A stretch of DNA of 64,000 nt from Halobaculum limi (GTDB lineage Archaea; Halobacteriota; Halobacteria; Halobacteriales; Haloferacaceae), in the NCBI RefSeq assembly GCF_029490015.1, contig NZ_CP120468.1, forward strand, positions 2,728,001 through 2,792,000, read 5' to 3'. A program made the translations under genes and the position numbers. Positions 1 to 64,000 of this stretch are shown here, one piece after another. Under the pieces are notes generated by a model. That model made no database searches and had not been told where the DNA came from. It saw only the letters and a list, made by a program, of their open reading frames with translations. Every line of letters starts with the position of its first letter. Positions within the stretch are counted from its first letter, which is position 1.

Positions 1-2
1 TG

Positions 3-32
3 TTCGCGCTTCGCGCGATCGCCGGCGTCTGA
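3..32 (+). other. Possible 3' end of a truncated upstream gene
   Basis: The first open frame reads FALRAIAGV and then a TGA stop. Nine codons are too few to recognise a family. It could be the tail of a plus-strand gene that lies outside the window, or chance. Nothing else is seen before the next gene apart from promoter-like sequence. Confidence 0.2.
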
Positions 33-151
33 GGAGCGCTGCGTTCGGTCGAACGCGCACGAGCGATCCCAACTGGACCAGACCTGCGAGATTCCCTCTC
101 CGTGTAGAAGGGCTGATATGGCCGGGTCTCGGATCGCCACTCGAATCTCGA

Positions 152-856
152 ATGTCCACGTGGAAGCGCGACTTCGCGAGCGGGTTGGTCGTCATCACCC
201 CTTTGCTCGTCATCATCTTCGTCGCCAACTGGCTGTACAACCTCCTGTCCGCGCTCCCGTTCGTTCCGACCATCACCCCGGAGAACCCGGACCCGCAGTT
301 GCTGCCGCTGTACGAGTTCCTCGAAGTTATCACGGCGCTCGTGGTGTTCGTGCTGTTGGTGTTCTCCGCGGGCTACCTGATGCGGACGACGGCCGGTCGG
401 TTCGCGGAGGGGATGCTCGACGACGCGATCAATCGTGTGCCCGGTCTCCGAGTGATCTACAACGCCTCGAAACTCGCCGTCGAGACGGCACTCACCGGCA
501 CGGAAGACCTCCAGACGCCGGTGAAACTCGAACCGTGGAACGGGATGCGGATGACGGCGTTCAAGACGGGGAAGACGACCAGAGACGGCCGCGAGGTGGT
601 GTTTATGCCGACCGCACCGAACATCACCACCGGCTTCGTGATGGAGGTCGAACCCGAGGACTTCACCGAGACGGACGAGCGGGTTGAGGAGGCGCTCACG
701 CGCATCCTCTCGGCGGGCTTTGGGGAGGGCCGCGAGTCGCCGGTGAAGCCAGACTCTGCCGTCGCCGCCGACGGTGCCGCCGTCGGCGACGTCGAACCAG
801 ACGGCGACACTAACACCACTAACACCGACGCGGACCGCGACCGCGGCGACGACTGA
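152..856 (+). CDS. DUF502 family membrane protein
   Basis: The 234-residue protein has two hydrophobic spans near the N terminus (about residues 11-32 and 57-76), then a conserved VPGLRVIYNASK segment (96-107), a soluble beta-rich part and an acidic Asp/Thr/Ala tail from about residue 190. This order is that of the DUF502 family, inner-membrane proteins of unknown function found in bacteria and haloarchaea. The ATG at 152 is chosen because the first span follows it directly; the ATG at 118 lies in another frame and gives an arginine-rich product. The next gene is on the same strand about 90 bases on, so a common transcript is possible but not shown. Confidence 0.85.
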   Translation: MSTWKRDFASGLVVITPLLVIIFVANWLYNLLSALPFVPTITPENPDPQLLPLYEFLEVITALVVFVLLVFSAGYLMRTTAGRFAEGMLDDAINRVPGLRVIYNASKLAVETALTGTEDLQTPVKLEPWNGMRMTAFKTGKTTRDGREVVFMPTAPNITTGFVMEVEPEDFTETDERVEEALTRILSAGFGEGRESPVKPDSAVAADGAAVGDVEPDGDTNTTNTDADRDRGDD

Positions 857-947
857 TCGGAACGGCCACAGACGTACTCGACGACGGCCTCGCTCTCCTG
901 CGACCCGGAACCGAACGGTGAAGTGGGCCGCTGTTCCCTCTCGGTAC

Positions 948-1421
948 ATGACTGCCGACCACGACCACGGCGACCACATCGACGCCGACCACGTGGAGTT
1001 GCTGGAGACGTTCATCGAGAGCCACGGCTTCCTCTCGTGGCTCGACCTCACCGTCGAGGAACTCGACCGCGGCCGCATCGTGATGTCCGTCCCGTACGAC
1101 GAGAAACTCGTCAACCCCGGGTCGCCGGTCGGCTCTATCCACGGCGGCATCGCGGCGACCCTCGTCGACACCGCCTCGGGGTTCGCCCTCCGGTCGACGT
1201 TCGACGACCCGACGACCGGGTCGCTGGCGACGACGGACCTGAACGTCACCTACCTCCGCCCGGCGACGAACGACCTCCGCGTCGAAGCCGAGGTACTCCG
1301 AGCGGGTGGGTCGATGGGCTTCACCGACACGCTCGTCTCCAGCGTCGCACCCGACGGCGAGCAGAAGGACGTCGCCGTCGGGCGGACTTCCTATCGGCTG
1401 TTCCGCGGCGGCGACGAGTAG
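948..1421 (+). CDS. PaaI-type hotdog-fold thioesterase
   Basis: The product has 157 residues and the hotdog signature: an N-terminal helix, a GSIHGG segment (residues 62-67) followed by the long central helix with a conserved Asp at 74, then the strand LNVTYLRP. HGG plus the downstream acidic residue is the acyl-CoA thioesterase active site of the PaaI/YbgC group, so the enzyme probably hydrolyses an acyl- or aryl-CoA; the substrate is not visible. The open frame extends upstream to 774, but that part is arginine/threonine-rich and overlaps the previous gene, so the ATG at 948 is taken as the start. The N terminus is His/Asp-rich. Confidence 0.85.
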   Translation: MTADHDHGDHIDADHVELLETFIESHGFLSWLDLTVEELDRGRIVMSVPYDEKLVNPGSPVGSIHGGIAATLVDTASGFALRSTFDDPTTGSLATTDLNVTYLRPATNDLRVEAEVLRAGGSMGFTDTLVSSVAPDGEQKDVAVGRTSYRLFRGGDE

Positions 1422-1509
1422 GGAACGGCCTCGGGGGTCGCCACGCTCTCGGGCCGCACGACTCGGGCAACCCTTTTTCCACCATCCCCGCGAATCGGAC
1501 TATGACCCG

Positions 1510-2820
1510 ATGCACGGAGACGAGCCAGTCGAGTACGAGCCGGTGAGCGTGAAGGCCGTGTTGGCCGAGATGAAAGACACCGCGGAACTGCTCATCGACC
1601 TGTCGTACTCGGCGGTCCTCCACGGAAGCCCGGACCTCGCCGCGGAGGTGCTGACGCTGGAGTCGCGGATGGACGTCCTCCAACTGCAGGCGCGGATGAG
1701 CGTGATGATGGCCGCTCGCTCACCCGAAGACGTCGAAGACCTCGCGCCGGTGTTGGGAATGGTCGGCGCGGCCGAGAAGATCAGCAACGCCGCCGGCGAC
1801 ATCGCGAAGGTCGTGTTGGACGAGGTGGGCCTGCCGGAGGCGATGCGGGCGGCGCTCCCCGAGGCCGTCGAGACGCTCGTTCGCGCACCAGTCACCGACG
1901 ACTCGGCGTACGCCGGGCAGACGCTCGGTGATCTGAACCTGGAGACGGAGACGGGCGTGCGCGTCATCGCCGTCCGCCGCGACCAAGCGACCGGTAAGCA
2001 GCGGTGGATCACCAACCCCGACCGAGAGACGACGCTCCGTGCGGGCGACACGCTGATCCTGCGCGGCTACGAGACTGGCCTGCAGACCGTGTACGAGACG
2101 GCGGCGGGCGAACCGTACGAGTCGCCCGAGGCGCCGGATCCGACGGTCGCGGATCTGGAGCGTGCCGTCGACTCCATCGTGTTGATGAAGAATATGAGCG
2201 AACTCGCGGTGGACCTGGCCTACGGCGCGGTGTTGTTCGACAGCCGCGGCGTCGCCGAGGAGGTGGCGGAACTGGAGGCGGAGGTGGACGCACTCAAGTC
2301 ACGGTTCGAGGCGTGGACGCTCCAGGCGGCCGCTCGCGTCGACGACCCCGTGAGTCTCCGCGGGCTCGTCCACCTCGCGTCCGCGACGGAGGTGATCAGC
2401 GACGCCGCTCTCGAGATCAGCGAGGGCGTCCTCCGCGGCCTCGACGCCCACCCGGTCGTCGCCGAGGCCGTCGAGGAGTCCGACGAGGTGATCGTTCGCC
2501 TCGTCGTCACGGACGGATCGGCGCTGGCGAACACGACGCTGGGCGACCGGGAGGTGAAGACACAGACCGGAATGCGCGTCATCGCCGTCCGTCGCGGCCG
2601 CGACGCCGGAGAACACGGCGACCACAACCACGACGAGAGCGGCGGAGACAGCGAAGATGGTGACGGAGACGACGACGGTGAGGACGGCGAGTGGGTCGTC
2701 TCGCCCGGCCCGACGACCACGCTCCGCGCCGGCGACGTGATCATCGCGAAGGGGACCCGGGCGGGGGCCGAACGGCTCTCGGAGTTGGTGGGCGCTCCCG
2801 AAGCGTTCGACGTGGACTGA
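1510..2820 (+). CDS. Tandem PhoU / TrkA-C (RCK_C) protein
   Basis: The 436-residue soluble protein is an internal duplication. Each half has a PhoU-like helical bundle (about residues 8-125 and 222-330) followed by a TrkA-C/RCK_C ligand-binding domain (about 128-205 and 335-430); both RCK_C parts contain the segment GMRVIAVRR or GVRVIAVRR and a TTLRAGD motif. RCK_C domains bind small ligands such as nucleotides and regulate ion channels or transporters, so a role in sensing or in controlling a potassium or other ion transporter is likely, but no channel gene is adjacent. The second RCK_C carries a 30-residue His/Asp/Glu/Gly insert. The start is ATG 1510; the upstream frame overlaps the thioesterase gene. 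Confidence 0.85.
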   Translation: MHGDEPVEYEPVSVKAVLAEMKDTAELLIDLSYSAVLHGSPDLAAEVLTLESRMDVLQLQARMSVMMAARSPEDVEDLAPVLGMVGAAEKISNAAGDIAKVVLDEVGLPEAMRAALPEAVETLVRAPVTDDSAYAGQTLGDLNLETETGVRVIAVRRDQATGKQRWITNPDRETTLRAGDTLILRGYETGLQTVYETAAGEPYESPEAPDPTVADLERAVDSIVLMKNMSELAVDLAYGAVLFDSRGVAEEVAELEAEVDALKSRFEAWTLQAAARVDDPVSLRGLVHLASATEVISDAALEISEGVLRGLDAHPVVAEAVEESDEVIVRLVVTDGSALANTTLGDREVKTQTGMRVIAVRRGRDAGEHGDHNHDESGGDSEDGDGDDDGEDGEWVVSPGPTTTLRAGDVIIAKGTRAGAERLSELVGAPEAFDVD

Positions 2821-2841
2821 GCGAGCGACCGCGACCGACGG

Positions 2842-3234
2842 CTATCGAGGCGCGCCGCCGTCGGGGTCGTCGGCCTCCAACGGCGCACCGCAGGAGGGAC
2901 ACGACCCCGGCCGGCCCGAGCGTAGCGTCGCACACTCCGAACACAACACCAGCCGTCGCTTCGGCGACGGGTCGCCCCACTCGTCGCCGTCGTCGGACGC
3001 GTTTTCTCCCGACCCCGAACCCGCGGCGAGCGCCAGCGCCGGATCGAACCGGGACACGACCAGATCAGAGGTCGCGCCCTCCTCGGCGGCCATCCGCATC
3101 GTGTGTTCGACGAGGACGTCGTTGCGGAGGCGGTCGAGCAGTCTGAGCAGTCCGAGGAACGCGACCGTCGGGACGAGACACAGCACGCCCGTCAACAGCA
3201 GACGGACGACCGGGTCGGCCGTGAAGGCGGCCAT
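2842..3234 (-). CDS. Single-span membrane protein with C-terminal zinc ribbon
   Basis: The 130-residue product has one hydrophobic segment (about residues 8-30), a linker rich in Gly/Ser/Asp, and a C-terminal CSEC...CPSC zinc ribbon. It is a haloarchaeal small-protein type that I cannot name with certainty. The ATG at 3234 is preferred over one eight codons earlier because it begins directly before the span. It converges on the PhoU/TrkA-C gene, with only about 20 bases between the stop codons. Function is unknown; a membrane-tethered nucleic-acid or protein-interaction module is a guess. Confidence 0.7.
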   Translation of the reverse strand: MAAFTADPVVRLLLTGVLCLVPTVAFLGLLRLLDRLRNDVLVEHTMRMAAEEGATSDLVVSRFDPALALAAGSGSGENASDDGDEWGDPSPKRRLVLCSECATLRSGRPGSCPSCGAPLEADDPDGGAPR

Positions 3235-3302
3235 GCGAATAGGACACGCACCGCACACTAATGGCGGTTACGCTCGGGCAGACGGCAATAACAGCACTCG
3301 CG

Positions 3303-3668
3303 TCACTCGGCGGAGACCTGCCGAATCGCGCGAATCGCAGCGACGAGCGTCAGCATCGAGGCGACGAACAGCGCCGTCGCGGACGCCAACACGACCGCGA
3401 GCAGGAGGAAGAACCCCTCAGGGCCCAGGATGGGGTACTCACGGGTTCCAGCGGCGGGGCCGAGCAGTTCCAGCGCCCGCACGAGATACACCGTCACCGC
3501 GAGGGCGACGCCGACGCCGACGCCGACGAGGGCGTTGCGCTTGACCGACAGCGTCTCCAGTAGGCCGGTTATCGGTGGTCGCTCGGGCGTCGCCTCGCTC
3601 GGGTCCGAGCGGTCGTCACCGGCGTCGCTCCCGGTCGCGTCGCCGGCATCGAGTGACTCCTCGCTCAC
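3303..3668 (-). CDS. Two-span membrane protein (DUF7536-like)
   Basis: The protein has an acidic N terminus, then two membrane spans separated by a short loop, ending in AIRAIRQ. It resembles the haloarchaeal DUF7536 family, which has no known function. I place the start at the GTG at 3668, giving 121 residues, because a TATA-like TTTGAA lies 22 bases upstream, typical for a leaderless transcript. The ATG at 3755 would overlap the neighbouring transporter gene and adds a basic stretch unlike the rest of the protein. It is on the same strand as its neighbours on both sides. Confidence 0.65.
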   Translation of the reverse strand: MSEESLDAGDATGSDAGDDRSDPSEATPERPPITGLLETLSVKRNALVGVGVGVALAVTVYLVRALELLGPAAGTREYPILGPEGFFLLLAVVLASATALFVASMLTLVAAIRAIRQVSAE

Positions 3669-3751
3669 GACGACTGGTAGGACCCGGCGCTTCAAATCCC
3701 CATCGGCGTCGGTCGAGGATGCAGTTGTGACCCCGAGTCGGTCGACACCGC

Positions 3752-5062
3752 TCACCCGGCGTACGCGTGGAACTCTCGCCCGCGCAGGAGGAAGTACGCG
3801 ACGCCGACGACGCCGATGACGCTGGCGAGGCCGAACGCGAGGACTGGGTCACGCCCGTACAGCCACCCGCCGGCGAGGGCGCTCGGGATGACGATGACGT
3901 TGCGGACGAGGTAGTACGTCCCCGTGACGCGCCCGCCGGCGTCGGCGGCGGCGGGGCCGACGATGAGCGCCTTGTGCGCGGGGAGGCCGGCGAATCGCAG
4001 CCCGGAGAACGCGAACAACAGCGCGAGTACCGTCGCGTCCGGCGGCGCGACGATGAGTAGCGCGGGGAACAGTGCGTACACGGCGAACCCGAGCGCGACG
4101 ACCGGCTTCAGGCCGACCGACCGCGAGAGCCGTGCGACTGGTACCATCGTCACCAGCGCGACGGCCATCTCGACGCCGAGGAGGACGCCGAAGTACGCCT
4201 CCGGCGAGAGCGTGCCGACGGCGGGGAGGGTCGCGCCGACGGCGAACACGTCGACGACGACGCGCACGAAGAACACGTACACCATCCCGTTCGCGAACCG
4301 AACGAGCGTGTCTGCGACGAGCAGTGGCCGGAGCGTCTCGGGGAGCGAGCGCAGGTCCGCGAGCACCGTCTCGACACCCTCGAACGACTTGCCGAACGAG
4401 TCGTTCGAGGCGTCGTACAGGCGGTACTGCGCGACGGTGGCGACCGCGCCGACCGCGGCCGCGCCGAGCAAGACGAGACGGAACCCCTCGGTGAACGTGT
4501 AGGCAGACAGCACCGCCGCGGCGACGAGCGGTCCCAAGAGGAACGCCGTCCGCCGGAACGTCTCGGTGGCGGCGAATCCCGAGGCGAGGCGGTCCGGCGA
4601 CACTGACTGTTTGACGACGGCGAACGTCGCGCCGAGGCCGAACGATTTCCACGCCTGCGAGAGAAACAGGCCGAGAAACACGAGGACGACCGCGAGGTTC
4701 GTCGGGCCGACGGCCACGTCGCGGAACGGGTCGGCCGCCCACCACACGAGGAAGCCGAGCGTCGACGCGAACCCGAACAGCGTCAGCGACGTGCGCGACC
4801 CCAGCCGATCAGAGAGCGCCCCGCCGGGGTACGGAAACACTGCAGAGACGAGGTTGCCGACGGAGCCAAACGCGCCGAGTGCGAGGCTAGAGGCACCGAG
4901 GACGGCGAGGTACTGCGGGAGATAGCGCCCCGTCGCCTGAAAGCCGAGGCTGAACGCGAACATCGCAATCGAGAGGACGAACACGTCGCGCGGAAGCGCG
5001 AGGAACTGCCGGAATGCGTCGAACGGGTCCGGTTCTGCCTCTCCGGCCTCGGCGTCTGCCAT
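3752..5062 (-). CDS. Major facilitator superfamily transporter
   Basis: The 436-residue protein has about twelve hydrophobic segments in two sets of six with a central loop near residues 200-225. The loop between spans 2 and 3 carries GALSDRLGSRTS, the MFS motif A. This fixes the superfamily; no substrate can be deduced, though drug or metabolite efflux is the common role of this haloarchaeal subgroup. The soluble N-terminal 20 residues are acidic. The gene is divergent from the phosphatase-like gene at 5213, with about 150 bases of promoter sequence between them. Confidence 0.85.
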   Translation of the reverse strand: MADAEAGEAEPDPFDAFRQFLALPRDVFVLSIAMFAFSLGFQATGRYLPQYLAVLGASSLALGAFGSVGNLVSAVFPYPGGALSDRLGSRTSLTLFGFASTLGFLVWWAADPFRDVAVGPTNLAVVLVFLGLFLSQAWKSFGLGATFAVVKQSVSPDRLASGFAATETFRRTAFLLGPLVAAAVLSAYTFTEGFRLVLLGAAAVGAVATVAQYRLYDASNDSFGKSFEGVETVLADLRSLPETLRPLLVADTLVRFANGMVYVFFVRVVVDVFAVGATLPAVGTLSPEAYFGVLLGVEMAVALVTMVPVARLSRSVGLKPVVALGFAVYALFPALLIVAPPDATVLALLFAFSGLRFAGLPAHKALIVGPAAADAGGRVTGTYYLVRNVIVIPSALAGGWLYGRDPVLAFGLASVIGVVGVAYFLLRGREFHAYAG

Positions 5063-5181
5063 CGAGCGATGCTGTGGCCGGGGGCCGCAAAACGATACCG
5101 GGACGCAGTATCCGGACGCGGTCGCGACTCGACGGCCGTCGCCGAGGAAGGTATTATGACAGCGCCGCGAAGAACCTGAAT

Positions 5182-5189
5182 TACTTTAC
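5182..5189 (+). promoter_or_regulatory. TATA-like promoter of the AlkP-superfamily gene
   Basis: TACTTTAC lies about 27 bases before the ATG at 5213, the spacing of a leaderless haloarchaeal transcript. Confidence 0.5.
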
Positions 5190-5212
5190 CTACCCCGACG
5201 GAAGCCCACGGT

Positions 5213-6559
5213 ATGGGACTGTTCGATCGGCTACGCGGGGACGACGATCCTCGTGTCGCCTTCATCGGCATCGACGGGGTGCCGCACTCGCTGTTGGAGG
5301 ATCACCCGGATCGGTTCCCGAACTTCGCTGCCCTCGCCGAGGAAGGGGCCTCGGGCGACATCGACTCCATCGTGCCACCGGAGTCGTCCGCCTGTTGGCC
5401 CGCCCTCACGACCGGCGTCAACCCCGGCGAGACGGGCGTGTACGGGTTCCAGGACCGCGAGGTCGGGAGCTACGACACGTACGTGCCGATGGGTCGGGAC
5501 GTGCAGGCCACCCGCCTGTGGGACCGCGTCTCCGAGGCCGGGCGCGACGCGACGGTGATGAACGTCCCCGTGACGTTCCCGCCGCAGCGAAACGTCCAGC
5601 GGATGGTGTCGGGGTTCCTCTCGCCGGGCGTCGACAAGGCCGCCTACCCGGACGACCTGCGTGAGTACCTCGAGTCCATCGACTACCGCATCGACACCAA
5701 CGCCAAACTCGGCCACCAAGACGACAAATCCGAGTTCCTCGACGTCAGCCACGAGACGCTCGACAGGCGCTTCGAGGCGTTCACCCACTACATCGACCAA
5801 GACGACTGGGACCTGTTCTTCGGTGTCTTCATGACGACCGACCGGGTGAACCACTTCCTGTTCAAAGACTACGCCGAGGAGGGAGAGTACTACGAGGAGT
5901 TCATGGAGTTCTACGAGAAGGTCGACGACTACGTCGGCCAGATCCGCGAGCAACTGCCCGAGGACGTCACACTCGTCGTCGCCTCCGACCACGGCTTCAC
6001 CGTCCAAGACTACGAGGTAGACATCAACCAGTGGCTCCAAGACGAGGGGTGGCTCTCGTTCGACGGCGACGACCACGAGGAACTCGCCGACATCAGCGAC
6101 GCCACGCGCGCGTACTCGCTCATCCCCGGTCGCCTCTACCTCAACCTCGAGGGGCGCGAACCGCGTGGCTCCGTCCCACAGGCGGACTACGAGGCGGTTC
6201 GTGCCGAACTGAAAGCCGACATCGAGGCGCTGGAGGGACCGAACGGCAAGCCCGTCGCTCAGCGCGTCGTCGCGAAAGAAGAGGCGTTCCGCGGCGACCA
6301 CGACGACATCGCGCCGGACCTGGTCATCATCCCGAACCACGGCTTCGACCTGAAGGCGAAGTTCAAGCCGCACGACGACGGCGTCTTCTCGACGGGCCCC
6401 CGAAACGGGATGCACAGCTTCGAGAACGCGACGTTGTTCGTCGACGACCCCGACGCGAACATTGTCGAAGCGGACTTACTCGACATCGCGCCGACCATCC
6501 TCGACCTGATGGACGTGGAGTACGCCCGGGCCGACTTCGACGGCGGCTGTCTGATCTGA
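5213..6559 (+). CDS. Alkaline phosphatase superfamily phosphodiesterase/pyrophosphatase
   Basis: The 448-residue protein has the metal-site pattern of type I phosphodiesterase/nucleotide pyrophosphatases: Asp21 in GIDG, a nucleophile region with Ser58-Ser59 ahead of the ALTTG segment (64-68), a DRVNHF segment, and SDHGF for the second metal site. A further His lies near the C terminus in RNGMHSF. The usual nucleophile is Thr or Ser; which of the two serines acts is not certain. It has no signal peptide, so it is probably cytoplasmic. A phosphate ester or nucleotide substrate is likely, but the exact one cannot be read. The start ATG is supported by the TATA-like element at the expected distance. 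Confidence 0.85.
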   Translation: MGLFDRLRGDDDPRVAFIGIDGVPHSLLEDHPDRFPNFAALAEEGASGDIDSIVPPESSACWPALTTGVNPGETGVYGFQDREVGSYDTYVPMGRDVQATRLWDRVSEAGRDATVMNVPVTFPPQRNVQRMVSGFLSPGVDKAAYPDDLREYLESIDYRIDTNAKLGHQDDKSEFLDVSHETLDRRFEAFTHYIDQDDWDLFFGVFMTTDRVNHFLFKDYAEEGEYYEEFMEFYEKVDDYVGQIREQLPEDVTLVVASDHGFTVQDYEVDINQWLQDEGWLSFDGDDHEELADISDATRAYSLIPGRLYLNLEGREPRGSVPQADYEAVRAELKADIEALEGPNGKPVAQRVVAKEEAFRGDHDDIAPDLVIIPNHGFDLKAKFKPHDDGVFSTGPRNGMHSFENATLFVDDPDANIVEADLLDIAPTILDLMDVEYARADFDGGCLI

Positions 6560-6606
6560 GCGGCCGAGCGGCCGGCGGCATCGCGTCCGCAGGACGGTCG
6601 CCTCAG

Positions 6607-7233
6607 CTATCCGAAGTTCTCGACTTTTGGCTCGCCCGCGTAGCCTGCGTCTTCCAGCGCCGCGACCGCCTCGTCGACGAAGTCGGCGAAGCCGTAGACG
6701 AACGCCTGTTCGCCGTCCGCGCCCGTGACCGCCTCCGCGACGGCGTCGTCGATGTCGCCGTCGGTGACGACGACGCTCGCGCCCGCCTCGCGGACGGCGT
6801 CGAGTCGCTCGGTGTGTGCAGGCTCCTCGTCACGGTAGACGACCGCCGCCTCGTTGCCCCCGGCGATAGCCGCCTCCGCGATGGCGACGGCGGGGCCGAC
6901 GCCCGGCCCGCCCGCAAGGACGACCGCGCGCGCCTCACCCTCGTAGTAGTCGTCGCCGAAGGGGCCGCTCATCTCGAGGTCGTCGCCCGCGAACAGGTCC
7001 GCGAGATACGCCGAGAACGGACCGCCGTCGAGGCCGACGGTCGTCTCGAAGGTTCCCTCGGTGTCGGGTGAGGAAACGGTGTAGAAGCGCGACACCTCCT
7101 CGCCGTCGACGACGGCGGTGAGTTTCACGAACTGGCCCGGTTTCGCGTCGAATCCGTCGGGAGCGTCGAGCGTCACCGCGACCGTGTCCGGTCCGACGTC
7201 CACGACCGACCGCACCGCAACTGTTGCGTCCAT
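6607..7233 (-). CDS. FAD-dependent oxidoreductase, ferredoxin-NAD(P) reductase-like
   Basis: The 208-residue protein has the two-domain ferredoxin reductase fold: an FAD-binding barrel with RFYTVSS (residues 49-55) that matches the flavin-binding RxYS motif, and a nucleotide domain beginning with LAGGPGVGPA (107-116). There is no iron-sulfur domain. It lies next to korA/korB on the opposite strand. Such an enzyme could pass electrons between NAD(P)H and ferredoxin, which would fit a neighbouring ferredoxin-reducing oxoacid oxidoreductase, but that link is inference. Length is slightly short for the family. Confidence 0.8.
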   Translation of the reverse strand: MDATVAVRSVVDVGPDTVAVTLDAPDGFDAKPGQFVKLTAVVDGEEVSRFYTVSSPDTEGTFETTVGLDGGPFSAYLADLFAGDDLEMSGPFGDDYYEGEARAVVLAGGPGVGPAVAIAEAAIAGGNEAAVVYRDEEPAHTERLDAVREAGASVVVTDGDIDDAVAEAVTGADGEQAFVYGFADFVDEAVAALEDAGYAGEPKVENFG

Positions 7234-7558
7234 ACGCGCCCGTTTCAGTCCCGACTACCCCAACCTGTCGCTTCCAGACCGCCGAGGGAGGAGTACCCAT
7301 CGAGATCGCCCTCGAACGAACGTCGACTGTCGAACAGCCGTCTTGCCGTCGTCGTAATTTCGGCGACGAGAGCGCCCTCGTGCTGAGGCGAATCCGAAAC
7401 GGTGTGAAAAGCGATCATTCGTATTGAGTTGGCAAATATTTCGGCGCGTGGTTGAACAGTCGTGAGCGATAGTGGTTGTTCGTCAGACAAACCGACGAAA
7501 CGCCGCGCTTCCCCCTTTCAGAAGGCTTTTCCACCGACCGTGGGAAGGATTGACCAGT
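7234..7558. other. 325-base intergenic region between the FNR-like gene and korA
   Basis: This divergent gap holds no convincing gene. It is more AT-rich than its surroundings around 7390-7450 (for example CAAATATTTC) and should contain the promoters of both flanking genes. A minus-strand open frame here (7245-7490) lacks the acidic composition of real proteins in this genome and has no recognisable motif. Confidence 0.5.
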
Positions 7559-9325
7559 ATGCCAGCGGACTTCAACTGGGCCATCGGCGGGGAGGCCGGC
7601 GATGGCATCGACTCCACCGGGAAGATCTTTGCGCAGGCACTCTCCCGGGCGGGTCGACACGTCTTCACGTCGAAGGACTTCGCCTCCCGGATCCGTGGCG
7701 GGTACACCGCGTACAAGGTGCGCACGTCCACGGAGAAGGTGCGGTCGGTCGTCGACCGACTGGACGTCCTCGTCGCGCTCACACCACGAACTATCGAGGA
7801 GAACCTCGACGAACTCCACGAGGGGTCGGTCATCATCTACGACGGCGACCGGACCACGATGGCCGACGTCGAGATTCCCGACGAGATGATCGGACTCGAC
7901 GTGCCGCTCAAGAGCCTCGCGGAGGACGCGGGCGGTGCCATTATGGCGAACGTCGTCGCACTCGGTGCCGCCTGCGAGGCCACCAGTTTCGACATCGAAC
8001 ACCTCGACTCCTCGCTGAAGAAGCGCTTCGGCGACAAGGGCCAGTCCATCGTCGAGAACAACAAGCAGGCCGCTCGTCTCGGACAGGACTACGTCCAGGA
8101 CAACTACCCGGACGCCGACCTCGACTACGATCTGGAGACGACGGACAACGACTACGTCCTCCTCAACGGCGACGAGGCCATCGGGATGGGTGCTATCGCC
8201 GCTGGCTGTAAGTTCTACGCCGGCTACCCGATTACGCCCGCGACGGACGTGATGACGTACCTGACGGGTCGTATCGAGAACTTCGGCGGTCACGTCGTGC
8301 AGGCGGAAGACGAACTCGCCGCGATCAACCTCGCGCTCGGTGCCGCCCGCGCAGGCGCGCGGTCGATGACTGCGACCTCCGGCCCGGGTATCGACCTGAT
8401 GGCCGAGACGTTCGGCCTCGTCGCCACCTCGGAGACGCCGCTGGTCATCTGCGACGTGATGCGCTCGGGTCCCTCGACGGGGATGCCGACCAAGCAGGAG
8501 CAGGGCGACCTCAACATGATGTTGTACGGCGGGCACGGCGAGATTCCGCGGTTCGTTCTCGCGCCGACCACCGTCAACGAGTGCTTCTGGAAGACCGTCG
8601 AGGCGTTCAACCTCGCCGAGAAGTACCAGACGCCCGTCTACCTCGCGGCCGACCTCGCGATGGCGGTCACCGAGCAGACGTTCGAACCCGAGGCGTTCGA
8701 CATGGACGCCGTCGAGATCGACCGCGGCAAGGTCGTCGACGAGGAGACCATCGAGGACCACCAGACCGAGTCGGGCGGCTTCAAGCCCCACGAGATCACG
8801 GACGACGGAATCAGTCCGCGTGCGTTCCCCGGCACCGAAGGCGGCGCACACATGTCCACCGGCCTCGAACACGACGAACAGGGCCGTCGGACCGAAGACA
8901 CCGAGATGCGCGTCAAGCAGGTCGACAAGCGCACCCGCAAGGTCGAGACCGCGAAAGAGCGTGAGGACTTCTCGCCGCGTGAGTTCGGCGACGCCGAGGC
9001 TGACAACCTGATCGTGACGTGGGGCTCCAACGAGGGAACCCTCGTGGAGGCGCTGGAGTACCTCGACGACGACGACGTCGACGTGCGGATCCTCTCGTGT
9101 CCGTACATCTTCCCGCGCCCCGACCTCACCGAGGAGTTCGAGGCGGCCGACCAAGTGGTCGTCGTCGAGTGTAACGCGACGGGTCAGTTCGCGGACGTCC
9201 TCGAACACGACACGCTCCAGCGTGTCAAGCGCATCAACAAGTACGACGGCGTGCAGTTCAAGGCGGACGAACTCGCCCAAGACATCAAGGAGACCCTGGC
9301 GGAGAGCCAGGAGGTGCAAGCATGA
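7559..9325 (+). CDS. korA: 2-oxoacid:ferredoxin oxidoreductase, alpha subunit
   Basis: The 588-residue protein is the fused gamma-alpha subunit type: an N-terminal gamma domain starting with NWAIGGEAGDGI, then the pyrimidine-binding alpha domain with MTATSGPG and the EDELAAINLALGAARAG helix. With the beta subunit it oxidatively decarboxylates a 2-oxoacid to acyl-CoA and reduces ferredoxin. Haloarchaea have two such pairs, for pyruvate (por) and 2-oxoglutarate (kor). The lengths here (588 plus 288) fit the kor pair as I remember it, so korA is the better guess; substrate is not proven. ATG 7559 is chosen because homologous proteins begin directly before the gamma domain. It overlaps korB by four bases. 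Confidence 0.85.
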   Translation: MPADFNWAIGGEAGDGIDSTGKIFAQALSRAGRHVFTSKDFASRIRGGYTAYKVRTSTEKVRSVVDRLDVLVALTPRTIEENLDELHEGSVIIYDGDRTTMADVEIPDEMIGLDVPLKSLAEDAGGAIMANVVALGAACEATSFDIEHLDSSLKKRFGDKGQSIVENNKQAARLGQDYVQDNYPDADLDYDLETTDNDYVLLNGDEAIGMGAIAAGCKFYAGYPITPATDVMTYLTGRIENFGGHVVQAEDELAAINLALGAARAGARSMTATSGPGIDLMAETFGLVATSETPLVICDVMRSGPSTGMPTKQEQGDLNMMLYGGHGEIPRFVLAPTTVNECFWKTVEAFNLAEKYQTPVYLAADLAMAVTEQTFEPEAFDMDAVEIDRGKVVDEETIEDHQTESGGFKPHEITDDGISPRAFPGTEGGAHMSTGLEHDEQGRRTEDTEMRVKQVDKRTRKVETAKEREDFSPREFGDAEADNLIVTWGSNEGTLVEALEYLDDDDVDVRILSCPYIFPRPDLTEEFEAADQVVVVECNATGQFADVLEHDTLQRVKRINKYDGVQFKADELAQDIKETLAESQEVQA

Positions 9326-10188
9326 GTTCCCAGGTCAGATTCACCGACTTCAAATCGGACAAACAGCCCACGTGGTGTCCCGGATGCGGCGACTTCGGGA
9401 CGATGAACGGTATGATGAAGGCGCTCGCGGAGACGGGCAACGACCCCGACAACACCTTCGTGGTCGCCGGCATCGGCTGTTCGGGCAAGATCGGCACGTA
9501 CATGCACAGCTACGCCATCCACGGCGTCCACGGCCGCGCGCTCCCGGTCGGTGCGGGCGTGAAGATGGCCAACCCCGACCTGGAAGTGATGGTCGCGGGC
9601 GGCGACGGCGACGGCTACTCCATCGGCGCGGGCCACTTCGTCCACGCCGTCCGGCGCAACGTCGATATGACGTACGTCGTGATGGACAACCGCATCTACG
9701 GACTGACGAAGGGGCAGGCCTCGCCCACCTCGCGTGAGGACTTCGAGACCTCGACGACCCCCGACGGGCCGCAGCAGCCACCAGTCAATCCGCTGGCGCT
9801 GGCGCTGGCGTCGGGCGCGACGTTCATCGCGCAGTCGTTCTCCAGCGACGCCCTGCGTCACCAAGAGATCGTCCAGAAGGCCATCGAACACGACGGATTC
9901 GGCTTCGTCAACGTGTTCTCGCCGTGTGTCACCTTCAACGACGTGGACACGTACGGCTACTTCCGCGACTCGCTGGTCGACCTCAAAGAGGAGGACTACG
10001 ACCCGACCGACCGCGAAGCGGCCAAGGAGAAGGTCCTCGACGCCGACAAGGAGTACATGGGCGTCCTCTACCAGGAGGAGAACTCGGTGCCGTACGAGCA
10101 GACGCACGGCCTCGACTCGAACATGAGCGAGATCGACCACGACGGCGCGCCCGAGGGCGCGATGGACCTGGTTCGCGAGTTCTACTAA
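9322..10188 (+). CDS. korB: 2-oxoacid:ferredoxin oxidoreductase, beta subunit
   Basis: The 288-residue protein has the thiamine diphosphate site: CPGCGDFG near the N terminus, the GDGDGYSIGAGHF segment, and the second part of the TPP motif at MDNRIYGLTKGQ. Cys residues at CPGCG and GCSG are consistent with the iron-sulfur/TPP subunit of the family. ATG overlaps the korA stop (ATGA), so the two are translated together as one enzyme. A run of five T follows about 20 bases after the stop. Symbol korB rather than porB rests on size, as for korA. Confidence 0.85.
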   Translation: MSSQVRFTDFKSDKQPTWCPGCGDFGTMNGMMKALAETGNDPDNTFVVAGIGCSGKIGTYMHSYAIHGVHGRALPVGAGVKMANPDLEVMVAGGDGDGYSIGAGHFVHAVRRNVDMTYVVMDNRIYGLTKGQASPTSREDFETSTTPDGPQQPPVNPLALALASGATFIAQSFSSDALRHQEIVQKAIEHDGFGFVNVFSPCVTFNDVDTYGYFRDSLVDLKEEDYDPTDREAAKEKVLDADKEYMGVLYQEENSVPYEQTHGLDSNMSEIDHDGAPEGAMDLVREFY

Positions 10189-10207
10189 CGGTCGCTTCGC
10201 TCTCGAA

Positions 10208-10212
10208 TTTTT
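10208..10212 (+). terminator. T-run terminator after korB
   Basis: Five T residues follow the korB stop codon by about 20 bases in an otherwise GC-rich stretch. Archaeal RNA polymerase can stop at such runs; no hairpin is needed. Confidence 0.35.
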
Positions 10213-10271
10213 CCGACGGCTTCACCGACGACTGCGGCAACTACTCGGAGACGCTCGTCGCCGCGTGAGCG

Positions 10272-11033
10272 TCATCCACTACTCCCCGACACAGCGACGA
10301 CTGTCGAGTGGTTCGTCAGCCACGGGACGAGTACGTCGGCGAGTCGGTGGTGGGCCTCGTCGTACGAGAGCGGCGCGGGCGAGTCGCCGCGTTGTCCGCT
10401 GTAGGAACCGAACTGCGTGTGGTTCATCCCCTCGATTTCGTGGAACGTCGTCTTGGCCGGGAGTCGCGTCCTCGCGTTCCGGTAGTTCTCGCGGTTCAAC
10501 ACCGTGTCCGCACTCCCGGTGACGCTGAGGACGGCGAACGACTCCTCACGGACGTCTTCGTTGCAGTACGACGCGAACAGGACGAGACCCCGAACGTCGT
10601 GTGATCCGGCGTACTGGCAGGCCGCGACGCCACCGAGCGAATGGCCGCCGACAACCCACGTCTGAATCCCGGGATGTCGAGTCCGAACCCGGTCCGCCGC
10701 GTCGACGTCGGCGAGTGCGAGGTTGAGCGGCATCGATGGCACGAACACGGTCACGTTCGTCCGTGCCACTATCGGTGCGAACGTGGCGTAGTAGGCGTCC
10801 GGAGCGACGCGCGCCCCCGGATAGAACACCACGCCGACCGTCGAGTCGGCGTTCCTCGGGGAGAGGACGTGCACGCCATCTTCGACCGTCACAGTGACTC
10901 GGGGGTCGTCTGTGACCTGTTGGACCGACGCCGCCGACCCGTGGTACGGCGTCGCAAAGTAGAACGCGCCGCCGGCACCGACGACGAGCAACAGGATACA
11001 GACGACGGCGGCCACCCGTATCCACCGGTTCAT
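10272..11033 (-). CDS. Membrane-anchored or secreted alpha/beta hydrolase
   Basis: The 253-residue product begins with a signal or anchor segment (about residues 5-27) and then reads as an alpha/beta-hydrolase: GVVFYPGARV, the nucleophile elbow GGHSLGG, a later Asp in VTGSADTVL and a His in GMNHTQF. Ser-Asp-His are thus all in place. It resembles the Abhydrolase_5 group, which act on esters or similar bonds; substrate is unknown. The start at ATG 11033 is supported by TTTATA 23 bases upstream. The long frame upstream of it is arginine-rich and not coding. It probably acts outside the cell membrane. Confidence 0.8.
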   Translation of the reverse strand: MNRWIRVAAVVCILLLVVGAGGAFYFATPYHGSAASVQQVTDDPRVTVTVEDGVHVLSPRNADSTVGVVFYPGARVAPDAYYATFAPIVARTNVTVFVPSMPLNLALADVDAADRVRTRHPGIQTWVVGGHSLGGVAACQYAGSHDVRGLVLFASYCNEDVREESFAVLSVTGSADTVLNRENYRNARTRLPAKTTFHEIEGMNHTQFGSYSGQRGDSPAPLSYDEAHHRLADVLVPWLTNHSTVVAVSGSSG

Positions 11034-11056
11034 ATCTCGGATTGACGTGTCACGCG

Positions 11057-11062
11057 TATAAA
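11057..11062 (-). promoter_or_regulatory. TATA box of the alpha/beta hydrolase gene
   Basis: TTTATA on the minus strand lies 23 bases upstream of the ATG at 11033, indicating a leaderless transcript. Confidence 0.6.
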
Positions 11063-11092
11063 CCGCGTCTGGTCGGCGTCCGCTGCTCGCGT

Positions 11093-11120
11093 CGTTCGCT
11101 GTGGAAACCCACAGCGAACG
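11093..11120. repeat. Perfect 12-bp inverted repeat with a 4-base loop
   Basis: CGTTCGCTGTGG and CCACAGCGAACG flank AAAC. It lies just upstream of the hydrolase promoter in the 0.5 kb gap between two minus-strand genes. No T-run follows on either strand, so it is not an ordinary terminator; it could be an RNA hairpin or a protein-binding palindrome. Confidence 0.6.
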
Positions 11121-11230
11121 GTCGTCGATCAGTCGTCCGCCATCGCAACGTCGGCGGGAGTGGCAGCCGATTTCGGGTCCACTCCCCGACGCCGCTGCAG
11201 AAGTCGGCGATGTGCGCGACAGTCGCCGTG

Positions 11231-11345
11231 TTACCGCTCGCAAACGACGACGAACTCCGCCAGCCCGCAAGTACCACGTGCGCCAGACGAACCGACCCCC
11301 GAGCGTGCCGCCCGGACACCAGCCTCACACTCCAGACACTGCCGG
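11231..11345 (-). pseudogene. Decayed partial copy of the prenyl synthase 3' end
   Basis: On the minus strand this stretch ends in LAEFVVVCER and a stop, against LAEFVVVRER and a stop at the end of the prenyl diphosphate synthase at 11558. At DNA level the last 50 or so bases (11231-11280) are mostly identical to 11561-11612, with small gaps. Weaker protein similarity (GVGSSGARG against GIGESDARG) extends further upstream, to roughly 11345. The rest of the gene is missing, so this is a remnant of a duplication or a failed recombination. Confidence 0.6.
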
Positions 11346-11363
11346 GCGGTTCCATCGGCGGCG

Positions 11364-11513
11364 TCACTCGCGGACCCTGTTGCACAGGCGACAGCGGGCG
11401 GGGGAAGCGGACCCGTCACCGTCGCCGTCGTCCGGCCAGTCGTGGCCACGGACCCAGCAGATTACGGAGACGAACCCGGAGTTCAGTCTCGGACTCGGTG
11501 CCGACGGTCCCAT
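11364..11513 (-). CDS. Candidate small zinc-binding protein (49 aa)
   Basis: A 49-codon frame from ATG 11513 contains ICWVRGHDWPDD and ends CRLCNRVRE. The Cys, His and CxxC set looks like the small zinc proteins common in haloarchaea. A TATA-like TATTAC (11539-11544) lies 25 bases upstream of the ATG, as expected for a leaderless gene. It lies between the prenyl synthase gene and the decayed copy of its 3' end, on the same strand. No family can be named and function is unknown; it could also be part of the same degenerate segment. Confidence 0.45.
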   Translation of the reverse strand: MGPSAPSPRLNSGFVSVICWVRGHDWPDDGDGDGSASPARCRLCNRVRE

Positions 11514-11538
11514 ACAAGTCAGTGAACTCCGGGCCGAC

Positions 11539-11544
11539 GTAATA
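11539..11544 (-). promoter_or_regulatory. TATA-like element before the small zinc protein
   Basis: TATTAC on the minus strand, centred about 28 bases upstream of ATG 11513. Confidence 0.4.
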
Positions 11545-11557
11545 GTCGGGGCCGGGA

Positions 11558-12400
11558 CTACCGCTCTCGAACGACGACGAACTCCGCCAAGTCCCGCAGG
11601 TACCCACGGGCATCGGACTCCCCGATTCCCGCGGCCTCAAGCGCCTCCAACGCCGCGTCGGCTTGGTCGCGGGCGCGCTGGTCGGCTTCCTCGGGGGTGA
11701 GGTCCGTCACCTGCAACAGCGAGGGACGGTCGACCGCCTCGTCGACGCCCGTGGGCTTCCCGAGTTCGTCGGCGTCGGCGGTCGCGTCGAGGACGTCGTC
11801 GCGAATCTGGAAGGCGACTCCCACCCGTTCGGCGTACTCGCCGAACGCCTCGATGGTGAACGCGTCCGCACCCGCCGCGACCGCGCCGAGTTCGGCGGCC
11901 GCCCGGAACAACGCCCCCGTCTTGCGCCGGGCGAGCGTCATGTACTCCTCCTCGTTCGACGGCTTGGCGACGAGTTCGGTCGCCTCGCCCTCACCGAGTT
12001 CGACCATCGCCTCTGCGACGACCTGCATCGCATGCTCGTCCGCCGAGAATAGCGCGAACGCCTCACCGAGCATCCCATCGGAGGCGATGATTGCGGGGCC
12101 GTAGCCGTACTCGGCCCACGCGCTTGGCGTCCCGCGGCGTACGTCCGAGCGGTCGATGATGTCGTCGATGACGAGCGAGGCGTTGTGGACGAGTTCGACG
12201 CCGACCGCGAAGTCGACCGCGTCCTCGGGGTCGCCGCCGGCGGCCTCACAGGCGAGGAGCGTCACCGTCGGGCGGACGCGCTTGCCGCCCGCCAGCGCCA
12301 CGTGTTCTATCTCGTCGGCCAGTTCCGACGGCTCTACCGCCCCCGTCACCTCGGCGAGGCGGTCGTTCGCCATCGCGACCCGACGCTCCAGATACTCCAT
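11558..12400 (-). CDS. idsA: Short-chain isoprenyl diphosphate synthase
   Basis: The 280-residue protein has both aspartate-rich motifs of trans-prenyltransferases: DDIIDRSD in the first half and DDVLDATAD in the second. It condenses isopentenyl diphosphate with an allylic diphosphate to give geranyl, farnesyl or geranylgeranyl diphosphate, precursors of archaeol lipids, quinones and carotenoids. It is shorter than the usual 330-350 residues of the main haloarchaeal GGPP synthase, so it is probably a paralogue of the idsA3 kind; chain length cannot be read with certainty. It lies downstream of etfA on the same strand. A broken copy of its 3' end lies about 220-330 bases beyond its stop. Confidence 0.8.
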   Translation of the reverse strand: MEYLERRVAMANDRLAEVTGAVEPSELADEIEHVALAGGKRVRPTVTLLACEAAGGDPEDAVDFAVGVELVHNASLVIDDIIDRSDVRRGTPSAWAEYGYGPAIIASDGMLGEAFALFSADEHAMQVVAEAMVELGEGEATELVAKPSNEEEYMTLARRKTGALFRAAAELGAVAAGADAFTIEAFGEYAERVGVAFQIRDDVLDATADADELGKPTGVDEAVDRPSLLQVTDLTPEEADQRARDQADAALEALEAAGIGESDARGYLRDLAEFVVVRER

Positions 12401-12423
12401 CTATCGTGTAACAGGGCCGAGCG

Positions 12424-12428
12424 AAAAA
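12424..12428 (-). terminator. T-run after etfA
   Basis: Five T on the minus strand, about 50 bases after the etfA stop and before the prenyl synthase start, probably end the etfBA transcript. Confidence 0.3.
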
Positions 12429-12478
12429 GAGCGTACCGGATGCGGGAGACGGGACCGGGAACGAAACGCCGGTCGCGC

Positions 12479-13432
12479 CTACTCGAACTGCGCGGTCAGC
12501 GCCGGCACCACGTCGAACAAGTCACCCACGATGCCGTAGTCGGCGATGTCGAAGATGGGCGCGTTCGGGTCGGTGTTGATGGCGATGATCGTCTCTGCAC
12601 CCTTCATCCCGGCGACGTGTTGCACCGCGCCAGAGATACCGATGGCGAGGTAGACGTCGGGCGTCACCTGCTTGCCCGACTGCCCGACCTGCCGGTTCTT
12701 CGGAAGCCAGCCGCTGTCGACGATGGGCCGCGAGGACGACAGCGTCGCGCCCGTCGCCTCGACGAGTTCCTCGATGAGTTCGAGGTTCTCCTCCTCTTCG
12801 ATGCCACGCCCGACCGAGACGAGGAACTCCGCGTCTGCGATGTCCACGTCGCCAGCGCCGACCTCTTCGAAGCCCTGCACGCGAGCGCCGGAGTCGGCCT
12901 CGTCGAAGTCGTAGTCGAACGCCTCGACGGCCACGTCGGCGGCGTCTTCGACGGCGGCCCACTCGCCGCCGCGGACGGTGACGGCGAACGGTTCCTCGCT
13001 CACCTCGACGGTCGTCTCGACCTTCGAGCCGTACATCTCGCGAGTCGCCTCCAATCCCCCGTTGTACACCAGATCGACGGCGTCCGTGACCAGCGGTACG
13101 TCGAGGCGGTTCGCGACCGCGGGCGCGTAATCGAGGCCGTTGACCGAGTTGGGCATCAACAGTGCGGTCGGCGCGATCTCGTCGTACAGCGCGGTGATCG
13201 CACCCGCGTACAGGTCGTGGTTGAACTCCGCACCGTCTGCGACGGTGTGGACGGCGTCGACTCCCTCGAGCGACAACTGGTCCGCGAACGTCGCGGTGTC
13301 GCCGCCGATAACCACGAGGTGGAGGTCACCACCCAGGTCGTCCGCGAGGTCGCGTCCGGCGCGAACGATCTCGAAACTCACGTCGCGCAGTGCGCCGCGG
13401 CGGTGGTCGGTGACGGCGAGGACGTCGCTCAT
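12479..13432 (-). CDS. etfA: Electron transfer flavoprotein alpha subunit
   Basis: The 317-residue protein ends with the ETF-alpha FAD domain: SSRPIVDSGWLP, then RQVGQSGKQVTPDVYLAIG and GISGAVQHVAGM, and the terminal NTDPNAPIFDIADYGIVGD. With EtfB it forms the heterodimer that collects electrons from acyl-CoA or other dehydrogenases and passes them to the quinone pool. Its ATG overlaps the etfB stop by four bases, so both are one unit. The N-terminal half is the more variable domain that contacts EtfB. Confidence 0.92.
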   Translation of the reverse strand: MSDVLAVTDHRRGALRDVSFEIVRAGRDLADDLGGDLHLVVIGGDTATFADQLSLEGVDAVHTVADGAEFNHDLYAGAITALYDEIAPTALLMPNSVNGLDYAPAVANRLDVPLVTDAVDLVYNGGLEATREMYGSKVETTVEVSEEPFAVTVRGGEWAAVEDAADVAVEAFDYDFDEADSGARVQGFEEVGAGDVDIADAEFLVSVGRGIEEEENLELIEELVEATGATLSSSRPIVDSGWLPKNRQVGQSGKQVTPDVYLAIGISGAVQHVAGMKGAETIIAINTDPNAPIFDIADYGIVGDLFDVVPALTAQFE

Positions 13433-14220
13433 TCCGACACCACCCCCTTGTTCCGGAGCACTTCAGCCAGTTGGCTCGCCTGTTCGTCGGCGTCGCCATC
13501 GAAGTACGTCGCGTCCGACTCCGTCTCGGGTTCGTACATCGCGGTCCGGGTGAGTGGCGAGGCGACCGCGTCGGCGTCGAGGCCCAACTCGCCCAGTCCG
13601 TACTCGGTAATCTCCTTGCTCTGTGCCGAACGGATGCCGCGCAGGCTGGCGTAGCGCGGTTCGTTCAGGCCGGTCTGGATCGTGAGCACCGCGGGGAAGT
13701 CGACGTCGGTGAGTTCCTCGACGCCGCCCTCCAGTTCGCGGTGGACGTGTGCCGCAGAACGGTCGTCCTCCGTCTCGAGGTGGTTGACGACCGCCGCCCA
13801 GTTAAAGCCGATGTCGTCGGCCAGCGACACGCCGGTCGCGCCGAAGCCGTCGTCGGCCGCCTGCACGCCCGTCAAGACGAGGTCGGGGTCTTCCTCCTCG
13901 ACGACCGCCGAGAGGAGGCGCGTCTTCGCCGCCACGTCGAGGTCGGCGCCCGCGATGTCGTCGTCCCACACGCGGACCGCGCGGTCCACGCCCTTCGCCA
14001 GCGCCATCCGGATCGTCTCTTCGGAGCGCTCGGGACCGATGGTGACGGAGACGGTCTCGACGTCGTCGTACTCCTCGGAGAGTTGGACCGCGGCCTCGAC
14101 GGCGTAGTTGTCCCACTCGTTGAGGTCGTACTCGAGGTACTGCTCCCCGATGGCTGTCCCCTCGATCTCGAAGTCGTCGGCCGCTTCCGCGACCTCCTTG
14201 ACCGTGACGAGGATCTTCAT
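13429..14220 (-). CDS. etfB: Electron transfer flavoprotein beta subunit
   Basis: The 263-residue product has the ETF-beta pattern: MKILVTVKEV at the N terminus, ALAKGVDRAVRV, and the AMP-binding LTGVQAADDGFGATG segment. The start is ATG 14220, where homologues begin; a further 23 codons upstream are open but carry promoter sequence (GTTTAC about 26 bases before the ATG). It is the first gene of the etfB-etfA pair. No EtfQO-type quinone reductase lies in the window. Confidence 0.92.
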   Translation of the reverse strand: MKILVTVKEVAEAADDFEIEGTAIGEQYLEYDLNEWDNYAVEAAVQLSEEYDDVETVSVTIGPERSEETIRMALAKGVDRAVRVWDDDIAGADLDVAAKTRLLSAVVEEEDPDLVLTGVQAADDGFGATGVSLADDIGFNWAAVVNHLETEDDRSAAHVHRELEGGVEELTDVDFPAVLTIQTGLNEPRYASLRGIRSAQSKEITEYGLGELGLDADAVASPLTRTAMYEPETESDATYFDGDADEQASQLAEVLRNKGVVSE

Positions 14221-14340
14221 CGCGCAAACCTTGCCGCGGTCGGGGGTAAACAGTTTCGAAACCAACGGGAACGAGTCACACGTTCCCACGATGCACAGCG
14301 AGTCACGAGACCACCGGACGAACGTTCGCTCGCTCCGCGG

Positions 14341-15645
14341 TCAGCGGCCACTCGCGGCGTCGTCGCCGTCGCCGGTCTCGTCATCCTCGTCGTCCGCGTC
14401 GTCGGCCAGCGAGATGAGGTTCTCGCGACCCAGGCGGAGTTTCTCGATGCGCCCCTCGTCGGCCATCGCCGACAGCAGTTGCGACACCTTGGCGTCCGAC
14501 CACCCGGTGCCGCTGACGATGTTCGCCTGCCGCATCCGCCCGCCGTTGCGTTCGAGGAGGCGTTCGACACGCTCCTCGTCCGAGAGCAGTTCCAAGTCCT
14601 CCTCGGTGACGTCTTCCTCGTCCTCGTTTGCTGCCGCCGCTCCCGTCGCTGGTTCGTCTTGTGGGTCGGAATCTGCTGCCTCCGTGCGCTCCACCGATGC
14701 TGCTGTCGTGTCCGTTCCCGTTGGCTCACTCGATGTCCGTTCGTCTATCGAGGTATTCGCTGGCGACGCCGTGTTACCGGCGGAGTCGTCGTCGGCTCCC
14801 GGAATCGTCACCGGTGCGCTGGATCCGATGCCGGTGCGACGCATCGCCAACACACCCAGGACGACGAACAGCAACAGCGCACCGCCTACGAGCAGTTCCG
14901 TCGAGAGTTGCGGGCCGTTCACCGGGCCCGACCCGCCGGGTTCGTACCGGACGGCGATGTCGTCGGGGTCGAACTGTTGCGGTCCGTTCGCGACGATCCG
15001 GCGGTTGCTGATCGAGTAACTGAACCCCTGTGAGACGTCGCTCACCTCGTAGTTGGCGGGCGGTTCGATGACGAGTCGTTGGGAAGCCGACAGCGACCCG
15101 AACCACGTGCCGTTGTTCGGCGTCTTGAAGGCGTCACCGAGGACGAGTGCGCCGCCGTCCGTCTGCCGGAGGAAGCCCGTCCAGGTGAACTGGAGTCGGA
15201 GGACGCCCGTGCCGTTCTCCAGCGACGCCGTGTAGTTCACTCGCTCGATACCCATCTGCCGACCGGTGGCGTCCGAGGCGGACGCGGCCGCATTTCGGAA
15301 CGTCTCCGCCGAGGGACCGGCATCCGAGTCGCCGGTCTCGTACGCCTGTGCGTACTCGCGGAACGCGTCTTGGTCTGCTTCACCGTCCAACGGAATCCGA
15401 GTCTCGACCGTCCACCTCGCGTCTCCGCTCTCACGCAGGGCGATGGTGAAGTTCGTGCGTGGCGTCCCGACGAGGTACGCGACGCTCGCCTCGGCAGTGG
15501 GTCCGTCGCCCGTGCCGACGGTCGACGCGACGCCAGTGGCGTCGCTCGCGGCGAGATCCGTCGGCTGGCCGGCCATCACGCCGGTCGCACCGAAGACGAC
15601 GGAGCCGAGTACGACGAGCGCGGCGAGGAGGGCGACGTGCCGCAT
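14341..15645 (-). CDS. Exported, membrane-anchored protein with cytoplasmic winged-helix domain (DUF7345-DUF7343 type)
   Basis: The 434-residue protein starts with a signal peptide (residues 1-25), has a beta-rich extracellular domain with several N-x-S/T sites, one membrane span (about LLVGGALLLFVVLGVLAM), an acidic Ser/Thr/Asp linker and a C-terminal winged helix (about 345-410) with ERLLERNGGRMRQ and SDAKVSQLLSAM. Haloarchaea have many such proteins, described as DUF7345 plus DUF7343 from memory. The arrangement suggests a one-protein sensor that detects something outside and binds DNA inside; no ligand or target is known. ATG 15645 gives the signal peptide; the upstream frame does not. 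It is divergent from the secreted protein at 15826. Confidence 0.75.
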   Translation of the reverse strand: MRHVALLAALVVLGSVVFGATGVMAGQPTDLAASDATGVASTVGTGDGPTAEASVAYLVGTPRTNFTIALRESGDARWTVETRIPLDGEADQDAFREYAQAYETGDSDAGPSAETFRNAAASASDATGRQMGIERVNYTASLENGTGVLRLQFTWTGFLRQTDGGALVLGDAFKTPNNGTWFGSLSASQRLVIEPPANYEVSDVSQGFSYSISNRRIVANGPQQFDPDDIAVRYEPGGSGPVNGPQLSTELLVGGALLLFVVLGVLAMRRTGIGSSAPVTIPGADDDSAGNTASPANTSIDERTSSEPTGTDTTAASVERTEAADSDPQDEPATGAAAANEDEEDVTEEDLELLSDEERVERLLERNGGRMRQANIVSGTGWSDAKVSQLLSAMADEGRIEKLRLGRENLISLADDADDEDDETGDGDDAASGR

Positions 15646-15793
15646 ACTATACGTTCGACTCTTGGCGTTTTGGGAAAACCCTTTCCATCGGGATCCGAAC
15701 ACGGGCCACATCCGGCGGTTTCCGGTGACGATCAGTCGACCGAGCGGTCGCCACGGCGGAAGCGCCCGGCCGCCGCCGAACGCGGTGAGCCGG

Positions 15794-15803
15794 TTTTTTA
15801 ATA
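15794..15803 (+). promoter_or_regulatory. TATA box of the DUF7096-like gene
   Basis: TTTTTTAATA centred about 27 bases before ATG 15826. Confidence 0.6.
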
Positions 15804-15825
15804 CCCCGAGCAGTACCTCTCACCC

Positions 15826-17145
15826 ATGCGAGCTACCCCCGTCCTCCTCGCGGCCCTCCTCGTGTGCGCCGCCGTCGGCGCGAGCGCACTCCCCGCTGCC
15901 GACCGCGGGGCGTCCTCGCTCGACGCCGCCGCCACCGCGACCCCCGCAGCCACGACCGCGACGGCGAACGCGACGAGTTCCCTCAACGAGACTGGAACGA
16001 TTCGGATCCTCTCGTTGGGTGCGAACGGAAGCGTCGCCGCCGGCATCGACGTGGTGTCGATCGATGCGGGAACCGCGACGTCGTTCGGGGCGAACGCCTC
16101 CGCCGCGCGGATTCGGACCATCGCCCTCCGTGAACGGATCACCGACGCGAACACCAGCGACGAACGGCAAAAGCGGATCCTCGACGGTCTCAACGAAGTC
16201 GAGAAAGACCTCATCACGCTCCACACGAGACAGCGCGAAGCGTTAGCCGCGTACGCCAGCGGCGATCTGACCGCCAAGGAGTTGTTGGTCGAACTCGGAC
16301 GGATCAGAGCCACCGCGTCTGTGCTGACCGACCGCGTGGAACTGATGGGCCAACTCGCCGCCGACACCGACGAGTTCACACTCGACGACAACCGCGTCTT
16401 CCCGCTACTGTACGACCTGCGGACGTTCGACGGGCCGGTCCGGTCGCGGACGGTCGCGGCACTCAACGGCGAAGAGAGAGCGTCGACGCGAGTGTACGTC
16501 GCCGCGACGGCCGAGAGCGTCACTCTGTCGACGATCGACGATGGGCAGTACGTGCGTGAGGCGTTCCGCGGCGACCTTCGCGAACGCGACGGCAGCGGTA
16601 TCAACGAGGAGGTCGCACAGAACGTGACCGCCCAGAGTTACCCAGAGATATGGGCCGCGACCGGGGGATCCATCTCCGGACAAGGCTCCGGCGGGACGTT
16701 CCAGTTCGACCTCCGATACCCGAACGGGACGCTGACCGCGTTCGTTGGTGGTGGCAGCGAACAGGTGTTCCTCGAACACCACCGGATGGACCTCGACGGC
16801 GTCGAGACCGGCGCGGCGGCGACCCGGACGCTCGACTTGACGGTTCACGTCAACCGGACGTTCCCCGGCGGCCCACTCCGGATCAACGTGACGGAACCGA
16901 ACTCCGACGACCCCGTCAACGCCGTCGTGAAGGTCGGTCGTGAGGGCTCGGAGAGCCCCGAGATCGGGACGACCGGCGACGACGGCGTCCTCTGGACCGT
17001 CTCCCCACGCGGGGAGTTCGTCGTCACGGTCATCGAGGTCGGGTCCACGGACATCTCGACGATCAGAGTGACCCCGACCGAACCGCAGACGGTCGCGGAC
17101 GCACTCGCGTCGAACGGGTCCGCTCGGGTCGACCCCCCGACCTGA
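15826..17145 (+). CDS. Secreted DUF7096-like protein
   Basis: The 439-residue product begins with a signal peptide (MRATPVLLAALLVCAAVGASA), then a Thr/Ala-rich low-complexity stretch with N-glycosylation sites, a helical segment with RITDANTSDERQKRILDGLNEVE split over the line of charged residues 105-160, and a beta-rich C-terminal half. The pattern matches haloarchaeal proteins I recall as DUF7096/DUF7094; function is unknown. It has no membrane span besides the signal, so it is probably released or held at the cell surface. It shares a divergent promoter region with the membrane-anchored winged-helix protein, so the two may act together. Confidence 0.7.
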   Translation: MRATPVLLAALLVCAAVGASALPAADRGASSLDAAATATPAATTATANATSSLNETGTIRILSLGANGSVAAGIDVVSIDAGTATSFGANASAARIRTIALRERITDANTSDERQKRILDGLNEVEKDLITLHTRQREALAAYASGDLTAKELLVELGRIRATASVLTDRVELMGQLAADTDEFTLDDNRVFPLLYDLRTFDGPVRSRTVAALNGEERASTRVYVAATAESVTLSTIDDGQYVREAFRGDLRERDGSGINEEVAQNVTAQSYPEIWAATGGSISGQGSGGTFQFDLRYPNGTLTAFVGGGSEQVFLEHHRMDLDGVETGAAATRTLDLTVHVNRTFPGGPLRINVTEPNSDDPVNAVVKVGREGSESPEIGTTGDDGVLWTVSPRGEFVVTVIEVGSTDISTIRVTPTEPQTVADALASNGSARVDPPT

Positions 17146-17225
17146 CGCGACTCGTCATCCACTGCCGCGTCGCCGGTTCGACGGTGAGCGTTTATCAGCG
17201 ATGACGGAACCACGTCGACCCATCC

Positions 17226-17756
17226 GTGGACGAGCATCGATCCGACGAGGACTCGCCCGACAGCCGAGCCTCCGACACCAGTCCTCGCGCCGACGGCCGC
17301 GACCGTGCGGTGACGCCGACCGTCGGCGTCGTCCTCCTAGTCGCGGTCACGATTGCGCTCGCGGCGACCGTCGGTGCGGCCGCGTTGGCGACGGGCACAC
17401 CGGCGTCGCCGCCGCCGACCGCCGTCGTCGACCTCAGCGTGCGTGAGACGACGCTCACGCTGACCCATCGGGCCGGGTCGCCGCTGGACGTGCGCGACCT
17501 TCGAATCGTGGTCCGCGTCGACGGCGACCGTCTCCGCTATCAGCCGCCGGTTCCGTTCTTCGCGGCCCGCGGCTTTCACGGTGGACCGACCGGGCCGTTC
17601 AACAGCGCGAGCGATCCCACCTGGAGCGCCGGCGAAACGGCGTCGCTGTCGGTCGCCGGGACGAATCGTCCACGCCTCCGCGTGGGGAGCGTCGTGCGCG
17701 TGACGCTGTACGAAGGAGAGTTCAGACTCGTCGTCGTTCGAGCGGTTGTGAGATGA
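17226..17756 (+). CDS. Type IV pilin-like protein
   Basis: The 176-residue protein has a charged N-terminal leader, then DRAVTPTVGVVLLVAVTIALAATVGAAA, read here as a cleavage region followed by the hydrophobic helix of archaeal type IV pilins (Pilin_N, DUF1628). The rest is a beta-rich globular domain. It is probably processed by a prepilin peptidase and assembled at the surface or kept as a membrane-held minor pilin; no assembly genes lie nearby. The start is the GTG at 17226; a TTTATC lies about 30 bases upstream. It follows the DUF7096-like gene by about 80 bases. Confidence 0.7.
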   Translation: MDEHRSDEDSPDSRASDTSPRADGRDRAVTPTVGVVLLVAVTIALAATVGAAALATGTPASPPPTAVVDLSVRETTLTLTHRAGSPLDVRDLRIVVRVDGDRLRYQPPVPFFAARGFHGGPTGPFNSASDPTWSAGETASLSVAGTNRPRLRVGSVVRVTLYEGEFRLVVVRAVVR

Positions 17757-17825
17757 GTACCCGTTGCCGCGAGGACGGTGGGTGAAGTGGCGCGGACCGC
17801 AGGTGGAGGCTCCCGCGTGACCTGC

Positions 17826-18512
17826 TCAGTCGTCGGTCGGCGTCGGTTCGTCCGCGGCTTCGGCCGCGTCGGCACGTTCGTCCGCGTCGTCGGTCTTGGG
17901 AACGGTCGCGACGGTGGTGATGGCGCGGGGCGTGCCGCGGTGGCGCTGCTGGATGAAGTGGCGCATCTCCTCGAAGCCGGCCTCGCGGAACATCGCCTCG
18001 GCCTCCTCGGCGTCGTAGAACAGCATAATGGCGTCCGCGAGCTTCTGGAACACCGAGAGCTTCGGGTAGTCTGGGCCGACGACGAGGACGGTGCCACCGG
18101 GCTTGGTGACGCGACGGAACTCCCGGAGTGCGGCGATCGGGTCGGGCCAGTACTCGATGGAGCCAGACGACCACAGTTTGTCGAAGGAGTCGTCTTTGAA
18201 CGGCAGGCGCTCGGCGTCGCCCATGTGGAAGTGGACCTTCCCGTGTTTGCCGAACTTTTTGAACGCCTGCTCGAACTGCCCGCGCGACTGGTCCAGCGCG
18301 TACACTTCGTCGACGTGGTTGAGGAGACCCTCGGTGGCGAACCCGGTGCCCGCACCCACGTCGAGGACGCGGTCGTCGGGGTCAGCGTCGAACCACTCCA
18401 GCGCCTGGTTGCGCATCCGGTCGTCCCAGATGTACGGATTGATCGTGTCGTAGACGCGCGAGAAGTACCGATAAAACAGCCGCGCGTTGTCCTTGTCCTC
18501 GAGGATTCCCAT
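17826..18512 (-). CDS. SAM-dependent methyltransferase, quinone-methyltransferase-like
   Basis: The 228-residue class I methyltransferase has motif I VLDVGAGTGFAT, the acidic strand-2 end (YALDQS), FHMGDAERLPF, and the GSIEYWPDP and RVTKPGG segments. Its start LFYRYFSRVYDTINPYIWDDRMRN resembles methyl-phytyl-benzoquinol and demethylmenaquinone methyltransferases, so a role in menaquinone methylation is possible; the substrate is not proven. The C-terminal 25 residues are an acidic, repetitive tail (ERADAAEAADEPTPTDD), as often added in haloarchaea. It is divergent from the creatininase-family gene. Confidence 0.8.
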   Translation of the reverse strand: MGILEDKDNARLFYRYFSRVYDTINPYIWDDRMRNQALEWFDADPDDRVLDVGAGTGFATEGLLNHVDEVYALDQSRGQFEQAFKKFGKHGKVHFHMGDAERLPFKDDSFDKLWSSGSIEYWPDPIAALREFRRVTKPGGTVLVVGPDYPKLSVFQKLADAIMLFYDAEEAEAMFREAGFEEMRHFIQQRHRGTPRAITTVATVPKTDDADERADAAEAADEPTPTDD

Positions 18513-18634
18513 TGGCTACACCTTGGGTCGGATCGGTCATAACCCCCACGGAACTGTAACCGGCAGCGATGGTCGCCCGGAACCGCGAGCGCATCACAGG
18601 CGGCTACAAGTTCGGGGCGTCCGCAGGTGGTCGT

Positions 18635-19366
18635 ATGCACCTCTCGGAGGCGACGTGGACCGACGTCCGCGACGCCGACATCGACGCCGCACTGGTGCCG
18701 ATCGGCAGCACGGAACAGCACGGCCCGCACGCTCCGCTGGGAACCGACGCACTGACTGCGGAGACGGTCGCCGCGGCCGCGAGCGACCGCTGGAGCCGCG
18801 AGGGCACCCTGCTCGTGGCACCGCCAGTTCACGTCGGCGTCGCCGAGGAACACCGGGCGTTCGACGGGACGCTGTGGGTGTCGCCGGACACCTTCCGTGC
18901 GTACGTCCGCGAGACCGTCGAGAGCCTCGCGCACCACGGTATCGACCGCGTCGTCCTCGCCAACGGCCACGGCGGCAACGTCGAGGCGCTGGCAGAAGTC
19001 GCCCGGCGCGTCTCCCGCGACGCCGACACCGACGCCTACGCCGTCTCGTTCACGTGGTTCGAGGCGGTCGGCGAACACACCAGTCGGATGGGCCACGCGG
19101 GGCCGCTGGAGACGGCGATGCTTCGACACCTCGCGCCCGAGTTGGTTCGAGAAGACCGGATCGAGGAGGCGCGGGCGGGCGGGAGCGACCGCTGGGGAGA
19201 GTGGGTTCGCGGGGTGAACCTCGCGCACGACAGCGACGAGTTCAGCGAGAACGGCACCGTCGGCGACCCCAGCGCGGGGGACGCGGAGTTGGGGGCGGAG
19301 TTGCTCGACCGCGCGAGCGACGCGCTGGTCGACGTGGCGGGAGCGGTCGTCGACCGCGGCCGCTGA
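18635..19366 (+). CDS. Creatininase-family amidohydrolase
   Basis: The 243-residue protein has the metal-binding pattern of the family: PIGSTEQHGPHAPLGTDA near the N terminus, APPVHVGVAEEHRAF, and VLANGHGGN. These give the Glu, His, Asp and His ligands of a binuclear metal site. Members include creatininase and ArfB, the archaeal formamide hydrolase of riboflavin/F420 synthesis; the latter is plausible because a pterin-pathway aldolase (mptD-like) lies close by, but this is inference. ATG 18635 is chosen because homologues begin just before this motif; an upstream in-frame ATG adds a basic stretch. Confidence 0.8.
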   Translation: MHLSEATWTDVRDADIDAALVPIGSTEQHGPHAPLGTDALTAETVAAAASDRWSREGTLLVAPPVHVGVAEEHRAFDGTLWVSPDTFRAYVRETVESLAHHGIDRVVLANGHGGNVEALAEVARRVSRDADTDAYAVSFTWFEAVGEHTSRMGHAGPLETAMLRHLAPELVREDRIEEARAGGSDRWGEWVRGVNLAHDSDEFSENGTVGDPSAGDAELGAELLDRASDALVDVAGAVVDRGR

Positions 19367-19367
19367 G

Positions 19368-19817
19368 TTACGCCTCGGCTTCTTCGCTCTCGGCGTCGTC
19401 GGCTTCCGCGTCCGTGTCGACGCCCTCGGCGTGGGCGTCTTCGAGGTCACTTTTCAATTGCGGGACCACGCTCGTGAGTTCGCCCACCTGGTCGTGGGCC
19501 TCTTCGAGCGTCTCGACGAGTTCCTGCAGCGACTCGATTTCGTCGGCCAAGGCCTCGTCGTCCTCGAACGCGCCGGCGCGTTCGCCCATCACGTACTGCT
19601 TTTTCGCCTGCCTGAGTTCGTCGACGGCGTCACCCGTATCGAGCGCCGAGCGGAGGCCGTTGAGCGCTCCGAGGATGTTCTCGGCGTCCGTCTCCCAGAC
19701 GGCGTCCGCGGTCGGGAGTTTCGACTTCGCGCTCGTCAGGTGCTCGCGCACGTCCGCACGCATCTCGTCGGCCGCTTCTCCGAACAGGTCGTCGTCGTCG
19801 AAGGTAGACTGCGCCAT
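19368..19817 (-). CDS. DUF5790-like coiled-coil protein
   Basis: The 149-residue product is acidic and mostly helical, with a likely coiled coil (about residues 95-130, IESLQELVETLEEAHDQ) and an Asp/Glu/Ala tail. It resembles the haloarchaea-specific DUF5790 family; function is unknown. The start ATG 19817 has a TATA-like CTTAAG 25 bases upstream. It ends one base after the stop codon of the convergent creatininase gene. Confidence 0.7.
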   Translation of the reverse strand: MAQSTFDDDDLFGEAADEMRADVREHLTSAKSKLPTADAVWETDAENILGALNGLRSALDTGDAVDELRQAKKQYVMGERAGAFEDDEALADEIESLQELVETLEEAHDQVGELTSVVPQLKSDLEDAHAEGVDTDAEADDAESEEAEA

Positions 19818-19841
19818 ACCATCGGGTTCGCGGCGACCCTT

Positions 19842-19847
19842 CTTAAG
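19842..19847 (-). promoter_or_regulatory. TATA-like element of the DUF5790 gene
   Basis: CTTAAG, 25 bases upstream of ATG 19817 on the minus strand. Confidence 0.5.
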
Positions 19848-19944
19848 CGGTCGCCCGAAAGTGAAAGTGAAATCGTGCCCCACGGTCGTCGTCTCGCCCG
19901 GATTCGGCGTTCGCTCGTCGGTGTCGCTGCGATCTCACTCCGCC

Positions 19945-20289
19945 TCAGTCGTCGACGACCTCGACGAGTTTCATCAGGGGGTAGCCGTCTTCCATCTCCA
20001 TCCGCGTGCGCACGGTCACGTCCTCGTACTCGATGCGCATCTCTACCTCCATCAGGTGGCCCGACAACTCGGTGTAGCCGTTCTCGTGGTCGATGTCTGC
20101 GGCCACGGCGTCGTCGTCGATGTCGACGGCGACGGCCGCGCAGTACGGTTGGTTCTCGATGGACTCGGCGATAGCCGTCTCCAGCGACCGCGTGCTCCGC
20201 GGCGAGACGGGCGTCCCCGCGAACTGGTGGTACAGCGATCCGAACTTGATCCCGGCCTCGAAACACGCCTGCTGTGCGTCGGTGGTCAC
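19945..20289 (-). CDS. mptD: Archaeal dihydroneopterin aldolase (MptD-like)
   Basis: The 114-residue protein carries the archaeal MptD signature: EAGIKFGSLYHQFAGTPV (residues 11-28), IENQPY, and a C-terminal HLMEVEMRIEYEDV segment. MptD cleaves 7,8-dihydroneopterin to 6-hydroxymethyl-dihydropterin and glycolaldehyde on the way to folate or methanopterin-type cofactors; haloarchaea use it for folate. Length matches the family. It is followed on the same strand by the DUF5790 gene about 125 bases on, with a separate promoter. Confidence 0.85.
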   Translation of the reverse strand: MTTDAQQACFEAGIKFGSLYHQFAGTPVSPRSTRSLETAIAESIENQPYCAAVAVDIDDDAVAADIDHENGYTELSGHLMEVEMRIEYEDVTVRTRMEMEDGYPLMKLVEVVDD

Positions 20290-20395
20290 AGTCGACGGAG
20301 GGGGGCGTCCCCCAAAGGCGTACCGAGGAGTGACTGTCTCAGCGGCCCGCGAGGAGACCTGTCAACGCGGATGCGCTCGTTCGCCGAACCGCACC

Positions 20396-20402
20396 TTACT
20401 TA
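20396..20402 (+). promoter_or_regulatory. TATA-like element of azf
   Basis: TTACTTA about 27 bases before ATG 20429. Confidence 0.5.
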
Positions 20403-20428
20403 CCCGCGGTCGTCGGATACTCGACCGA

Positions 20429-21232
20429 ATGGACGAACCGGTCTTGCTCACCGGGGCGGGCGGCCGCGTCGGGCGTGCGATCCTCGCCGGAATCGGCGAG
20501 GCGTACGACTGGCGGTTGCTCGACCGCGAACCGCTCTCGGCCGCGTCGCTCCCGTCGGGCGTCTCCGCCGACGAGGTCGTCGTCGCGGACGTGACCGACG
20601 AGACCGCCGTTCGTGATGCCGTCGACGGCGTCGGCGCGGTCATCCACCTCGCGGGCGACCCCCGGCCCAACGCGCCGTGGGACTCCGTGCTCACGAACAA
20701 CATCGACGGGACACAGACGATACTGCAGGCCGCCGCCGACACCGGCGTCGACCGCTTCGTCTTCGCCTCCTCGAACCACGCGGTCGGTGCGTACGAAACC
20801 GACGAGCGCACCCCCGAGATATACCGCACGGACGACGAGTATCGCCTCGACGGGACGGAACTCCCCCGCCCGTCGAACCTCTACGGCGTCTCGAAGGCAA
20901 CCGGCGAGACGCTCGGGCGCTACTACCACGACACCGAGGACCTGTCCGTCGCGTGTGTCCGCATCGGCAACCTCACGAAGGGACACCCGCCCAAGGAGTA
21001 CGAACGCGGGCAGGCGATGTGGCTGTCGCACCGCGACTGCGCACATCTGTTCGACCGCTGTCTCCAAGCCGAGTACGACTACGAAATCGTCTACGGCATC
21101 TCTGACAACGATCGCAAGTACTACTCGATCAAGCGGGCGCAGGAGGTTCTCGGCTACGACCCGCAGGACAACTCTGCCCACTACACCTTCGGCGGCGAAC
21201 CGAAGGAAGAAGCCGAACCCGACTCGCCGTAA
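20429..21232 (+). CDS. azf: NAD-dependent glucose-6-phosphate dehydrogenase, archaeal type (Azf)
   Basis: The 267-residue extended short-chain dehydrogenase has GAGGRVG (residues 9-15) for NAD binding, HLAGDPRPNAPWDSVLTNN, FASSNHAVGAYE, and the catalytic YGVSK. These stretches match, from memory, the Haloferax enzyme shown to be the archaeal Zwischenferment, which oxidises glucose-6-phosphate with NAD in the oxidative pentose phosphate pathway. It is unrelated to classical G6PDH. ATG 20429 is supported by the TATA-like element; the frame extends far upstream but overlaps mptD. Other pathway genes are not nearby. Confidence 0.85.
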   Translation: MDEPVLLTGAGGRVGRAILAGIGEAYDWRLLDREPLSAASLPSGVSADEVVVADVTDETAVRDAVDGVGAVIHLAGDPRPNAPWDSVLTNNIDGTQTILQAAADTGVDRFVFASSNHAVGAYETDERTPEIYRTDDEYRLDGTELPRPSNLYGVSKATGETLGRYYHDTEDLSVACVRIGNLTKGHPPKEYERGQAMWLSHRDCAHLFDRCLQAEYDYEIVYGISDNDRKYYSIKRAQEVLGYDPQDNSAHYTFGGEPKEEAEPDSP

Positions 21233-21235
21233 CGC

Positions 21236-21916
21236 TCAGAACAGTCCGTCCACGTCCTCTTCTTTCCGCCGCTCTTTGTCGACCATCCCCGAGAGTCGGT
21301 CGTACACCAGCCTCCGCTCCTGCGGTGTGTCCACGCGCACGAGATCGAACAGCAGCGCCGCGAACCGAGAGCGCCCAACACGCTCCTCTTCGCGCGCGAA
21401 TCGTGCGGCGTCGGCGACGGTGTCGACGTCGAGGCCGTACTCTGCGGCGAGTGCTTCGGCTGCAAGCGACGCTGCCCCGAGGGTGAGCGACTCCGGCGTG
21501 ACGCGACTCCCACCGTGGAGTAGCGGTGGTGCCGGACCGCGTTCGACGCGTTCGGGGTCCGACTCGATCCGAGCGAGGGCGGCACGGACCGCGACCACGT
21601 CGACGCCGCGGTAGTCGGCGGGGTGGTCGGCGAGGTACTCGCGTGCGCTCTCTGCGAGGCCGACCGCACCGGACCAGTTGCGGTCGCGAGCGTGGTACTG
21701 TGCGGCAGTGAACTGGATCAGGCCGTGGAACAGTCGGTCGTCACGAGCGAGCGTGTCGTCTGCGTTGCTTGCGTCGTCGTCGCTGGCGGCCCTAATGTCC
21801 AGCCACACGTCCTCCCAGGGGTCGTGGGCGGCGTGGAACTCCCCCGCGGTGTAGAGCGCGATGCCCGCGCGGAGTGCGGCACGGCGAGTCGACTCGCTCG
21901 GGACGCTGTCGATCAC
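21236..21916 (-). CDS. DUF309 domain protein
   Basis: The 226-residue protein has the DUF309 helix pair: LYTAGEFHAAHDPWEDVW (about residues 18-35) and LFHGLIQFTAAQYHARDRNW (about 61-80). Function of the family is unknown. After it comes a less conserved helical region and an acidic end. The frame runs open upstream to 22369, but the extra part spans the tRNA-Arg gene, so I place the start at GTG 21916; this start is uncertain. It converges on azf, with only a few bases between the stop codons. Confidence 0.75.
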   Translation of the reverse strand: MIDSVPSESTRRAALRAGIALYTAGEFHAAHDPWEDVWLDIRAASDDDASNADDTLARDDRLFHGLIQFTAAQYHARDRNWSGAVGLAESAREYLADHPADYRGVDVVAVRAALARIESDPERVERGPAPPLLHGGSRVTPESLTLGAASLAAEALAAEYGLDVDTVADAARFAREEERVGRSRFAALLFDLVRVDTPQERRLVYDRLSGMVDKERRKEEDVDGLF

Positions 21917-22084
21917 GGGTCGGCGTTCGCGGCGCGCGTACTTGTCGTGTCGGTCTCGGCGTTCGAAAGGCGCAGACGACTCGCTACCGCTCGCTCGTTC
22001 GCTGCTCAAATCTCCGTGAATAGAACGACAGCCGCGCCGCGTCGTGTGAGCGACAGAAGTCGCTCGAAGTGTGGCGGCGCGGAA

Positions 22085-22100
22085 GAACGTCCGGACGGAG
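22085..22100. repeat. Partial copy of the tRNA-Arg 3' end
   Basis: GAACGTCCGGACGGAG is identical to 22164-22179, which covers the acceptor 3' strand and half of the T stem of the tRNA-Arg gene plus three flanking bases. It lies 79 bases away, beyond the tRNA 3' end. The core CGTCCGGACG is itself palindromic, which raises the chance of coincidence. Confidence 0.5.
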
Positions 22101-22166
22101 TTCACGCGAGCGTAGCGAGTGTGAACACGGACAGACGTGGCTGAACGAACGAAGTGAGTGAAGGAA

Positions 22167-22239
22167 CGTCCGGACGGAGATTTGAACTCCGGTCCCTGGC
22201 TCCGCAAGCCAAGAGGATAGTCCACTACCCTACCCGGAC
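22167..22239 (-). tRNA. tRNA-Arg (GCG)
   Basis: Read on the minus strand, GTCCGGG pairs with TCCGGAC, the T arm is CGGAG-TTCAAAT-CTCCG, and the anticodon stem TTGGC/GCCAG encloses the loop TTGCGGA with anticodon GCG for CGC codons. The discriminator base is G. Length is 73 bases, without intron and without an encoded CCA. Confidence 0.95.
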
Positions 22240-22262
22240 TCATCTCAACCGACGCCAGCGCT

Positions 22263-22270
22263 ACGTAAAG
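22263..22270 (-). promoter_or_regulatory. TATA element of tRNA-Arg
   Basis: CTTTACGT on the minus strand, about 27 bases upstream of the tRNA 5' end. Confidence 0.5.
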
Positions 22271-22369
22271 GGGTTCCGATTCGATTGACCCGTGTGCCCG
22301 GCCACCGTGACACAAACACGAGTTTGTCTCTCCCGCGACCTTTTGCCGCCGGGCCGAGACAGCCGACAT

Positions 22370-22882
22370 ATGGACAGACGGACGTTCGTCGTCGCGGCGG
22401 CGACCGCCGCATCGACCGCGCTAGCGGGGTGTACTGGGGGGTCGGCAGGTGGCGGTGGTGGGGACGGAGACGATGAGGACGGAGCGGAAGACACGCCGAC
22501 GGCGACTACGGACGCGCCCGCAACCGAGACCGCTACGGGCGACCCGTCCATCAGCAACCGCTCGTTCGAGCGTACCGGCGACGCGAGCGAACAAGCAGAG
22601 TCCGCGAGCGTCGCGTTCGGCGAGGATCGTGTCACCTGTACGGGCGTCATCCGCGGGAAGAACGGCTGTATGGAGGCGTCACTGGAGTCGGCTACCTACG
22701 AGGCCGGAACGCTCCGCGTCCGCGTGACGACGACGAAGGAGGGCGGCGACGTGTGCACGCAACAGCTCGTCTACCGCGGGTACGAGGCCGTCGTCGACTT
22801 CGACGGCGGACTCCCGAACCGCGTCGTCGTCGAACACGCTTCGATGGGCGAGACGCGAACGGTCACCGAGACGACGCGGTAG
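22370..22882 (+). CDS. Tat-exported lipoprotein of unknown function
   Basis: The 170-residue protein starts MDRRTFVVAAATAAS and reaches a lipobox LAGC at residues 19-22, so it is a twin-arginine substrate, lipid-anchored at Cys22. A Gly-rich then Thr/Asp/Glu-rich spacer follows (residues 24-60). The mature domain (about 62-170) is small, beta-rich and has three further cysteines in the TCTG, GCME and VCTQQ segments. I do not recognise the domain. It lies alone between tRNA-Arg and the RPA-type gene, on the plus strand. Confidence 0.75.
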   Translation: MDRRTFVVAAATAASTALAGCTGGSAGGGGGDGDDEDGAEDTPTATTDAPATETATGDPSISNRSFERTGDASEQAESASVAFGEDRVTCTGVIRGKNGCMEASLESATYEAGTLRVRVTTTKEGGDVCTQQLVYRGYEAVVDFDGGLPNRVVVEHASMGETRTVTETTR

Positions 22883-23090
22883 GAACGCCCACACGAGCGA
22901 CGGTGTTGGGGTCGTCGCCCTCGCGTGACCGGCGGCGAACCCTCAAATACCATCCCGACACAGGCGGCGTATGACCGAACGCGGGCCCGCTGCGGGAGTT
23001 GACTCGGCCGAAGAAACCGAGCGACCGCGTGGCGAATCCGGACGAACGGGAACCCTTATGCGCGAGACTGACTTGGGACAGGATACGATT

Positions 23091-24536
23091 ATGGGCGCTA
23101 TCGAGGACGTCTACGAGGAGTTGGACGCCGACGTCCCCTTCGAGGAGTTCGAGGCTGCCGTCGAGCAGAAAGTCGACGATATGGGCGGACTCGCCGACGA
23201 GGAGACGGCGGCGATGCTCATCGCGCACGAACTCCGCGACGAGGAGGTCAACAGCGTCGCCGACATCGAACCGGGGATGGACGACGTGAAGTTCCTCGCG
23301 AAGGTGATGAAGGTCGGCGAAGTGCGAACCTTCGAACGCGACGGCGAGGACGACGACGGCCACGTCCTCAACGTCGAGGTGGCCGACGAGTCCGGGCGCG
23401 TCACCATCTCGCTGTGGGATCAGGTCGCCGTCGACGCGAAGGAGAACCTCCAGACGGGCGACGTGCTTCGGATTATGGGCCGACCCAAAGAAGGGTTCAG
23501 CGGCCTCGAAGTCGCCGTCGACAAGGTCGAACCCGACGAGGACGCCGAAGTCGACGTGGAGGCCATCGAGCAGTACCGCGTCGAGGATCTGACGATGGGT
23601 GCGTCGGACGTCGACCTGCTTGGCGTCGTCCTCGACACCGACACCGTCCGCACGTTCGACCGCGACGACGGCTCCGAGGGGAAGGTGTCGAACCTCACTC
23701 TCGGCGACGAGACGGGCCGCGTCCGCGTCACGATGTGGGACGAGATGGCCGACCGCGTCGAGGAACTGACGGCCGGACAGACCGTCGAGGTGGTCGACGG
23801 CTACGTCCGCGAACGCGACGGCGACCTCGAACTCCACGTCGGATCGCGTGGCGCGGTCGAGGAAGTCGACGCCGACGTAGAGTACGTCCCCGAGACGACC
23901 GACATCGCGAATCTGGAACTGGAGGACGTGGTCGACGTCGCCGGCGGCGTCATCGAGACGAGCGAGAAGCGCACGTTCGACCGCGACGACGGCTCACAGG
24001 GCCAGGTACGCAACGTCCGCATCAAAGACGACACCGGCGAGATACGGGTGGCGCTGTGGGGCGACAAGGCCGACCGCGACATCGACCTCGCCGACAAGGT
24101 GGTGTTCACCGACGTCGAGATCCAGGACGGCTGGCAGGACGACCTCGAAGCCTCCGCCGGGTGGCGCTCCTCGGTCACGGTGTTGGAGGACGCCGACGGG
24201 AGCAGTGCGGGCGCTGGCGGTGGCTCTGCCGACCGCGACGCGGGGCAGGGTGGTCTCGATTCGTTCGATTCGGGCGGAAGCGACACCGAATCCCCGTCGG
24301 GCGGCGGCGGAGCGGCGGCGGCCACCGCCGAGACGGCGAGCGAGGAGGCGACCGACGATACGGGCGGCGTCGTCGAGTTCACCGGGACGGTCGTGCAGGC
24401 GGGCGACCCGGTCGTCCTTGACGACGGCACGCAGACGCGGTCGGTGAAGACCAGCGCGAACCTCCGACTCGGCGAGGAGGTCACCGTACGCGGCGTCGAA
24501 GAAGACGGGACTATCGACGCCGACGACGTGTTCTGA
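23091..24536 (+). CDS. rpa2: Replication protein A-like single-stranded DNA-binding protein (multiple OB folds)
   Basis: The 481-residue protein has an N-terminal helical region (1-60), then three clear OB folds (about 62-150, 160-255 and 270-370) each with the RTFxRDDG...VxxxTGxxRVxxW pattern, a low-complexity Gly/Ser/Asp/Ala linker, and a small C-terminal fourth OB-like part. This is the haloarchaeal Rpa2-type protein, which binds single-stranded DNA in replication and repair as a single gene without partner. No zinc finger is present. The ATG at 23091 is chosen; MRETD at 23058 is an alternative start. It is followed by the doublet histone gene. Confidence 0.85.
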   Translation: MGAIEDVYEELDADVPFEEFEAAVEQKVDDMGGLADEETAAMLIAHELRDEEVNSVADIEPGMDDVKFLAKVMKVGEVRTFERDGEDDDGHVLNVEVADESGRVTISLWDQVAVDAKENLQTGDVLRIMGRPKEGFSGLEVAVDKVEPDEDAEVDVEAIEQYRVEDLTMGASDVDLLGVVLDTDTVRTFDRDDGSEGKVSNLTLGDETGRVRVTMWDEMADRVEELTAGQTVEVVDGYVRERDGDLELHVGSRGAVEEVDADVEYVPETTDIANLELEDVVDVAGGVIETSEKRTFDRDDGSQGQVRNVRIKDDTGEIRVALWGDKADRDIDLADKVVFTDVEIQDGWQDDLEASAGWRSSVTVLEDADGSSAGAGGGSADRDAGQGGLDSFDSGGSDTESPSGGGGAAAATAETASEEATDDTGGVVEFTGTVVQAGDPVVLDDGTQTRSVKTSANLRLGEEVTVRGVEEDGTIDADDVF

Positions 24537-24615
24537 CCGCTCTCGCTTGCAGAGTTCGATCGGCAGGCGTTCGGTCGGTTGCTGTCCGCCCGAGCGTATC
24601 GACAAGGGGAAACCG

Positions 24616-24620
24616 TTATA
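24616..24620 (+). promoter_or_regulatory. TATA box of the histone gene
   Basis: TTATA about 27 bases before ATG 24645. It favours that ATG over the one at 24639. Confidence 0.6.
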
Positions 24621-24644
24621 CTCGCCACAGTCCGGCGTATGTGT

Positions 24645-25079
24645 ATGACTGTCGAGTTGCCGTTCGCGCCCGTCGACGACGTCATCCGTCGCAACGCGGG
24701 TGACCTCCGGGTGAGCGCCGGCGCGGCCGAAGAGTTGGCCGGTCGCGTCCAGCGACACGGCGCGACGCTGGCCGTCGACGCGGCCGAACGGGCGGCGGCC
24801 GACGGACGCAAGACGCTGATGCCGTCCGACTTCGGGGTCGAACAGGTAATCGACCGCTCGGAGTTGACGCTCCCTATCGCGCCCGTCGACCGCATCGCGC
24901 GACTCGACATCGACGACTCCTACCGCGTCTCGATGGACGCCCGCGTCGCCCTCGCGGACATCCTCGAAGACTACGCCGACAACGTCGCCCGCGCGGCGGC
25001 GGTGTTGGCACGCCACGCCGACCGACGAACCGTCCAAGCCGACGACATCGAGACGTACTTCGCGCTGTTCGAGGGCTAA
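24645..25079 (+). CDS. hstA: Doublet archaeal histone
   Basis: The 144-residue protein contains two histone folds in tandem. Both begin with LPFAPVDDVIRR- or LPIAPVDRIARL-type first helices, have the long central helix (GAAEELAGRVQRHGA; DARVALADILEDYAD) and end with a short third helix after MPSD or VQADD. Such fused doublets are the standard haloarchaeal histone, and act as a pseudo-dimer on DNA. Haloarchaeal histones are less abundant than in other archaea and act more like a regulator. It is two bases upstream of the histone deacetylase gene, so the two are probably one transcript. Confidence 0.9.
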   Translation: MTVELPFAPVDDVIRRNAGDLRVSAGAAEELAGRVQRHGATLAVDAAERAAADGRKTLMPSDFGVEQVIDRSELTLPIAPVDRIARLDIDDSYRVSMDARVALADILEDYADNVARAAAVLARHADRRTVQADDIETYFALFEG

Positions 25080-25081
25080 CG

Positions 25082-26089
25082 ATGCGGTTCGGCTACAGCG
25101 AACTGTGTCTCGACCACGACACCGGCGAGCGACATCCCGAGAACCCCGACCGCCTGCGTGCGATCCGCGAGGGGCTGAAACGGAAGCACGGCGTCGAGTA
25201 CGTCGAGGCCGACCCCGCCGGCCGCGACGCCATCGACGCGGTCCACGACACCGACTACGTCGACGAGGTGGTCGAGTTCTGCGAGTCGGGCGGCGGCAAC
25301 TGGGACCCGGACACGGTCGCCTCCGGTGGGACGTGGGCCGCCGCCCGCGCCGCGGCCGGGCAGGCGCAGTGGGCTGCCAAGGAGGGGTTAGCTAACGACC
25401 CCGGCCGGCGGACGCCGTTCGCACTCGGACGCCCCCCGGGCCACCACGCCGTCGAGGCGGACGCGATGGGCTTCTGTTTCGTCAACAACGTCGCCGTCGC
25501 GGCCCAGTCGGTCATCGACGACGGCCTCGCCGACCGCGTCGCCATCTTCGACTGGGACGTCCACCACGGCAACGGCACGCAGGACATCTTCTACGACCGC
25601 GGCGACGTCCTCTACAGTTCCATCCACGAAGACGGCCTCTACCCGGGCACGGGCGCGGTCGACGAGACAGGAGAAGGCGACGGTGAGGGGGCGACGCTGA
25701 ACGTTCCCCTGCCCGCGGGCGCGGGCGACGCCGACTTCCTCGCGGCCATCGACGACGTGATATCGCCCGTCGTCGACCGCTTCGACGCGGACCTCTTGCT
25801 CATCTCCGCGGGCTTCGACGCCCACCGCCACGACCCAATCTCGCGGATGCGCGTCTCCACCGAGGGGTATGCGCTGATGACCCAGCGGATGCGGACGCTC
25901 GCTGAGATGACCGACACGGGTCTCGGCTTCGTACTGGAGGGCGGCTACGGACTGGACACGCTCTCGGAGGGTGTCGCGATGGTCCACGAGACGTTCGACG
26001 GTCGCCCGCCCATCGAACCCGACAAAGATCCCGAAGACCGCACGGAACCGTTGCTCACGGACCTGCGCGAACAGTTCGAGTTGGAGTAA
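25082..26089 (+). CDS. Histone deacetylase family protein
   Basis: The 335-residue protein has all active-site segments of zinc-dependent (class I/II-like) deacetylases: GRPPGHHA for the two catalytic His, DWDVHHGNGT and SAGFDAHRHDP for the zinc ligands, and LEGGYGLD with the catalytic Tyr. Substrates in archaea may be acetyl-lysines, including on histone or Alba, or acetylated small molecules such as polyamines; the adjacency to the histone gene favours a chromatin role but does not prove it. It starts two bases after the histone stop. Length is typical. Confidence 0.9.
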   Translation: MRFGYSELCLDHDTGERHPENPDRLRAIREGLKRKHGVEYVEADPAGRDAIDAVHDTDYVDEVVEFCESGGGNWDPDTVASGGTWAAARAAAGQAQWAAKEGLANDPGRRTPFALGRPPGHHAVEADAMGFCFVNNVAVAAQSVIDDGLADRVAIFDWDVHHGNGTQDIFYDRGDVLYSSIHEDGLYPGTGAVDETGEGDGEGATLNVPLPAGAGDADFLAAIDDVISPVVDRFDADLLLISAGFDAHRHDPISRMRVSTEGYALMTQRMRTLAEMTDTGLGFVLEGGYGLDTLSEGVAMVHETFDGRPPIEPDKDPEDRTEPLLTDLREQFELE

Positions 26090-26148
26090 GACCGAACGCC
26101 GAATCACCGAGCAGCCAGATCGCCGACTCGATCGACCGCGCCCGTGAC

Positions 26149-27600
26149 TCAGACCGACGGCTCGAAGTATCCACGTAGATCCACACCGAACGACCCGTGG
26201 GTGCCGTCGACGAGTGACGCGATATCTTCGCCCGCGAGCACGTCGTATCCCCGCTCTAGTGCCGATTCCACGCGTGCACCGAGCGCCGCGTCGAACAGGC
26301 GGTCCGACGACAGCACGGCGACCGCGTCACGTTCCGCTTGTGGTCGCTGGCGTTCGACGACGTAGCGGCCGTCGTCGACGAACGGGCCGTAGGCGTCGGG
26401 GTCGTCGGCGTACTTGTCGTAGAAGCCGGCGGCGTGGTCGCGGACGTGGACGGGCGGGCCATCGTGGCGTTCGACCGCGGGTAAGGTTCGAGTGGCGAGT
26501 TCGACGAGTAGGACCGCGCGGCGAGCGTCCGCTGAGTCGCCGCCGTCGTTCGGGCGTTCGGCCGCGAACGTCGCTGCGCGAAGCACGTCGAACCCGCGCC
26601 CGGAAAGTTCGCGTTCGATGCCAGCGAGCGAGCGTCGCAGTTGCGGGTACAGTTGGTCGTCGACGAGATCAGGCGCATCGAAGACGACCGCGACCGGATC
26701 GGTCCCGCGACGGGCGACGTGGTCGCGGACGGACGCGGCGTCGATGGGAGCCGACTCGGCCGGGAAGAACGGCTCCGTTCGAGGGTTCGAGAGGAGGTCA
26801 CGGGCGTGGTGTTGCAAGCGCGCGAGGTTGTCGCCCGACAGCACCGCCGCGACGTTGCGTTCGGGGTCGGTCGGGTCGATGACCACGAGTGGGTCGTCGA
26901 ACTCCGCTGTGCCGTGTTCCTCAGGGTCGAATCGGACCGGCGGGTGCCAGTCGGCAACAGCTTCGAGCGTCTCGCGGACGCCGCCGTGTTCGAGGACGAG
27001 CAGTTCCGTGAGGTAGCCGGAGAAACCACGGGTGCGGAGGTTACTGCCGTAGACGCCGATGCCCTTCAGGAACGCCTTCAGGACGCGAACGTCTCCCGCG
27101 AGGTCGCCGTCGAGGCGTGCCGAGAGGTACTCGTTGTGGAACGGGGTTCGGTCGACGGCCGACCGTATCTCGGTCGCGGATTCGACGGCGTAACACGGGA
27201 CCAAGTCCACGTCGAAGCCGTCGACGCTGCCGACGACGTACGGGTGCTCGGCGTACTCCTCCTCGCCGTCGGGGAGGACGGCGTGGCCGACGCGAAGGCC
27301 GTATCGCTCCAAGTCCTCTCGTGAGACGTCGGTCGGGAAGCGCACGAACAGGTCGATGTCGCGGTCGCCCGCGAGCCACGTCCCTCGCGCGGTCGACCCG
27401 ACGGTGAACACGTCTGCCTCGTCGGCGGGCGCGGGCAGGTCCGCGACGGCAGCGGCGGTTCGCTCGCGCAAGTCCGCAGCGGCGGCGTCCAGCCGCTCGC
27501 GTTCCGCCTCGTCGGGCGTCACCCGCCGGCGAACCGCGGCGACCACGGCTTCGAGGTCGCCGGAAGAGTCACCGGCGTCGCCCGCCTCCGGATCGGTCAT
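26149..27600 (-). CDS. cca: CCA-adding tRNA nucleotidyltransferase, archaeal class I
   Basis: The 483-residue protein has the nucleotidyltransferase motif VGSTARGTWLAGDRDIDLFV with the two metal-binding Asp (DxD), DVDLVPCY, and the archaeal body KAFLKGIGVYGSNLRTRGFSG split across the neck region. It adds or repairs the CCA end of tRNAs, needed here because none of the tRNA genes in the window encodes CCA. It faces tRNA-Asn across about 125 bases. The N-terminal 20 residues are acidic. Length fits the class I family (about 450). Confidence 0.92.
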   Translation of the reverse strand: MTDPEAGDAGDSSGDLEAVVAAVRRRVTPDEAERERLDAAAADLRERTAAAVADLPAPADEADVFTVGSTARGTWLAGDRDIDLFVRFPTDVSREDLERYGLRVGHAVLPDGEEEYAEHPYVVGSVDGFDVDLVPCYAVESATEIRSAVDRTPFHNEYLSARLDGDLAGDVRVLKAFLKGIGVYGSNLRTRGFSGYLTELLVLEHGGVRETLEAVADWHPPVRFDPEEHGTAEFDDPLVVIDPTDPERNVAAVLSGDNLARLQHHARDLLSNPRTEPFFPAESAPIDAASVRDHVARRGTDPVAVVFDAPDLVDDQLYPQLRRSLAGIERELSGRGFDVLRAATFAAERPNDGGDSADARRAVLLVELATRTLPAVERHDGPPVHVRDHAAGFYDKYADDPDAYGPFVDDGRYVVERQRPQAERDAVAVLSSDRLFDAALGARVESALERGYDVLAGEDIASLVDGTHGSFGVDLRGYFEPSV

Positions 27601-27693
27601 ACACGGGCGTTCCCGCGGGCGGGTAACGAGCGTGTCGGTCCCCGGCCTGCAGTGTGTGAATCACCCGCTTGCGTCGGGGCGAAACGAAAGCAC

Positions 27694-27702
27694 TTTCAAA
27701 TT
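27694..27702 (+). promoter_or_regulatory. TATA-like element of tRNA-Asn
   Basis: TTTCAAATT centred about 28 bases before the tRNA 5' end. Confidence 0.5.
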
Positions 27703-27725
27703 CACCCCGGTACATACGGATGCGA

Positions 27726-27798
27726 GCCGAAGTAGCTCAGCTGGTAGAGCGCCTCGCTGTTAACGAGGTGGTCCCAGGTTCGAGTCCTGGCTTCGGCG
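27726..27798 (+). tRNA. tRNA-Asn (GTT)
   Basis: GCCGAAG pairs with CTTCGGC; the anticodon stem CCTCG/CGAGG holds the loop CTGTTAA with anticodon GTT; the T arm is CCAGG-TTCGAGT-CCTGG. The 73 bases include discriminator G; no intron and no encoded CCA. Confidence 0.96.
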
Positions 27799-27928
27799 CT
27801 TCTTCACGTTCCAACCCAACTACTGTGAGGGCTGGTGTCGCGTTCGGTACACACCCTCGACACGGCGTCGACTGACGCCGAATCGGAAGGGAACCTTCTT
27901 CCCGACCGATGAGCAACCACGAGACAGA

Positions 27929-28033
27929 GGGCCCTTAGCTTAGTCTGGTATAGCACCCGGCTCATACTCCGGTCGGTTCTTCGCCGCCGGATGGGCCACC
28001 GGGCGGTCGAGGGTTCAAATCCCTCAGGGCCCA
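27929..28033 (+). tRNA. Intron-containing tRNA with anticodon CAT (elongator Met or Ile2)
   Basis: GGGCCCT pairs with AGGGCCC, the T arm is GAGGG-TTCAAAT-CCCTC and the anticodon stem CCCGG/CCGGG encloses CTCATA then A. Between A37 (27966) and A38 (27998) lie 31 bases (27967-27997), the standard archaeal intron position, foldable with the exons by GGCT/GGCC. The mature tRNA would be 74 bases. It lacks the AGC start of the initiator. Several bases, such as the GGTCG variable-loop stretch, look like tRNA-Ile2, whose C34 is modified to agmatidine; elongator Met cannot be excluded. Confidence 0.85.
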
Positions 28034-28200
28034 GTTCTCGTGACGCATCTGTGGAGTCCACGGCGACGAGTACGCGGATCAGCCGTCCAGACGACGCACC
28101 ACACAGCTATGCGTATGATGTATGATGGTCGCAACACACGCGATGCGGCCGCTTCTGGAAACAACCGACTTCCTGTTGGTGTGCCAATATATATTCGCAG

Positions 28201-28632
28201 ATGTCTACCCAACAAGACCAAAATCGAGAGACAGCAGAGCGCATCAACGGCGCGTTCGTCGACGCGTACAACACCGGCGCGACGGGCCTCATCGACGACG
28301 TCGTCACAGACGACTTCGTCTGCCACCACCTCGCGGCGGGGCAGGACCTCCACGGTGCCGACGGCTACAAGCCTCGGATCACGGAACTCCGAGCGGCGAT
28401 TCCCGACTTCCATATGGAACTCGAGGAGATGATCGTCGAGGGCAATATGAGCGCGGGGCACTACACGTGGGGCGGCACACACGAGAACGAACTGATGGGC
28501 GTCCCCGGAACCGGGAAGACCATCGAGACGACCAGTATGACGATGATGCGGATGGAGGGCGACAAGATGGCCGAGATGTGGGTGTACGGCGACGGCCGCG
28601 GCCTGCAGGAGCAACTCGGTATCACGCGCTGA
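28201..28632 (+). CDS. SnoaL-like (NTF2-fold) protein
   Basis: The 143-residue protein has the cone-shaped NTF2-like pattern: an N-terminal helix (ETAERINGAFVDAYNTG), VVTDDFVCHHLA, GADGYKPRITELRAAIPDFHMELEE split into its two halves, and TMMRMEGDKMAEMWVYGD. This resembles SnoaL polyketide cyclases and the many small ester-cyclase-like enzymes. The true function is unknown. An AT-rich run (CAATATATATTC) lies directly before the ATG, closer than a usual TATA box. It stands alone between the tRNA pair and the lipoprotein gene. Confidence 0.75.
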   Translation: MSTQQDQNRETAERINGAFVDAYNTGATGLIDDVVTDDFVCHHLAAGQDLHGADGYKPRITELRAAIPDFHMELEEMIVEGNMSAGHYTWGGTHENELMGVPGTGKTIETTSMTMMRMEGDKMAEMWVYGDGRGLQEQLGITR

Positions 28633-28855
28633 CGACGACGGAACGTGATACCAGTGCGGTCGCTTCGACCGCACAGGAGCGACGCGGCCGCGTGACGGTC
28701 TCCTCGACACTAGTTCTCACTGTAGCCGTGTAGACCCCTCTTAGCAAGCGATTTTCCGGTCGCACGGGACCACGCTGTACGGACGACCAGGGGAGTATCG
28801 TACCGCCGGAGCGACCGACCGGCGGAGGGGCCACGCCGAACCACGACGAGAGCGC

Positions 28856-29779
28856 GTGACGACGCCACCAACCCACGAGCGACCGGCGGAGACGGACAGA
28901 CCGACTGACGATCGACCGGCCGAAGACCGACCGAGCGAACGGACAGCGTCGCGTCGCCGCGTCCTCGCCGGCGTCGGGGGCGCCCTGACCGCCAGCGTCG
29001 GAGGCTGTCTCGGGGGCGACGGCCGCGACGAGCGGTCGCAGCGTGAGTCGAACCGGCTTCCGGGAACCGTTCACAGGACGCAGTTTAGCCGCGTCGACGA
29101 GGAGGACGCCTATCGGTTGACGTTCCGCCGGTCCATCGGGGGCGAGTGGCAGACGATGCGTGTCGACGTGCCGACCGACAGATACCGCGCGGCGCGTGCA
29201 GACGAGCGAAGCCTCGCGGGGACGTTCGAGGCCGCCCTCGACGACGACACCGCGGGCGCCCTCGCCGAGTCGCTCGCGACCGCGATGGATGGGGCAGGGG
29301 TAACCGACCCCCTCGCCCGGTTCCGAGTCGCCGTCGAGTTCGTCCGGGCAATGCCGTACGTCACCGACGCAGACAGTACCGGCGAGGCTGGCTACCCCCG
29401 CTACGTCGTCGAGACCGTCGTCGACCACGAGGGCGACTGCGAGGACTACGCCGCGCTGGTAGCGGGCGTCCTCGCCGCGCCGCCGTTCGGCTACGACCCG
29501 GACCTACTCGTGTTGCCGGGTCACGCGGGGGTCGGCATCGACCCGGACGCACTCGACGGGAGCGGGTTCCCCACCGTCGCGGTCGGCGGTCGGGAGTACG
29601 TGTACGTCGACGCGACGTACGAGGTGCCGTTCGGTCGCCTGCCGGCAGACCACGACGACGGCGTCGTCGCGGCGCTCGTAGACGGCGCATGGAGCGTGGG
29701 CGACCCCGACGCGGTCGTCGCACACGTCGGCGCGACTGTCGGGGCCCACGACCCAGTCGAGGAACTTGGCAGCCAGTGA
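28856..29779 (+). CDS. Tat lipoprotein with transglutaminase-like domain
   Basis: The 307-residue protein has a long charged N terminus, then ASRRRVLAGVGGALTASVGGC, a twin-arginine signal with a lipobox-like end. The mature part holds a transglutaminase-like triad: Cys in GDCEDYAALVAG, His in LPGHAGVGID, and Asp in YVDATYEVP. Members of this superfamily are often peptidases or protein-modifying enzymes; here it would act outside the cell, lipid-anchored. The start is GTG 28856; no closer ATG keeps the signal. About 220 bases before it contain no gene. Confidence 0.75.
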   Translation: MTTPPTHERPAETDRPTDDRPAEDRPSERTASRRRVLAGVGGALTASVGGCLGGDGRDERSQRESNRLPGTVHRTQFSRVDEEDAYRLTFRRSIGGEWQTMRVDVPTDRYRAARADERSLAGTFEAALDDDTAGALAESLATAMDGAGVTDPLARFRVAVEFVRAMPYVTDADSTGEAGYPRYVVETVVDHEGDCEDYAALVAGVLAAPPFGYDPDLLVLPGHAGVGIDPDALDGSGFPTVAVGGREYVYVDATYEVPFGRLPADHDDGVVAALVDGAWSVGDPDAVVAHVGATVGAHDPVEELGSQ

Positions 29780-29799
29780 TCGGGAGTTGGCCCGGCCGC

Positions 29800-29805
29800 T
29801 TTTGA
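29800..29805 (+). promoter_or_regulatory. TATA-like element before the hydroxyacid dehydrogenase
   Basis: TTTTGA about 27 bases upstream of the ATG at 29829 that opens a six-codon frame ahead of the GTG start at 29846. Confidence 0.5.
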
Positions 29806-29828
29806 CCACGCCGTCCCACGATCGGAGT

Positions 29829-29849
29829 ATGTGTGAGGTGATGCCGTGA
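29829..29849 (+). other. Six-codon upstream frame overlapping the next start codon
   Basis: ATG TGT GAG GTG ATG CCG TGA encodes MCEVMP. Its stop codon TGA overlaps the GTG start of the dehydrogenase (G shared with CCG), and its ATG is at the place where transcription should begin given the TATA-like element. It might couple or regulate translation of the dehydrogenase. Confidence 0.4.
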
Positions 29850-30814
29850 GCGTCGAGGACCGACTGGTCGTCGTCGCAGACGACCCGAGATACGATGCCG
29901 ACCGACTGCGCGAGGTACTCGGTTGCCGCGTCGAGACGGCCGACTGCTCGACGCCGGACGCCATCGAGGCCAACGCCGCCGACGCGGACGCCCTCGTGGT
30001 GAACGTCCACGCGACGGTTCCGGAGTCCGTCATCGAGTCGCTCGATCTGACCGTGCTCGCGCGGGGTGCGGTCGGTCTCGACGGAATCGACGTGGCGGCG
30101 GCCGCCGACAACGGCGTCCAAGTGGTCCACGTCCCGGAGTACTGTCTCGACGAGGTGGCCGACCACGCGGTTGGTCTGCTCACGTCGCTGGCGCGGGGCA
30201 TCCCAGCGTACGCCGACCGCGCACGCGAGGCGTGGGACTGGCAGCCACCGTACCCCATCGAACGCCTCGCCGAGTGTACCGTCGGCGTCGTCTCGTTCGG
30301 CCCTATCGCACAGCGGTTCACCGACCTCATCACGCCGTCGGTCGACAACGTCGTCGTCCACGACCCGTACGTCGACGACGACGTGATCCACGACCACGGT
30401 GCGGAGTCGGTGTCGTTCGAGGCGCTGTGTCGACGCGCGGATCACCTGTCGGTTCACGCGCCGCTGACCGAGGATACCCGTGGAATGATCGACGCAGACA
30501 CGTTCACCAGTCTGCCGACGCACGCGGTCGTCGTCAACACGGGGCGGGGTGGTGTCGTCGACGAGGACGACCTCCTCGCGGCGCTGGAGGACGGCGAAAT
30601 TGCCGCGGCGGGGCTGGACGTCTTGGAGACGGAGCCACCGTCGTCGGACCACCCGCTGTTCGACCGGGACGATACGCTGGTGACCCCACACGCCGGGTGG
30701 TTCTCCGAGGCGGCGAAGCGCGACCTGAACGACGCACTCGCTCGCGACATCGCGCGGGCGTTCGGCGAGGACACGCCGAAGGGCCTCGTCGATCCGTCAG
30801 CAGACTGGCTGTGA
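29846..30814 (+). CDS. D-2-hydroxyacid dehydrogenase family protein (CtBP-like)
   Basis: The 322-residue protein has the family layout: catalytic Arg in NTGRGGVVDEDDL, Glu in LETEPPS and His in TPHAGWFSEAA. The Rossmann loop that should read GxGxxG is TVGVVSFGPIAQRF here, so the first and third Gly are Ser and Ala. NAD binding may be altered. The family reduces 2-oxoacids or oxidises D-hydroxyacids such as glycerate or phosphoglycerate; the substrate is unknown. The start is GTG 29846, next to a short upstream frame. Confidence 0.8.
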   Translation: MSVEDRLVVVADDPRYDADRLREVLGCRVETADCSTPDAIEANAADADALVVNVHATVPESVIESLDLTVLARGAVGLDGIDVAAAADNGVQVVHVPEYCLDEVADHAVGLLTSLARGIPAYADRAREAWDWQPPYPIERLAECTVGVVSFGPIAQRFTDLITPSVDNVVVHDPYVDDDVIHDHGAESVSFEALCRRADHLSVHAPLTEDTRGMIDADTFTSLPTHAVVVNTGRGGVVDEDDLLAALEDGEIAAAGLDVLETEPPSSDHPLFDRDDTLVTPHAGWFSEAAKRDLNDALARDIARAFGEDTPKGLVDPSADWL

Positions 30815-30836
30815 GCGCGGCCGGCCGTCGACCCGC

Positions 30837-31661
30837 TCAGCAGTAGGTGTCGCGGACCGTCCGCGCGAGGAGGCCATCGACCGCGAAGGCGATGTAGACG
30901 GCGACGTAGCCGCCGCTCGCCGGCCGGAGGACGAACACTGCCCGCGGGTCGTCGTCTCCGAGGTCCTCGTTCACCCGGTCGACGAGCGGTTCCAGCGGCG
31001 TCGTCCCCGACTGGAACTCCCCCAGAAGGTCGCGTGCGCCCGCCTCGGCGAACACGTACAGCGCACCGTTGGGTTCGCCGTCGGTGTCGCGCGTGACGCG
31101 CGATCCCATCCCCTCGCCGTCGGCACGGGTCGACTCCCACGTCTCGCGGGCGGCCTCGAACATCGGGTCGACGCCGTCGACGAACCAGTACCTGCTCTCG
31201 CGGTCGACCGACAGCGACTCCACGCGAGCCAGCGGCGTCGATTCTTCGTCGGCGTCGTCGGCGTCGTCGGCGTCGGGCCACCGGAGACTCGCGGTGACGA
31301 CGTATCCTGGCTCCAGCCGGGAGACGGCGTCGCCGGTGGCGGCGGCTTCGTCGGGGACCGCGACGCGAACCGGTTCGAACCCCTCGTCTGGTCCTGGACC
31401 CGGGCCGGGGTCGGGCGTGTCGAGGTCGACGAACACCAGTTCCTCCGGGCCGACGTCGAGGACGCGGTAGTGGCGGGGGCCGAGGGAGGCCGGTTCCGAC
31501 GAGTCCGTCTCGGTTACTGGGTCGGGAGCGGTCGCCGACTCCGCCCTCCCGGCGTCCGCGGTGGCCGTCGACGCGCCGTCGTCGGACTCGGTCGCCTCCG
31601 CGACCCAGTCGTCGTCCGCGCCGTCGCTCCAGGGGTCGACTGAGTCGTCGCTGCCGTCCAT
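30837..31661 (-). CDS. DUF6663 family protein
   Basis: The 274-residue protein has an acidic low-complexity N terminus (1-75), a beta-barrel-like stretch (RHYRVLDVGPEELVFVDLD, then VVTASLRW), then FVDGVDPMFEAARETWESTR, GMGSRVTRDTDGEPNGALYVF and a C-terminal end GLLARTVRDTYC. This order matches the haloarchaeal DUF6663 family as I remember it; no function is known. The start is ATG 31661; the frame open upstream overlaps the divergent psiE-like gene. It converges on the dehydrogenase, with about 20 bases between stops. Confidence 0.75.
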   Translation of the reverse strand: MDGSDDSVDPWSDGADDDWVAEATESDDGASTATADAGRAESATAPDPVTETDSSEPASLGPRHYRVLDVGPEELVFVDLDTPDPGPGPGPDEGFEPVRVAVPDEAAATGDAVSRLEPGYVVTASLRWPDADDADDADEESTPLARVESLSVDRESRYWFVDGVDPMFEAARETWESTRADGEGMGSRVTRDTDGEPNGALYVFAEAGARDLLGEFQSGTTPLEPLVDRVNEDLGDDDPRAVFVLRPASGGYVAVYIAFAVDGLLARTVRDTYC

Positions 31662-31746
31662 ATCAGTCGCGAGGAGGCGAGGAGACAAGCCCGTGTCGCT
31701 CCGCGACGGCCCATAGGGTTTTGGACCTGTCAACCGATCGTCTGGT

Positions 31747-32250
31747 GTGCAGATCGAAGACGCCGTCGAGCCCTCCGAACAGGGGATGAAACTGCTCGAA
31801 GTGGGGACGGCGTACTTCCTGATGGTGCTGTTCGCCATCGGCTTTCTGGACCTCCTGTTGGTGCTGTGGGAGCTCCTGAGAAGCGGGCAGTTCACCGACC
31901 CGAACCAGGTCATCGACATCATCGACACCGTCCTCGTCCTCCTCATCATCGTCGAGATACACCAGACGGTCGTCGCCTTCTCGCGCAACGAACCCGTCGT
32001 CCGCATCGTCATCAGCGCGGCGCTCATCGCCATCACGCGGAAGGTCATCTCCTTCCGTCCGGGCGAGTACCCCGACATCGAGAGCGCGTTCGTCGCCGCC
32101 GGAGCGTTCTCCATCCTCCTCGCGGTGCTCGTCGCAGCGTTCTTCGTCGTCCGTCAGACGGACGTCGACAGCCTCACCCCCGACTCGTTCACCAAGTCAG
32201 AGTCTGGAGACGCCGACCGGTCCACCGGTTCACTCGACAGCGACGACTGA
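31747..32250 (+). CDS. PsiE-like membrane protein
   Basis: The 167-residue protein has four hydrophobic segments (about residues 16-42, 52-74, 80-98 and 108-132), a charged loop RSGQFTDPNQVIDIIDTV, and an acidic C-terminal tail. It matches the PsiE family (phosphate-starvation-inducible E), membrane proteins of unknown role. The start is GTG 31747, between it and the divergent DUF6663 gene are about 85 bases. A PHO-type regulatory element is not recognised. Confidence 0.75.
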   Translation: MQIEDAVEPSEQGMKLLEVGTAYFLMVLFAIGFLDLLLVLWELLRSGQFTDPNQVIDIIDTVLVLLIIVEIHQTVVAFSRNEPVVRIVISAALIAITRKVISFRPGEYPDIESAFVAAGAFSILLAVLVAAFFVVRQTDVDSLTPDSFTKSESGDADRSTGSLDSDD

Positions 32251-32255
32251 CCCGC

Positions 32256-33686
32256 TCACCCGTCGAGTCGACCGCTCGCGTCGCGGAACAGGCCGTCGAG
32301 TATCTCCGGTGTCGTCGGGTGGTACGCGCGGTCGGGCACCTCGCGCACGTCGGCACCTCGCTCGACGAGCACTTGCATCGTCTTCGCCATCACGTCGGCG
32401 TGAAGGTGGAAGCCGACGTAGCCGAGCACCGTCCCACCCTCGGCGTCGACGACGAGGCGGGCCCGCCCCCGTGCGGCGGCTTTCGTCTTGAACACGCCGT
32501 CGGAACTCGCCTCGCGTTCGACCTCGACCACCTCGTATCCCGCGTCACGAGCGGAGTCGGCGGTGTGGCCCACGCGAGCGTACGGGTACACCGCCGCGCC
32601 GGAGAACATCACCTCGTGAGTGATAGGGTCGTACTCCGCGAGGTCGTCGCCCGCGAGGTCCGCGAGGAGGTTCTCCGCTGCGAGGTGGCCCTGCTCTTTG
32701 GCGATGTGCAAGAGCGGCGTCCGACCGTTGGCGTCGCCGACGACGAACGTGTTCCCCGTGTCGTCGTCGACGGCACGCATCGTCGCGTCGACCCAGCCAT
32801 CGCCCGGCGAGAGCGCCGTCGCGTCCAGGGCGAGACCGTCGACGTTCGGACGACGGCCGGTGAACAGAAACAGCGCGTCGGCGTCGACGCTCGCCCGGTC
32901 GTCATCGCGGTCGGTGTGGAGCCGGACACCGCCGTCAGCCGTCGTCTCGACCGACTCCTCGTACGTCTCGGAGAGTATCTCGATGTCGAACTCCTCCCGG
33001 TAGCAGTCGAGGAGGTCGTCACCGAAAGCGGCGGGCGCGTCGTCCAGCGGTCGCTCGTCGTGTTCGATCACGGTGAGGTCGACGCCCGCCTCCGCGAGGT
33101 ACGCGACGAGTTCGATGCCGACGTAGCCGAATCCCATCACCACGCCCGAGTCGGGCAGGGTTCGTGCGTCGAGGACGTCCGCGCTGTCGTACCAGTCCAC
33201 GTCGTCGATGCCGGGGAGGTCGGGAACGTTCAGCGTCGACCCGGTGGCGACGACGACGTAGTCGGGAGCGAGCGTCTCGCCACCGGACAGCGCCAGTTCG
33301 TGCGGACCGACGAATCGCGCCGTCTCGTGGCGAAACTCGACGCCAGCACCATCCGCGATGGAGTTGACTGCGGCGCGGCGGTGGGCCGCAAACGAGGTGA
33401 CGTGTTCGTCCTTCCGGTCGACGACGCGGTCGAGGTCGAGGTCGGGAACGTCGCCGACGAGGCGGTCGTCGTGGCGGGCCTGATAGCGGTGGGCCGCCGC
33501 CGACAGCACCTCTTTCGAGGGCATACAGCCGCGGAGGATACAGAGGCCGCCGCCTGGTTCGCCGTCGTCGACGAGCGTGAGCCGATCGAGTGGCGCGTCG
33601 GGGTCCGCGGGGTCGGTATGGTCGGCGAGTCGCTCCGCGGCGGCGACGCCGGCGCTGCCGTACGCGCCGATGACTGCGACGTGCAT
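32256..33686 (-). CDS. Pyridine nucleotide-disulfide oxidoreductase (dihydrolipoamide dehydrogenase-like)
   Basis: The 476-residue flavoprotein has an FAD-binding N terminus (IGAYGSAG in place of the usual GxGxxG), the redox pair in CILRGCMPSK, VVATGS, the NAD domain MGFGYVGIEL, VVGDANG, and the C-terminal HPTTPE with the active His. It is of the lipoamide dehydrogenase/mercuric reductase group. Lipoamide, glutathione-like or other disulfide substrates are possible. The start ATG 33686 is the family position; a longer frame exists upstream but runs into the phosphoesterase on the other strand. No E2 gene is adjacent, though an orphan E1-alpha lies at 38003. Confidence 0.85.
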   Translation of the reverse strand: MHVAVIGAYGSAGVAAAERLADHTDPADPDAPLDRLTLVDDGEPGGGLCILRGCMPSKEVLSAAAHRYQARHDDRLVGDVPDLDLDRVVDRKDEHVTSFAAHRRAAVNSIADGAGVEFRHETARFVGPHELALSGGETLAPDYVVVATGSTLNVPDLPGIDDVDWYDSADVLDARTLPDSGVVMGFGYVGIELVAYLAEAGVDLTVIEHDERPLDDAPAAFGDDLLDCYREEFDIEILSETYEESVETTADGGVRLHTDRDDDRASVDADALFLFTGRRPNVDGLALDATALSPGDGWVDATMRAVDDDTGNTFVVGDANGRTPLLHIAKEQGHLAAENLLADLAGDDLAEYDPITHEVMFSGAAVYPYARVGHTADSARDAGYEVVEVEREASSDGVFKTKAAARGRARLVVDAEGGTVLGYVGFHLHADVMAKTMQVLVERGADVREVPDRAYHPTTPEILDGLFRDASGRLDG

Positions 33687-33761
33687 GGCCCCCTCTCTCT
33701 CCTCCGACCCGAAGTAGTTACGCCCACCACTGCCGACGCCGACCGCCGCTGCAACAGGGCT

Positions 33762-34541
33762 ATGTCCGGGCGGTCGATACGGTCGTGCGTGCTGAACACC
33801 GGCTTCCACGACCGCGGCGTCTACCTCCGAGACGCCGACACGCTCGTCGTCGCGGACCTCCACATCGGCCGCGCGGAGGCGTCCGACGTGGAGTATCCGC
33901 TGGGCGAGGCGGGCGACCTCACCGGGCGCGTCGAGGCGCTCTTGACGCGTTTCGAGCCGAGCGAGATGGTCCTCGCAGGCGACGTGCTCCACCGGTTCAC
34001 CCACGCGTCGGTCGCGAGCGAGCGGTCGCTGGCGGGCGTCGTCGACGCCTGTCGCGACGCGGGAGCGCGACCCGTCCTCGTCCGCGGGAACCACGACACC
34101 GTCCTCGGCGACGTGTGGGACGGTGACGTCCACGACGCGTACGAACTTGACGCCCGCGTGCGCGGGTCGCCCGTCGTCGTCCGCCACGGACACGAGGCGC
34201 CGCCCGACGACGAGACTGCGGGGCTGTACGTCGTCGGTCACGATCACCCGACCATCTCCATCGAGGGGAGCAGACGCCCGTGTTTCCTGTACGCCGAGCG
34301 TGCGTATCGCGGCGCGGACGTGTTGATGCTCCCGGCGTTCTCCCGACTCGCCGCCGGTGTCGAGGTGAACGGAATGTACGCCCGCGACTTCCAGTCGCCG
34401 TTCGTCACCGACGCTGACGCACTCCGACCGATCCTCGCACGGTCGCAGACGGACGCCGCCAACGAGGACCACGACTCGGCAGCCGCTGTCGCCGACCCGC
34501 TGGAGTTCCCACCGCTTGGCGAGTTCCGTCGGTTGCTGTGA
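33762..34541 (+). CDS. Metallophosphoesterase (calcineurin-like)
   Basis: The 259-residue protein shows the five metal motifs of calcineurin-like phosphoesterases: DLHIG, GDVLH, RGNHD, RHGHE and VVGHDHP. It resembles the haloarchaeal and methanogen proteins found next to Lhr-type helicases, proposed to act on nucleic acid ends; no helicase is adjacent here. The ATG at 33762 is chosen, leaving about 20 residues before the first motif; earlier frame extension overlaps the divergent flavoprotein gene. Next on the same strand is a small zinc protein. Confidence 0.8.
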   Translation: MSGRSIRSCVLNTGFHDRGVYLRDADTLVVADLHIGRAEASDVEYPLGEAGDLTGRVEALLTRFEPSEMVLAGDVLHRFTHASVASERSLAGVVDACRDAGARPVLVRGNHDTVLGDVWDGDVHDAYELDARVRGSPVVVRHGHEAPPDDETAGLYVVGHDHPTISIEGSRRPCFLYAERAYRGADVLMLPAFSRLAAGVEVNGMYARDFQSPFVTDADALRPILARSQTDAANEDHDSAAAVADPLEFPPLGEFRRLL

Positions 34542-34553
34542 GGCGAGCAACGC

Positions 34554-34558
34554 TTTTG
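34554..34558 (+). promoter_or_regulatory. TATA-like element of the small zinc-ribbon gene
   Basis: TTTTG about 27 bases before ATG 34584. Confidence 0.4.
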
Positions 34559-34583
34559 CCCTCGTGTGCGTCAAACGATAGCA

Positions 34584-34802
34584 ATGGCCGCGATCAACGA
34601 GTGCCTCGGCTGCGGCGAGGAGTTCGACCACAGCGACGGGGAGTGCCCCGAGTGCGGGTGGAGCGCCGCCGACTTCGCCGGCCGCGGGCGCTACGGACTG
34701 GCGAAAGAGGGGCACGGCGAACCGGGGGACGAGGGCGACGGCGACCGCGGTGGGTCTTCGAGCGGGCCGCCGCCGGGACCCGACGGCCTGATCGGGTTCT
34801 GA
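34584..34802 (+). CDS. Small zinc-ribbon protein
   Basis: The 72-residue protein has a CLGCGEEF...CPECGW zinc ribbon in the first 27 residues and then an unstructured Gly/Pro/Asp/Glu-rich tail ending GPDGLIGF. It is one of the many small zinc-finger proteins of haloarchaea; function is unknown. A TATA-like element at the leaderless distance supports ATG 34584. It converges on the DUF59 gene, whose stop directly follows. Confidence 0.7.
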   Translation: MAAINECLGCGEEFDHSDGECPECGWSAADFAGRGRYGLAKEGHGEPGDEGDGDRGGSSSGPPPGPDGLIGF

Positions 34803-35696
34803 TCAGTCGGCGTCGGCGCGGTCCGATTCGTCGGGCACGACCGGGCCCCCCTCGCGCATCGACAGTGGGGGGCGGTCCGCTGCGTGGCGCGCGTCGTTGA
34901 GCGCGTCACACACCGTTCCTTGGCCACCCATGTTGACACCGGCGAGACGAGTTCGCTGTCTGACCAGTTCGAACTCGCCGGCGTCGATCGGTTCTCCCTC
35001 GGGCGTGCGGCACAGTTCTGGGTGGTCGTCATCGACGACTCCCGTCACGGCCGCTTTCTCGCGGTAGCGGACCAGCGGGTCTGCGTCGACGCGCACCGCG
35101 AGCGACCCATCTGGAACCCACACTGTGAGGCGGTCGTCGTCATCGTCGTCGCCGGTGGCGCCGAGAGGATCGCGGTCTGGCCACGCCACGTCGTCGTCGG
35201 TGAGCGCGACGATCTGATCGCCGGAGAGGCCGGCGTCGAGGAGCGCCCCGGTGGCGTCGTGTTGACGGGCGATCCGTGCCTTCCGGTCGAGTTCCGCCCG
35301 GACCGGCACCACGTCGCCGTCGGCGTCGGGGAACGCCTCGCCGAAGGGGAGGCCCTCGTTGATCCCGCGGTTGATCTCGCGTTCGTGCATGTGCTCGCGG
35401 AGGTCGATCTCTGCGCGGTCGACGCCCGGGAGCGACTCCACTTGGTCGCGAGCGTCGGCGGCCATCATCCAGGCGAACGCCGGGGAACACCACGCCGTCG
35501 GGAGCGTGAACGCGACGAACACCTCGCCGTCGTCGATCCTGATCTCCTCGACGTAGTCGAGTTCGACGATGGACGTGTCCAGTTCGGGGTCGGTGACGCG
35601 GTCGAGTCGCTCGCGGACCGCGTCGACGGTCGTCGACGCGGACGTCGACTCAGCCCGGGCGGACGACTCCCCTGAAGGCTGCGGGTCCGACGCCAT
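34803..35696 (-). CDS. DUF59/MIP18-domain protein of the diiron monooxygenase accessory type
   Basis: The 297-residue protein has a DUF59 domain with DPELDTSIVELDYV (residues 37-50) and a conserved Cys70 in LPTAWCSPAFAWMMAADA. It continues with a helical part that contains HEREINRGINEG, and a C-terminal segment with GMGG-like glycine turns. DUF59 proteins take part in iron-sulfur or diiron assembly. The LPTxxCxPxFAxxMxADAxD stretch matches, from memory, the protein encoded in actinobacterial propane monooxygenase operons next to an amidohydrolase, as here. Its ATG overlaps the amidohydrolase stop (TGATG), so the two are coupled. Confidence 0.8.
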   Translation of the reverse strand: MASDPQPSGESSARAESTSASTTVDAVRERLDRVTDPELDTSIVELDYVEEIRIDDGEVFVAFTLPTAWCSPAFAWMMAADARDQVESLPGVDRAEIDLREHMHEREINRGINEGLPFGEAFPDADGDVVPVRAELDRKARIARQHDATGALLDAGLSGDQIVALTDDDVAWPDRDPLGATGDDDDDDRLTVWVPDGSLAVRVDADPLVRYREKAAVTGVVDDDHPELCRTPEGEPIDAGEFELVRQRTRLAGVNMGGQGTVCDALNDARHAADRPPLSMREGGPVVPDESDRADAD

Positions 35697-36766
35697 CAGT
35701 CGTCCGCCGGCGTGGCACTCGTGCCGCCGGCGTAGTGGTCGCCGAGACCGAAGTCCTCGGTGACGCCGTCCGTTCGGAACTGCTCTTTCTTCGCCTCGAT
35801 GTCGATGTCGTACAGTTCCGCGGCGTTCTCGCCGAGGATCTTCCGTTTGGTGTCGAGCCCGAACTCGACGCCGTACTCGTCTTTCTGCTCGTCGGTGAGT
35901 TCGGCGTCCATAAACGTCTCCACGAGCCAGTCGGGGTTCCACAGCGCGTAGTCCGACCCGAACAGCAGGCGGTCCTCACCGAGCCAGAACAGGAGTTCAC
36001 CCATAATCTCGCCGAACTTCCGCGGGCGGTGGACCGCCAGCGGCGCGGCGACCGCGAGGCCGCCGTAGACGTTGGGTTCCTGCGCGGCGATCCAGCAGAA
36101 GTCGTCGAGTCGCGGCAGGCCGACGTGTTCGACGACGAAGTTCAGTTCGGGGAACGAGGTGGCCGCGTCGTCGACGTCGGCGACGTCGAAGGCGTCCCGG
36201 TTGAGCGGGCGGATGGTCGGCCCCTTGTGCGGGTGGATGTTCTCGATGCCGAGTTCCGAACACTTCTCCAAGAACTCGAACGACTCCTGTGAGTCGAGGC
36301 GCCACCCCTTCGAGTCGCCGTTCCACTCGGCGGTGTACAGTTTCACGCCCTGGATGTCGTACTCCTCCTTCTGTCGTTCGAGTTCCTCCATCCCCGCCTC
36401 GCCGTCACGCGGGTCGAACCGTCCGTTGAGGACGAACCGCTCGGGGTACCGCTGTGCGAGTTCGGCGTTGTCCTCGATGGTGTTGAAGCCGTCCGCGTAG
36501 AAGTCGCGGAGGTACGTCGGCTGGAAGATGCCCATGTCGACCGCGGCGTTGCCGAACAGGTCGTCAGCCATCCGATCGGCCCCGTACTTGCGGTACTCGT
36601 CGAGCCCCCACTGTTTGTCCTCGGGCGTGAACCCGGTGTGGTAGTCGTAGAAGCACTGGATGAACTGCTCACCACCCTCGTGTGTGATGTTCTCCTCGCT
36701 CGCGTCCCACAGGTGCAGGTGCGAGTCGATGACGAATATCTCCTCTCCCTCGTCTGTCACGTACAT
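35696..36766 (-). CDS. Amidohydrolase-family protein of the propane-monooxygenase-associated type
   Basis: The 356-residue protein is a TIM-barrel hydrolase with HLH (His16, His18) near the N terminus and the terminal metal-ligand Asp in LLFGSDYALW. Segments such as FQPTYLRDFY, GVKLYTAEWNGDSKGW and NFVVEHVGLPR are very like those I recall for the amidohydrolase of mycobacterial and rhodococcal propane (mim/prm) monooxygenase operons, a protein needed for the enzyme to become active. Its own reaction is unknown. It is the first gene of a two-gene unit with the DUF59 protein, divergent from an alcohol dehydrogenase, and its TATA element implies a leaderless mRNA. Confidence 0.85.
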   Translation of the reverse strand: MYVTDEGEEIFVIDSHLHLWDASEENITHEGGEQFIQCFYDYHTGFTPEDKQWGLDEYRKYGADRMADDLFGNAAVDMGIFQPTYLRDFYADGFNTIEDNAELAQRYPERFVLNGRFDPRDGEAGMEELERQKEEYDIQGVKLYTAEWNGDSKGWRLDSQESFEFLEKCSELGIENIHPHKGPTIRPLNRDAFDVADVDDAATSFPELNFVVEHVGLPRLDDFCWIAAQEPNVYGGLAVAAPLAVHRPRKFGEIMGELLFWLGEDRLLFGSDYALWNPDWLVETFMDAELTDEQKDEYGVEFGLDTKRKILGENAAELYDIDIEAKKEQFRTDGVTEDFGLGDHYAGGTSATPADD

Positions 36767-36768
36767 CT

Positions 36769-36783
36769 GTGATGTGTTACCAC
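36769..36783. promoter_or_regulatory. Candidate operator half-palindrome in the amidohydrolase promoter
   Basis: GTGAT-N5-ACCAC (imperfect 5-bp inverted repeat) lies between TATA and ATG of the amidohydrolase gene. The arm GTGGTAACA on the minus strand resembles GTGGTAGCA in the facing promoter, so one regulator may bind both. Confidence 0.4.
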
Positions 36784-36792
36784 GGCTGACAG

Positions 36793-36800
36793 ATAATAAA
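36793..36800 (-). promoter_or_regulatory. TATA box of the amidohydrolase-DUF59 unit
   Basis: TTTATTAT on the minus strand, about 27 bases upstream of ATG 36766. The surrounding divergent region is much richer in AT than the genome average. Confidence 0.7.
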
Positions 36801-36853
36801 CACCATAGTCGATTATGTGATACTTTGTATGTTCTTGTAACGATAGGAATTTT

Positions 36854-36859
36854 TATAAG
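36854..36859 (+). promoter_or_regulatory. TATA box of the alcohol dehydrogenase gene
   Basis: TATAAG within TTTTTATAAG, about 27 bases before ATG 36883. Confidence 0.75.
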
Positions 36860-36864
36860 TTCGG

Positions 36865-36883
36865 TGTGGTAGCAGTAACCACA
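36865..36883. promoter_or_regulatory. Palindromic operator between TATA and ATG of the alcohol dehydrogenase
   Basis: TGTGGT-N7-ACCACA is a perfect 6-bp inverted repeat that fills the space from just after the TATA box to the first base of the start codon. A repressor bound here would block initiation. Confidence 0.55.
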
Positions 36884-37923
36884 TGCGAGCAGCCAGACTC
36901 CACTCGTACACCGACGATATGGCGAACGCGCTCACCATCGACGACGTCGACCGGCCGACCGTCGAGGCGTCCGACGACGTCATCGTCGAGGTCGAGGGCG
37001 CGGGATGGTGCCAGACGGACAACCACATTATCGAGGGAATGTGGACCGACTACGTCCCGCAGGAACTCCCGCTCACACTCGGTCACGAGAACGCCGGCAC
37101 CGTCGTCGAAGTCGGATCGGAGGTACAGACCGTCGGTGTGGGCGATAGCGTCATCTGCCATCCCGTGATGACGTGTGGCACCTGCCGGCCGTGTCGACAG
37201 GGCGAGGACATGTACTGCGAGAACGTCCGCTTCCCGGGCCTCACGCACGACGGCGGCTTCGCGGAGTTCCTCCACACGAACGAGCGAGCGGTCATCCCCC
37301 TCCCTAGCGATGTGGACACGACCGACATCGCGCCCCACGCCGACGCCGGCATCACCGCCTACCACGCGACCAAGAAGGCCGTCCGGGAACTGAACCCCGG
37401 CGACACCGCGGTGGTCATCGGCGTCGGCGGTCTCGGCCACATCGGCCTCCAGTGTCTCGACGCGATGAGCGCCGCCGACATCGTCGCCCTCGACCTGAAG
37501 GAGTCGGCCCGCCACCTCGCGATGGATCTGGGCGCCCACCACACCGTCGACCCCGGAACCGAGGACGTCGCGAGCGTCATCGCGGACCTCACCGACGACG
37601 TGGGCGCACAGCAAGTCCTTGACTTCGTCGGCGCCGACCAGACGACAGCGCTCGCGCCCGACATCGTCGCCGCTGGTGGCGACCACCACGTCATCGGCTA
37701 CGGCGGGCACGTCCACCAACCGTCGCAGTCGCTCGTCGACGGCGAGTTCAGTTACAAGGGTACGCTCGTCGGGCGCTACACAGAACTGCAGGAACTCGTC
37801 GCTCTCGTCGACCGCGGCGAGGTCGAACTACGGACGAGTCGGTACGACCTCGCAGACATCAACACGGTCGCCGAGCGCCTCGAACACGGTGAAATCGAGG
37901 GGCGTGCGGTCATCACGCCGTAG
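36883..37923 (+). CDS. adh: Zinc-dependent alcohol dehydrogenase
   Basis: The 346-residue medium-chain dehydrogenase has Cys43 in AGWCQTDNH and GHENAG for the catalytic zinc, the four-Cys structural zinc lobe CGTCRPCRQGEDMYC, and VIGVGGLGHIGLQ for NAD binding. It oxidises alcohols to aldehydes or ketones; in bacterial monooxygenase operons an enzyme of this kind handles the alcohol made from the alkane. Its gene is divergent from the amidohydrolase and shares a promoter region with similar operator-like sites. Substrate is unknown. Leaderless start at ATG 36883. Confidence 0.88.
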   Translation: MRAARLHSYTDDMANALTIDDVDRPTVEASDDVIVEVEGAGWCQTDNHIIEGMWTDYVPQELPLTLGHENAGTVVEVGSEVQTVGVGDSVICHPVMTCGTCRPCRQGEDMYCENVRFPGLTHDGGFAEFLHTNERAVIPLPSDVDTTDIAPHADAGITAYHATKKAVRELNPGDTAVVIGVGGLGHIGLQCLDAMSAADIVALDLKESARHLAMDLGAHHTVDPGTEDVASVIADLTDDVGAQQVLDFVGADQTTALAPDIVAAGGDHHVIGYGGHVHQPSQSLVDGEFSYKGTLVGRYTELQELVALVDRGEVELRTSRYDLADINTVAERLEHGEIEGRAVITP

Positions 37924-38002
37924 TCTTTCGCCACTCTCAGCGCCGTCGCGGTCCCCTTGCCGCCGCCGCAATCACTTCGGTACTCGCGTGTGAGCCACGT
38001 CT

Positions 38003-39127
38003 ATGAGCGACGCCGACGCCGAGACGAGCGAGACAGCCGTGGACCCGATGGGCGACGTGCGGCGCGTCCTCGGACCGGACGGCGCAGTCGTCGGTGACGT
38101 GCCCGACCTGTCCGACGAGCGCCTACTCACCATCTACCGCGATATGGTGACCGCACGCCGTTTCGACGAGCGAGCGGTCAGCCTCCAGCGACAGGGGCGC
38201 ATCGGCACGTACTCCGCCATCGAGGGACAGGAGGCCAGTTCCGTCGCCGCAACCCACGCCCTGCGCGATGACGACCCCGTCTTCTACCAGTACCGCGAAC
38301 ACGGCGCGGTCATCGCCCGCGGCTTCCCTGCGGAGTACCTCGCCTACTGGATGGGCCACGAGTCGGGCACGGCGGGCCTCGCCGACATCGACGTGTTCCC
38401 ACTGAACATCGGCATCGCTGCGCACCTCCCGCACGCCGTCGGCGCGGCGATGGCGTTCGACTACCGCGACGAAGACCGGATCACGTGCGCCCACTTCGGG
38501 GACGGGGCCACCTCGGAGGGCGACTTCCACGAGGCGCTCAACTTCGCCGGGGTGTTCGACACGCCGAGCGTGTTCGTCTGTCACAACAACCAGTGGGCCA
38601 TCTCCATCCCGCGCGAGGATCAGACCGCGAGTCCGACGCTCGCGCAGAAGGCCGAGGCGTACGGCTTCGAGGGCGTCCGCGTCGACGGAATGGACCCGCT
38701 GGCGGTGTACGCTGCAGTCGAGGAGGCCGCCCAGCAGGCCCGCAACGGCACCGACGACAGCCTCCGCCCCACACTCATCGAGACGGTCGAGTACCGCTTC
38801 GGCGCGCACACGACCGCCGACGACCCGAGCGCCTACCGCGACGACGCTGACGGCGACCCGTGGCGGGCGTGGGACCCGCTTCCGCGAATGGAGGCGTTCC
38901 TCCGGAAACAGGGACTCGCGGACGACGACCGCATCGAGGCAATTCGCGAGGAGGCGAACGACCGCGTCGCCGCCGTCATCGACGAGGCGGAACGCTTCGA
39001 GGGTGACCCCGCCGATATGTTCGCGGACGTGTACGCCGAGACGCCCGCGGAACTGGAGCGCCAACGGGAGTCGTTGCTCGCGGCAGTCGAGCGACACGGG
39101 AAGGACGCGTTCTTGCGCGAGGAGTAG
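38003..39127 (+). CDS. Thiamine-dependent 2-oxoacid dehydrogenase E1 alpha subunit
   Basis: The 374-residue protein has YREHGAVIARG, the TPP motif GDGATSEGDFHEALNFAGVF...NNQW and the helix GAHTTADDPSAYR of E1-alpha subunits (pyruvate, branched-chain or acetoin dehydrogenase type). Unlike usual operons, no E1-beta, E2 or E3 gene follows: the next gene is on the other strand. A dihydrolipoamide-dehydrogenase-like gene lies at 32256 but is not linked. The enzyme may work with partners elsewhere in the genome. The start is an ATG with about 80 bases of upstream spacer. Confidence 0.85.
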   Translation: MSDADAETSETAVDPMGDVRRVLGPDGAVVGDVPDLSDERLLTIYRDMVTARRFDERAVSLQRQGRIGTYSAIEGQEASSVAATHALRDDDPVFYQYREHGAVIARGFPAEYLAYWMGHESGTAGLADIDVFPLNIGIAAHLPHAVGAAMAFDYRDEDRITCAHFGDGATSEGDFHEALNFAGVFDTPSVFVCHNNQWAISIPREDQTASPTLAQKAEAYGFEGVRVDGMDPLAVYAAVEEAAQQARNGTDDSLRPTLIETVEYRFGAHTTADDPSAYRDDADGDPWRAWDPLPRMEAFLRKQGLADDDRIEAIREEANDRVAAVIDEAERFEGDPADMFADVYAETPAELERQRESLLAAVERHGKDAFLREE

Positions 39128-39166
39128 CGGCGCTTGCGAGTGGAGGACCGCTGACTGCTCGCCCGC

Positions 39167-40450
39167 CTACCGCTCTGCCAACAGCGTCTCGGCGGCGACG
39201 CGCCCGCTCTCCATCGCGCCCTGAATTGACGACCACTCAGTGTAGTCGCCCGCGAGGTACACCGCTCCAGCGGGGTCGGCCGCGTCGGGGAGCGTCTCGT
39301 GGACGCCCGGCGGTTGCGCGAACTGCGCGAACTCGATTCGGTCGGTGTGGATCGGTTCGAGGCCGCCGAAACTGCGTTCGGGATACCACGATTCGAGCGC
39401 CGCCTGCGCGTCGCTCGCGAGGTCGTCAGCGTCGCGGAATCGGGCGTCGTCGCCGAGGAACGTCGCACACAGCAACTGGTGGCCGTCGGGGGCGTACTCC
39501 GGCGCGACGTCGGTCAGCGGGACGACCACGTTCGGCGATTGGTCGTCGGCGTTGAGCAGGATCTTCTTGCCCGTCTCGACGGGCGTCGCGTCCGGCAGGC
39601 GGTAGTACTGGGTCGTCGAGGGAACCCCGTCGGTCGGGATCGCGTCGACCCCCGTGAGGTCGCGGGCTGCCTTCGGGTCGGTGGCGACGATGGCGGCGTC
39701 GGCCTCGACCGCCCGGTCGGTCGTCTCGACGGTGACGCCGTCGCCCGCAGGGTCGACGCCCTCGACGCCCTCGCCCGTGACGACGGTCGCGCCCGCGGCC
39801 TCGGCGCTGGCGCGAAGTTGCTCGGATATCGCGCCCATCCCGCCTGCAGGCACACCGATCTGGCCGTTCGAGAGCGCGCGGAAGGTGTACGCGAAGACGT
39901 GTTTCGACGTGGACAGCGAGCGGTCGAGCGTGATGCCGCCGTAGAAGGGGGCGACGAAGTTCTCGATGTACTTCCCAGAGAAGCCCCAGTCGCGGAGGTA
40001 CTCGCGGATGCTGGTGTCGCTGCCGGAGAAGAACCACGACTCCGACCGCTGGGACAGGTCCTGGCGAAGCGCCAACGTGCGGAGTTTGTCCGTCGTCGTC
40101 ACCCGACGGTTGAACACGGATTCCACGAGCGCACGCGGGTCACGAAGCGGGTCCGAGAGAACGCTCCGCGTCCCCTCGTCGCCCGAGCAGATGACCGCGC
40201 CGGGGCGAAAGCGCCGCAGGTCGAGTTCACCCACGTCGAGTTCCCGCTTGACGGCGGGGTAACCCGTGAACAACACCTGAAATCCCCGGTCGAGGGTGAA
40301 TCCGTCGCGCTCGCGCGAGCGGACGCGACCACCGACCTCGGGTCGACGCTCGTAGACGGTGACGTCCGCGCCCGCGTCTGCGAGGTGGCGGGCGGCGACG
40401 AGACCCGCCAGTCCCGCGCCCGCGACGACGACGTTCGGCGTATCCGACAT
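39167..40450 (-). CDS. FAD-dependent amine oxidase/phytoene-desaturase-like oxidoreductase
   Basis: The 427-residue protein starts with the dinucleotide fold VVVAGAGLAGLVAARHLADAG and the RPEVGGRVRS motif, and ends with the second FAD contact VYLAGDYTEWSSIQGAMESGRVAAE. This is the amine oxidase/desaturase superfamily. It may be a desaturase or an oxidase; substrate is unknown. The start ATG 40450 is the family position; the frame upstream, up to 41782, is antisense to the threonine-synthase-like gene and is a shadow. Length is slightly short for phytoene desaturases (about 490). Confidence 0.82.
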   Translation of the reverse strand: MSDTPNVVVAGAGLAGLVAARHLADAGADVTVYERRPEVGGRVRSRERDGFTLDRGFQVLFTGYPAVKRELDVGELDLRRFRPGAVICSGDEGTRSVLSDPLRDPRALVESVFNRRVTTTDKLRTLALRQDLSQRSESWFFSGSDTSIREYLRDWGFSGKYIENFVAPFYGGITLDRSLSTSKHVFAYTFRALSNGQIGVPAGGMGAISEQLRASAEAAGATVVTGEGVEGVDPAGDGVTVETTDRAVEADAAIVATDPKAARDLTGVDAIPTDGVPSTTQYYRLPDATPVETGKKILLNADDQSPNVVVPLTDVAPEYAPDGHQLLCATFLGDDARFRDADDLASDAQAALESWYPERSFGGLEPIHTDRIEFAQFAQPPGVHETLPDAADPAGAVYLAGDYTEWSSIQGAMESGRVAAETLLAER

Positions 40451-40555
40451 ACCCGCGCTTGGGACGGGTGACACAAAGGCGTACCCGGTCGCGTCTTGCG
40501 ACCCCATCGACCGGAACCAGCACATCCTTGCGCCGCCGGTTCCAACGGGAGACGA

Positions 40556-41743
40556 ATGCAGACGACGGACGCGTTCGACGGACTGGCGTGTACCGACTGC
40601 GGAGAGTCGTTCGGCGTCGACGAACACGGACGCTGCCCCGACTGCGGCGGGACGCTCTCGCCGCAGTACGATCTGGACGCGGTCGACGCCGAGGCGTTCG
40701 GCGGCGACGATGCCCCCGGACAGTACCGCTTCGGCGCGCTCTTGCCGTTCCCTGCGTCGACGGCGCTCACGGCCGGCGAGGGAGACACACCGCTCGTGCG
40801 AACCGACCGCCTCGCCGAGGAACTGGGCGTCGCCGCGGCGTACGTGAAAGACGAGGGGCGCAACCCGACAGGCACGTTCGTCGACCGCGGGATGAGCCTC
40901 GCCGTCACCGCCGCGGCCGACCGGGAGATGGAACCGCTGGCGTTGGCGGCCGCCGGCAACGCCGGGCAGTCGGCCGCCGCCTACGCCGGGCGGGCAGACC
41001 TGCGGTCGTACTCGTTTGTCCCCTCGCGGACAGCGTTCTCGAACAAGGCGATGGTAAACGTCCACGGCGGCGAGATGCGCGTCGTCGGCGGACGCTACGG
41101 CGACGCCGCCGCCGCGGTCGACGAGCAACTGGCTACCGACTACCACTCGTTGCAGGAGTTTACGACGCCGTACCGTCACGACGGCGCGAAGACGCTCGCG
41201 TACGAACTGCTCGACGCGACCGACGCAGCGGAGTCGACACTTCCCGACGCCGTCGTCGTTCCCGCGAGCACGGGCGAACTCGTCGTCGGCGTCGTCGAAG
41301 GTCTGCAAGACCTCGCCGAGTTGGGCCTCGCTGACGAGGTGCCCGACGTGTACGCCGTGCAGGCCGCCGGCTGTGCGCCCATCGCGACCGCTCACGAGTC
41401 GGGTGCGGACTCGGTCGAGGCGTGGGTCGGCCCCGACACCATCGTCGGCGAGGTGGAGATCGAGGACCCGGCGGGCGGCGACCTCGCGGTGTCGGCGCTG
41501 CGGGCGGTCGACGGCGACAGCCTCACCGTCGAGGACGACGACGCCCTCGAGAGCGCAGTGACGGTCGCACAGACGGAAGTCATCGAAGTCGGTGGCGCGG
41601 GCGGTGTTGCGCTCGCGGGCGCGTGGCGACTCGCGGAGGCCGACGCCTTCGGCGAGGACGACGAGGTCGTCGTCGTCAACCCCGACTCCGGGGTGAAGAC
41701 ACCTGACGTCCTCCGGAGCCACCTGATGGGCAAAGGGATCTGA
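40556..41743 (+). CDS. Threonine synthase paralogue without the PLP lysine
   Basis: The 395-residue protein aligns by eye with archaeal threonine synthases: a zinc ribbon (C12, C15, C27, C30), KDEGRNPTGTFVDRGM (98-113), VVPASTGELVVGVVEG, VQAAGCAPI, and SGVKTPDV near the end. In active enzymes the central motif is FKDRG, where Lys binds PLP. Here the residue is Val109 (codon GTC). The phosphate-binding GNTS region is also changed (GNAGQS). It may be an inactive regulator, or use PLP differently. The ATG 40556 follows a short spacer after a divergent gene. Confidence 0.8.
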   Translation: MQTTDAFDGLACTDCGESFGVDEHGRCPDCGGTLSPQYDLDAVDAEAFGGDDAPGQYRFGALLPFPASTALTAGEGDTPLVRTDRLAEELGVAAAYVKDEGRNPTGTFVDRGMSLAVTAAADREMEPLALAAAGNAGQSAAAYAGRADLRSYSFVPSRTAFSNKAMVNVHGGEMRVVGGRYGDAAAAVDEQLATDYHSLQEFTTPYRHDGAKTLAYELLDATDAAESTLPDAVVVPASTGELVVGVVEGLQDLAELGLADEVPDVYAVQAAGCAPIATAHESGADSVEAWVGPDTIVGEVEIEDPAGGDLAVSALRAVDGDSLTVEDDDALESAVTVAQTEVIEVGGAGGVALAGAWRLAEADAFGEDDEVVVVNPDSGVKTPDVLRSHLMGKGI

Positions 41744-41796
41744 GTCGGAGACTCGCCCGCCGGGTCCGGATTCCGACTGCAATTTGAGCCGGTGAC

Positions 41797-41801
41797 TATA
41801 T
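41797..41801 (+). promoter_or_regulatory. TATA box of the DtxR-GDT1 unit
   Basis: TATAT, about 34 bases before ATG 41833, implying a short leader. Confidence 0.5.
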
Positions 41802-41804
41802 CCG

Positions 41805-41818
41805 TTAGACGAGTCTAA
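41805..41818. promoter_or_regulatory. Palindromic DtxR-type operator
   Basis: TTAGAC-GA-GTCTAA is a perfect inverted repeat placed directly after the TATA box, at the likely transcription start. This is where an autoregulating metal-dependent repressor should bind. Confidence 0.65.
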
Positions 41819-41832
41819 TTCGTCCCGATCAG

Positions 41833-42552
41833 ATGTTGAGCGACGTGATGGAGGACTACCTGAAGGCCATCTACGTGCTCCAGTCGGAGGACGGGCCGCC
41901 GGTGTCGACGTCGGCCATCGCCGAGCGAGTGGGGAAGACCCCGCCGACCGTGACGAGTATGCTCGACACGCTAGAGGAGCGTGGCCTCGTCGAACGCGAG
42001 AAGTACAAGGGCGCGGAGTTGACCGAAGAGGGTCGTACCGTGGCGCTCGAAGTCCTCCGACATCACCGACTGCTGGAGGCGTATCTCGCAGAGCACCTCG
42101 ACTACTCGTGGAGCGAGGTCCACGAGGAGGCAGACGCCCTCGAACACCACATCAGCGAGGAGTTCGAGCGCCGCGTCGCGGCGGTGCTGGGCGACCCGAG
42201 CGTCGACCCGCACGGTGACCCGATCCCAAGTGCGGACCTGCAGCCACCGGCAGACGACGGGGCGCTGCCGCTCACAGAGTTCGAAGTGGGCGACCGCGTC
42301 GTCATCGCGCGGGTCAGCGACCGGGACGACGAGGAACTCGAGTACCTCGACCGCGCAGGTATCGTCCCCGGCCGAACCGTCACGGTGCGTGACGTCGCAC
42401 CGTTCGGGATGGTGACGGTGGCGGTCGAACCGGACGGCGAGGGCGACGTGGCCGAACAGAGCCTCCCCGACTCCATCGCGGCGTCCGTGCGCGTCAGACC
42501 AGCGACGGGTGAGCGCAACACGACCACGAACGAGGGTGTCGGCGGGGCGTGA
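41833..42552 (+). CDS. DtxR-family metal-dependent transcriptional regulator
   Basis: The 239-residue protein has a winged helix (residues 1-60) with TSAIAERVGKTPPTVTSMLDTL, a helical dimerisation domain with HHRLLEAYLAEHLDYSW and HEEADALEHHISEEFERR, which carry His/Glu metal ligands, and a C-terminal FeoA/SH3-like domain (about 145-225). Such regulators (SirR, MntR, IdeR type) bind iron or manganese and repress. Its operator-like palindrome lies in its own promoter, and it overlaps the downstream GDT1 transporter gene by four bases, so a manganese-responsive role is favoured. Confidence 0.88.
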   Translation: MLSDVMEDYLKAIYVLQSEDGPPVSTSAIAERVGKTPPTVTSMLDTLEERGLVEREKYKGAELTEEGRTVALEVLRHHRLLEAYLAEHLDYSWSEVHEEADALEHHISEEFERRVAAVLGDPSVDPHGDPIPSADLQPPADDGALPLTEFEVGDRVVIARVSDRDDEELEYLDRAGIVPGRTVTVRDVAPFGMVTVAVEPDGEGDVAEQSLPDSIAASVRVRPATGERNTTTNEGVGGA

Positions 42553-43250
42553 CGGGGTTCTGGGAGATCGTCGTCGTCGCGGCGGTCGCACAGCTAGCGG
42601 TGCTGCCCGGCGAGAAGGTGCAGTTCATCATCGCCGGATTGTCGACGCGCTACCGGCCGGTGGTCGTCGTCGCGGCCGCGGGAACCGCGTTCGCCGGGTG
42701 GACGGCCCTGGAGATCACGTTCGGTGCGGCGCTGCAGTCGGCGGTGTCGGCGACCGTGCTCGACGCGTTCACCGCGGCGATGTTCATCGGGTTCGCGCTG
42801 GTGCTGTTGCGCTCGACTCCTGCTCCCGGCTCCGAGCCACACGTGGCCACCGACGGCGGCCAGGTGCTGTCGAGCGTCGACGGGTCGGTCGAACTGTTCG
42901 GCTACGAGATATCGGGCACCGTCGGGTCGTACCTCTCGATCCTCTCGATGATGGCCGCCGGCGAGTTCGGCGACAAGACGCAACTCATCACCATCGGACT
43001 GGCCGCGCAGTACGGTGCGACGCCCGCTATCTGGGTCGGCGAGATGGCCGCTATCATCCCGGTGAGCATCGCGAACGCGTACGTGTTCCACCGCTTCAGC
43101 CACCGCTTCGACGTGCGGAACGCGCACCTCTTTGGCGCGGCGTTGTTCGCCTTCTTCGGCCTCGACACGGTCCTATCGCTGGCGGTCGGGTTCTCCGTCT
43201 GGGAGACGGTCGTCGGGACCGTCTCACAGGCAGTGCTGTCGCTGGTGTAG
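42549..43250 (+). CDS. TMEM165/GDT1 (UPF0016) family cation transporter
   Basis: The 233-residue membrane protein has six hydrophobic segments in two halves. The second half has the family motif EFGDKTQ in AGEFGDKTQLI. In the first half the equivalent place reads LPGEKVQF (20-26), so the motif is degenerate there (PGEK for ExGDK). GDT1/MneA-type proteins export manganese or exchange Mn/Ca for protons. The gene starts with GTG in GTGA, overlapping the DtxR stop, which means the regulator and transporter are translated together. It is the likely manganese exporter regulated by that protein. Confidence 0.85.
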   Translation: MTGFWEIVVVAAVAQLAVLPGEKVQFIIAGLSTRYRPVVVVAAAGTAFAGWTALEITFGAALQSAVSATVLDAFTAAMFIGFALVLLRSTPAPGSEPHVATDGGQVLSSVDGSVELFGYEISGTVGSYLSILSMMAAGEFGDKTQLITIGLAAQYGATPAIWVGEMAAIIPVSIANAYVFHRFSHRFDVRNAHLFGAALFAFFGLDTVLSLAVGFSVWETVVGTVSQAVLSLV

Positions 43251-43300
43251 CGGGCGCGGAACGCGGCGTTTAATGTCTGAGCCGTGTTGGCGACGACGTA

Positions 43301-43987
43301 GTGAGTACCATCGGTTCGCTGGTCGCGGGCGTCGTCTTCGGCCTCGCGCTGGCCGCACCGCCCGGTCCGATGAACGCGGTGATCGCAGAAGAGAGCGTCC
43401 TTCGCGGGTGGACCGCGGGCGTCCGTGCCGGCCTCGGGGCGGCCACCGCCGACGCGATCTTCTTCGTCCTCTCGCTGGTCGGCGTGGTCGGCTTCCTCGG
43501 TCGTGCGCCGGTCGTTCGCGGTGTGATGGTCGGCATTGGCGGCGTGCTGATGCTGTACTACGCGTACGGCGCCGCCCGCGAGATCCGTGGGTCGTTCCTC
43601 AGCGTCGACCCCGACATCGCAGACGAGGAGTCTGCCGGCTTCCGCAAGGCGCTGGCGCTGGCGCTGGCGAACCCGTACCAAGTGTTGTTCTGGCTGACCG
43701 TCGGCGTGGGACTGCTCGAACCCGGCCGCATCGACGTGTTCGCCGCCGCAGACGTGGCGGCGCTGACGGGGGAACTCGTCGTCGAGACGGGAAGCCCGAC
43801 GCTCGTCGTCGGCTTCTTCGCTGGCATCGGCCTGTGGGTGACTGGCTTCCCGGGCGCACTCGTGGCCGCGCGGAGCCGCGTGGAGGCGCTCGCGCCGGTC
43901 GTCGCGGCGCTGTCTGCGCTGTTGCTCGGGGGGTTCGGCGTCGCGTTCCTGTTCGACGCCGCCCGGACGCTCGCGCCGGTCGTGTGA
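43301..43987 (+). CDS. LysE-family amino acid exporter
   Basis: The 228-residue protein has about six membrane spans and the LysE/RhtB start GLALAAPPGPMNAVIAEESVLRG, with NPYQVLFWL in the middle. Family members export basic or neutral amino acids and their analogues. The start is GTG 43301. It follows the GDT1 gene by 50 bases on the same strand and could be part of the same transcript, but has nothing else in common with it. Confidence 0.8.
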   Translation: MSTIGSLVAGVVFGLALAAPPGPMNAVIAEESVLRGWTAGVRAGLGAATADAIFFVLSLVGVVGFLGRAPVVRGVMVGIGGVLMLYYAYGAAREIRGSFLSVDPDIADEESAGFRKALALALANPYQVLFWLTVGVGLLEPGRIDVFAAADVAALTGELVVETGSPTLVVGFFAGIGLWVTGFPGALVAARSRVEALAPVVAALSALLLGGFGVAFLFDAARTLAPVV

Positions 43988-44240
43988 CCACGGCGGGGCG
44001 GTCGCTCGGTGTGGGCTGACAGGCGACGACTCGCTCGAGAGCGACCTCCACCGCGCTCGACTCTGCACCCAACGCGTGCCGTCGCACACCCACGCTCGCG
44101 TCGGGACCGTAGTTATCGCATCGGCGTGGCTGAGTCGACATCTGATTTGAACGTTCGCACGAAGCGGAGACGGCGGAACGTGTCGGCGATCGGGGCGGAA
44201 CACGACAACGCCTTTGTGTCCCGGTCGGAACCGGGCAGGT

Positions 44241-45287
44241 ATGTTTGGGAAGTCGACGTGGATCAAACTCCCGCGGAACGTGCTCGTCGGGCACGGCGTC
44301 CTCGACGAGGCGGGCGAGGCCGTCTCGGAGTTGTCGCTGGCCGGGACGCCGCTGCTCGTCACCTCGCCGACGCCGAACGACCTCGCGGGCGACCGCTTAC
44401 GCGCGCAGTTCGACGGCGCGGAGACCGTCACTGTCGACCGCGCGAGTTTCGAGGCGGTCGGCGAGATCGTCGCGGCCGCCGAGGCCGCCGAAGCGACGTT
44501 CCTCGTCGCGCTGGGGGGCGGCAAGCCCATCGACCTCGCGAAGATGGCTGCCGACGAACTGGGGCTGGGCTTCGTCTCGGTGCCGACCGCCGCCAGTCAC
44601 GACGGCATCGTCTCCGGGCGCTCGTCTATCCCCGAGGGCGACACGCGCCACTCTGTCGCGGCCGACCCGCCACTTGCGGTCATCGCCGACACCGAGATTA
44701 TGGCGAACGCGCCGTGGGACCTCACGACCGCTGGCTGTGCCGACATCATCTCCAACTACACCGCGGTCAAAGACTGGCGGCTGGCGCGCCGTCTGAAGAA
44801 CGTCGAGTACAGTGAGTACGCGGGCGCGCTCTCGGAAATGACCGCCGAGATGCTCGTCGACAACGCCGACTCGATCAAACAGGGGTTAGAGGAGTCGTCG
44901 TGGGTGGTCTCGAAGGCACTCGTCTCCTCGGGCGTGGCGATGTCTATCGCAGGATCCTCGCGGCCCGCGTCCGGCGCGGAACACCTCTTCTCGCATCAGT
45001 TGGACCGCATCGCCGACTCGCCCGCGCTCCACGGACACCAGGTCGGCGTCGGATCGATACTGACGGAGTTCCTCCACACCGGCGAAAACGGGCAGTGGCG
45101 TGCGATCCGTGACGCCCTGAAGTCTATCGGTGCGCCGACGACCGCGGCCGAACTCGGCATCGACGACGAGACGGTCATCGAGGCGCTCACGACCGCCCAC
45201 ACCATCCGCGACCGCTACACCATCCTCGGCGACGGCGTCAACGAGGCCGCGGCGATGGAAGTCGCGACGTTCACCGGTGTCATCTGA
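44241..45287 (+). CDS. egsA: Glycerol-1-phosphate dehydrogenase [NAD(P)+]
   Basis: The 348-residue protein has ALGGGKPIDLAKMAADELG, VPTAASHDGIVSGRSS, the zinc-ligand Asp in AGCADIISNY, and the two His in GAEHLFSHQL and LHGHQVGVG. It reduces dihydroxyacetone phosphate to sn-glycerol-1-phosphate, which sets the archaeal stereochemistry of membrane lipids, and is essential. The start is ATG 44241; the frame adds nine codons upstream. The 250 bases before it hold no gene that I can see. Confidence 0.93.
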   Translation: MFGKSTWIKLPRNVLVGHGVLDEAGEAVSELSLAGTPLLVTSPTPNDLAGDRLRAQFDGAETVTVDRASFEAVGEIVAAAEAAEATFLVALGGGKPIDLAKMAADELGLGFVSVPTAASHDGIVSGRSSIPEGDTRHSVAADPPLAVIADTEIMANAPWDLTTAGCADIISNYTAVKDWRLARRLKNVEYSEYAGALSEMTAEMLVDNADSIKQGLEESSWVVSKALVSSGVAMSIAGSSRPASGAEHLFSHQLDRIADSPALHGHQVGVGSILTEFLHTGENGQWRAIRDALKSIGAPTTAAELGIDDETVIEALTTAHTIRDRYTILGDGVNEAAAMEVATFTGVI

Positions 45288-45312
45288 GCACGAGAAGGTC
45301 GGAATTTCTGCG

Positions 45313-46053
45313 TCAGTCGTCGCTTCGAGCGACGCCCGCACGCGGGCCCCCATCTGCCGCCGACTTGTGTGGGTCGTCGAGTCGGCGGAGTCGCGTCTCC
45401 AACGGCGGATGCATCGACACCGAACGAAGCAGTCGCCGGAGGCGGCCGCCGGTGGGGTTCGTCGGCCCGAGGTGCCCGCCCGCAGCGAGGCGGCTGAGTG
45501 CGGTCCGGAAGGAACTGCCCGTCCGTCGGGCGGCGTCGGCGTCGGCGTCGTACTCGGTCCAGCGAGCGACTCGCATCGACAGATACGCCAGCGGGATCGC
45601 AAGCGCCGCACCGATGATCAGGCCCTCTCGACCGAACAGGGTGGCGTCGACCGCCCACGCGACAGCGTACGCGCAGGGGATACCGACGCGAATCGGGACG
45701 TGGCCGCGCGCGAGGTGGGCGTACTCGTGGCGGACGACCGCGGCGGCGGCGGCGGCGTCGAGTTCGCGAAGGAGCGCCGTCGAGACGAACACGCGCCCGT
45801 GCCCAGCGGTGAGGCCAGCGGCGTACGCCAGCACTCGCCCGTCGCGCTGGAGGACGCCGACGCGGTCGGCGGGGACGCCTGCGCGTTCGACAGCGTGGGC
45901 GACGTCGTCGGGGAGGGCGGTGGGCTGTTCCGAGCGGACGACGACGTGGGGAGCGAGGCGCACGCCGAGCAGGCCGACGGCGATGAGCAGCCACAACTCC
46001 CACCAGTCGACCGCCCACGACAGCACCGGAGACAGCCGCGAGTGGAGGGTCAC
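45313..46053 (-). CDS. M48 family membrane metalloprotease
   Basis: The 246-residue protein has an N-terminal membrane span (about residues 12-36), a HEYAH zinc motif (109-113), two more hydrophobic segments (about 120-150), and the third ligand Glu in RWTEYDADADAA. The end MHPPLETRLRRL is typical for the M48 (HtpX/Ste24) family, where the protease acts at the membrane in protein quality control. It is smaller than HtpX (about 280). It is convergent with egsA, with about 25 bases between the stop codons. Confidence 0.8.
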   Translation of the reverse strand: MTLHSRLSPVLSWAVDWWELWLLIAVGLLGVRLAPHVVVRSEQPTALPDDVAHAVERAGVPADRVGVLQRDGRVLAYAAGLTAGHGRVFVSTALLRELDAAAAAAVVRHEYAHLARGHVPIRVGIPCAYAVAWAVDATLFGREGLIIGAALAIPLAYLSMRVARWTEYDADADAARRTGSSFRTALSRLAAGGHLGPTNPTGGRLRRLLRSVSMHPPLETRLRRLDDPHKSAADGGPRAGVARSDD

Positions 46054-46129
46054 GAGTGGAGGTTCGCGTGCGAGCGTGTAGGCTTTTCCCCGCGAAGCGG
46101 CCGATTACCGCCGGATACTGTCGACGTTG

Positions 46130-46660
46130 TTACAGCGGATACGCTGCGACTTCCGGGTACAGCAGGTCGTCCGGGTGGTCGTGTACCCAACGTAGTTCGG
46201 CGATCTCCCCCTCACGCGGTTCGGGGTCGCCGCCCGTGTAGTCGGCCTCGAACGTCGCGATCAGTCGATACAGCCGTGGGCGCTCGGGCGCGTTGACCGC
46301 GACCCGGTGGAGCATCACCAGTCCCGTGAGGTCGATTTGGACTCCGGCTTCCTCGTTCGTCTCGCGTACCGCCGTCTCCGGGAGCGACTCGCCCGGTTCG
46401 TCTTTGCCGCCGGGTTCCGACCACGTCTCCTCGCCCTCGTGTCTGACGACGAGCGCCGCGCCGTCGCCGCGACGGACCCACGCGCCCGCCCCACCGAGCG
46501 TGTCGGCGGCGAACCGCTCGCGGTCGCGTTCCCAGTCTGCAGGGTCCACGTGCCACTCGGGTTCCGAGACTGGGCACTCGCCCCACTCGGCGTGGAGGCG
46601 GTCGACAGCGTCGTCGACGACGGCGCGTGACTCCGCGGTGAGCGAGTCGTCCCTGGTCAC
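46130..46660 (-). CDS. Nudix hydrolase
   Basis: The 176-residue protein carries the Nudix box GGKDEPGESLPETAVRE plus TNEEAGV, which binds the divalent metal used to cleave a nucleoside diphosphate bond. The N-terminal 70 residues are helical and family-specific. The substrate cannot be read. I use the GTG at 46660 as the start; upstream sequence in frame is antisense to the DUF420 gene. The M48 gene lies downstream on the same strand. Confidence 0.82.
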   Translation of the reverse strand: MTRDDSLTAESRAVVDDAVDRLHAEWGECPVSEPEWHVDPADWERDRERFAADTLGGAGAWVRRGDGAALVVRHEGEETWSEPGGKDEPGESLPETAVRETNEEAGVQIDLTGLVMLHRVAVNAPERPRLYRLIATFEADYTGGDPEPREGEIAELRWVHDHPDDLLYPEVAAYPL

Positions 46661-46771
46661 AGTCGGCCGGTCACGGCCGTGTGTGAAAAGCGCCCGGCGT
46701 TCACGGTTCGACGGTCGCCGTTCGCCGCGCGAACCCGAAGACGCAAGACCACGCAGTCCCAGTACTCGGCA

Positions 46772-47413
46772 ATGGCAACAGCGGACGCGAGCGGCCCGCT
46801 CGGAACGGTGAAAGAGTACCCACGGGCGACCGTCGCGGTGGTGTCGGTGGTGGGCTACGCACTCGTCATCGGCACGTTCGCCGGCGTCGTCCCGCAGTCG
46901 GTGTTTCCGTCGCTCACGCAAGGCGAAGTGAACCTCCTGAGTCACGCCATCGCAGCCGTGAACACGGTGACGACGGTGCTGCTGATCCTGGGCTGGCGCT
47001 GGATCCGCGCGGGCGAGGTCCGCAAGCACGCCGCCGCGATGAGCGGTTCCTTCGGCCTCATTATGGTGTTTCTCGTGATGTACCTCGCGAAGGTCGGTGG
47101 CGGCCCCGGCGAGAAACACATCGTCATCCGCGAGACGGCGTTCCTCGGCGCGTACGCGGGCGCGGTGGAACTCGCTTACCTCGCGATGCTGGCCATCCAC
47201 ATCGTCCTCTCGGTGGTGACGGTGCCGGTCGTCCTCTACGCAATCGTCCTCGGGTGGACCCACACACCCGAGGAACTACGCACGGAGACGCCCCACAAGA
47301 AGATCGGTCGGATCGCCGCCGGGACGTGGATCGTCTCGCTGACGCTCGGCGTCGTCACGTACGTCCTGCTCAACTGGGTGTACGCCTACGAGTTCGTCCG
47401 CGTCGCGCGGTAG
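46772..47413 (+). CDS. DUF420 membrane protein
   Basis: The 213-residue protein has about five membrane spans with conserved His: LLSHAIAAVNTV, a central RKHAAAMSGSF, and HIVLSVVTVPVVL and HKKIGRIAAGTWI later. This is the DUF420 pattern, related to the CtaG-like or cytochrome-oxidase-assembly proteins, in which the His might bind metal or heme; role not established. ATG 46772 is the family start. It lies between the divergent Nudix gene and the M28 peptidase. Confidence 0.82.
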   Translation: MATADASGPLGTVKEYPRATVAVVSVVGYALVIGTFAGVVPQSVFPSLTQGEVNLLSHAIAAVNTVTTVLLILGWRWIRAGEVRKHAAAMSGSFGLIMVFLVMYLAKVGGGPGEKHIVIRETAFLGAYAGAVELAYLAMLAIHIVLSVVTVPVVLYAIVLGWTHTPEELRTETPHKKIGRIAAGTWIVSLTLGVVTYVLLNWVYAYEFVRVAR

Positions 47414-47486
47414 CCAGTCGGCCGCCAGCCACCGGTCCCCTCGCCGCCTCCCGAACCTCTTTGCGTGCCCACGCGGACCCACGGTC

Positions 47487-48833
47487 GTGACCAACCTCAG
47501 CGAGCAGACCGACTGGATCGGAGACGTGTTCACGAGCGACGTCGGGTGGGACCTGCTGGAGGACCTCGTCGACGTGGGCAACCGGATGGCCGGCCAACCG
47601 GGCGAACGCGAGGGACTCGAACTCGTCCGCGACGCTCTCGCGGCCGCTGGCTGTCGCGACGCCCGCATCGACGAGTTCGACATCCAAGGCTGGGAGCGCG
47701 GCGAGTCGCGACTCTACGCCGGCACCCACCCCGAGCGAACCATCGCCCTCCCGCGGTCGCCCGCCGGCGAGGTGTCGGGGGAACTGGTCGACCTCGGCTA
47801 CGGCGTCCCCGCGGACTTCGAGGAGACGGACGTCGAGGGGAAGGTCGTGATGGTCTCCTCGGACACGCCCGACGACGTCGACCGCTTCATCCACCGCACG
47901 GAGAAGTACTACTACGCCGTCGACAACGGCGCCGCGGCGTTCGTCTTCCGCAACCACGTCGAGGGCTGTCTCCCGCCGACCGGGTCGGTCGGCACCGACG
48001 ACGACCCCATCGGCGACATCCCGGCCGTCGGCGTGAGTGCAGAGGTCGGCAGTCGTCTCGCCCGTCGCTCCGACGGCGACGAGGTGACGGTGACGGTCGA
48101 GTGTGCGACGCCGGAGACGACGAGCGGAAACGCGATGGCGGAACTCGGCCCCGACACCGACGAGGAAGTGATCGTCTCCTCGCACGTCGACGCCCACGAC
48201 ATTGCAGAGGGCGCGATGGACAATGGGGCGGGAACCGCATCCATCGTCGAAGTCGCGAACGCCCTCGCGAAGATGGAAGACGAACTCGACACCCGCGTTC
48301 GATTCATCGCGTACGGTTCCGAGGAAGTGGGCCTCGTCGGGTCCTCGGTCGAGGCCGACCGCGTGGACCGCGACGCGATCAAAGCCATCGTCAACGTCGA
48401 CTCCAACGTGTTCGGGCGGACGCTGTCGCTGTCGACGCATGGCTTCGACGACCTGACGGCCGCGGCGGAGCGACTCGAATCTCGGTTCGACCACCCGGTG
48501 TCGACCGACGAGGGACAAGTTCCCCACAGCGACCACTGGCCGTTCGTCGTCCACGGCGTCCCGGGATTCATGGTCGCCGGCGAGACCGACGGCCGCGGCC
48601 GTGGCTGGGGCCACACGGAGGCGGATACGCTGGAGAAACTGGAGGGTCGCAACCTCCGAGAGCAGGCCATCCTGCTGACGGCGCTCGTCGCCGATGTCGC
48701 AGACGGCGACACCACGGTCGCGCGGCGCGACCCCAGCGAGATCGCGGCGGCGCTGGAGAACGAGGACAAAGCGACCGGGATGAAGGTGATCGGCGACTGG
48801 CCGTACGACGACGACGGCAACGTCGCGGAGTGA
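47487..48833 (+). CDS. M28 family zinc peptidase with PA domain
   Basis: The 448-residue protein has the M28 zinc site: SSHVDAHD, MDNGAGTAS, SEEVGLVGS, VDSN and the last His in GWGHTEAD. A PA (protease-associated) domain is inserted at about residues 90-190. It has no signal peptide, so it probably acts inside the cell as an aminopeptidase or carboxypeptidase. The start is GTG 47487, as no ATG fits; about 70 bases separate it from DUF420. Confidence 0.85.
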   Translation: MTNLSEQTDWIGDVFTSDVGWDLLEDLVDVGNRMAGQPGEREGLELVRDALAAAGCRDARIDEFDIQGWERGESRLYAGTHPERTIALPRSPAGEVSGELVDLGYGVPADFEETDVEGKVVMVSSDTPDDVDRFIHRTEKYYYAVDNGAAAFVFRNHVEGCLPPTGSVGTDDDPIGDIPAVGVSAEVGSRLARRSDGDEVTVTVECATPETTSGNAMAELGPDTDEEVIVSSHVDAHDIAEGAMDNGAGTASIVEVANALAKMEDELDTRVRFIAYGSEEVGLVGSSVEADRVDRDAIKAIVNVDSNVFGRTLSLSTHGFDDLTAAAERLESRFDHPVSTDEGQVPHSDHWPFVVHGVPGFMVAGETDGRGRGWGHTEADTLEKLEGRNLREQAILLTALVADVADGDTTVARRDPSEIAAALENEDKATGMKVIGDWPYDDDGNVAE

Positions 48834-48882
48834 CGGACGGAGACCCCGCCGGTTAAGTCACCCCCAGCAGAATTCAGACGCG

Positions 48883-49590
48883 ATGACCGACTTCCGTGCG
48901 GCGCTCGTCGGCGACGACGGACTCCTCCGCGAGGCGGTCGAGGCGACCGGCGGCACGGTCGTCGACGCGGCCGGCGACCCCGACGTGGTCCTCACGCTCG
49001 GTGAGGGTGCGCTGGTCGAGACCGCACGCGCGGGGCCCGCAGCGCCGCTGTTGCCCGTCGCCGCCGGCAGCGGGTATCACACCGTCCGCCGAACCGCCGT
49101 CGACGAGGCGCTCGCGGCAGTCGCCGCCGGTGCGTCGTGGACCGTCTCGCACGCGATGCTCTCTATCGACGTGGGAGGAGAGCGTCGCGAGCGAGCGGTG
49201 CTCGATGCGACGCTGATGACGGCCGAACCCGCCCGAATCTCCGAGTACGCCGTCGACACCGCAGGCGAGGAACTCGACCGCTTCCGCTCGGACGGCGTCG
49301 TCGTCGCGACGCCCGCGGGGTCGAACGGCTACGCACGCGACGCCGGCGGCTCCGTTCTCGCGCCCGGCACGGGCCTGATTATCGTTCCCGTGTCGCCGTT
49401 CGCGACGCTGACCGACACGTGGGTCGTCGACGACGAGGCGGTGCTACGGGTCGAACGCGACGACTGCGACGTCCGCCTCGTCGTCGACGGCGAGGTTGCT
49501 GGCGTCGTCCCTCCGAAGACGAATATCCGTATCGCCGTCGACGGCCACGTCCCTTTCTGTCGCGTCCCGCGGATGAACTCGTCGCGATAA
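48883..49590 (+). CDS. NAD kinase-like protein with degenerate GGDG motif
   Basis: The 235-residue protein has the C-terminal half of NAD kinase: SDGVVVATPAGSNGYARDAGG (two segments), LAPGTGLIIVPVSPF and DGEVAG. At the N terminus, where NAD kinases have GGDGT, this protein reads LTLGEGALVE, so the catalytic Asp is missing. It is also short (NAD kinase is 270-300). It is therefore probably an inactive or altered paralogue, either of NAD kinase or a lipid kinase-like protein. A true NAD kinase should be elsewhere. It follows the M28 peptidase by about 50 bases. Confidence 0.7.
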   Translation: MTDFRAALVGDDGLLREAVEATGGTVVDAAGDPDVVLTLGEGALVETARAGPAAPLLPVAAGSGYHTVRRTAVDEALAAVAAGASWTVSHAMLSIDVGGERRERAVLDATLMTAEPARISEYAVDTAGEELDRFRSDGVVVATPAGSNGYARDAGGSVLAPGTGLIIVPVSPFATLTDTWVVDDEAVLRVERDDCDVRLVVDGEVAGVVPPKTNIRIAVDGHVPFCRVPRMNSSR

Positions 49591-49702
49591 CGAGTCGCGC
49601 GGCCCGGATTCCCCCGCGACACCGAGTTCCACGCAACCGTCCGACGACCACCCCACGATCACGGGTCGCGATCCGGGGATCGACCGCTCGGGATTGGAAA
49701 GG

Positions 49703-49708
49703 TTCTAA
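49703..49708 (+). promoter_or_regulatory. TATA-like element of the DUF7313-like gene
   Basis: TTCTAA about 27 bases before ATG 49733. Confidence 0.45.
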
Positions 49709-49732
49709 TGAGTCGTGGACGGAGAATCGGGT

Positions 49733-50185
49733 ATGTTACCGTCACCGCTGGAGTTCCTCGTCCCCCTCGGGGCGCTGGAGTCCGTGGCGGGGGTGCTGCC
49801 GTTCGCCATCCTCGCCGTCGTGCTCGTCAATATGGTCACGCGCCTGCTGGCCCAACGGAGCTTCGTGAAGGCGGCCGAGGAAGCCGACGACGACGAGGCC
49901 CTGAGCCGCTTCCTCCCGCACGAACTCGTGAACGTCCTGTTGATCCTGCTGGCGTTCGCGTTTATGATCGTCGAACCCCACGGCGGGATGGTGATGTCCG
50001 TCCTCATCCTCGGGATGGTCGTCGCCGACTTCTTCGAGTACGAGGCACGCCGCGTCGAGGCACGCAACGGGATGGAGATGGAACGCCCGAACAGTTCGCT
50101 GGCCGCGTCGGTCCTCGTCATCGGCTACGCGGGCTACCAGTCGCTGTTCTTCCTGGTCGCCCCAGTCTGGAACGCCATCATCTGA
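49733..50185 (+). CDS. DUF7313-like membrane protein
   Basis: The 150-residue protein has four hydrophobic segments (about residues 5-40, 63-82, 88-105 and 125-148), a charged loop after the first one, and ends QSLFFLVAPVWNAII. It resembles the haloarchaeal DUF7313 family as I recall it. Function is unknown. The TATA-like element supports ATG 49733 rather than the GTG seen upstream. Confidence 0.7.
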   Translation: MLPSPLEFLVPLGALESVAGVLPFAILAVVLVNMVTRLLAQRSFVKAAEEADDDEALSRFLPHELVNVLLILLAFAFMIVEPHGGMVMSVLILGMVVADFFEYEARRVEARNGMEMERPNSSLAASVLVIGYAGYQSLFFLVAPVWNAII

Positions 50186-50339
50186 ACTCGGGCGCGACCA
50201 CCGCTTCTCTCGGTTGCGACCCACCACACCGCTGTGAGCGACTGCTACCGGCCTCGGAGTCGCTACCGCACTCGCCGGCTTCCCGCACCTCGGTAGCCGC
50301 GACGCCAACGACTTTCAGGCTCCTCGCGGACGGGGCCGT

Positions 50340-51335
50340 ATGCCCACGTTCGACACCGCCCTGTTCGTCGGCGGGACGCGCTTCATCGGCCGCCACACCG
50401 TCGAGGCGTTTCTCGACGCCGGCTACGACGTGACGACGCTCACGCGCGGCGAACACGACGACCCCTTCTCGGGACGCGACGGCGTCGCCAATCGGAGCGG
50501 CGACCGCACGAACCGCGCCGACCTCGAAGCCGCGCGCGACGCCGTTGACCCGGACGTCGTCGTCGACTTCATCGGCCTCCACCCCAGCGAGGTGCGCGAG
50601 GCGACCGACGTGTTCGCGGGTTCGCGCTACGTGTACGTCTCCTCGGGGTCGTCGTACGTCCCCGGCGACGTGCCGATGCGCGAGGACCACACCGCCCTGC
50701 ATCCCTGCGAACCCGAGCAAGAAGCCGACGACTCCGTCGAGACGTACGGCCCGCGCAAGGCCGAGTGCGACCGCGCGGTGTTCGCCGCCGCCGAGGACGG
50801 CGTCGAGGCGATGGCCGTCCGCCCGATGCTCGTGCAGGGGCCCCACGACTACACCGAGCGGTTCGGCTACTGGGTGAACCGCGTCGCCGAGAACGACCGC
50901 GTCCTCGTGCCCGGCGACGGCGGGTCACTTCTCCACCGCGTGTTCGTGCGCGACCTGGCGAACGCCCTCCTCCTCGTCGCGGAGGAAGGCGAAGCGGGCG
51001 AGGCGTACAACGCCGCCGACCGCTCGGCGTACTCGCTGGAGCGGTCGCTGGAACTGATCGCAAACGGCCTCGACACCGAGGTCGAAGTCGTGACCGCGAG
51101 CGAACGCGAACTCGACGCACACGACGTCGACCCGACCAGTTTCCCGCTGTACACACCGTCGCCGATGCTCGTCGCCACCGAGAAACTCGCCGCCCTCGGG
51201 TGGGAGTCGACGCCCCCCACGGAGTACGTCGCCGAGACCGCACAGGCACACGTCGACAGCGGCGTGACCGGCCCCGAAGACTCGCTGGACCGTGCGGCCG
51301 AAGCACGGGTCCTCGATGCACTGAACGCGGAGTAA
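50340..51335 (+). CDS. NAD-dependent epimerase/dehydratase family protein, copy 1
   Basis: The 331-residue extended SDR protein starts with FVGGTRFIGRHTVEAFLDAGYDV, the nucleotide fold. It has VYVSSGSSYVPGD, ETYGPRKAE with the Tyr/Lys pair, and EEGEAGEAYNAADRSAYSLERSLE. The pattern is close to plant chloroplast RNA-binding CSP41-like epimerase homologues and to sugar-nucleotide epimerases; the substrate is unknown. A close paralogue follows directly (51430). Both have C-terminal LGWESTP segments. Confidence 0.82.
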   Translation: MPTFDTALFVGGTRFIGRHTVEAFLDAGYDVTTLTRGEHDDPFSGRDGVANRSGDRTNRADLEAARDAVDPDVVVDFIGLHPSEVREATDVFAGSRYVYVSSGSSYVPGDVPMREDHTALHPCEPEQEADDSVETYGPRKAECDRAVFAAAEDGVEAMAVRPMLVQGPHDYTERFGYWVNRVAENDRVLVPGDGGSLLHRVFVRDLANALLLVAEEGEAGEAYNAADRSAYSLERSLELIANGLDTEVEVVTASERELDAHDVDPTSFPLYTPSPMLVATEKLAALGWESTPPTEYVAETAQAHVDSGVTGPEDSLDRAAEARVLDALNAE

Positions 51336-51429
51336 CCGGCGAAAGGAGGCAGATTGGTCGGCGGCGCTGTCCCGCGATTCGGGTTCGCCGACCGTCGGCT
51401 TTTCGACGGAGGCCCGCGACGGTCGACGT

Positions 51430-52422
51430 ATGGGAGACACTGCACTGGTCATCGGCGGGACGCGCTTCATCGGCCGCCACACCGTCGAGGATCTGCTAGA
51501 CCACGACTACGAGGTCGCCATCTTCAACCGCGGCAACCACGAGAACCCGTTCGCCGACCACGACGACGTGACCCACGTCGAGGGTGACCGCCGCGAGCGA
51601 ATGGACCTCAAGACGGCGAAACTCTCCGTCGACCCCGACATCGTCATCGACTGCGTCGCCTACTACCCCGAGGACGTGCGCGTCGCGACGGACCTGTTCG
51701 ACGACGTCGACGGCTACGTGTACATCTCCTCGGGGTCGTCGTACGCCGACGAGGAGATACCCAAGCGCGAGGGTGAGACTGCGCTCTGCGACTGCACGCC
51801 CGAGCAAGAGGAAGACGACTCGATGGAGACGTACGGCCCACGGAAGGCCGAGGGCGACCGCGCCATCTTCGCGGCCGCCGAGGACGGCGCCAACGCGATG
51901 GCCGTCCGTCCGTGTATCGTCTACGGCCCGTACGACTACACCGAGCGACTCGACTACTGGGTCGACCGCGTGCTGAACCACGACCGGGTCGTCGTCCCCG
52001 GCGACGGCCAGAACATCTGGCACCGCGCGTACGTCGAGGACGTCGCCTCGGCGCTGCGCGTCGTCGCGGAGGAGGGCGAGGCGGGCGAGGCGTACAACGT
52101 CGGCGACCGTCGCCTCGTGACGATGGAGGAGATGGTGAATCTGATCGCCGACGCTGCCGACACGACCTGCGAGGTGGTCCACGCCAGCGACCACGAACTC
52201 TCGGCGGGCGGCCTCACGTCGAGCGACTTCATCCTCTACCGCGACTACCCGCACGTCCTCGACACGAACAAACTGGCCGCCCTCGGCTGGGAGTCGACGC
52301 CGCTGTCGGAGGCGATGGAGCGCACCGTCGCCGAACACCACGAGAGCGACCGCGACGGTAGCGAACACGACCCCGGACGCGAGGCCGAAGAGCGCGTGCT
52401 GGGCGTCCTCGAGACGGTCTGA
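51430..52422 (+). CDS. NAD-dependent epimerase/dehydratase family protein, copy 2
   Basis: The 330-residue protein parallels copy 1 from end to end: VIGGTRFIGRHTVEDLLDHDYEV, YISSGSSYADEE, ETYGPRKAEGDRAIF, AYVEDVASALRVVAEEGEAGEAYNV split over two segments, and LAALGWESTPL. It lies 95 bases after copy 1 on the same strand, so the pair arose by tandem duplication. The catalytic Tyr/Lys pair is kept. The C-terminal tail is more acidic. Confidence 0.82.
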   Translation: MGDTALVIGGTRFIGRHTVEDLLDHDYEVAIFNRGNHENPFADHDDVTHVEGDRRERMDLKTAKLSVDPDIVIDCVAYYPEDVRVATDLFDDVDGYVYISSGSSYADEEIPKREGETALCDCTPEQEEDDSMETYGPRKAEGDRAIFAAAEDGANAMAVRPCIVYGPYDYTERLDYWVDRVLNHDRVVVPGDGQNIWHRAYVEDVASALRVVAEEGEAGEAYNVGDRRLVTMEEMVNLIADAADTTCEVVHASDHELSAGGLTSSDFILYRDYPHVLDTNKLAALGWESTPLSEAMERTVAEHHESDRDGSEHDPGREAEERVLGVLETV

Positions 52423-52471
52423 TTCGGCCCACACTCCGGCCACTCGTCGACCGGCCCGGGTTTCCGACGAC

Positions 52472-53179
52472 TCAGCGCTCGCCGTAGATGTCGGTATCGA
52501 GCGACATCTCCGCGACTTCGTCTTCCAGCCACTCCCGGAACCACTTCACCCGCTTGATCCGTTCGTGAGCGATAGACTCGGCGGCGTCGCTCTCGACGCG
52601 TGAGGCGTGTTCGCGCCCGCGTTCGAGGACGCGCTGGACCATCTCGGCGGCGTCCATGTGGGTGCGCGCCTCGTAGCCCATCCGGAGGATCATCAGTGCG
52701 GTGCCGTTGGCCCCGACCTTGTCGAGGAGGTCCGCCTCGATGAGACACCGCGTCTCCAGCGACAGATCCGACAGCGGTCCCTGATACGAGTGCGCCTCGA
52801 CGCACGAACACACCTCCGAGACGAACGACTCGGGGTACTCGCCGTGGGTTTCGAGGTACTGGCGGGCGACGCGCGCGCCCTCCTCGGCGTGGACGTCCTG
52901 GTCGGCCTCCAGTTTCGACACGTCGTGAAACAGCGCCGCGACCCGGACGACGTCCGTGTCCGCGCCCTCTTTCGCGGCGATGCGCTCGGCGATGTCGACG
53001 ACGTTGAGGATGTGGTTGAAGCGGTACTCCGCAGAGTGCCACGGATACCACCGCATTCGTCCGCCGTCGTCCTCGCTCTCGACGGAGGCGACGAGGTACT
53101 CGCGGACGAAGTGTCGCATATCCGCGAACTCCTCGTCGGTGACGCGCGAACCCTTTATCTCGACGCCCACGGCGTCCAC
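52472..53179 (-). CDS. HD-domain phosphohydrolase
   Basis: The 235-residue protein has the HD motif: His in FNHILNVVDIAERIA and His-Asp in ALFHDVSKLE, plus further His at HAEEGARVA and EAHSYQGP, giving the metal ligands. Family members cleave nucleotides or phosphodiesters. An in-frame ATG also lies at 53119 (MRHFV), so the N-terminal 20 residues are uncertain. It is divergent from alaX with about 215 bases between. The C-terminal half is helical and specific. Confidence 0.78.
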   Translation of the reverse strand: MDAVGVEIKGSRVTDEEFADMRHFVREYLVASVESEDDGGRMRWYPWHSAEYRFNHILNVVDIAERIAAKEGADTDVVRVAALFHDVSKLEADQDVHAEEGARVARQYLETHGEYPESFVSEVCSCVEAHSYQGPLSDLSLETRCLIEADLLDKVGANGTALMILRMGYEARTHMDAAEMVQRVLERGREHASRVESDAAESIAHERIKRVKWFREWLEDEVAEMSLDTDIYGER

Positions 53180-53396
53180 CCCCGGATCCCGGCAGGTCGC
53201 AAACAGAGAGACGTTGTTCTCATTACGGATAGATACGGCTTGTTTCGTCCTTAGTCGTTACGACAGGTACTCCGGTCGATTTGCGGCGCCGGCGCGGAGT
53301 GGAATCGGCGACTGATTCCGCTGTCCGTCGTCGCTACATCGCCCGAGGGCTTCGCACTCGCGAACGCTCAAGTGGGCCGGATGCGACCTGTTCGGT

Positions 53397-54158
53397 ATGA
53401 CCGTTCCGCTCTATCTCGCCGACAGTACCGCGCGGGAGTTCACGGCGACCGTCGAGCGGTCGCTGGACGACCGCGTCGTCCTCGACCGGACGCACTTCTA
53501 CCCGACCGGCGGCGGCCAACCCCACGACACCGGCACGATTCAGGTCGTCGGTGACAGCGACGCCGTCGCCGGCGACGTGGAAGACGACGGCTGGACGTTC
53601 GCCGTCACCGACGTCGAGAAGACCGACACCATCTACCACTACCTCGACGGCTCTGCGCCGCCCGAGGGGACGCGCGTCCGTGGTCGCCTCGACTGGGACC
53701 GCCGCTACGCGCTGATGCGGTATCACACCGCTCAACACCTGCTGTCTGCGGTCCTCTTAGAGGAGTTCGACGCCCGCACGGTCGGCAACCAACTGTACAC
53801 CGACCGCGCCCGCCTCGACGCGGAGTACCCGAAGTTCTCCAAGACGGACCTCGCAGACGTCGAGGCGGCGATGAACGACCTCGTCGACGACGGTCTGCCG
53901 GTGCGCCACTACACGCTCGACCGCGAGACGGCCGAGGCGGAACTGGACACCGAACGTACGCGCATCGACCTGTTGCCCGACTCCATCACGGAACTGCGCA
54001 TCGTCGAGATTGGCGACGAAGACGACCCGTTCGACCGGACCGCCTGCGCCGGAACACACGTCGAGAACACCGACGAGATTGACGAAGTGACCGTCACCGG
54101 CCGGACGACACAGGGCGGCGACAAAGAGCGCGTGGAGTTCACGCTGGCGGACATGTGA
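53397..54158 (+). CDS. alaX: Alanyl-tRNA editing protein AlaX
   Basis: The 253-residue protein has the editing-domain metal site: His110 and His114 in MRYHTAQHLLSAV, and Cys217 and His221 in CAGTHVEN. It hydrolyses mischarged Ser-tRNA(Ala) (or Gly-tRNA(Ala)). The first part reads FYPTGGGQPHDTG, as in AlaX-M and the AlaRS editing domain. No alanyl-tRNA synthetase is nearby. The ATG is preceded by about 215 bases of divergent spacer. Confidence 0.9.
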   Translation: MTVPLYLADSTAREFTATVERSLDDRVVLDRTHFYPTGGGQPHDTGTIQVVGDSDAVAGDVEDDGWTFAVTDVEKTDTIYHYLDGSAPPEGTRVRGRLDWDRRYALMRYHTAQHLLSAVLLEEFDARTVGNQLYTDRARLDAEYPKFSKTDLADVEAAMNDLVDDGLPVRHYTLDRETAEAELDTERTRIDLLPDSITELRIVEIGDEDDPFDRTACAGTHVENTDEIDEVTVTGRTTQGGDKERVEFTLADM

Positions 54159-54278
54159 GCGACCGCCCGACCGATCCAACGTCGGTCGGTTTCAGGCGTG
54201 ATATTCGGGAAGGTACATATTTACGACGGATACGGGTAGCATCGTTCAGCGGCACAGGGAGTGCGGACGAACCAGGAT

Positions 54279-54737
54279 ATGCTTAGACCGAGCGATTACG
54301 ACCCGAAGGAGTTGCGAGCGTTGACGGGAGCGGCGGCGCCGACGCACGCCGACGAGGAAGGGGCCCGGTGGACGACGCCGGACGACTTCCTCGGTCGAGC
54401 GGATGCGCGCGTGCGGGCGGCGCAGGTGGAAGACGCCTTCCTCCTTCAGGCAGCGGCCGGCGGTGCGAGCAGACCCTACCTCCCGAGTCTACCCGACTCG
54501 GTCGTGGGGACGCAACTCGTACTCGACTGGCTACGCTACCTCGTCGGCGTCGGCGGGCGCGAACGCGCCCGCGAGGCGCTCGCCTTCTATCGGGACGTGG
54601 AGTGGCTCGACGAGTCCGTCGAGGACGACCTCGCGACGTACCTCGAAGCCTTCGACGACACAGAGGGTTCACGGATCGGCGTCGGCCACCATCGCACCAG
54701 CCTGCTGTTCGTCGCCCGCCTCGCCGCGCTCCGATAA
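54279..54737 (+). CDS. FlaD/E-type archaellum accessory-like protein
   Basis: The 152-residue protein has an N-terminal MLRPSDYDPKELR, then a helical core YLPSLPDSVVGTQLVLDWL (67-85) and AREALAFYRDVEWLDESVEDDLATYL (two segments, to 122), the FlaD/FlaE pattern of cytosolic archaellum switch proteins, which link the motor to chemotaxis signals. No archaellum genes are near. Instead it is three bases upstream of an actin homologue. The start is ATG 54279; a GTG at 54261 is also possible. Confidence 0.72.
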   Translation: MLRPSDYDPKELRALTGAAAPTHADEEGARWTTPDDFLGRADARVRAAQVEDAFLLQAAAGGASRPYLPSLPDSVVGTQLVLDWLRYLVGVGGRERAREALAFYRDVEWLDESVEDDLATYLEAFDDTEGSRIGVGHHRTSLLFVARLAALR

Positions 54738-54739
54738 CC

Positions 54740-55807
54740 ATGGCAGCAGAATCCGACTCCGCAGACGACAGTTTCGAGTCCAGCAACCCGACTCCGATCG
54801 GTGTCAAACTCGGCTCTACCCGGACAGTCCTCCGCTACTACGAGAACGAGGAGGCGGACCTCACGACGGTCCGCACGCTCACGTGTCTCGCCCTCTACGA
54901 GGACGCTATCACCGGTGAGGAGAAGGCCCTGTTTGGGGAACAGGCCGCCGCCGAGTACCCCGACCGCGTCGAGTACATGCTCCGCTCGGGCCTCCCCGAA
55001 GACGACGACCGCGCCGAACTGGCCGGGCGCTTCTTCCGCGAACTCCTCTCGGCCAACGGCGTCCCCTCCGACTCGGCGGTGGTGTACGCCGTCCCGACGA
55101 TGGAGAACGACGCTGGGTTGGAGAACCTCACCGACGTCATCGAGTCGTCGGACATCGGCGCACACACGATGCGTGCGTACCCCGAGTCGCTGTGCGGGGC
55201 CATCCCCGCGATGGGCGACGGCGTGGAGGCCGTCTCCGACGTGTTCATCTCGGTGAACATGGGGTCGACCAACCTCGAGGCGTGTGCGTACCGTCGCGGC
55301 GACCAACTTATCCCGTTCTCGACGGGGTCGGTCACGGGCAACGACGTGGACCGACGCATCGTCGCCAACGTCGAAGAGGAGACGCAAGGGCGCGTCCACG
55401 TCGACCTGACGACCGCCCGCGAGTACAAAGAACAGCACGGCAACGTCGGTAACTTCGAGCCGTTCTCGGACGTGATCCAACAGCCTGGCGGTGGCTCTCA
55501 CGAGTTCACCATCGAGGACAGCGTCGTCGACGCTCTCGACTGGTATCTCGACGCCGCCGTCAACGAGGTCGCAAACGAGTTCCTCCCCGAACTCGCCAAC
55601 GACTACATGAAGGTGTACCAACTGTCGCTGGGCAACGACATCGCGCTCACCGGCGGGATGGCGTGCATCCCCGGCCTCCCCGAGGAGTTCCAGCGCCGCC
55701 TCTCGGCGGAACTCGACCGCGACGTGAACGTGGTCGTCCCCGAGGAACCGGATCTGGCGGCCGCAGAGGGCGCGCGCCGTATCGCCGAGAAACTCGCCGA
55801 CCAGTAA
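54740..55807 (+). CDS. Actin/MreB-superfamily protein, salactin-like
   Basis: The 355-residue protein has the actin-fold ATPase signature: GVKLGSTRT (21-29) as phosphate-1, VFISVNMGSTNLEACAY (168-184) as phosphate-2, and TGGMACIPG (304-312) as the adenosine motif. It is shorter than crenactin. Stretches such as DYMKVYQLSLG and VIQQPGGGSHEF match what I remember of Halobacterium salactin, a dynamically unstable filament-forming actin found in haloarchaea. The ATG is three bases after the FlaD/E-like stop, and seven bases separate it from the next membrane-protein gene; the three form one operon. Confidence 0.78.
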   Translation: MAAESDSADDSFESSNPTPIGVKLGSTRTVLRYYENEEADLTTVRTLTCLALYEDAITGEEKALFGEQAAAEYPDRVEYMLRSGLPEDDDRAELAGRFFRELLSANGVPSDSAVVYAVPTMENDAGLENLTDVIESSDIGAHTMRAYPESLCGAIPAMGDGVEAVSDVFISVNMGSTNLEACAYRRGDQLIPFSTGSVTGNDVDRRIVANVEEETQGRVHVDLTTAREYKEQHGNVGNFEPFSDVIQQPGGGSHEFTIEDSVVDALDWYLDAAVNEVANEFLPELANDYMKVYQLSLGNDIALTGGMACIPGLPEEFQRRLSAELDRDVNVVVPEEPDLAAAEGARRIAEKLADQ

Positions 55808-55813
55808 GCGGCG

Positions 55814-56593
55814 ATGGCCGGCTTCGACTTCGGCGGCGACACGACCGACGACACCGGTCCCGACGCGGCGGCGGCCGACGCGCCGCCCTCGGCCCCACCG
55901 ACGGCCGACACGGTCGTCTCGCCGGCCGACCCGGAGCCACTCGCCGACCACGATTCTCTCGCGGATTCACACCCCTCAGACAGCGACGCCGCCGACGGGA
56001 CCGACCCGCACGTCGACGCGATGCTGTACGCTGGTGAAGAAGCGTGCGCGTCGCTCCCCATCGCGAACGGCACCCTCGTCGCGACGACGCACCGACTGCT
56101 CGCGTACGCGCCCGACGCCGACGAGCGAGCGACCCTGCGGTCGGTCCACCGCGTGAACGTCACCGACGTCTCCGTGACGCCGAACGGCCACGACTGGCTG
56201 GTCCGCCCCACCGCGTACGCCGTCATCGGCGGCCTCGCGATGGTCGTCGGCGGGTCCGTCGTCTCCTTCGACGCGATGAACACCGAGATGCCGCAGTCGG
56301 CCGGTGCGGCCGGTATCGGCGGCTTACTGTCGATGATCGGTGGCCTCCTCTCGGTGCTGTCGATGGTCGACGACGCGCTTCGCGTCCTCGGGTCGCTCTC
56401 GCTGTTGGTCGGCGTCGCACTGATGGGCCTGTACCTGTACACCCGCGGCCACGACGTGGTCGTCGAGACGGAGGGGGAGGCCGATACGCTCCGCGTCGCC
56501 GCCGGTGACGCCGACAGCGCCGAAGTCGAGCGATTCGTGGCCGACGCCGGACTGGACGACGGCGACGACGAGGGCGACCTGTTCAGACTGTAG
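55814..56593 (+). CDS. Membrane protein with PH-like domain, third gene of the actin operon
   Basis: The 259-residue protein has an acidic disordered N terminus (1-65), a small beta-rich domain (68-125) with GTLVATTHRLLAYAP typical of bacterial/archaeal PH-like domains, and three membrane spans (about 133-152, 166-185, 190-209), then a cytoplasmic C-terminal region. It begins seven bases after the actin stop. It could be the membrane anchor for the filament; no family is named. There is no other gene until the T-run of the CBS gene. Confidence 0.7.
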   Translation: MAGFDFGGDTTDDTGPDAAAADAPPSAPPTADTVVSPADPEPLADHDSLADSHPSDSDAADGTDPHVDAMLYAGEEACASLPIANGTLVATTHRLLAYAPDADERATLRSVHRVNVTDVSVTPNGHDWLVRPTAYAVIGGLAMVVGGSVVSFDAMNTEMPQSAGAAGIGGLLSMIGGLLSVLSMVDDALRVLGSLSLLVGVALMGLYLYTRGHDVVVETEGEADTLRVAAGDADSAEVERFVADAGLDDGDDEGDLFRL

Positions 56594-56626
56594 CGGTCGC
56601 TGGGAGGTGCGATAGCGACCGGCGAG

Positions 56627-56631
56627 AAAAA
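56627..56631 (-). terminator. T-run after the CBS gene
   Basis: Five T on the minus strand about 30 bases after the stop of the convergent CBS gene. Confidence 0.3.
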
Positions 56632-56662
56632 GAGAGATCAGTTTCCGCCGTCCCGGAGTGCC

Positions 56663-57805
56663 TTACAGTTCGCCCAGTTTCCGGAGGAGTTGGCCGCGGT
56701 AGCGCTCGTCGGCGGTGACGCCCTTCACCTCGAGGACGTTCCGCTCGAGTTTGTCGAGGGCGACGTGGAAGGCGTGTTCAGCGCCGTAGCCTTCGCCCGA
56801 TCCGGCGACCTGTCCGTGGGTGGTGCGCAGGCGGATCTGACACTGAATGAGCGGGGTGCCCCGGAGTTTCTCCTTGTGCTCGTGGAAGCGAACGTGCGCG
56901 TGCAGGACGCGCATCTCCTGGTACTTCTCCGACACCTGCCCGATCGACGTGCGGATGTCTTCGCGGGTGAGCGTGTCGAGGAGGCTGACGTTCGTCACCT
57001 GCACGTCCATCGCGTCCTCCTCGGTGAACGTCAGCGCACGGAGCACGTCCGTCTTGGTGAGTACGCCCGCGACGAGGTCGTCGCGGTCTTCGGGCGTGAC
57101 GACGAGGCCGCTGACGTCCTGCTCCATCATCATCTCGACGGCCGCGTGGACCGACTGGTCGGCGGTGACGGTGAGGACCGGCGACGACATCATGTCGTAC
57201 ACCGGGAGGTCGAGCATCCGGTCGAGGTCGCCGCGGCGGTCGCCGCGCCCCTGCCGCTTGCTGTCGCGAACGACGAAGTCGACGATGTCGTGGGTGGTGA
57301 GGATCCCCTCCAGTCGTCCGTTTTCGTTGACGACGGGGAGCCGCGAGATGCCGTTCTCGCGGAGGCGGTTGATCGCCTGCCCCACGTGGGCGTCTTCGGG
57401 GACGGTCACGACGTCGCTCGTGTAGATGTCGTCGACCGTCAGCGCGTCGAGGTTGTCGTGAACGGCCGAGAGGATGGCGTCGACCGTGACGATGCCGAAC
57501 AACTGCTCACCCTCGTAGACGGGGGCGATCTTGACGTTCCCCTCGACGAGGACGCGCGCGACCTCGCGGAGGTCTTCGGTGCGGTCGACCTCCGGGGCGG
57601 GCTTCATCAGCGCCGCCGCTTTGGTGTCGTCCTCGACGCGCGAGTTGACCAGCTCGCGCTCGCCGATGACGCCGGCGTACTCGCCGTTCTCCATCACGAT
57701 GATTCCCTTGGGGTTCTCGCGGTCGAACAGCGAGCGGATCTTCCCGAGTCGTTCGTCTGCGTCGACCTCGACGAACTCCGGCACGGCGATGTTTGAGATG
57801 TCCAT
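56663..57805 (-). CDS. CBS-domain protein with HPF-like C terminus
   Basis: The 380-residue protein has four CBS repeats (about residues 6-60, 66-122, 128-185 and 200-262), each ending in a glycine-isoleucine core like GISRLPVVNENGRLEGI, and a C-terminal domain (about 285-370) with VLHAHVRFHEHKEKLRG, IQCQIRLRTTHGQV and AFHVALDKLERNVLE, like bacterial hibernation-promoting factor/RaiA. An archaeal ribosome dimerisation factor of CBS type is known, so a role in ribosome hibernation is proposed. CBS domains bind adenosine nucleotides, which would link it to energy state. Confidence 0.82.
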   Translation of the reverse strand: MDISNIAVPEFVEVDADERLGKIRSLFDRENPKGIIVMENGEYAGVIGERELVNSRVEDDTKAAALMKPAPEVDRTEDLREVARVLVEGNVKIAPVYEGEQLFGIVTVDAILSAVHDNLDALTVDDIYTSDVVTVPEDAHVGQAINRLRENGISRLPVVNENGRLEGILTTHDIVDFVVRDSKRQGRGDRRGDLDRMLDLPVYDMMSSPVLTVTADQSVHAAVEMMMEQDVSGLVVTPEDRDDLVAGVLTKTDVLRALTFTEEDAMDVQVTNVSLLDTLTREDIRTSIGQVSEKYQEMRVLHAHVRFHEHKEKLRGTPLIQCQIRLRTTHGQVAGSGEGYGAEHAFHVALDKLERNVLEVKGVTADERYRGQLLRKLGEL

Positions 57806-57961
57806 AACTCCGTTACGCCGGTACGATCCCCCGGCTATTGAAGGTTGGTTCGGATCCCAGTATCTGAGGGGGTGCTATGCTATCGCAAGACATATACTCA
57901 AACCGCACGACGTAGTACGGGTCGACGGGACGAGTGCGCGGTTGAGTCGTCAATCGAGCGC

Positions 57962-58381
57962 TCAGACGATGCCGTCGGCGTCGCCGATGGGCGTGACGGA
58001 GTAGTCGACAGTCTTCGTGTCGGTCGTCGCACGGATCTTCCCGACGAACGTCGATATCTGTTCGAGGTTCCCTTCGAGGATGAACAGTTCCATACAGTTG
58101 TGGTCGCCGACGTGGCTGTGGAGGTTGGAGGCGACCAGGTCCTCGTGTTCGTGGCGCAACTGCATCATCCGCTCTTCGACCGACGTTCCCTCGTAGTCGA
58201 AGACGACCGTGACGATGCCCATCAGTTCACGGTCTTCGAGTTTGCGGTCCTCGAACTCGCCGAGGAGGTCGCGGGCCGCCTCCCGGAGCAGTTCGCTACG
58301 GCCAGTGTAGCCGTGTTCCTCGGTGAACTCGTCGATACGGTCGACGAGACTGTCCGGCATCGAGACGCTGATCACTCCCAT
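57962..58381 (-). CDS. nikR: Nickel-responsive regulator NikR
   Basis: The 139-residue protein has an N-terminal ribbon-helix-helix ([28 protein letters not shown]) and a C-terminal ACT-like domain with His77, His88, His90 and Cys96, exactly the nickel ligands of NikR. It represses nickel-uptake genes when nickel is bound. No nickel transporter lies nearby. The start is ATG 58381. An inverted repeat covers its TATA region, a likely operator for autoregulation. Confidence 0.9.
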
Positions 58382-58383
58382 AT

Positions 58384-58411
58384 ATTAACACAAGCGGCAG
58401 AAATTGTTAAT
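58384..58411. promoter_or_regulatory. NikR-type inverted repeat in the nikR promoter
   Basis: ATTAACA-N14-TGTTAAT is a perfect 7-bp inverted repeat. The distal arm lies where the TATA box should be (about 27 bases from the start), the proximal arm directly before the ATG. Long-spaced inverted repeats are typical NikR operators in bacteria. Confidence 0.6.
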
Positions 58412-58428
58412 CCTTCTGCAAGCGCCAC

Positions 58429-59988
58429 TCACTCGGTGAGTCGGTCGACGGAGGCGCGGACGCGGTCGAGGCGAACACGCTGTTCGTCGGCGGCGTCCGC
58501 GATGGCGTCGACGTTGCGGCGAACGGTCGTCGCCTCGCGGCTGGCTTCCTCGACGAGTGCGGCGACCTCTTCGGTGGACGACGCCTGCGAGTCGGTGGCT
58601 CTCGCGACCTCCTCGACGCCGGAGGCGGCCTCGCGGATCGCCTCGGCAATCTCGTCGAGGCGTTCCATCGAGTCTTCGACGCGGTCGACGCCGTCTGCGA
58701 TCCGCTGTTCTGTCAGTTCGAGGCTGTCGACGGTGTCTTCGGCACCCGTCTGGATGTTCTCGACCAGCGACTCGATCTCGCCTGCGCGTTGCTGTGACTC
58801 CTCGGCGAGACTCTTCACCTCGTCGGCGACGACCGCGAAGCCGTCGCCCGCCTCGCCCGCGCGGGCGGCCTCGATGTTAGCGTTGAGCGCCAGCAGGTTC
58901 GTCTGGTCGGCGATACCGTCGATCACTGAGACCACCTCGTCGATCTCACCGACCCGTTCGCGGAGGTCGTCGAGGTCGTCGGTCACCTCGTCGGTCGCCG
59001 TCTCGATGTCCGCCATCGTCTCGAGGGCGTCGCCCGCGGCGTCGACGCCCTCCTCTGCGAGCGTCTCGGCGTCTGCGGAGACGGCCGCGACCTGTTCGGC
59101 GCTCGCGGCGACCTCTTCGACGCTGGCCGAGAGCGTCCCGACCTCCGCTTCCACTTCGGTCATCCGGTCGGCCTGTGTCTCCGCGAGGTCGCGCATCTCG
59201 TCGGCCGTCTCCGCGACGTCGGCCGCCGACTCGCCCACCTCCGCGAGCGGTTCCTCGACCTCTTCGGACACCTCCGTGGTGAGTTCGCGACGGCGGTCGA
59301 TCTCCGTCTCCATCTGCTCGGCGTACGAGTCGATGTACGTGTCCATCGCCACCTGCTGGTCGAGCAACAGCAGTTTCAACACGGGGAGCAGTCGGTCGAC
59401 GAGGCGGGTCATCGCCCGGTCGCCCGGCGAGTCCGTCTCCACGCCCGCCTCCTCGCGTGCTTCCGTCGCGAGGGCGTCGATCAGGCCCTCGTAGTAGATG
59501 CTGTAGCCCGAGAAGTACACGCGCGGGCCCAGATCGAGCATATCATGGATCTTCCCGATCCGGGCGCGGCGCTCGAAGTAGTCTTGATCGTACTCACCGC
59601 CCCCCAGGTCGGTGAGGTACTGCATCTGTGATCCCTTCAGCGCCTGCAGCCCCTTCGTCGAGGAGTCGAGGATCGCCTGCATCTCCTCGTGGCTCGTGAG
59701 GTGGTCGTAGAACTCGTCGACGAGGTCGGGTGCGATCGCCTCGAACAACGGCTCCAACGAGTCCAGCGTCTCCTCGTCTTCCGGTGAGAATCGGGTGAAC
59801 CGCTTCCGCGTCCGGACGTCTTCGGCGTCCAGTCCGAGTCGCGCCGCCAGTTTCGACCCGTCGACGCCGCGACGGTCCGCGTCGGTCACAGCGTACCCGC
59901 CCGGCGGTCCCGCCTGTGCAACGCCGCCGTCCGTCCGCCGTGGGTTCCCACTGTTGGAGGTCTGCTCCGACTCCCTACCTCTATCCAT
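58429..59988 (-). CDS. hemAT: Heme-based aerotaxis transducer HemAT
   Basis: The 519-residue soluble protein has a globin-type sensor (about residues 45-230) with proximal His148 in ARIGKIHDMLDLGP, and a methyl-accepting signalling domain whose hairpin reads IDGIADQTNLLALNANIEAARAG with EAGDGFAVVADEVKSLAEES; both are perfectly conserved in appearance. No membrane span is present. Such proteins sense oxygen and act on CheA in aerotaxis. It is divergent from a CheY-like protein at 60089. Confidence 0.92.
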   Translation of the reverse strand: MDRGRESEQTSNSGNPRRTDGGVAQAGPPGGYAVTDADRRGVDGSKLAARLGLDAEDVRTRKRFTRFSPEDEETLDSLEPLFEAIAPDLVDEFYDHLTSHEEMQAILDSSTKGLQALKGSQMQYLTDLGGGEYDQDYFERRARIGKIHDMLDLGPRVYFSGYSIYYEGLIDALATEAREEAGVETDSPGDRAMTRLVDRLLPVLKLLLLDQQVAMDTYIDSYAEQMETEIDRRRELTTEVSEEVEEPLAEVGESAADVAETADEMRDLAETQADRMTEVEAEVGTLSASVEEVAASAEQVAAVSADAETLAEEGVDAAGDALETMADIETATDEVTDDLDDLRERVGEIDEVVSVIDGIADQTNLLALNANIEAARAGEAGDGFAVVADEVKSLAEESQQRAGEIESLVENIQTGAEDTVDSLELTEQRIADGVDRVEDSMERLDEIAEAIREAASGVEEVARATDSQASSTEEVAALVEEASREATTVRRNVDAIADAADEQRVRLDRVRASVDRLTE

Positions 59989-60088
59989 ATCGGAGGCAAC
60001 CTGTTCCCCGGCATAACTCGCACGCCCCGAATCTCAACGCTGGTACTCCCGGCTCAACGTTTATTACTGGATACTCACAGGAACGCAC

Positions 60089-60451
60089 ATGACGAGACGG
60101 ATTCTCATCGTAGACGACTCCGGGTTCCAGCGGACGCTCATCCGCGGCATCCTCGAAGACGACTTCGAAGTCGTCGCCGAGGCAGAGAACGGGTCAGAGG
60201 CGGTCGACCTGTTCGAGCAGACGAAACCCGACTTGGTCACGATGGACATTATGATGCCCGAGGTGAACGGCATCGAAGCCACCAGCGACATCAAATCCCG
60301 AGACCCGGGGACGCGCGTCGTGATGTGTACCAGCGTCGAACAACGCGACCAGATGAAGCAGGCGGTGAAAGCGGGGGCCGACGGCTACGTAACCAAGCCG
60401 GTGGAAGAGGATACCCTTCGGTCGGAAGTCGAGAGCGCCCTCGCGACGTAA
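60089..60451 (+). CDS. CheY-like response regulator
   Basis: The 120-residue receiver domain has Asp9/Asp10, phosphorylated Asp53 in TMDIMMPEV, Thr81, and Lys103 in VTKP, with no output domain. This is the CheY type. It is divergent from hemAT, with about 100 bases between, so it could carry the aerotaxis signal, but other chemotaxis genes are absent from the window, and the main cheY may be elsewhere. Start ATG 60089. Confidence 0.88.
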   Translation: MTRRILIVDDSGFQRTLIRGILEDDFEVVAEAENGSEAVDLFEQTKPDLVTMDIMMPEVNGIEATSDIKSRDPGTRVVMCTSVEQRDQMKQAVKAGADGYVTKPVEEDTLRSEVESALAT

Positions 60452-60491
60452 GCAGCGAGGCAACGGCATCAGCGCCGACCTCCGGCAGCTG

Positions 60492-61211
60492 CTACAGGTC
60501 GTCCGGGTCGAACACGAGTCGGGTCGCGTGTTCCGAGAGCCACGTTCGGTGTCGCTCGTACGCGGGGTCGTGGTCGGCCACGAGCGCCCAGAACGCCTCG
60601 GAGTGGTTCATCTCACGCCGATGGGCGAGTTCGTGAATCACGACGTACTCGCTCACCTCGGGCGGCCCCAACAGGAGTCGCCAGTTCAGACTGATCGTCC
60701 CCGACGTCGAGCAACTGCCCCACTTCGTCCGCTGGTTCCGCACCTCGATACGGCCGTACTCGACGCCCATCTCCGTCGCGTACTGCTCTGCCAGTGACTC
60801 GAATCGCTCGCGGGCCAGTCGTCGATACAGGGTTTCGAGTGCCCGTTTGACCGACGTCTCTGCGACGTGGTTGGCGGCGAGGCGGAGGGTGCCGTCGTCG
60901 ACGACGCTGTACGGACGCGTCTCGACGACCACCTCGTGTGGTTCACCGAGGTACGGGAACGACGCACCCGCCTCGAAGTGGCGGTCGGGTATCCGGTCGC
61001 GGTACGCCTCGAGTTCTTCGTGGCGAGCGAGCACCCAGTCGGTGTGGTTCTGGAGGATGTGTTCGGGGTCGACGACCGCGCCTTCGGGAACGACGACCGT
61101 AACGCCACCGGCGTCGACGGTGATCCGTGACCGTTCGGCGCGAGTGCTGTGGCGAACGTCGTACGGGATGGTGGACCCGCGGAGGTCGACGGTTCGGGCG
61201 GCGTCGGCCAT
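60492..61211 (-). CDS. YgjP/M48-type metallopeptidase
   Basis: The 239-residue protein has the zinc motif HELAHRREMNH preceded by KWGSCSTSG and ISLNWRLLLGP, the YgjP (DUF45) signature. Its N-terminal half is a small beta-rich domain. Such proteins are often listed as metal-dependent hydrolases of unknown substrate. The start ATG 61211 has TTATTAC about 25 bases upstream; upstream frame in the same phase is not coding. Length is typical for the family. Confidence 0.85.
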   Translation of the reverse strand: MADAARTVDLRGSTIPYDVRHSTRAERSRITVDAGGVTVVVPEGAVVDPEHILQNHTDWVLARHEELEAYRDRIPDRHFEAGASFPYLGEPHEVVVETRPYSVVDDGTLRLAANHVAETSVKRALETLYRRLARERFESLAEQYATEMGVEYGRIEVRNQRTKWGSCSTSGTISLNWRLLLGPPEVSEYVVIHELAHRREMNHSEAFWALVADHDPAYERHRTWLSEHATRLVFDPDDL

Positions 61212-61326
61212 CGGTCGTGGTGGTGCGTGATGGGGTAATAACTCTCTGGTCGGTGGGGGGTGTGCGGTGAGAACCGAGGATGGATCGGCGATGGTGACGT
61301 TCCTTCGAGAACGGCAGGAGAACGAG

Positions 61327-61345
61327 TGGGGCGGATTCGAACCGC
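61327..61345. repeat. Partial copy of the tRNA-Val T-arm/3' end
   Basis: TGGGGCGGATTCGAACCGC is identical to 61503-61521, inside tRNA-Val (T arm and acceptor 3' part). It lies about 150-170 bases beyond the tRNA 3' end. A plus-strand T-loop-like piece (GGTTCGAATCC) also lies at about 61393, so the 61.3-61.5 kb gap is made partly of tRNA-like fragments. Confidence 0.55.
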
Positions 61346-61497
61346 GGTCGCTCCCGTTCGCTCGCTGTCGCTCGCTCACCTCCCGCTCTCTGGTTCGAAT
61401 CCACCGGACACCGTTCCGGTGGCACGGCTCGTCGCTTGGCTCACGGCTCACTCCGTTCACCGTTCGCGTCGCTCCTCGAGTTGTGCCGCCTCAGAAC

Positions 61498-61572
61498 TGG
61501 GTTGGGGCGGATTCGAACCGCCGACCTGCTCCGTGTGAAGGAGCCGTCATAACCGGACTAGACCACCAACCC
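61498..61572 (-). tRNA. tRNA-Val (CAC)
   Basis: On the minus strand GGGTTGG pairs with CCAACCC; the anticodon stem GCTCC/GGAGC holds TTCACAC with anticodon CAC; T arm GGCGG-TTCGAAT-CCGCC. Discriminator A, length 75, no intron. CAC reads GTG codons. Confidence 0.95.
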
Positions 61573-61598
61573 GCATTACGGCGTAGCCCGCTGGCACG

Positions 61599-61604
61599 CT
61601 TAAG
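61599..61604 (-). promoter_or_regulatory. TATA-like element of tRNA-Val
   Basis: CTTAAG about 29 bases upstream of the tRNA 5' end. Confidence 0.5.
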
Positions 61605-61684
61605 GCTTACCGTCCACTCCGACGAACCAACACGAACCTACGCGGACCCGAGGATTAATCCCGCCCCACAACGGAGGACCGGCC

Positions 61685-61936
61685 GTGACGAAGATCGAAG
61701 TCGACCTGCCCGACCGTATCGACAGCGAGATCGCACGACTCGCCGAGCAGGGTGAGTTCCTCAACCGTAAGGAGGCCATCGAGGACTTCCTCACGCGGGG
61801 CCTGCAGGCGTACGACGTGGAGAACGACCCTGGCGGCCAAGGTGAAGCCGACGGCGACCTCTTCACCGACGCCATCGACGAGCAACAGGACCCCGCCGCA
61901 CTCACCGACGAACACGGCGACGAACCGACTTTCTAA
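61685..61936 (+). CDS. Ribbon-helix-helix protein (DUF7120-like)
   Basis: The 83-residue protein starts KIEVDLPDRIDSEIARLAEQ, a CopG-type ribbon-helix-helix strand and first helix, with NRKEAIEDFLTRGL as second helix, and has an acidic tail ending DEPTF. It resembles the haloarchaeal DUF7120 family, as I recall. A DNA-binding or protein-binding role is likely, target unknown. The start is GTG 61685. It lies alone downstream of tRNA-Val. Confidence 0.72.
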   Translation: MTKIEVDLPDRIDSEIARLAEQGEFLNRKEAIEDFLTRGLQAYDVENDPGGQGEADGDLFTDAIDEQQDPAALTDEHGDEPTF

Positions 61937-61998
61937 CCTCGGCCGTTCGGGTCCGGGTCGACGCCGCTACGCGTACCGAACCGCGACCGCGACGACCG

Positions 61999-62265
61999 TT
62001 ATTCGCTGGAGCGACTGTCTCGGTAGGACTGAAGCCGGTCGCGAGCCTCCTGTACGGCCTCCTTCGCGTCACCTTCGGCCTTCTTCGAGAGGTCCTTCAG
62101 GTCGGCCTCCAGTCGGTCGAGTCGCGAGGGCTCCGGTTCCTTCTCTCGCCCGACGATCTCTCGGACTCGTGCCTCCACTGGCTCCAGTTCCTCTTTCACG
62201 CCTTCCTTCGCGTGGTCGGCCGCTCGTCCAAGATAGTACCGAGCGTCCTCGAAGTGTTTCGACAT
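61999..62265 (-). CDS. Small charged helical protein (DUF7553-like)
   Basis: The 88-residue protein is highly charged, mostly helical and probably a coiled coil (for example RLDRLEADLKDLSKKAEGD). It resembles the haloarchaeal DUF7553 family as I recall; function is unknown. The start ATG 62265 has a TATA-like CTTTATT about 25 bases upstream. A much longer frame on this strand runs upstream through the NmrA gene and is a shadow. Confidence 0.7.
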   Translation of the reverse strand: MSKHFEDARYYLGRAADHAKEGVKEELEPVEARVREIVGREKEPEPSRLDRLEADLKDLSKKAEGDAKEAVQEARDRLQSYRDSRSSE

Positions 62266-62287
62266 ACTTGTCGCTTGGCCGAGGACG

Positions 62288-62294
62288 AATAAAG
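62288..62294 (-). promoter_or_regulatory. TATA box of the small helical protein
   Basis: CTTTATT on the minus strand, about 25 bases upstream of ATG 62265. Confidence 0.5.
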
Positions 62295-62340
62295 TGCTTG
62301 TGGGGGAACGGGTCGAAACCGGGGAACGGGAGTCCGATCT

Positions 62341-62383
62341 CACGACGGTCCGACGCTGGGCACGGCGATGGCGGGCCGTCGTG
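62341..62383. repeat. Inverted repeat, 12-bp stem, 19-base loop
   Basis: CACGACGGTCCG and CGGGCCGTCGTG pair with a single mismatch or G-U pair. It lies in the gap between the small helical gene and the NmrA gene. It could form an RNA hairpin. Confidence 0.5.
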
Positions 62384-62475
62384 ATCTGTGACGCTGCCCA
62401 CCTCGCAGCTACACGGGAACCAGAGACACAGCATCTCACAGCGATGATTATACTCGAATCGCGCGTATTACTCAT

Positions 62476-63363
62476 ATGGACAGTATCCAGACGATTCTCG
62501 TACTCGGGGCGACAGGACGACAGGGCGGCGCAGTCGTCGACGCACTCACCAGCGGCGAGTTCGGCTCCTTCGACGTGGTCGCGGGGACGCGCAACCCCGC
62601 CAGCGACGCCGCAGAGTCGCTCCGCTCGCGTGGTGTCTCGGTCGTCCCCGTTGACCTCCTCGACGAGGAGTCGCTCGTCGCCGCGATGGAGGGCGTCGAC
62701 GGAGTCTTCGCCGTGACGACGTTCTTCGAGGGCGGCATCGACGCCGAAATCGAACAGGGCAAACAGATCGTCGCCGCCTGCGAGGCGGCCGGCGTCGACC
62801 ACCTCGTGTTCAGTTCCGTCGGCTCTGCGGACGCCGACACCGGCCTCGAACACTTCGAGTCGAAAGCGCAGACCGAACGTCGCATCGCAGAGACAGCCAT
62901 CGCCGCGACCATACTCCGACCCGTCTACTTCATGCAGAACCTCGGCGGGCAAGCAGCGCAGATCCGAGACGGGATGGTAACGCTCGCGATGGCTGAGGGC
63001 GTCGAACTCGCGATGGTCGACCAGCGAGACATCGGCCGCGCGGCCGCCGCCGCGTTCGCCGACCCCGACTCGTTCGTCGGCGAGACGCTCACCCTCGCGG
63101 GCGACTCGCTGACGCTCGATGAAATCGCCGCGGTGTTGAGCGAGCACCTCGGCACCGACGTCGAAGCGGTCCACCTCGACACCGAGACGCTGCGCGAACA
63201 GGCTGGCGACGAGATGGCCGAGATGTTCGTGTGGTTCAACGAGACTGGCTACGACGTCGACGTTCGTGCGTTAGAAGAGCGACTGAGCTTCGAGATGGGC
63301 GACCTCGCCACCTGCCTCGAGGAGACGGGGTTCATCGGGACGCCCGAGACGACCGCCCGCTGA
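62476..63363 (+). CDS. NmrA-family NAD(P)-binding protein
   Basis: The 295-residue atypical SDR starts VLGATGRQGGAVVDAL, the GxxGxxG NAD(P) motif, and has VDGVFAVTTFFEGG, HLVFSSVGSADADTGLEHF in two segments, and ILRPVYFMQN. Members (NmrA, HSCARG) sense redox state or act as reductases. ATG 62476 follows an AT-rich promoter region (GATTATACTCG about 30 bases before). No neighbouring gene indicates its task. Confidence 0.82.
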   Translation: MDSIQTILVLGATGRQGGAVVDALTSGEFGSFDVVAGTRNPASDAAESLRSRGVSVVPVDLLDEESLVAAMEGVDGVFAVTTFFEGGIDAEIEQGKQIVAACEAAGVDHLVFSSVGSADADTGLEHFESKAQTERRIAETAIAATILRPVYFMQNLGGQAAQIRDGMVTLAMAEGVELAMVDQRDIGRAAAAAFADPDSFVGETLTLAGDSLTLDEIAAVLSEHLGTDVEAVHLDTETLREQAGDEMAEMFVWFNETGYDVDVRALEERLSFEMGDLATCLEETGFIGTPETTAR

Positions 63364-63401
63364 GTCCGACCGGGCGGCCTGCAGTTGTAGGCTGTTACTC
63401 G

Positions 63402-63938
63402 TTACTGGTAGTCGGGCGCGTCTTCGGCCACGCCGTCACGAGCGTTGACCACGCGCGCGAACGTGAACAGGGCGTCCGAGAGGCGGTTCAGATACGCCAC
63501 CGCCTCCTTGTTCACGGGTTCGTCGTTCGCGAGGTCGACCGCGCGGCGCTCGGCCCGGCGGGCGACCGTCCGGGCGTGGTGGAGTTTCGCCCCCGCCTCG
63601 CTCCCCGACGGTAACACGAACGAGGTCAACGGCTCGAGTTCCTCGTCCAACTCGTCGATCCAGTCCTCCAGTTGCTCGGTGTGACGGGGACGGACGACGG
63701 GTGCGTCCTCGTCGGGGTCGGGGTTGGCGAAGTCCGCCTGCAGGACGTGGAGGTGGTCCTGTACGGTGCGCAGCATCTCGTCGACGTCGTCGTACCCCGT
63801 CGGGCGGATGGTGCCGATGAGCGCGTTCGCCTCGTCGACCGTTCCGTACGCCTCGATTCGGGGGGACGTCTTCGACACCCGCGACATGTCGCGGAGGTCG
63901 GTCTTCCCCTCGTCGCCGCGGCCGGTGTAGATGGGCAT
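63402..63938 (-). CDS. PduO-type corrinoid adenosyltransferase
   Basis: The 178-residue protein has the PduO/MMAB pattern: YTGRGDEGKTDL at the N terminus for ATP, RIEAYGTVDEANALIG, and KLHHARTVARRAERRAV. It transfers adenosyl from ATP to cob(I)alamin or cob(I)yrinate to give adenosylcobalamin. No other B12 gene lies in the window. It follows the stop of a truncated upstream gene on the same strand by about 10 bases. Confidence 0.9.
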   Translation of the reverse strand: MPIYTGRGDEGKTDLRDMSRVSKTSPRIEAYGTVDEANALIGTIRPTGYDDVDEMLRTVQDHLHVLQADFANPDPDEDAPVVRPRHTEQLEDWIDELDEELEPLTSFVLPSGSEAGAKLHHARTVARRAERRAVDLANDEPVNKEAVAYLNRLSDALFTFARVVNARDGVAEDAPDYQ

Positions 63939-63947
63939 CGGTGGGTC

Positions 63948-64000
63948 TCAGGCCGCGAGCGTTCGCTCGATGTACTCGAGGATGTTCGCCGACTCGTTCA
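63948..64000 (-). CDS. C-terminal end of a truncated gene
   Basis: The last 53 bases, read on the minus strand, encode NESANILEYIERTLAA and a stop. The gene continues beyond the window. Its end lies nine bases before the adenosyltransferase start, so the two are likely one transcript. The fragment is too short to name; the sequence would suit the end of a glutaredoxin/GST-like small protein, which is a guess. Confidence 0.5.
   Translation of the reverse strand, partial: NESANILEYIERTLAA

Follow-up and report, generated by a model that had tools for sequence, protein, structure and literature searches.

The amidohydrolase and DUF59 genes of Halobaculum limi most likely belong to an enzyme system of their own, because the pair occurs in about one third of haloarchaea in genomes without a soluble diiron monooxygenase (SDIMO). 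With modest confidence, we propose a stand-alone metalloenzyme module of two genes, which would act on a small substrate together with a zinc alcohol dehydrogenase (ADH). Many bacterial propane/acetone-type SDIMO operons include this module, and the haloarchaeal version works without an SDIMO.

The three genes are present and intact in the window, i.e. the whole stretch of 64,000 nucleotides analyzed, and are arranged as follows.

34803..35696, minus strand: DUF59 (PF01883) protein, 297 aa (Pfam PF01883, E=9.7e-17)
35696..36766, minus strand: PF04909 amidohydrolase, 356 aa (Pfam PF04909, E=2.1e-50)
36767..36882, no strand: intergenic region between the divergent genes, containing the palindrome GTGGTAGCAGTAACCAC and a TATA-like, AT-rich element
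36883..37923, plus strand: zinc-dependent medium-chain ADH (PF08240/PF00107), divergent neighbor

The DUF59 gene likely starts at the ATG at 35696, which lies within a TGATG overlap with the amidohydrolase stop codon; the gene would therefore span 34803-35696 and not the 34803-35942 open frame. The palindrome (36866-36882) abuts the ADH start codon and could possibly serve as an operator. Searching the whole genome with it returned only its own site, and thus no regulon. Other genes in the window encode an E1-alpha subunit, an FAD amine oxidase-like protein, a threonine synthase-like PLP enzyme and a phosphoesterase. Comparison with relatives indicated strong purifying selection on all three genes (dN/dS 0.08-0.27), with values of 0.085-0.13 for the amidohydrolase and 0.21-0.27 for the DUF59 gene.

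The initial annotation had related these genes to mim/prm-type SDIMO operons, and this kinship was borne out by full-length identities far above chance or a common fold. Compared with proteins of such operons, identity was 47-60% for the amidohydrolase and 26-34% for the DUF59 protein. By tblastn, the amidohydrolase was 52-60% identical to plasmid proteins over about 90% of its length, with E values down to 1e-124, so the similarity extends well beyond the domain folds. Many of these plasmid matches lie directly behind SDIMO genes, in Aminobacter, Paracoccus, Bradyrhizobium, Caballeronia, Ponticoccus and Gemmobacter. Characteristic stretches are common to the SDIMO-operon homologues: FQPTYLRDFY in H. 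limi corresponds to VQSTYLKDFY, and LPTAWCSPAFAWMM to LPTYWCSPNFAYLM. Thus, with both proteins highly similar over their full length and their genes adjacent, the H. limi genes form a pair of the SDIMO-operon type. Of the bacterial loci examined, 10 had an adjacent SDIMO; for 3 others, the SDIMO was encoded at another place in the genome or plasmid. Such a strong bacterial association with SDIMOs would also fit a maturation role, and counts against a stand-alone module. In the phylogenetic tree, the haloarchaeal sequences formed one clade (support 100/100), outside a supported bacterial clade that is mostly SDIMO-linked.

We found no support for the idea, also put forward initially, that SDIMO activity requires the amidohydrolase and the DUF59 protein. 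The literature searched contained no experiment showing such a need, and reports only a GroEL-like protein as essential for SDIMO expression (PMC6849523, citing Furuya 2013). Searches for work on a propane monooxygenase of haloarchaea, on MimG and on the combination of amidohydrolase and DUF59 protein likewise yielded no study that tests either protein. The amidohydrolase-like Mim protein of one actinobacterium makes up 3.2% of the proteome and is about as abundant as the MimC subunit (PMC7176365), which is more than expected for a trace assembly factor.

As already noted in the initial annotation, no monooxygenase lies nearby: the SDIMO hydroxylase profile PF02332 gave no match in the window. 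Nor is one encoded elsewhere, as had been considered, since the same search gave 0 matches in the whole, 99.7%-complete H. limi genome. As a positive control, an identical search gave matches in SDIMO-bearing records. No SDIMO alpha subunit was detected within up to 10 kb of the pair in 100 archaeal loci. Across 391 haloarchaeal genomes, PF02332 was found in 4, in clusters of the phenol/toluene type with Rieske and extradiol-dioxygenase-like genes. These SDIMOs were rejected as partners, none of the 4 genomes being among the 123 that carry the pair; taken alone, the absence of shared genomes does not reach statistical significance (p=0.31).

Of the 391 genomes, 123 carried the amidohydrolase, and the set of genomes with the long-form DUF59 protein was identical to these 123. 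The pair is intact in most of them, over many families, and the DUF59 gene lay directly downstream of the amidohydrolase in all 76 archaeal loci examined. Divergent haloarchaeal amidohydrolase paralogues (28-35% identical) showed the same organization without an SDIMO, with a DUF59 ORF immediately downstream in 20/20 loci (17 identified by profile, 3 read by eye from the translation). Members of these loci tested by Pfam were assigned to PF04909 and PF01883. Apart from the ADH, haloarchaeal neighborhoods vary with lineage; they fall into two main chromosomal contexts and reveal neither a pathway nor a fixed partner. The module is not described in the literature searched. The claim that it is new for haloarchaea may hold for the concept, but not for the genes, which occur widely in this group and have been annotated in generic terms.

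From its conserved metal-binding residues and its fold, the amidohydrolase is likely to be an active PF04909 enzyme that depends on a metal. The HxH, His, His, Asp pattern of mononuclear metal enzymes of this family is present (H16, H18, H180, H214 and D272). When the protein was aligned to homologues from SDIMO operons of bacteria, D14, H16, H180, H214 and D272 were invariant and H18 nearly so. Judging by the motif and by what is known of ACMSD, these residues probably form the canonical metal/catalytic site. The AlphaFold model (pLDDT 87) was closest in fold to PF04909-type enzymes, such as decarboxylases. A sequence search of the PDB returned no relative by phmmer, and distant ones by profile only. 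This model and that of the DUF59 protein were built on genome-derived alignment rows only, leaving plasmid-derived rows out.

The DUF59 protein consists of a SufT/CIAO2-like N-terminal domain and a C-terminal extension of about 200 residues. Its DPELD motif, C70 and C263 were invariant in the alignment. It scored far below the NCBIfam cut-offs for PaaD (36.5 bits vs 180) and SufT (25.9 vs 202.6). In its model (pLDDT 87), the N-terminal part matched DUF59/CIAO2B structures; in the whole-protein search the C-terminal part matched no fold with confidence, and its hits were weak and of the tyrosine-recombinase-like type. DUF59 proteins of the SufT/CIAO2/PaaD type assist metalloproteins, and by analogy this one probably loads or matures the metal site of the amidohydrolase.

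The ADH is 42-50% identical to ADHs of SDIMO operons and of a trio in Thermomicrobium, and its nearest solved relatives are the alcohol dehydrogenase 1h2b and Rhodococcus ADH-A. It is a common but separable neighbor of the pair. Indeed, a same-genus relative has a natural "empty site", in which the ADH and E1-alpha neighbors are retained and exactly the amidohydrolase-DUF59 pair is absent. Because the neighborhood is conserved in archaea and bacteria, and because of its kinship to secondary-alcohol dehydrogenases, the ADH probably shares a small-molecule pathway with the pair, where it might, for instance, oxidize an alcohol or reduce a ketone.

The pair might instead be a maturation or metal-delivery factor for a different metal enzyme, such as an oxygenase of another family, elsewhere in haloarchaeal genomes. 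This reading, close to the recruitment for another metal enzyme considered in the initial annotation, draws on the general role of DUF59 proteins and the weak match of this one to haloarchaeal PaaD. Close homologues also lie inside SDIMO operons, beside the GroEL-like chaperonin reported as essential for SDIMO expression (PMC6849523). We consider it rather unlikely and not the best reading, the two genes never being separated in the 123 of 391 genomes where they occur without an SDIMO, and the divergent amidohydrolase having a DUF59 gene of its own, again without an SDIMO. Moreover, the metal-binding residues are kept in the amidohydrolase, no fixed partner appears in the neighborhoods, and the palindrome, which has no second copy in the genome, gives no hint of a regulon. 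One candidate client, the haloarchaeal diiron family PaaA/PaaC, was rejected, since it did not co-occur with the pair (69/123 vs 139/259, p=0.66).

It appears quite improbable that the amidohydrolase does without an SDIMO by acting as an O2-activating dinuclear monooxygenase of the ARO type (AibH2, PtmU3, SfbO). Its listed structural matches are presumably mostly mononuclear enzymes; no ARO chain is among those listed, which in itself says nothing against the reading. A neighboring ADH would suit a hydroxylase, and PF04909 does include such oxygenases, AibH2-like ones being reported in haloarchaea (PMC10401708, PMC10811679). AROs, however, bind two metals via D-x-H, H, E and D-x-x-H (PMC7782822); judged against this described motif, the amidohydrolase has L275 rather than His at D272+3, so that its second-site His seems to be missing. 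Furthermore, about 90% of AibH2-like genes have an adjacent Rieske protein gene (PMC10401708), whereas a Rieske-type motif scan of the ORFs of 76 amidohydrolase loci gave two matches, both in implausible ORFs. An ARO identity is therefore disfavored. A second SDIMO-like hydroxylase, too divergent for PF02332, has no direct support and is very improbable as the partner: the sensitivity of the profile is good, since it detects both alpha and beta subunits of true haloarchaeal SDIMOs (E about 1e-45 to 1e-58). Finally, homology to SDIMO operon genes where no SDIMO is left could point to a functionless remnant of a lost operon. This is hardly tenable, as it is largely refuted by the purifying selection, and also opposed by the intact state of the pair in many families and by a haloarchaeal clade that is not nested in the bacterial one.

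Returning to the stand-alone module, obligate pairing and survival without an SDIMO indicate that the role of the pair is independent of SDIMO. No established role for these two propane/acetone monooxygenase operon genes was found in the literature searched, and their occurrence without an SDIMO provides a clean natural test of it. The question thus shifts from how they aid a monooxygenase to which reaction a DUF59-assisted amidohydrolase catalyzes. The pair also suggests that a DUF59 protein can serve one enzyme exclusively. More tentatively, and with considerable doubt, a PF04909 amidohydrolase with a dedicated DUF59 protein might represent a general, unrecognized two-component metalloenzyme system, present in at least two deep haloarchaeal branches and put to several uses, of which bacterial SDIMO operons would be one. 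In that case the DUF59 protein would be an enzyme-specific metal-loading factor, and the reaction would be new.

Among known systems, group V SDIMO operons (prm of Gordonia TY-5, mim of Mycobacterium; examples compared were from Aminobacter, Paracoccus, Bradyrhizobium, Caballeronia and Rhodococcus plasmids) contain the amidohydrolase and DUF59 genes in identical order. The H. limi locus differs in lacking hydroxylase, reductase, coupling protein and GroEL-like genes, in its divergent ADH, and in that the haloarchaeal proteins fall in their own clade. The DUF59-amidohydrolase-ADH cluster on a Thermomicrobium roseum plasmid likewise has the trio without an adjacent SDIMO, but all its genes are on the same strand, an IclR regulator lies upstream and an SDIMO is found about 370 kb off on the same plasmid. 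The mononuclear PF04909 enzymes ACMSD and dihydroxybenzoate decarboxylase, together with the uncharacterized 3irs/BB4693, resemble the amidohydrolase in fold (VIA Z 19-26) and share its HxH, His, His, Asp pattern, although identity is merely 14-20%; we know of no DUF59 partner for any of them. AibH2, PtmU3 and SfbO are also metalloenzymes of the PF04909 family, whereas the amidohydrolase has a DUF59 partner instead of a Rieske protein. SufT, PaaD and CIAO2-type proteins share the N-terminal domain of the DUF59 protein, including DPEL and one conserved Cys; the DUF59 protein differs from them by its long C-terminal extension and its obligate link to an amidohydrolase.

In the window, which spans 2728001-2792000 of contig 1, the amidohydrolase gene is followed by a gene for a DUF59 protein, and a zinc alcohol dehydrogenase (ADH) gene lies beside this pair:

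34803-35696, minus strand: DUF59 (PF01883) protein, whose start codon overlaps the amidohydrolase stop as TGATG
35696-36766, minus strand: amidohydrolase (PF04909, from Pfam)
36866-36882: palindrome GTGGTAGCAGTAACCAC, directly before the start codon of ADH
36883-37923, plus strand: zinc alcohol dehydrogenase, divergent from the pair

The palindrome occurs only once in the genome. Read at its longest, the DUF59 open frame starts further upstream, inside the amidohydrolase gene, a start that is not likely. All three genes are in use and under selection, as indicated by low dN/dS (0.085-0.13 for the amidohydrolase, 0.21-0.27 for DUF59 and 0.08-0.21 for ADH).

The amidohydrolase orthologue was detected in 123 of 391 haloarchaeal genomes, and the long DUF59 protein in exactly the same 123. 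At E<=1e-20, 152 genomes matched the amidohydrolase, 29 of which (counted by hand) contain distant paralogues only. The pairing is obligate: DUF59 lies immediately downstream of the amidohydrolase in 76/76 archaeal loci. By contrast, ADH (~70% identity or more) is within 10 kb in 70/76 and is also found in 16 of 30 checked haloarchaea devoid of the pair. In G293, a genome of the same genus (L179, C4:40000-55000), exactly the pair is missing, ADH and E1-alpha neighbours are retained, and reading the sequence identified a phosphoesterase-like gene at the pair's place. Thus, the unit is the amidohydrolase-DUF59 pair, and ADH is separable.

A divergent haloarchaeal PF04909 paralogue is also directly followed by a DUF59 ORF in 20/20 loci (detected by profile in 17, by translation in the other 3). 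This DUF59 gene is short after each family member (L151-L170, L144, L146). The family is devoid of counterparts of H16 and D272 and retains D14, H18, H181, H215, E222/E223 and H281 (own numbering). Two annotated loci have AMP-ligase, thiolase, SDR or aldehyde dehydrogenase genes nearby.

The absence of a diiron hydroxylase from the window, pointed out in the initial annotation, extends to the whole genome (99.7% complete), where a profile search for PF02332, the hydroxylase of soluble diiron monooxygenases (SDIMOs), gave zero matches; the suggestion of a monooxygenase elsewhere in the genome is therefore not supported. As a control, the same search detected SDIMO-bearing bacterial records. PF02332 was present in only 4/391 haloarchaeal genomes (G064, G216, G095 and G348; loci L136-L139), as alpha and beta genes, and all four are devoid of the pair. 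Their clusters are of phenol/toluene type, with Rieske ferredoxin, extradiol-dioxygenase-like and IclR-like genes.

The amidohydrolase would be catalytic, the DUF59 protein would serve it, and ADH would act in the same pathway. D14, H16, H180, H214 and D272 are invariant among aligned archaeal and bacterial members, and H18 nearly so, a set that fits the pattern of mononuclear PF04909 sites. The amidohydrolase AlphaFold model (pLDDT 87) best matches PF04909-type enzymes (3irs, Z 26; decarboxylases, Z ~22). An amidohydrolase-related dinuclear oxygenase (AibH2, PtmU3, SfbO type) is disfavoured, because the second-site His is apparently missing and no plausible Rieske neighbour was found at the 76 loci scanned. 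It is rather unlikely that the pair instead matures some other metalloenzyme; the candidate client PaaA/PaaC showed no association with it (69/123 vs 139/259, slightly approximate counts in a 382-genome PaaA sample). In the DUF59 model (pLDDT 87), the DUF59/CIAO2B match is confined to the N-terminal part. In an Eremiobacterota MAG (L109, 11090-11391 and downstream), a stop codon closes the DUF59 domain and the remainder occupies a separate reading frame, which points to the C-terminal extension as a possibly separable part.

The kinship with mim/prm operons, recognized from the outset, goes well beyond common folds. Bacterial amidohydrolase homologues (tblastn against plasmids) are 52-60% identical over ~90% of the length, and the window ADH is 42-50% identical to 6 of 7 ADHs compared from SDIMO-related clusters. 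A maximum-likelihood tree of 62 amidohydrolases grouped the 39 haloarchaeal ones in one clade (100/100) and most SDIMO-linked ones in a separate 13-member bacterial clade (97/87); the deepest branching order has no resolution and several branches are long. The gene is rare in bacterial samples (3/240 and 1/148 genomes, both counts including the genome on which the sample was centred). The bacterial SDIMO link is real and strong, since an SDIMO adjoins the amidohydrolase in 10 of the loci examined and is elsewhere in the genome or plasmid in 3 more (a Thermomicrobium plasmid and genomes G474 and G589). No SDIMO was found in two amidohydrolase-bearing MAGs, or on the plasmids, the only replicons searched, of Peribacillus and Rhizobium N324. 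Genes for amidohydrolase, DUF59 and GroEL follow one another in that order behind those for SDIMO alpha, reductase, beta and coupling protein in Aminobacter, Paracoccus, Bradyrhizobium, Caballeronia, Ponticoccus and Gemmobacter; the last two have ADH between coupling protein and amidohydrolase. Rhodococcus, Rhizobium CB3060 and an Eremiobacterota MAG likewise carry an SDIMO alpha gene close to the amidohydrolase.

The same operon layout is described for Gordonia TY-5 and M. smegmatis; in Mycobacterium sp. AT1, amidohydrolase, unknown-function and ADH genes occupy another chromosomal site than the monooxygenase (PMC6849523). In strain DSM 45062 grown on 2-hydroxyisobutyrate, the amidohydrolase-like Mim protein accounts for 3.2% of the proteome, a share close to those of MimC (3.8%) and MimG (4.0%) (PMC7176365).

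Follow-up and report, generated by a model that had tools for sequence, protein, structure and literature searches.

Genome comparison supports a conserved pair in haloarchaea, consisting of a gene for an ArlD-type protein and the gene for salactin, an actin-fold ATPase. The pair opens a block of three genes in a 64,000-nucleotide stretch of the Halobaculum limi genome (C1:2728001-2792000, called the window here). The explanation we favor, which has roughly even prospects of being right, is that ArlD is the polar partner of salactin and that the window carries a salactin operon led by an ArlD-type adaptor gene.

Table 1. Positions of the genes and loci discussed in the text.
Feature	Location	Strand	Description
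Gene A	window 54279..54737	+	152 aa; ArlD-type protein, Arch_fla_DE domain at residues 64-149
Gene B	window 54740..55807	+	355 aa; salactin, actin-fold ATPase; 2 bases past gene A
Gene C	window 55814..56593	+	259 aa; PH/GRAM-like membrane protein; 6 bases past gene B
Chemotaxis transducer	window 58429-59988	-	Protoglobin-MCP (HemAT-like); ~1.8 kb behind the operon
Archaellum locus of the same genome (L144)	C1:426-445 kb		ArlCE-F-G-H-I-J, CheC, archaellins
ArlCE gene of the same genome	near C1:434786-435841
Extra PF04659 protein, Haloferax-group loci	e.g. L108:2240-2695		2.3-3.9 kb downstream of salactin; long branch
ParA-type ATPase	L222:4361-5287		Divergent; mostly two genes upstream of salactin; 38 further entries
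PH-fold plus helical-repeat protein	L035:2936-4939		Behind salactin

A block of three genes with spacings of 2 and 6 bases had been described in a sequence-only reading and was confirmed, with all three frames on the forward strand. The close spacing suggests that genes A, B and C are co-transcribed. The statement in the same reading that no archaellum genes are near holds for the flanks in which it was checked (51430-59988), where a chemotaxis transducer is present. The archaellum locus of the genome, whose genes were named from gene order and domains, lacks both ArlD and salactin. Because gene A lies outside the archaellum cluster, it is called ArlD-type here and is not treated as a proven archaellum part.

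Gene A matches the Pfam family PF04659, Arch_fla_DE, with 73.4 bits (cut-off 21), and besides ArlCE it is the sole PF04659 protein in its genome. It had been labeled FlaD/E-like. The domain bears this out, but the label is generic, as the tree places gene A as ArlD-type. In a careful tree of 61 Arch_fla_DE domains and 111 columns, whose deeper forks are not settled, gene A fell on the ArlD side and was excluded from the ArlCE clade (99/97). Of the rows in that clade, 15 are ArlCE-type and one, from genome G116 and labeled salactin-linked, is ArlCE-like. Outside it were the remaining rows linked to salactin, along with the ArlD encoded in the archaellum locus of Halobacterium (L145). Of 100 rows, 39 (long branches and near-copies) were omitted from the careful tree. 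A quick tree retained all 100, and in it the salactin-linked f5 row L077 lay near the ArlCE side, together with the third PF04659 type of Haloferax-group genomes. Haloferax-group loci carry an extra PF04659 protein downstream of salactin (Table 1).

The archaellum switch protein ArlD/FlaD (PMC6509185; arl locus L145 of Halobacterium) has the Arch_fla_DE domain and tree side of gene A and shares with it an N-terminal NPxxYDxxELRxxA-like stretch, but gene A, unlike it, sits outside the archaellum locus. A similar N-terminal stretch occurs in family f6, which lacks salactin, and this led us to reject the idea of a salactin-specific motif at the N-terminus of gene A. Searching solved structures with gene A gave no match. 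According to the accessible part of PMC6509185, FlaD is needed for archaella and motility in Haloferax volcanii, and FlaD-GFP localizes to the pole.

Gene B had been described as an actin-fold ATPase close to salactin. The fold stands, but the rest was understated: gene B passes the NCBIfam equivalog model NF053533, 'salactin', with 564.6 bits (cut-off 400), which makes it salactin proper, and it matches Pfam Salactin PF25229 with 572.1 bits (cut-off 27.1). Its nearest named relatives, among the best 80 of 136 found, are from Halobaculum species (92-94% identity). By passing the equivalog model gene B agrees with the salactin of Halobacterium salinarum (PMC10746226), but in that organism (L242) salactin does not adjoin arlD. 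Volactin of H. volcanii (PMC10869688) is likewise a haloarchaeal actin homologue, but gene B does not pass the Volactin model (17 bits, cut-off 35). In H. salinarum, the accessible text of PMC10746226 describes polar, dynamically unstable salactin filaments growing from polar foci, and poor synteny around salactin, even within Halobacterium. The terms 'archaell' and 'flagell' are absent from the available text of that paper, the term 'archaell' is absent from a review naming salactin, and no paper joining salactin with ArlD was found in the open-access literature. Several salactin copies occur in the Actinarchaeum genome G182 (L074, L097, L104), with five matches, pieces included.

Salactin was found above cut-off in 140/292 genomes of class Halobacteria. 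Neighborhoods were obtained for 113 salactin loci from 105 of the 140 genomes; many of the other 35 belong to group g2 (G186 fetched). The ArlD-type gene was directly 5' of salactin on the same strand in 83/113 loci, equivalent to 83/105 genomes and 25/28 genera. The same adjacency was seen in 74/80 named loci, which are the best 80 of 136 found and overlap the 113-locus sample. The linkage recurs over three families. In Halobacteriaceae the pair is split (0/9 loci in two genera). Other misses include the two loci of a genus in which the genes are 5 kb apart, and a divergent pair in G164. G116 and G267 contain arrays in which ArlCE-type genes and salactin genes occur together (L050, L065), and these were counted as misses too. 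Misses among the named loci include L188, which is a contig edge, and L242, which is H. salinarum. Outside Halobacteria, no PF04659 gene was found near 20 salactin loci (4-17 kb fetched, several being short contigs), which confines the observed link to haloarchaea. Conservation of the order A-B-C beyond the species had been proposed as a check; A-B is widespread, whereas A-B-C is found in few genera only.

An old gene order could be retained by chance, with no shared function between the two proteins. The split in Halobacteriaceae fits this account, and other window neighbors, HD-domain and AlaX-like genes, are also common to close genera. However, the pair occurs in differing surroundings, namely a che cluster, a ParA neighborhood and the window locus, and so moves together. 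We consider retention by chance very improbable.

By their coordinates, salactin and arlC share a contig and are at most 13 kb apart in 23 genomes, namely all 14 genomes in the Haloferax group (g7), 4 genomes in g3, and G157, G121, G286, G116 and G267; the assignment of groups g1, g2, g3, g7, g24, g27, g35 and g67 to genera rests partly on inference. In the Haloferax-group locus L108 the gene order is DUF7500-CheY-CheC-CheD-ArlD-salactin. A link to the pole or motor, which had been offered as a possibility from the window, gains weight because the pair is within or near an archaellum/chemotaxis cluster in Haloferax and some relatives. In H. volcanii, 'ArlD/HVO_1202' is described in the accessible part of PMC13286277 as one transcriptional unit that is up in a csmR deletion. 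HVO_1202 is probably the H. volcanii salactin, judging from the accessible parts of PMC13286277, PMC2841640 and PMC3956466 set beside locus L108.

This proximity favors an accessory role for salactin in motility, namely placing the motors of archaella, with ArlD serving as the cargo contact and as an archaellum part only. The same role is favored by the presence of ArlC in 136/140 salactin genomes versus 90/152 salactin-free genomes (the ArlC-negative set is 66 as used and 64 by cut-off, which leaves its four salactin-positive members unaffected). Against it, salactin deletion left H. salinarum motility unchanged, according to the accessible part of PMC10746226, and the pair is kept without an archaellum. 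We regard this accessory role as unlikely.

Neither an ArlC match nor an ArlJ orthologue was found in genomes G289, G276 and G182, which are 99%, 98% and 94% complete; for G276 and G182 the ArlC result is their absence from the list of matches. The best ArlJ match in G289 scored 45 bits and G276 and G182 gave none. No archaellin was matched in G276 or G182, and the single archaellin frame of G289 contains two stops. In all three genomes the ArlD-type gene is still next to salactin. The pair is also kept in four loci from genomes without an ArlJ orthologue, L191 (Halocatena), L229 (Natrinema), L241 and L239, the last being a possibly incomplete metagenome bin. The genome of L218, from the Actinarchaeum species of G182, likewise has no ArlJ orthologue; three control genomes in this second search gave ArlJ at 612-1167 bits. 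G186 was dropped as an archaellum-less candidate, as its ArlC had merely been missed and ArlJ and archaellins are present. In the careful tree, the ArlD-type proteins of G276, G182, L191, L229, L239 and one Haloglomus form a subclade (100/98), that of G289 groups with its own genus, and the L241 protein is absent. The dN/dS of ArlD was 0.13-0.15 in two pairs from the archaellum-less group, with dS near saturation, and a third pair was saturated. For the Actinarchaeum group, the accessible part of PMC10067837 reports archaellum loss and expansion of an MreB-like family. As far as gene content can tell, the ArlD-salactin pair outlives loss of the archaellum.

A PF04659 protein besides ArlCE was present in 140/140 salactin genomes versus 81/152 genomes without salactin; these are raw counts with kinship ignored, and the second PF04659 proteins are only partly typed as ArlD, those of sampled f4 genomes falling with ArlCE. 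Nine genomes have ArlCE as their sole PF04659 protein, and 9/9 are without salactin and 9/9 have ArlJ (kinship ignored). The 81 salactin-free genomes indicate that the second PF04659 protein does not need salactin. Two Halobellus-type genomes (L264, L265) keep the archaellum and the ArlD-type gene; no salactin was found in them, nor a remnant near the ArlD-type gene.

Salactin may instead be a chromosome partition filament, as published, with a DNA or polar adaptor yet to be found and a linkage to arlD that is regulatory or historical. Plasmid partition cassettes of the ParM, AlfA and Alp7A types have a dynamic actin beside a small adaptor gene. The window operon is like these cassettes, also compared in PMC10746226, in having an actin and a small adjacent gene. 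It differs in that a Pfam search of genes A and C found no DNA-binding family, and no centromere-like repeat array was found in 54100-54800 and 55700-57000, where only two-copy, chance-like repeats occur. The partition account draws on the DNA partition defect in low phosphate that the accessible part of PMC10746226 ties to salactin, and on the divergent ParA-type ATPase found upstream in 39 neighbor entries, all Haloarculaceae-type or named loci, where it lies beside the ArlD-type gene. Set against these are the lack of a DNA-binding family in genes A and C and of a repeat array in the two stretches searched, and an ArlD linkage that spans three families and outlives the archaellum. A filament that serves partition through some other adaptor seems to us a poor bet.

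No Pfam or NCBIfam match was obtained for gene C. It had been read as a PH-like protein with three membrane spans; the PH fold and three hydrophobic peaks stand, but a count of three crossings is less likely. The AlphaFold2 model (mean pLDDT 72.4) aligned in VIA-align to 4tyz with Z 10.7 (rmsd 2.7, 99 aligned) and to 3dcx and 3hsa with Z 10.5, while the best Foldseek hit had an E of 0.024 and none was <0.001. The family alignment contained 17 sequences. The hydrophobic peaks are near 143, 176 and 198-200, and in the model hydrophobic helices at about 127-149 and 169-210 are inserted into the PH/GRAM-like fold. The strands flanking the hydrophobic region on either side align to a single PH domain (alignment 62..249), so that three true membrane crossings are predicted to be less likely than an even number.

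Relatives of gene C are directly 3' of salactin in 20 locus entries (overlapping samples), plus G081 by coordinates. Gene C was rejected as a dedicated salactin partner because its profile matches 121/292 genomes, mostly unlinked to salactin and including f4 genomes without salactin. In Haloarculaceae-type genomes a different protein with an N-terminal PH fold comes after salactin (43 entries, some split genes); its model has a pLDDT of 87 and a Z of 10.8 to 4tyz. A PH-fold protein thus follows salactin in two separate protein families, for which a common origin is not claimed (profile comparison not significant, E 0.029, probability 1.7%). Some members of the PH-fold plus helical-repeat protein at L035 have a weak Mrr_cat endonuclease-like C-terminus.

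An ArlD-type adaptor on the filament's polar end is the simplest account that takes in the polar salactin foci, the polar FlaD-GFP and the gene linkage together. We infer that the ArlD-type protein binds this end. The wide spread of the pair, and its retention in some relatives without the motor, suggest cooperation between the two proteins. Counted against the partnership are the unchanged motility of H. salinarum, the split in Halobacteriaceae, the 20 loci outside Halobacteria, the 81 salactin-free genomes with a second PF04659 protein and the Halobellus-group ArlD without salactin. Under the ArlD-partner explanation, the adaptor would tie a dynamic salactin filament to polar assemblies. In cells with an archaellum these assemblies would be its motor and polar cap, and in other cells some different polar structure. 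Growth and collapse of the filament could then place polar complexes, and possibly chromosomes, or share them between daughter cells. Optional tethering to the membrane would fall to gene C and, in Haloarculaceae-type genomes, to the PH protein of the other family.

More tentatively, and with doubt outweighing confidence, ArlD-type proteins may serve as pole-end actin adaptors, a function separable from archaellum switching. One pair would then place or partition both polar machinery and DNA, and archaellum-less lineages, including the Actinarchaeum group with its hyphae, would retain this pair solely for polar organization. The conserved ArlD-type neighbor is a testable candidate partner for salactin, whose neighborhood was found uninformative in its paper. 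Haloferax-group species have both the pair and mature genetics, which makes the idea directly testable. The pairing connects the actin cytoskeleton of archaea with the motor that drives swimming, and it suggests activity of a switch-complex protein outside that motor.
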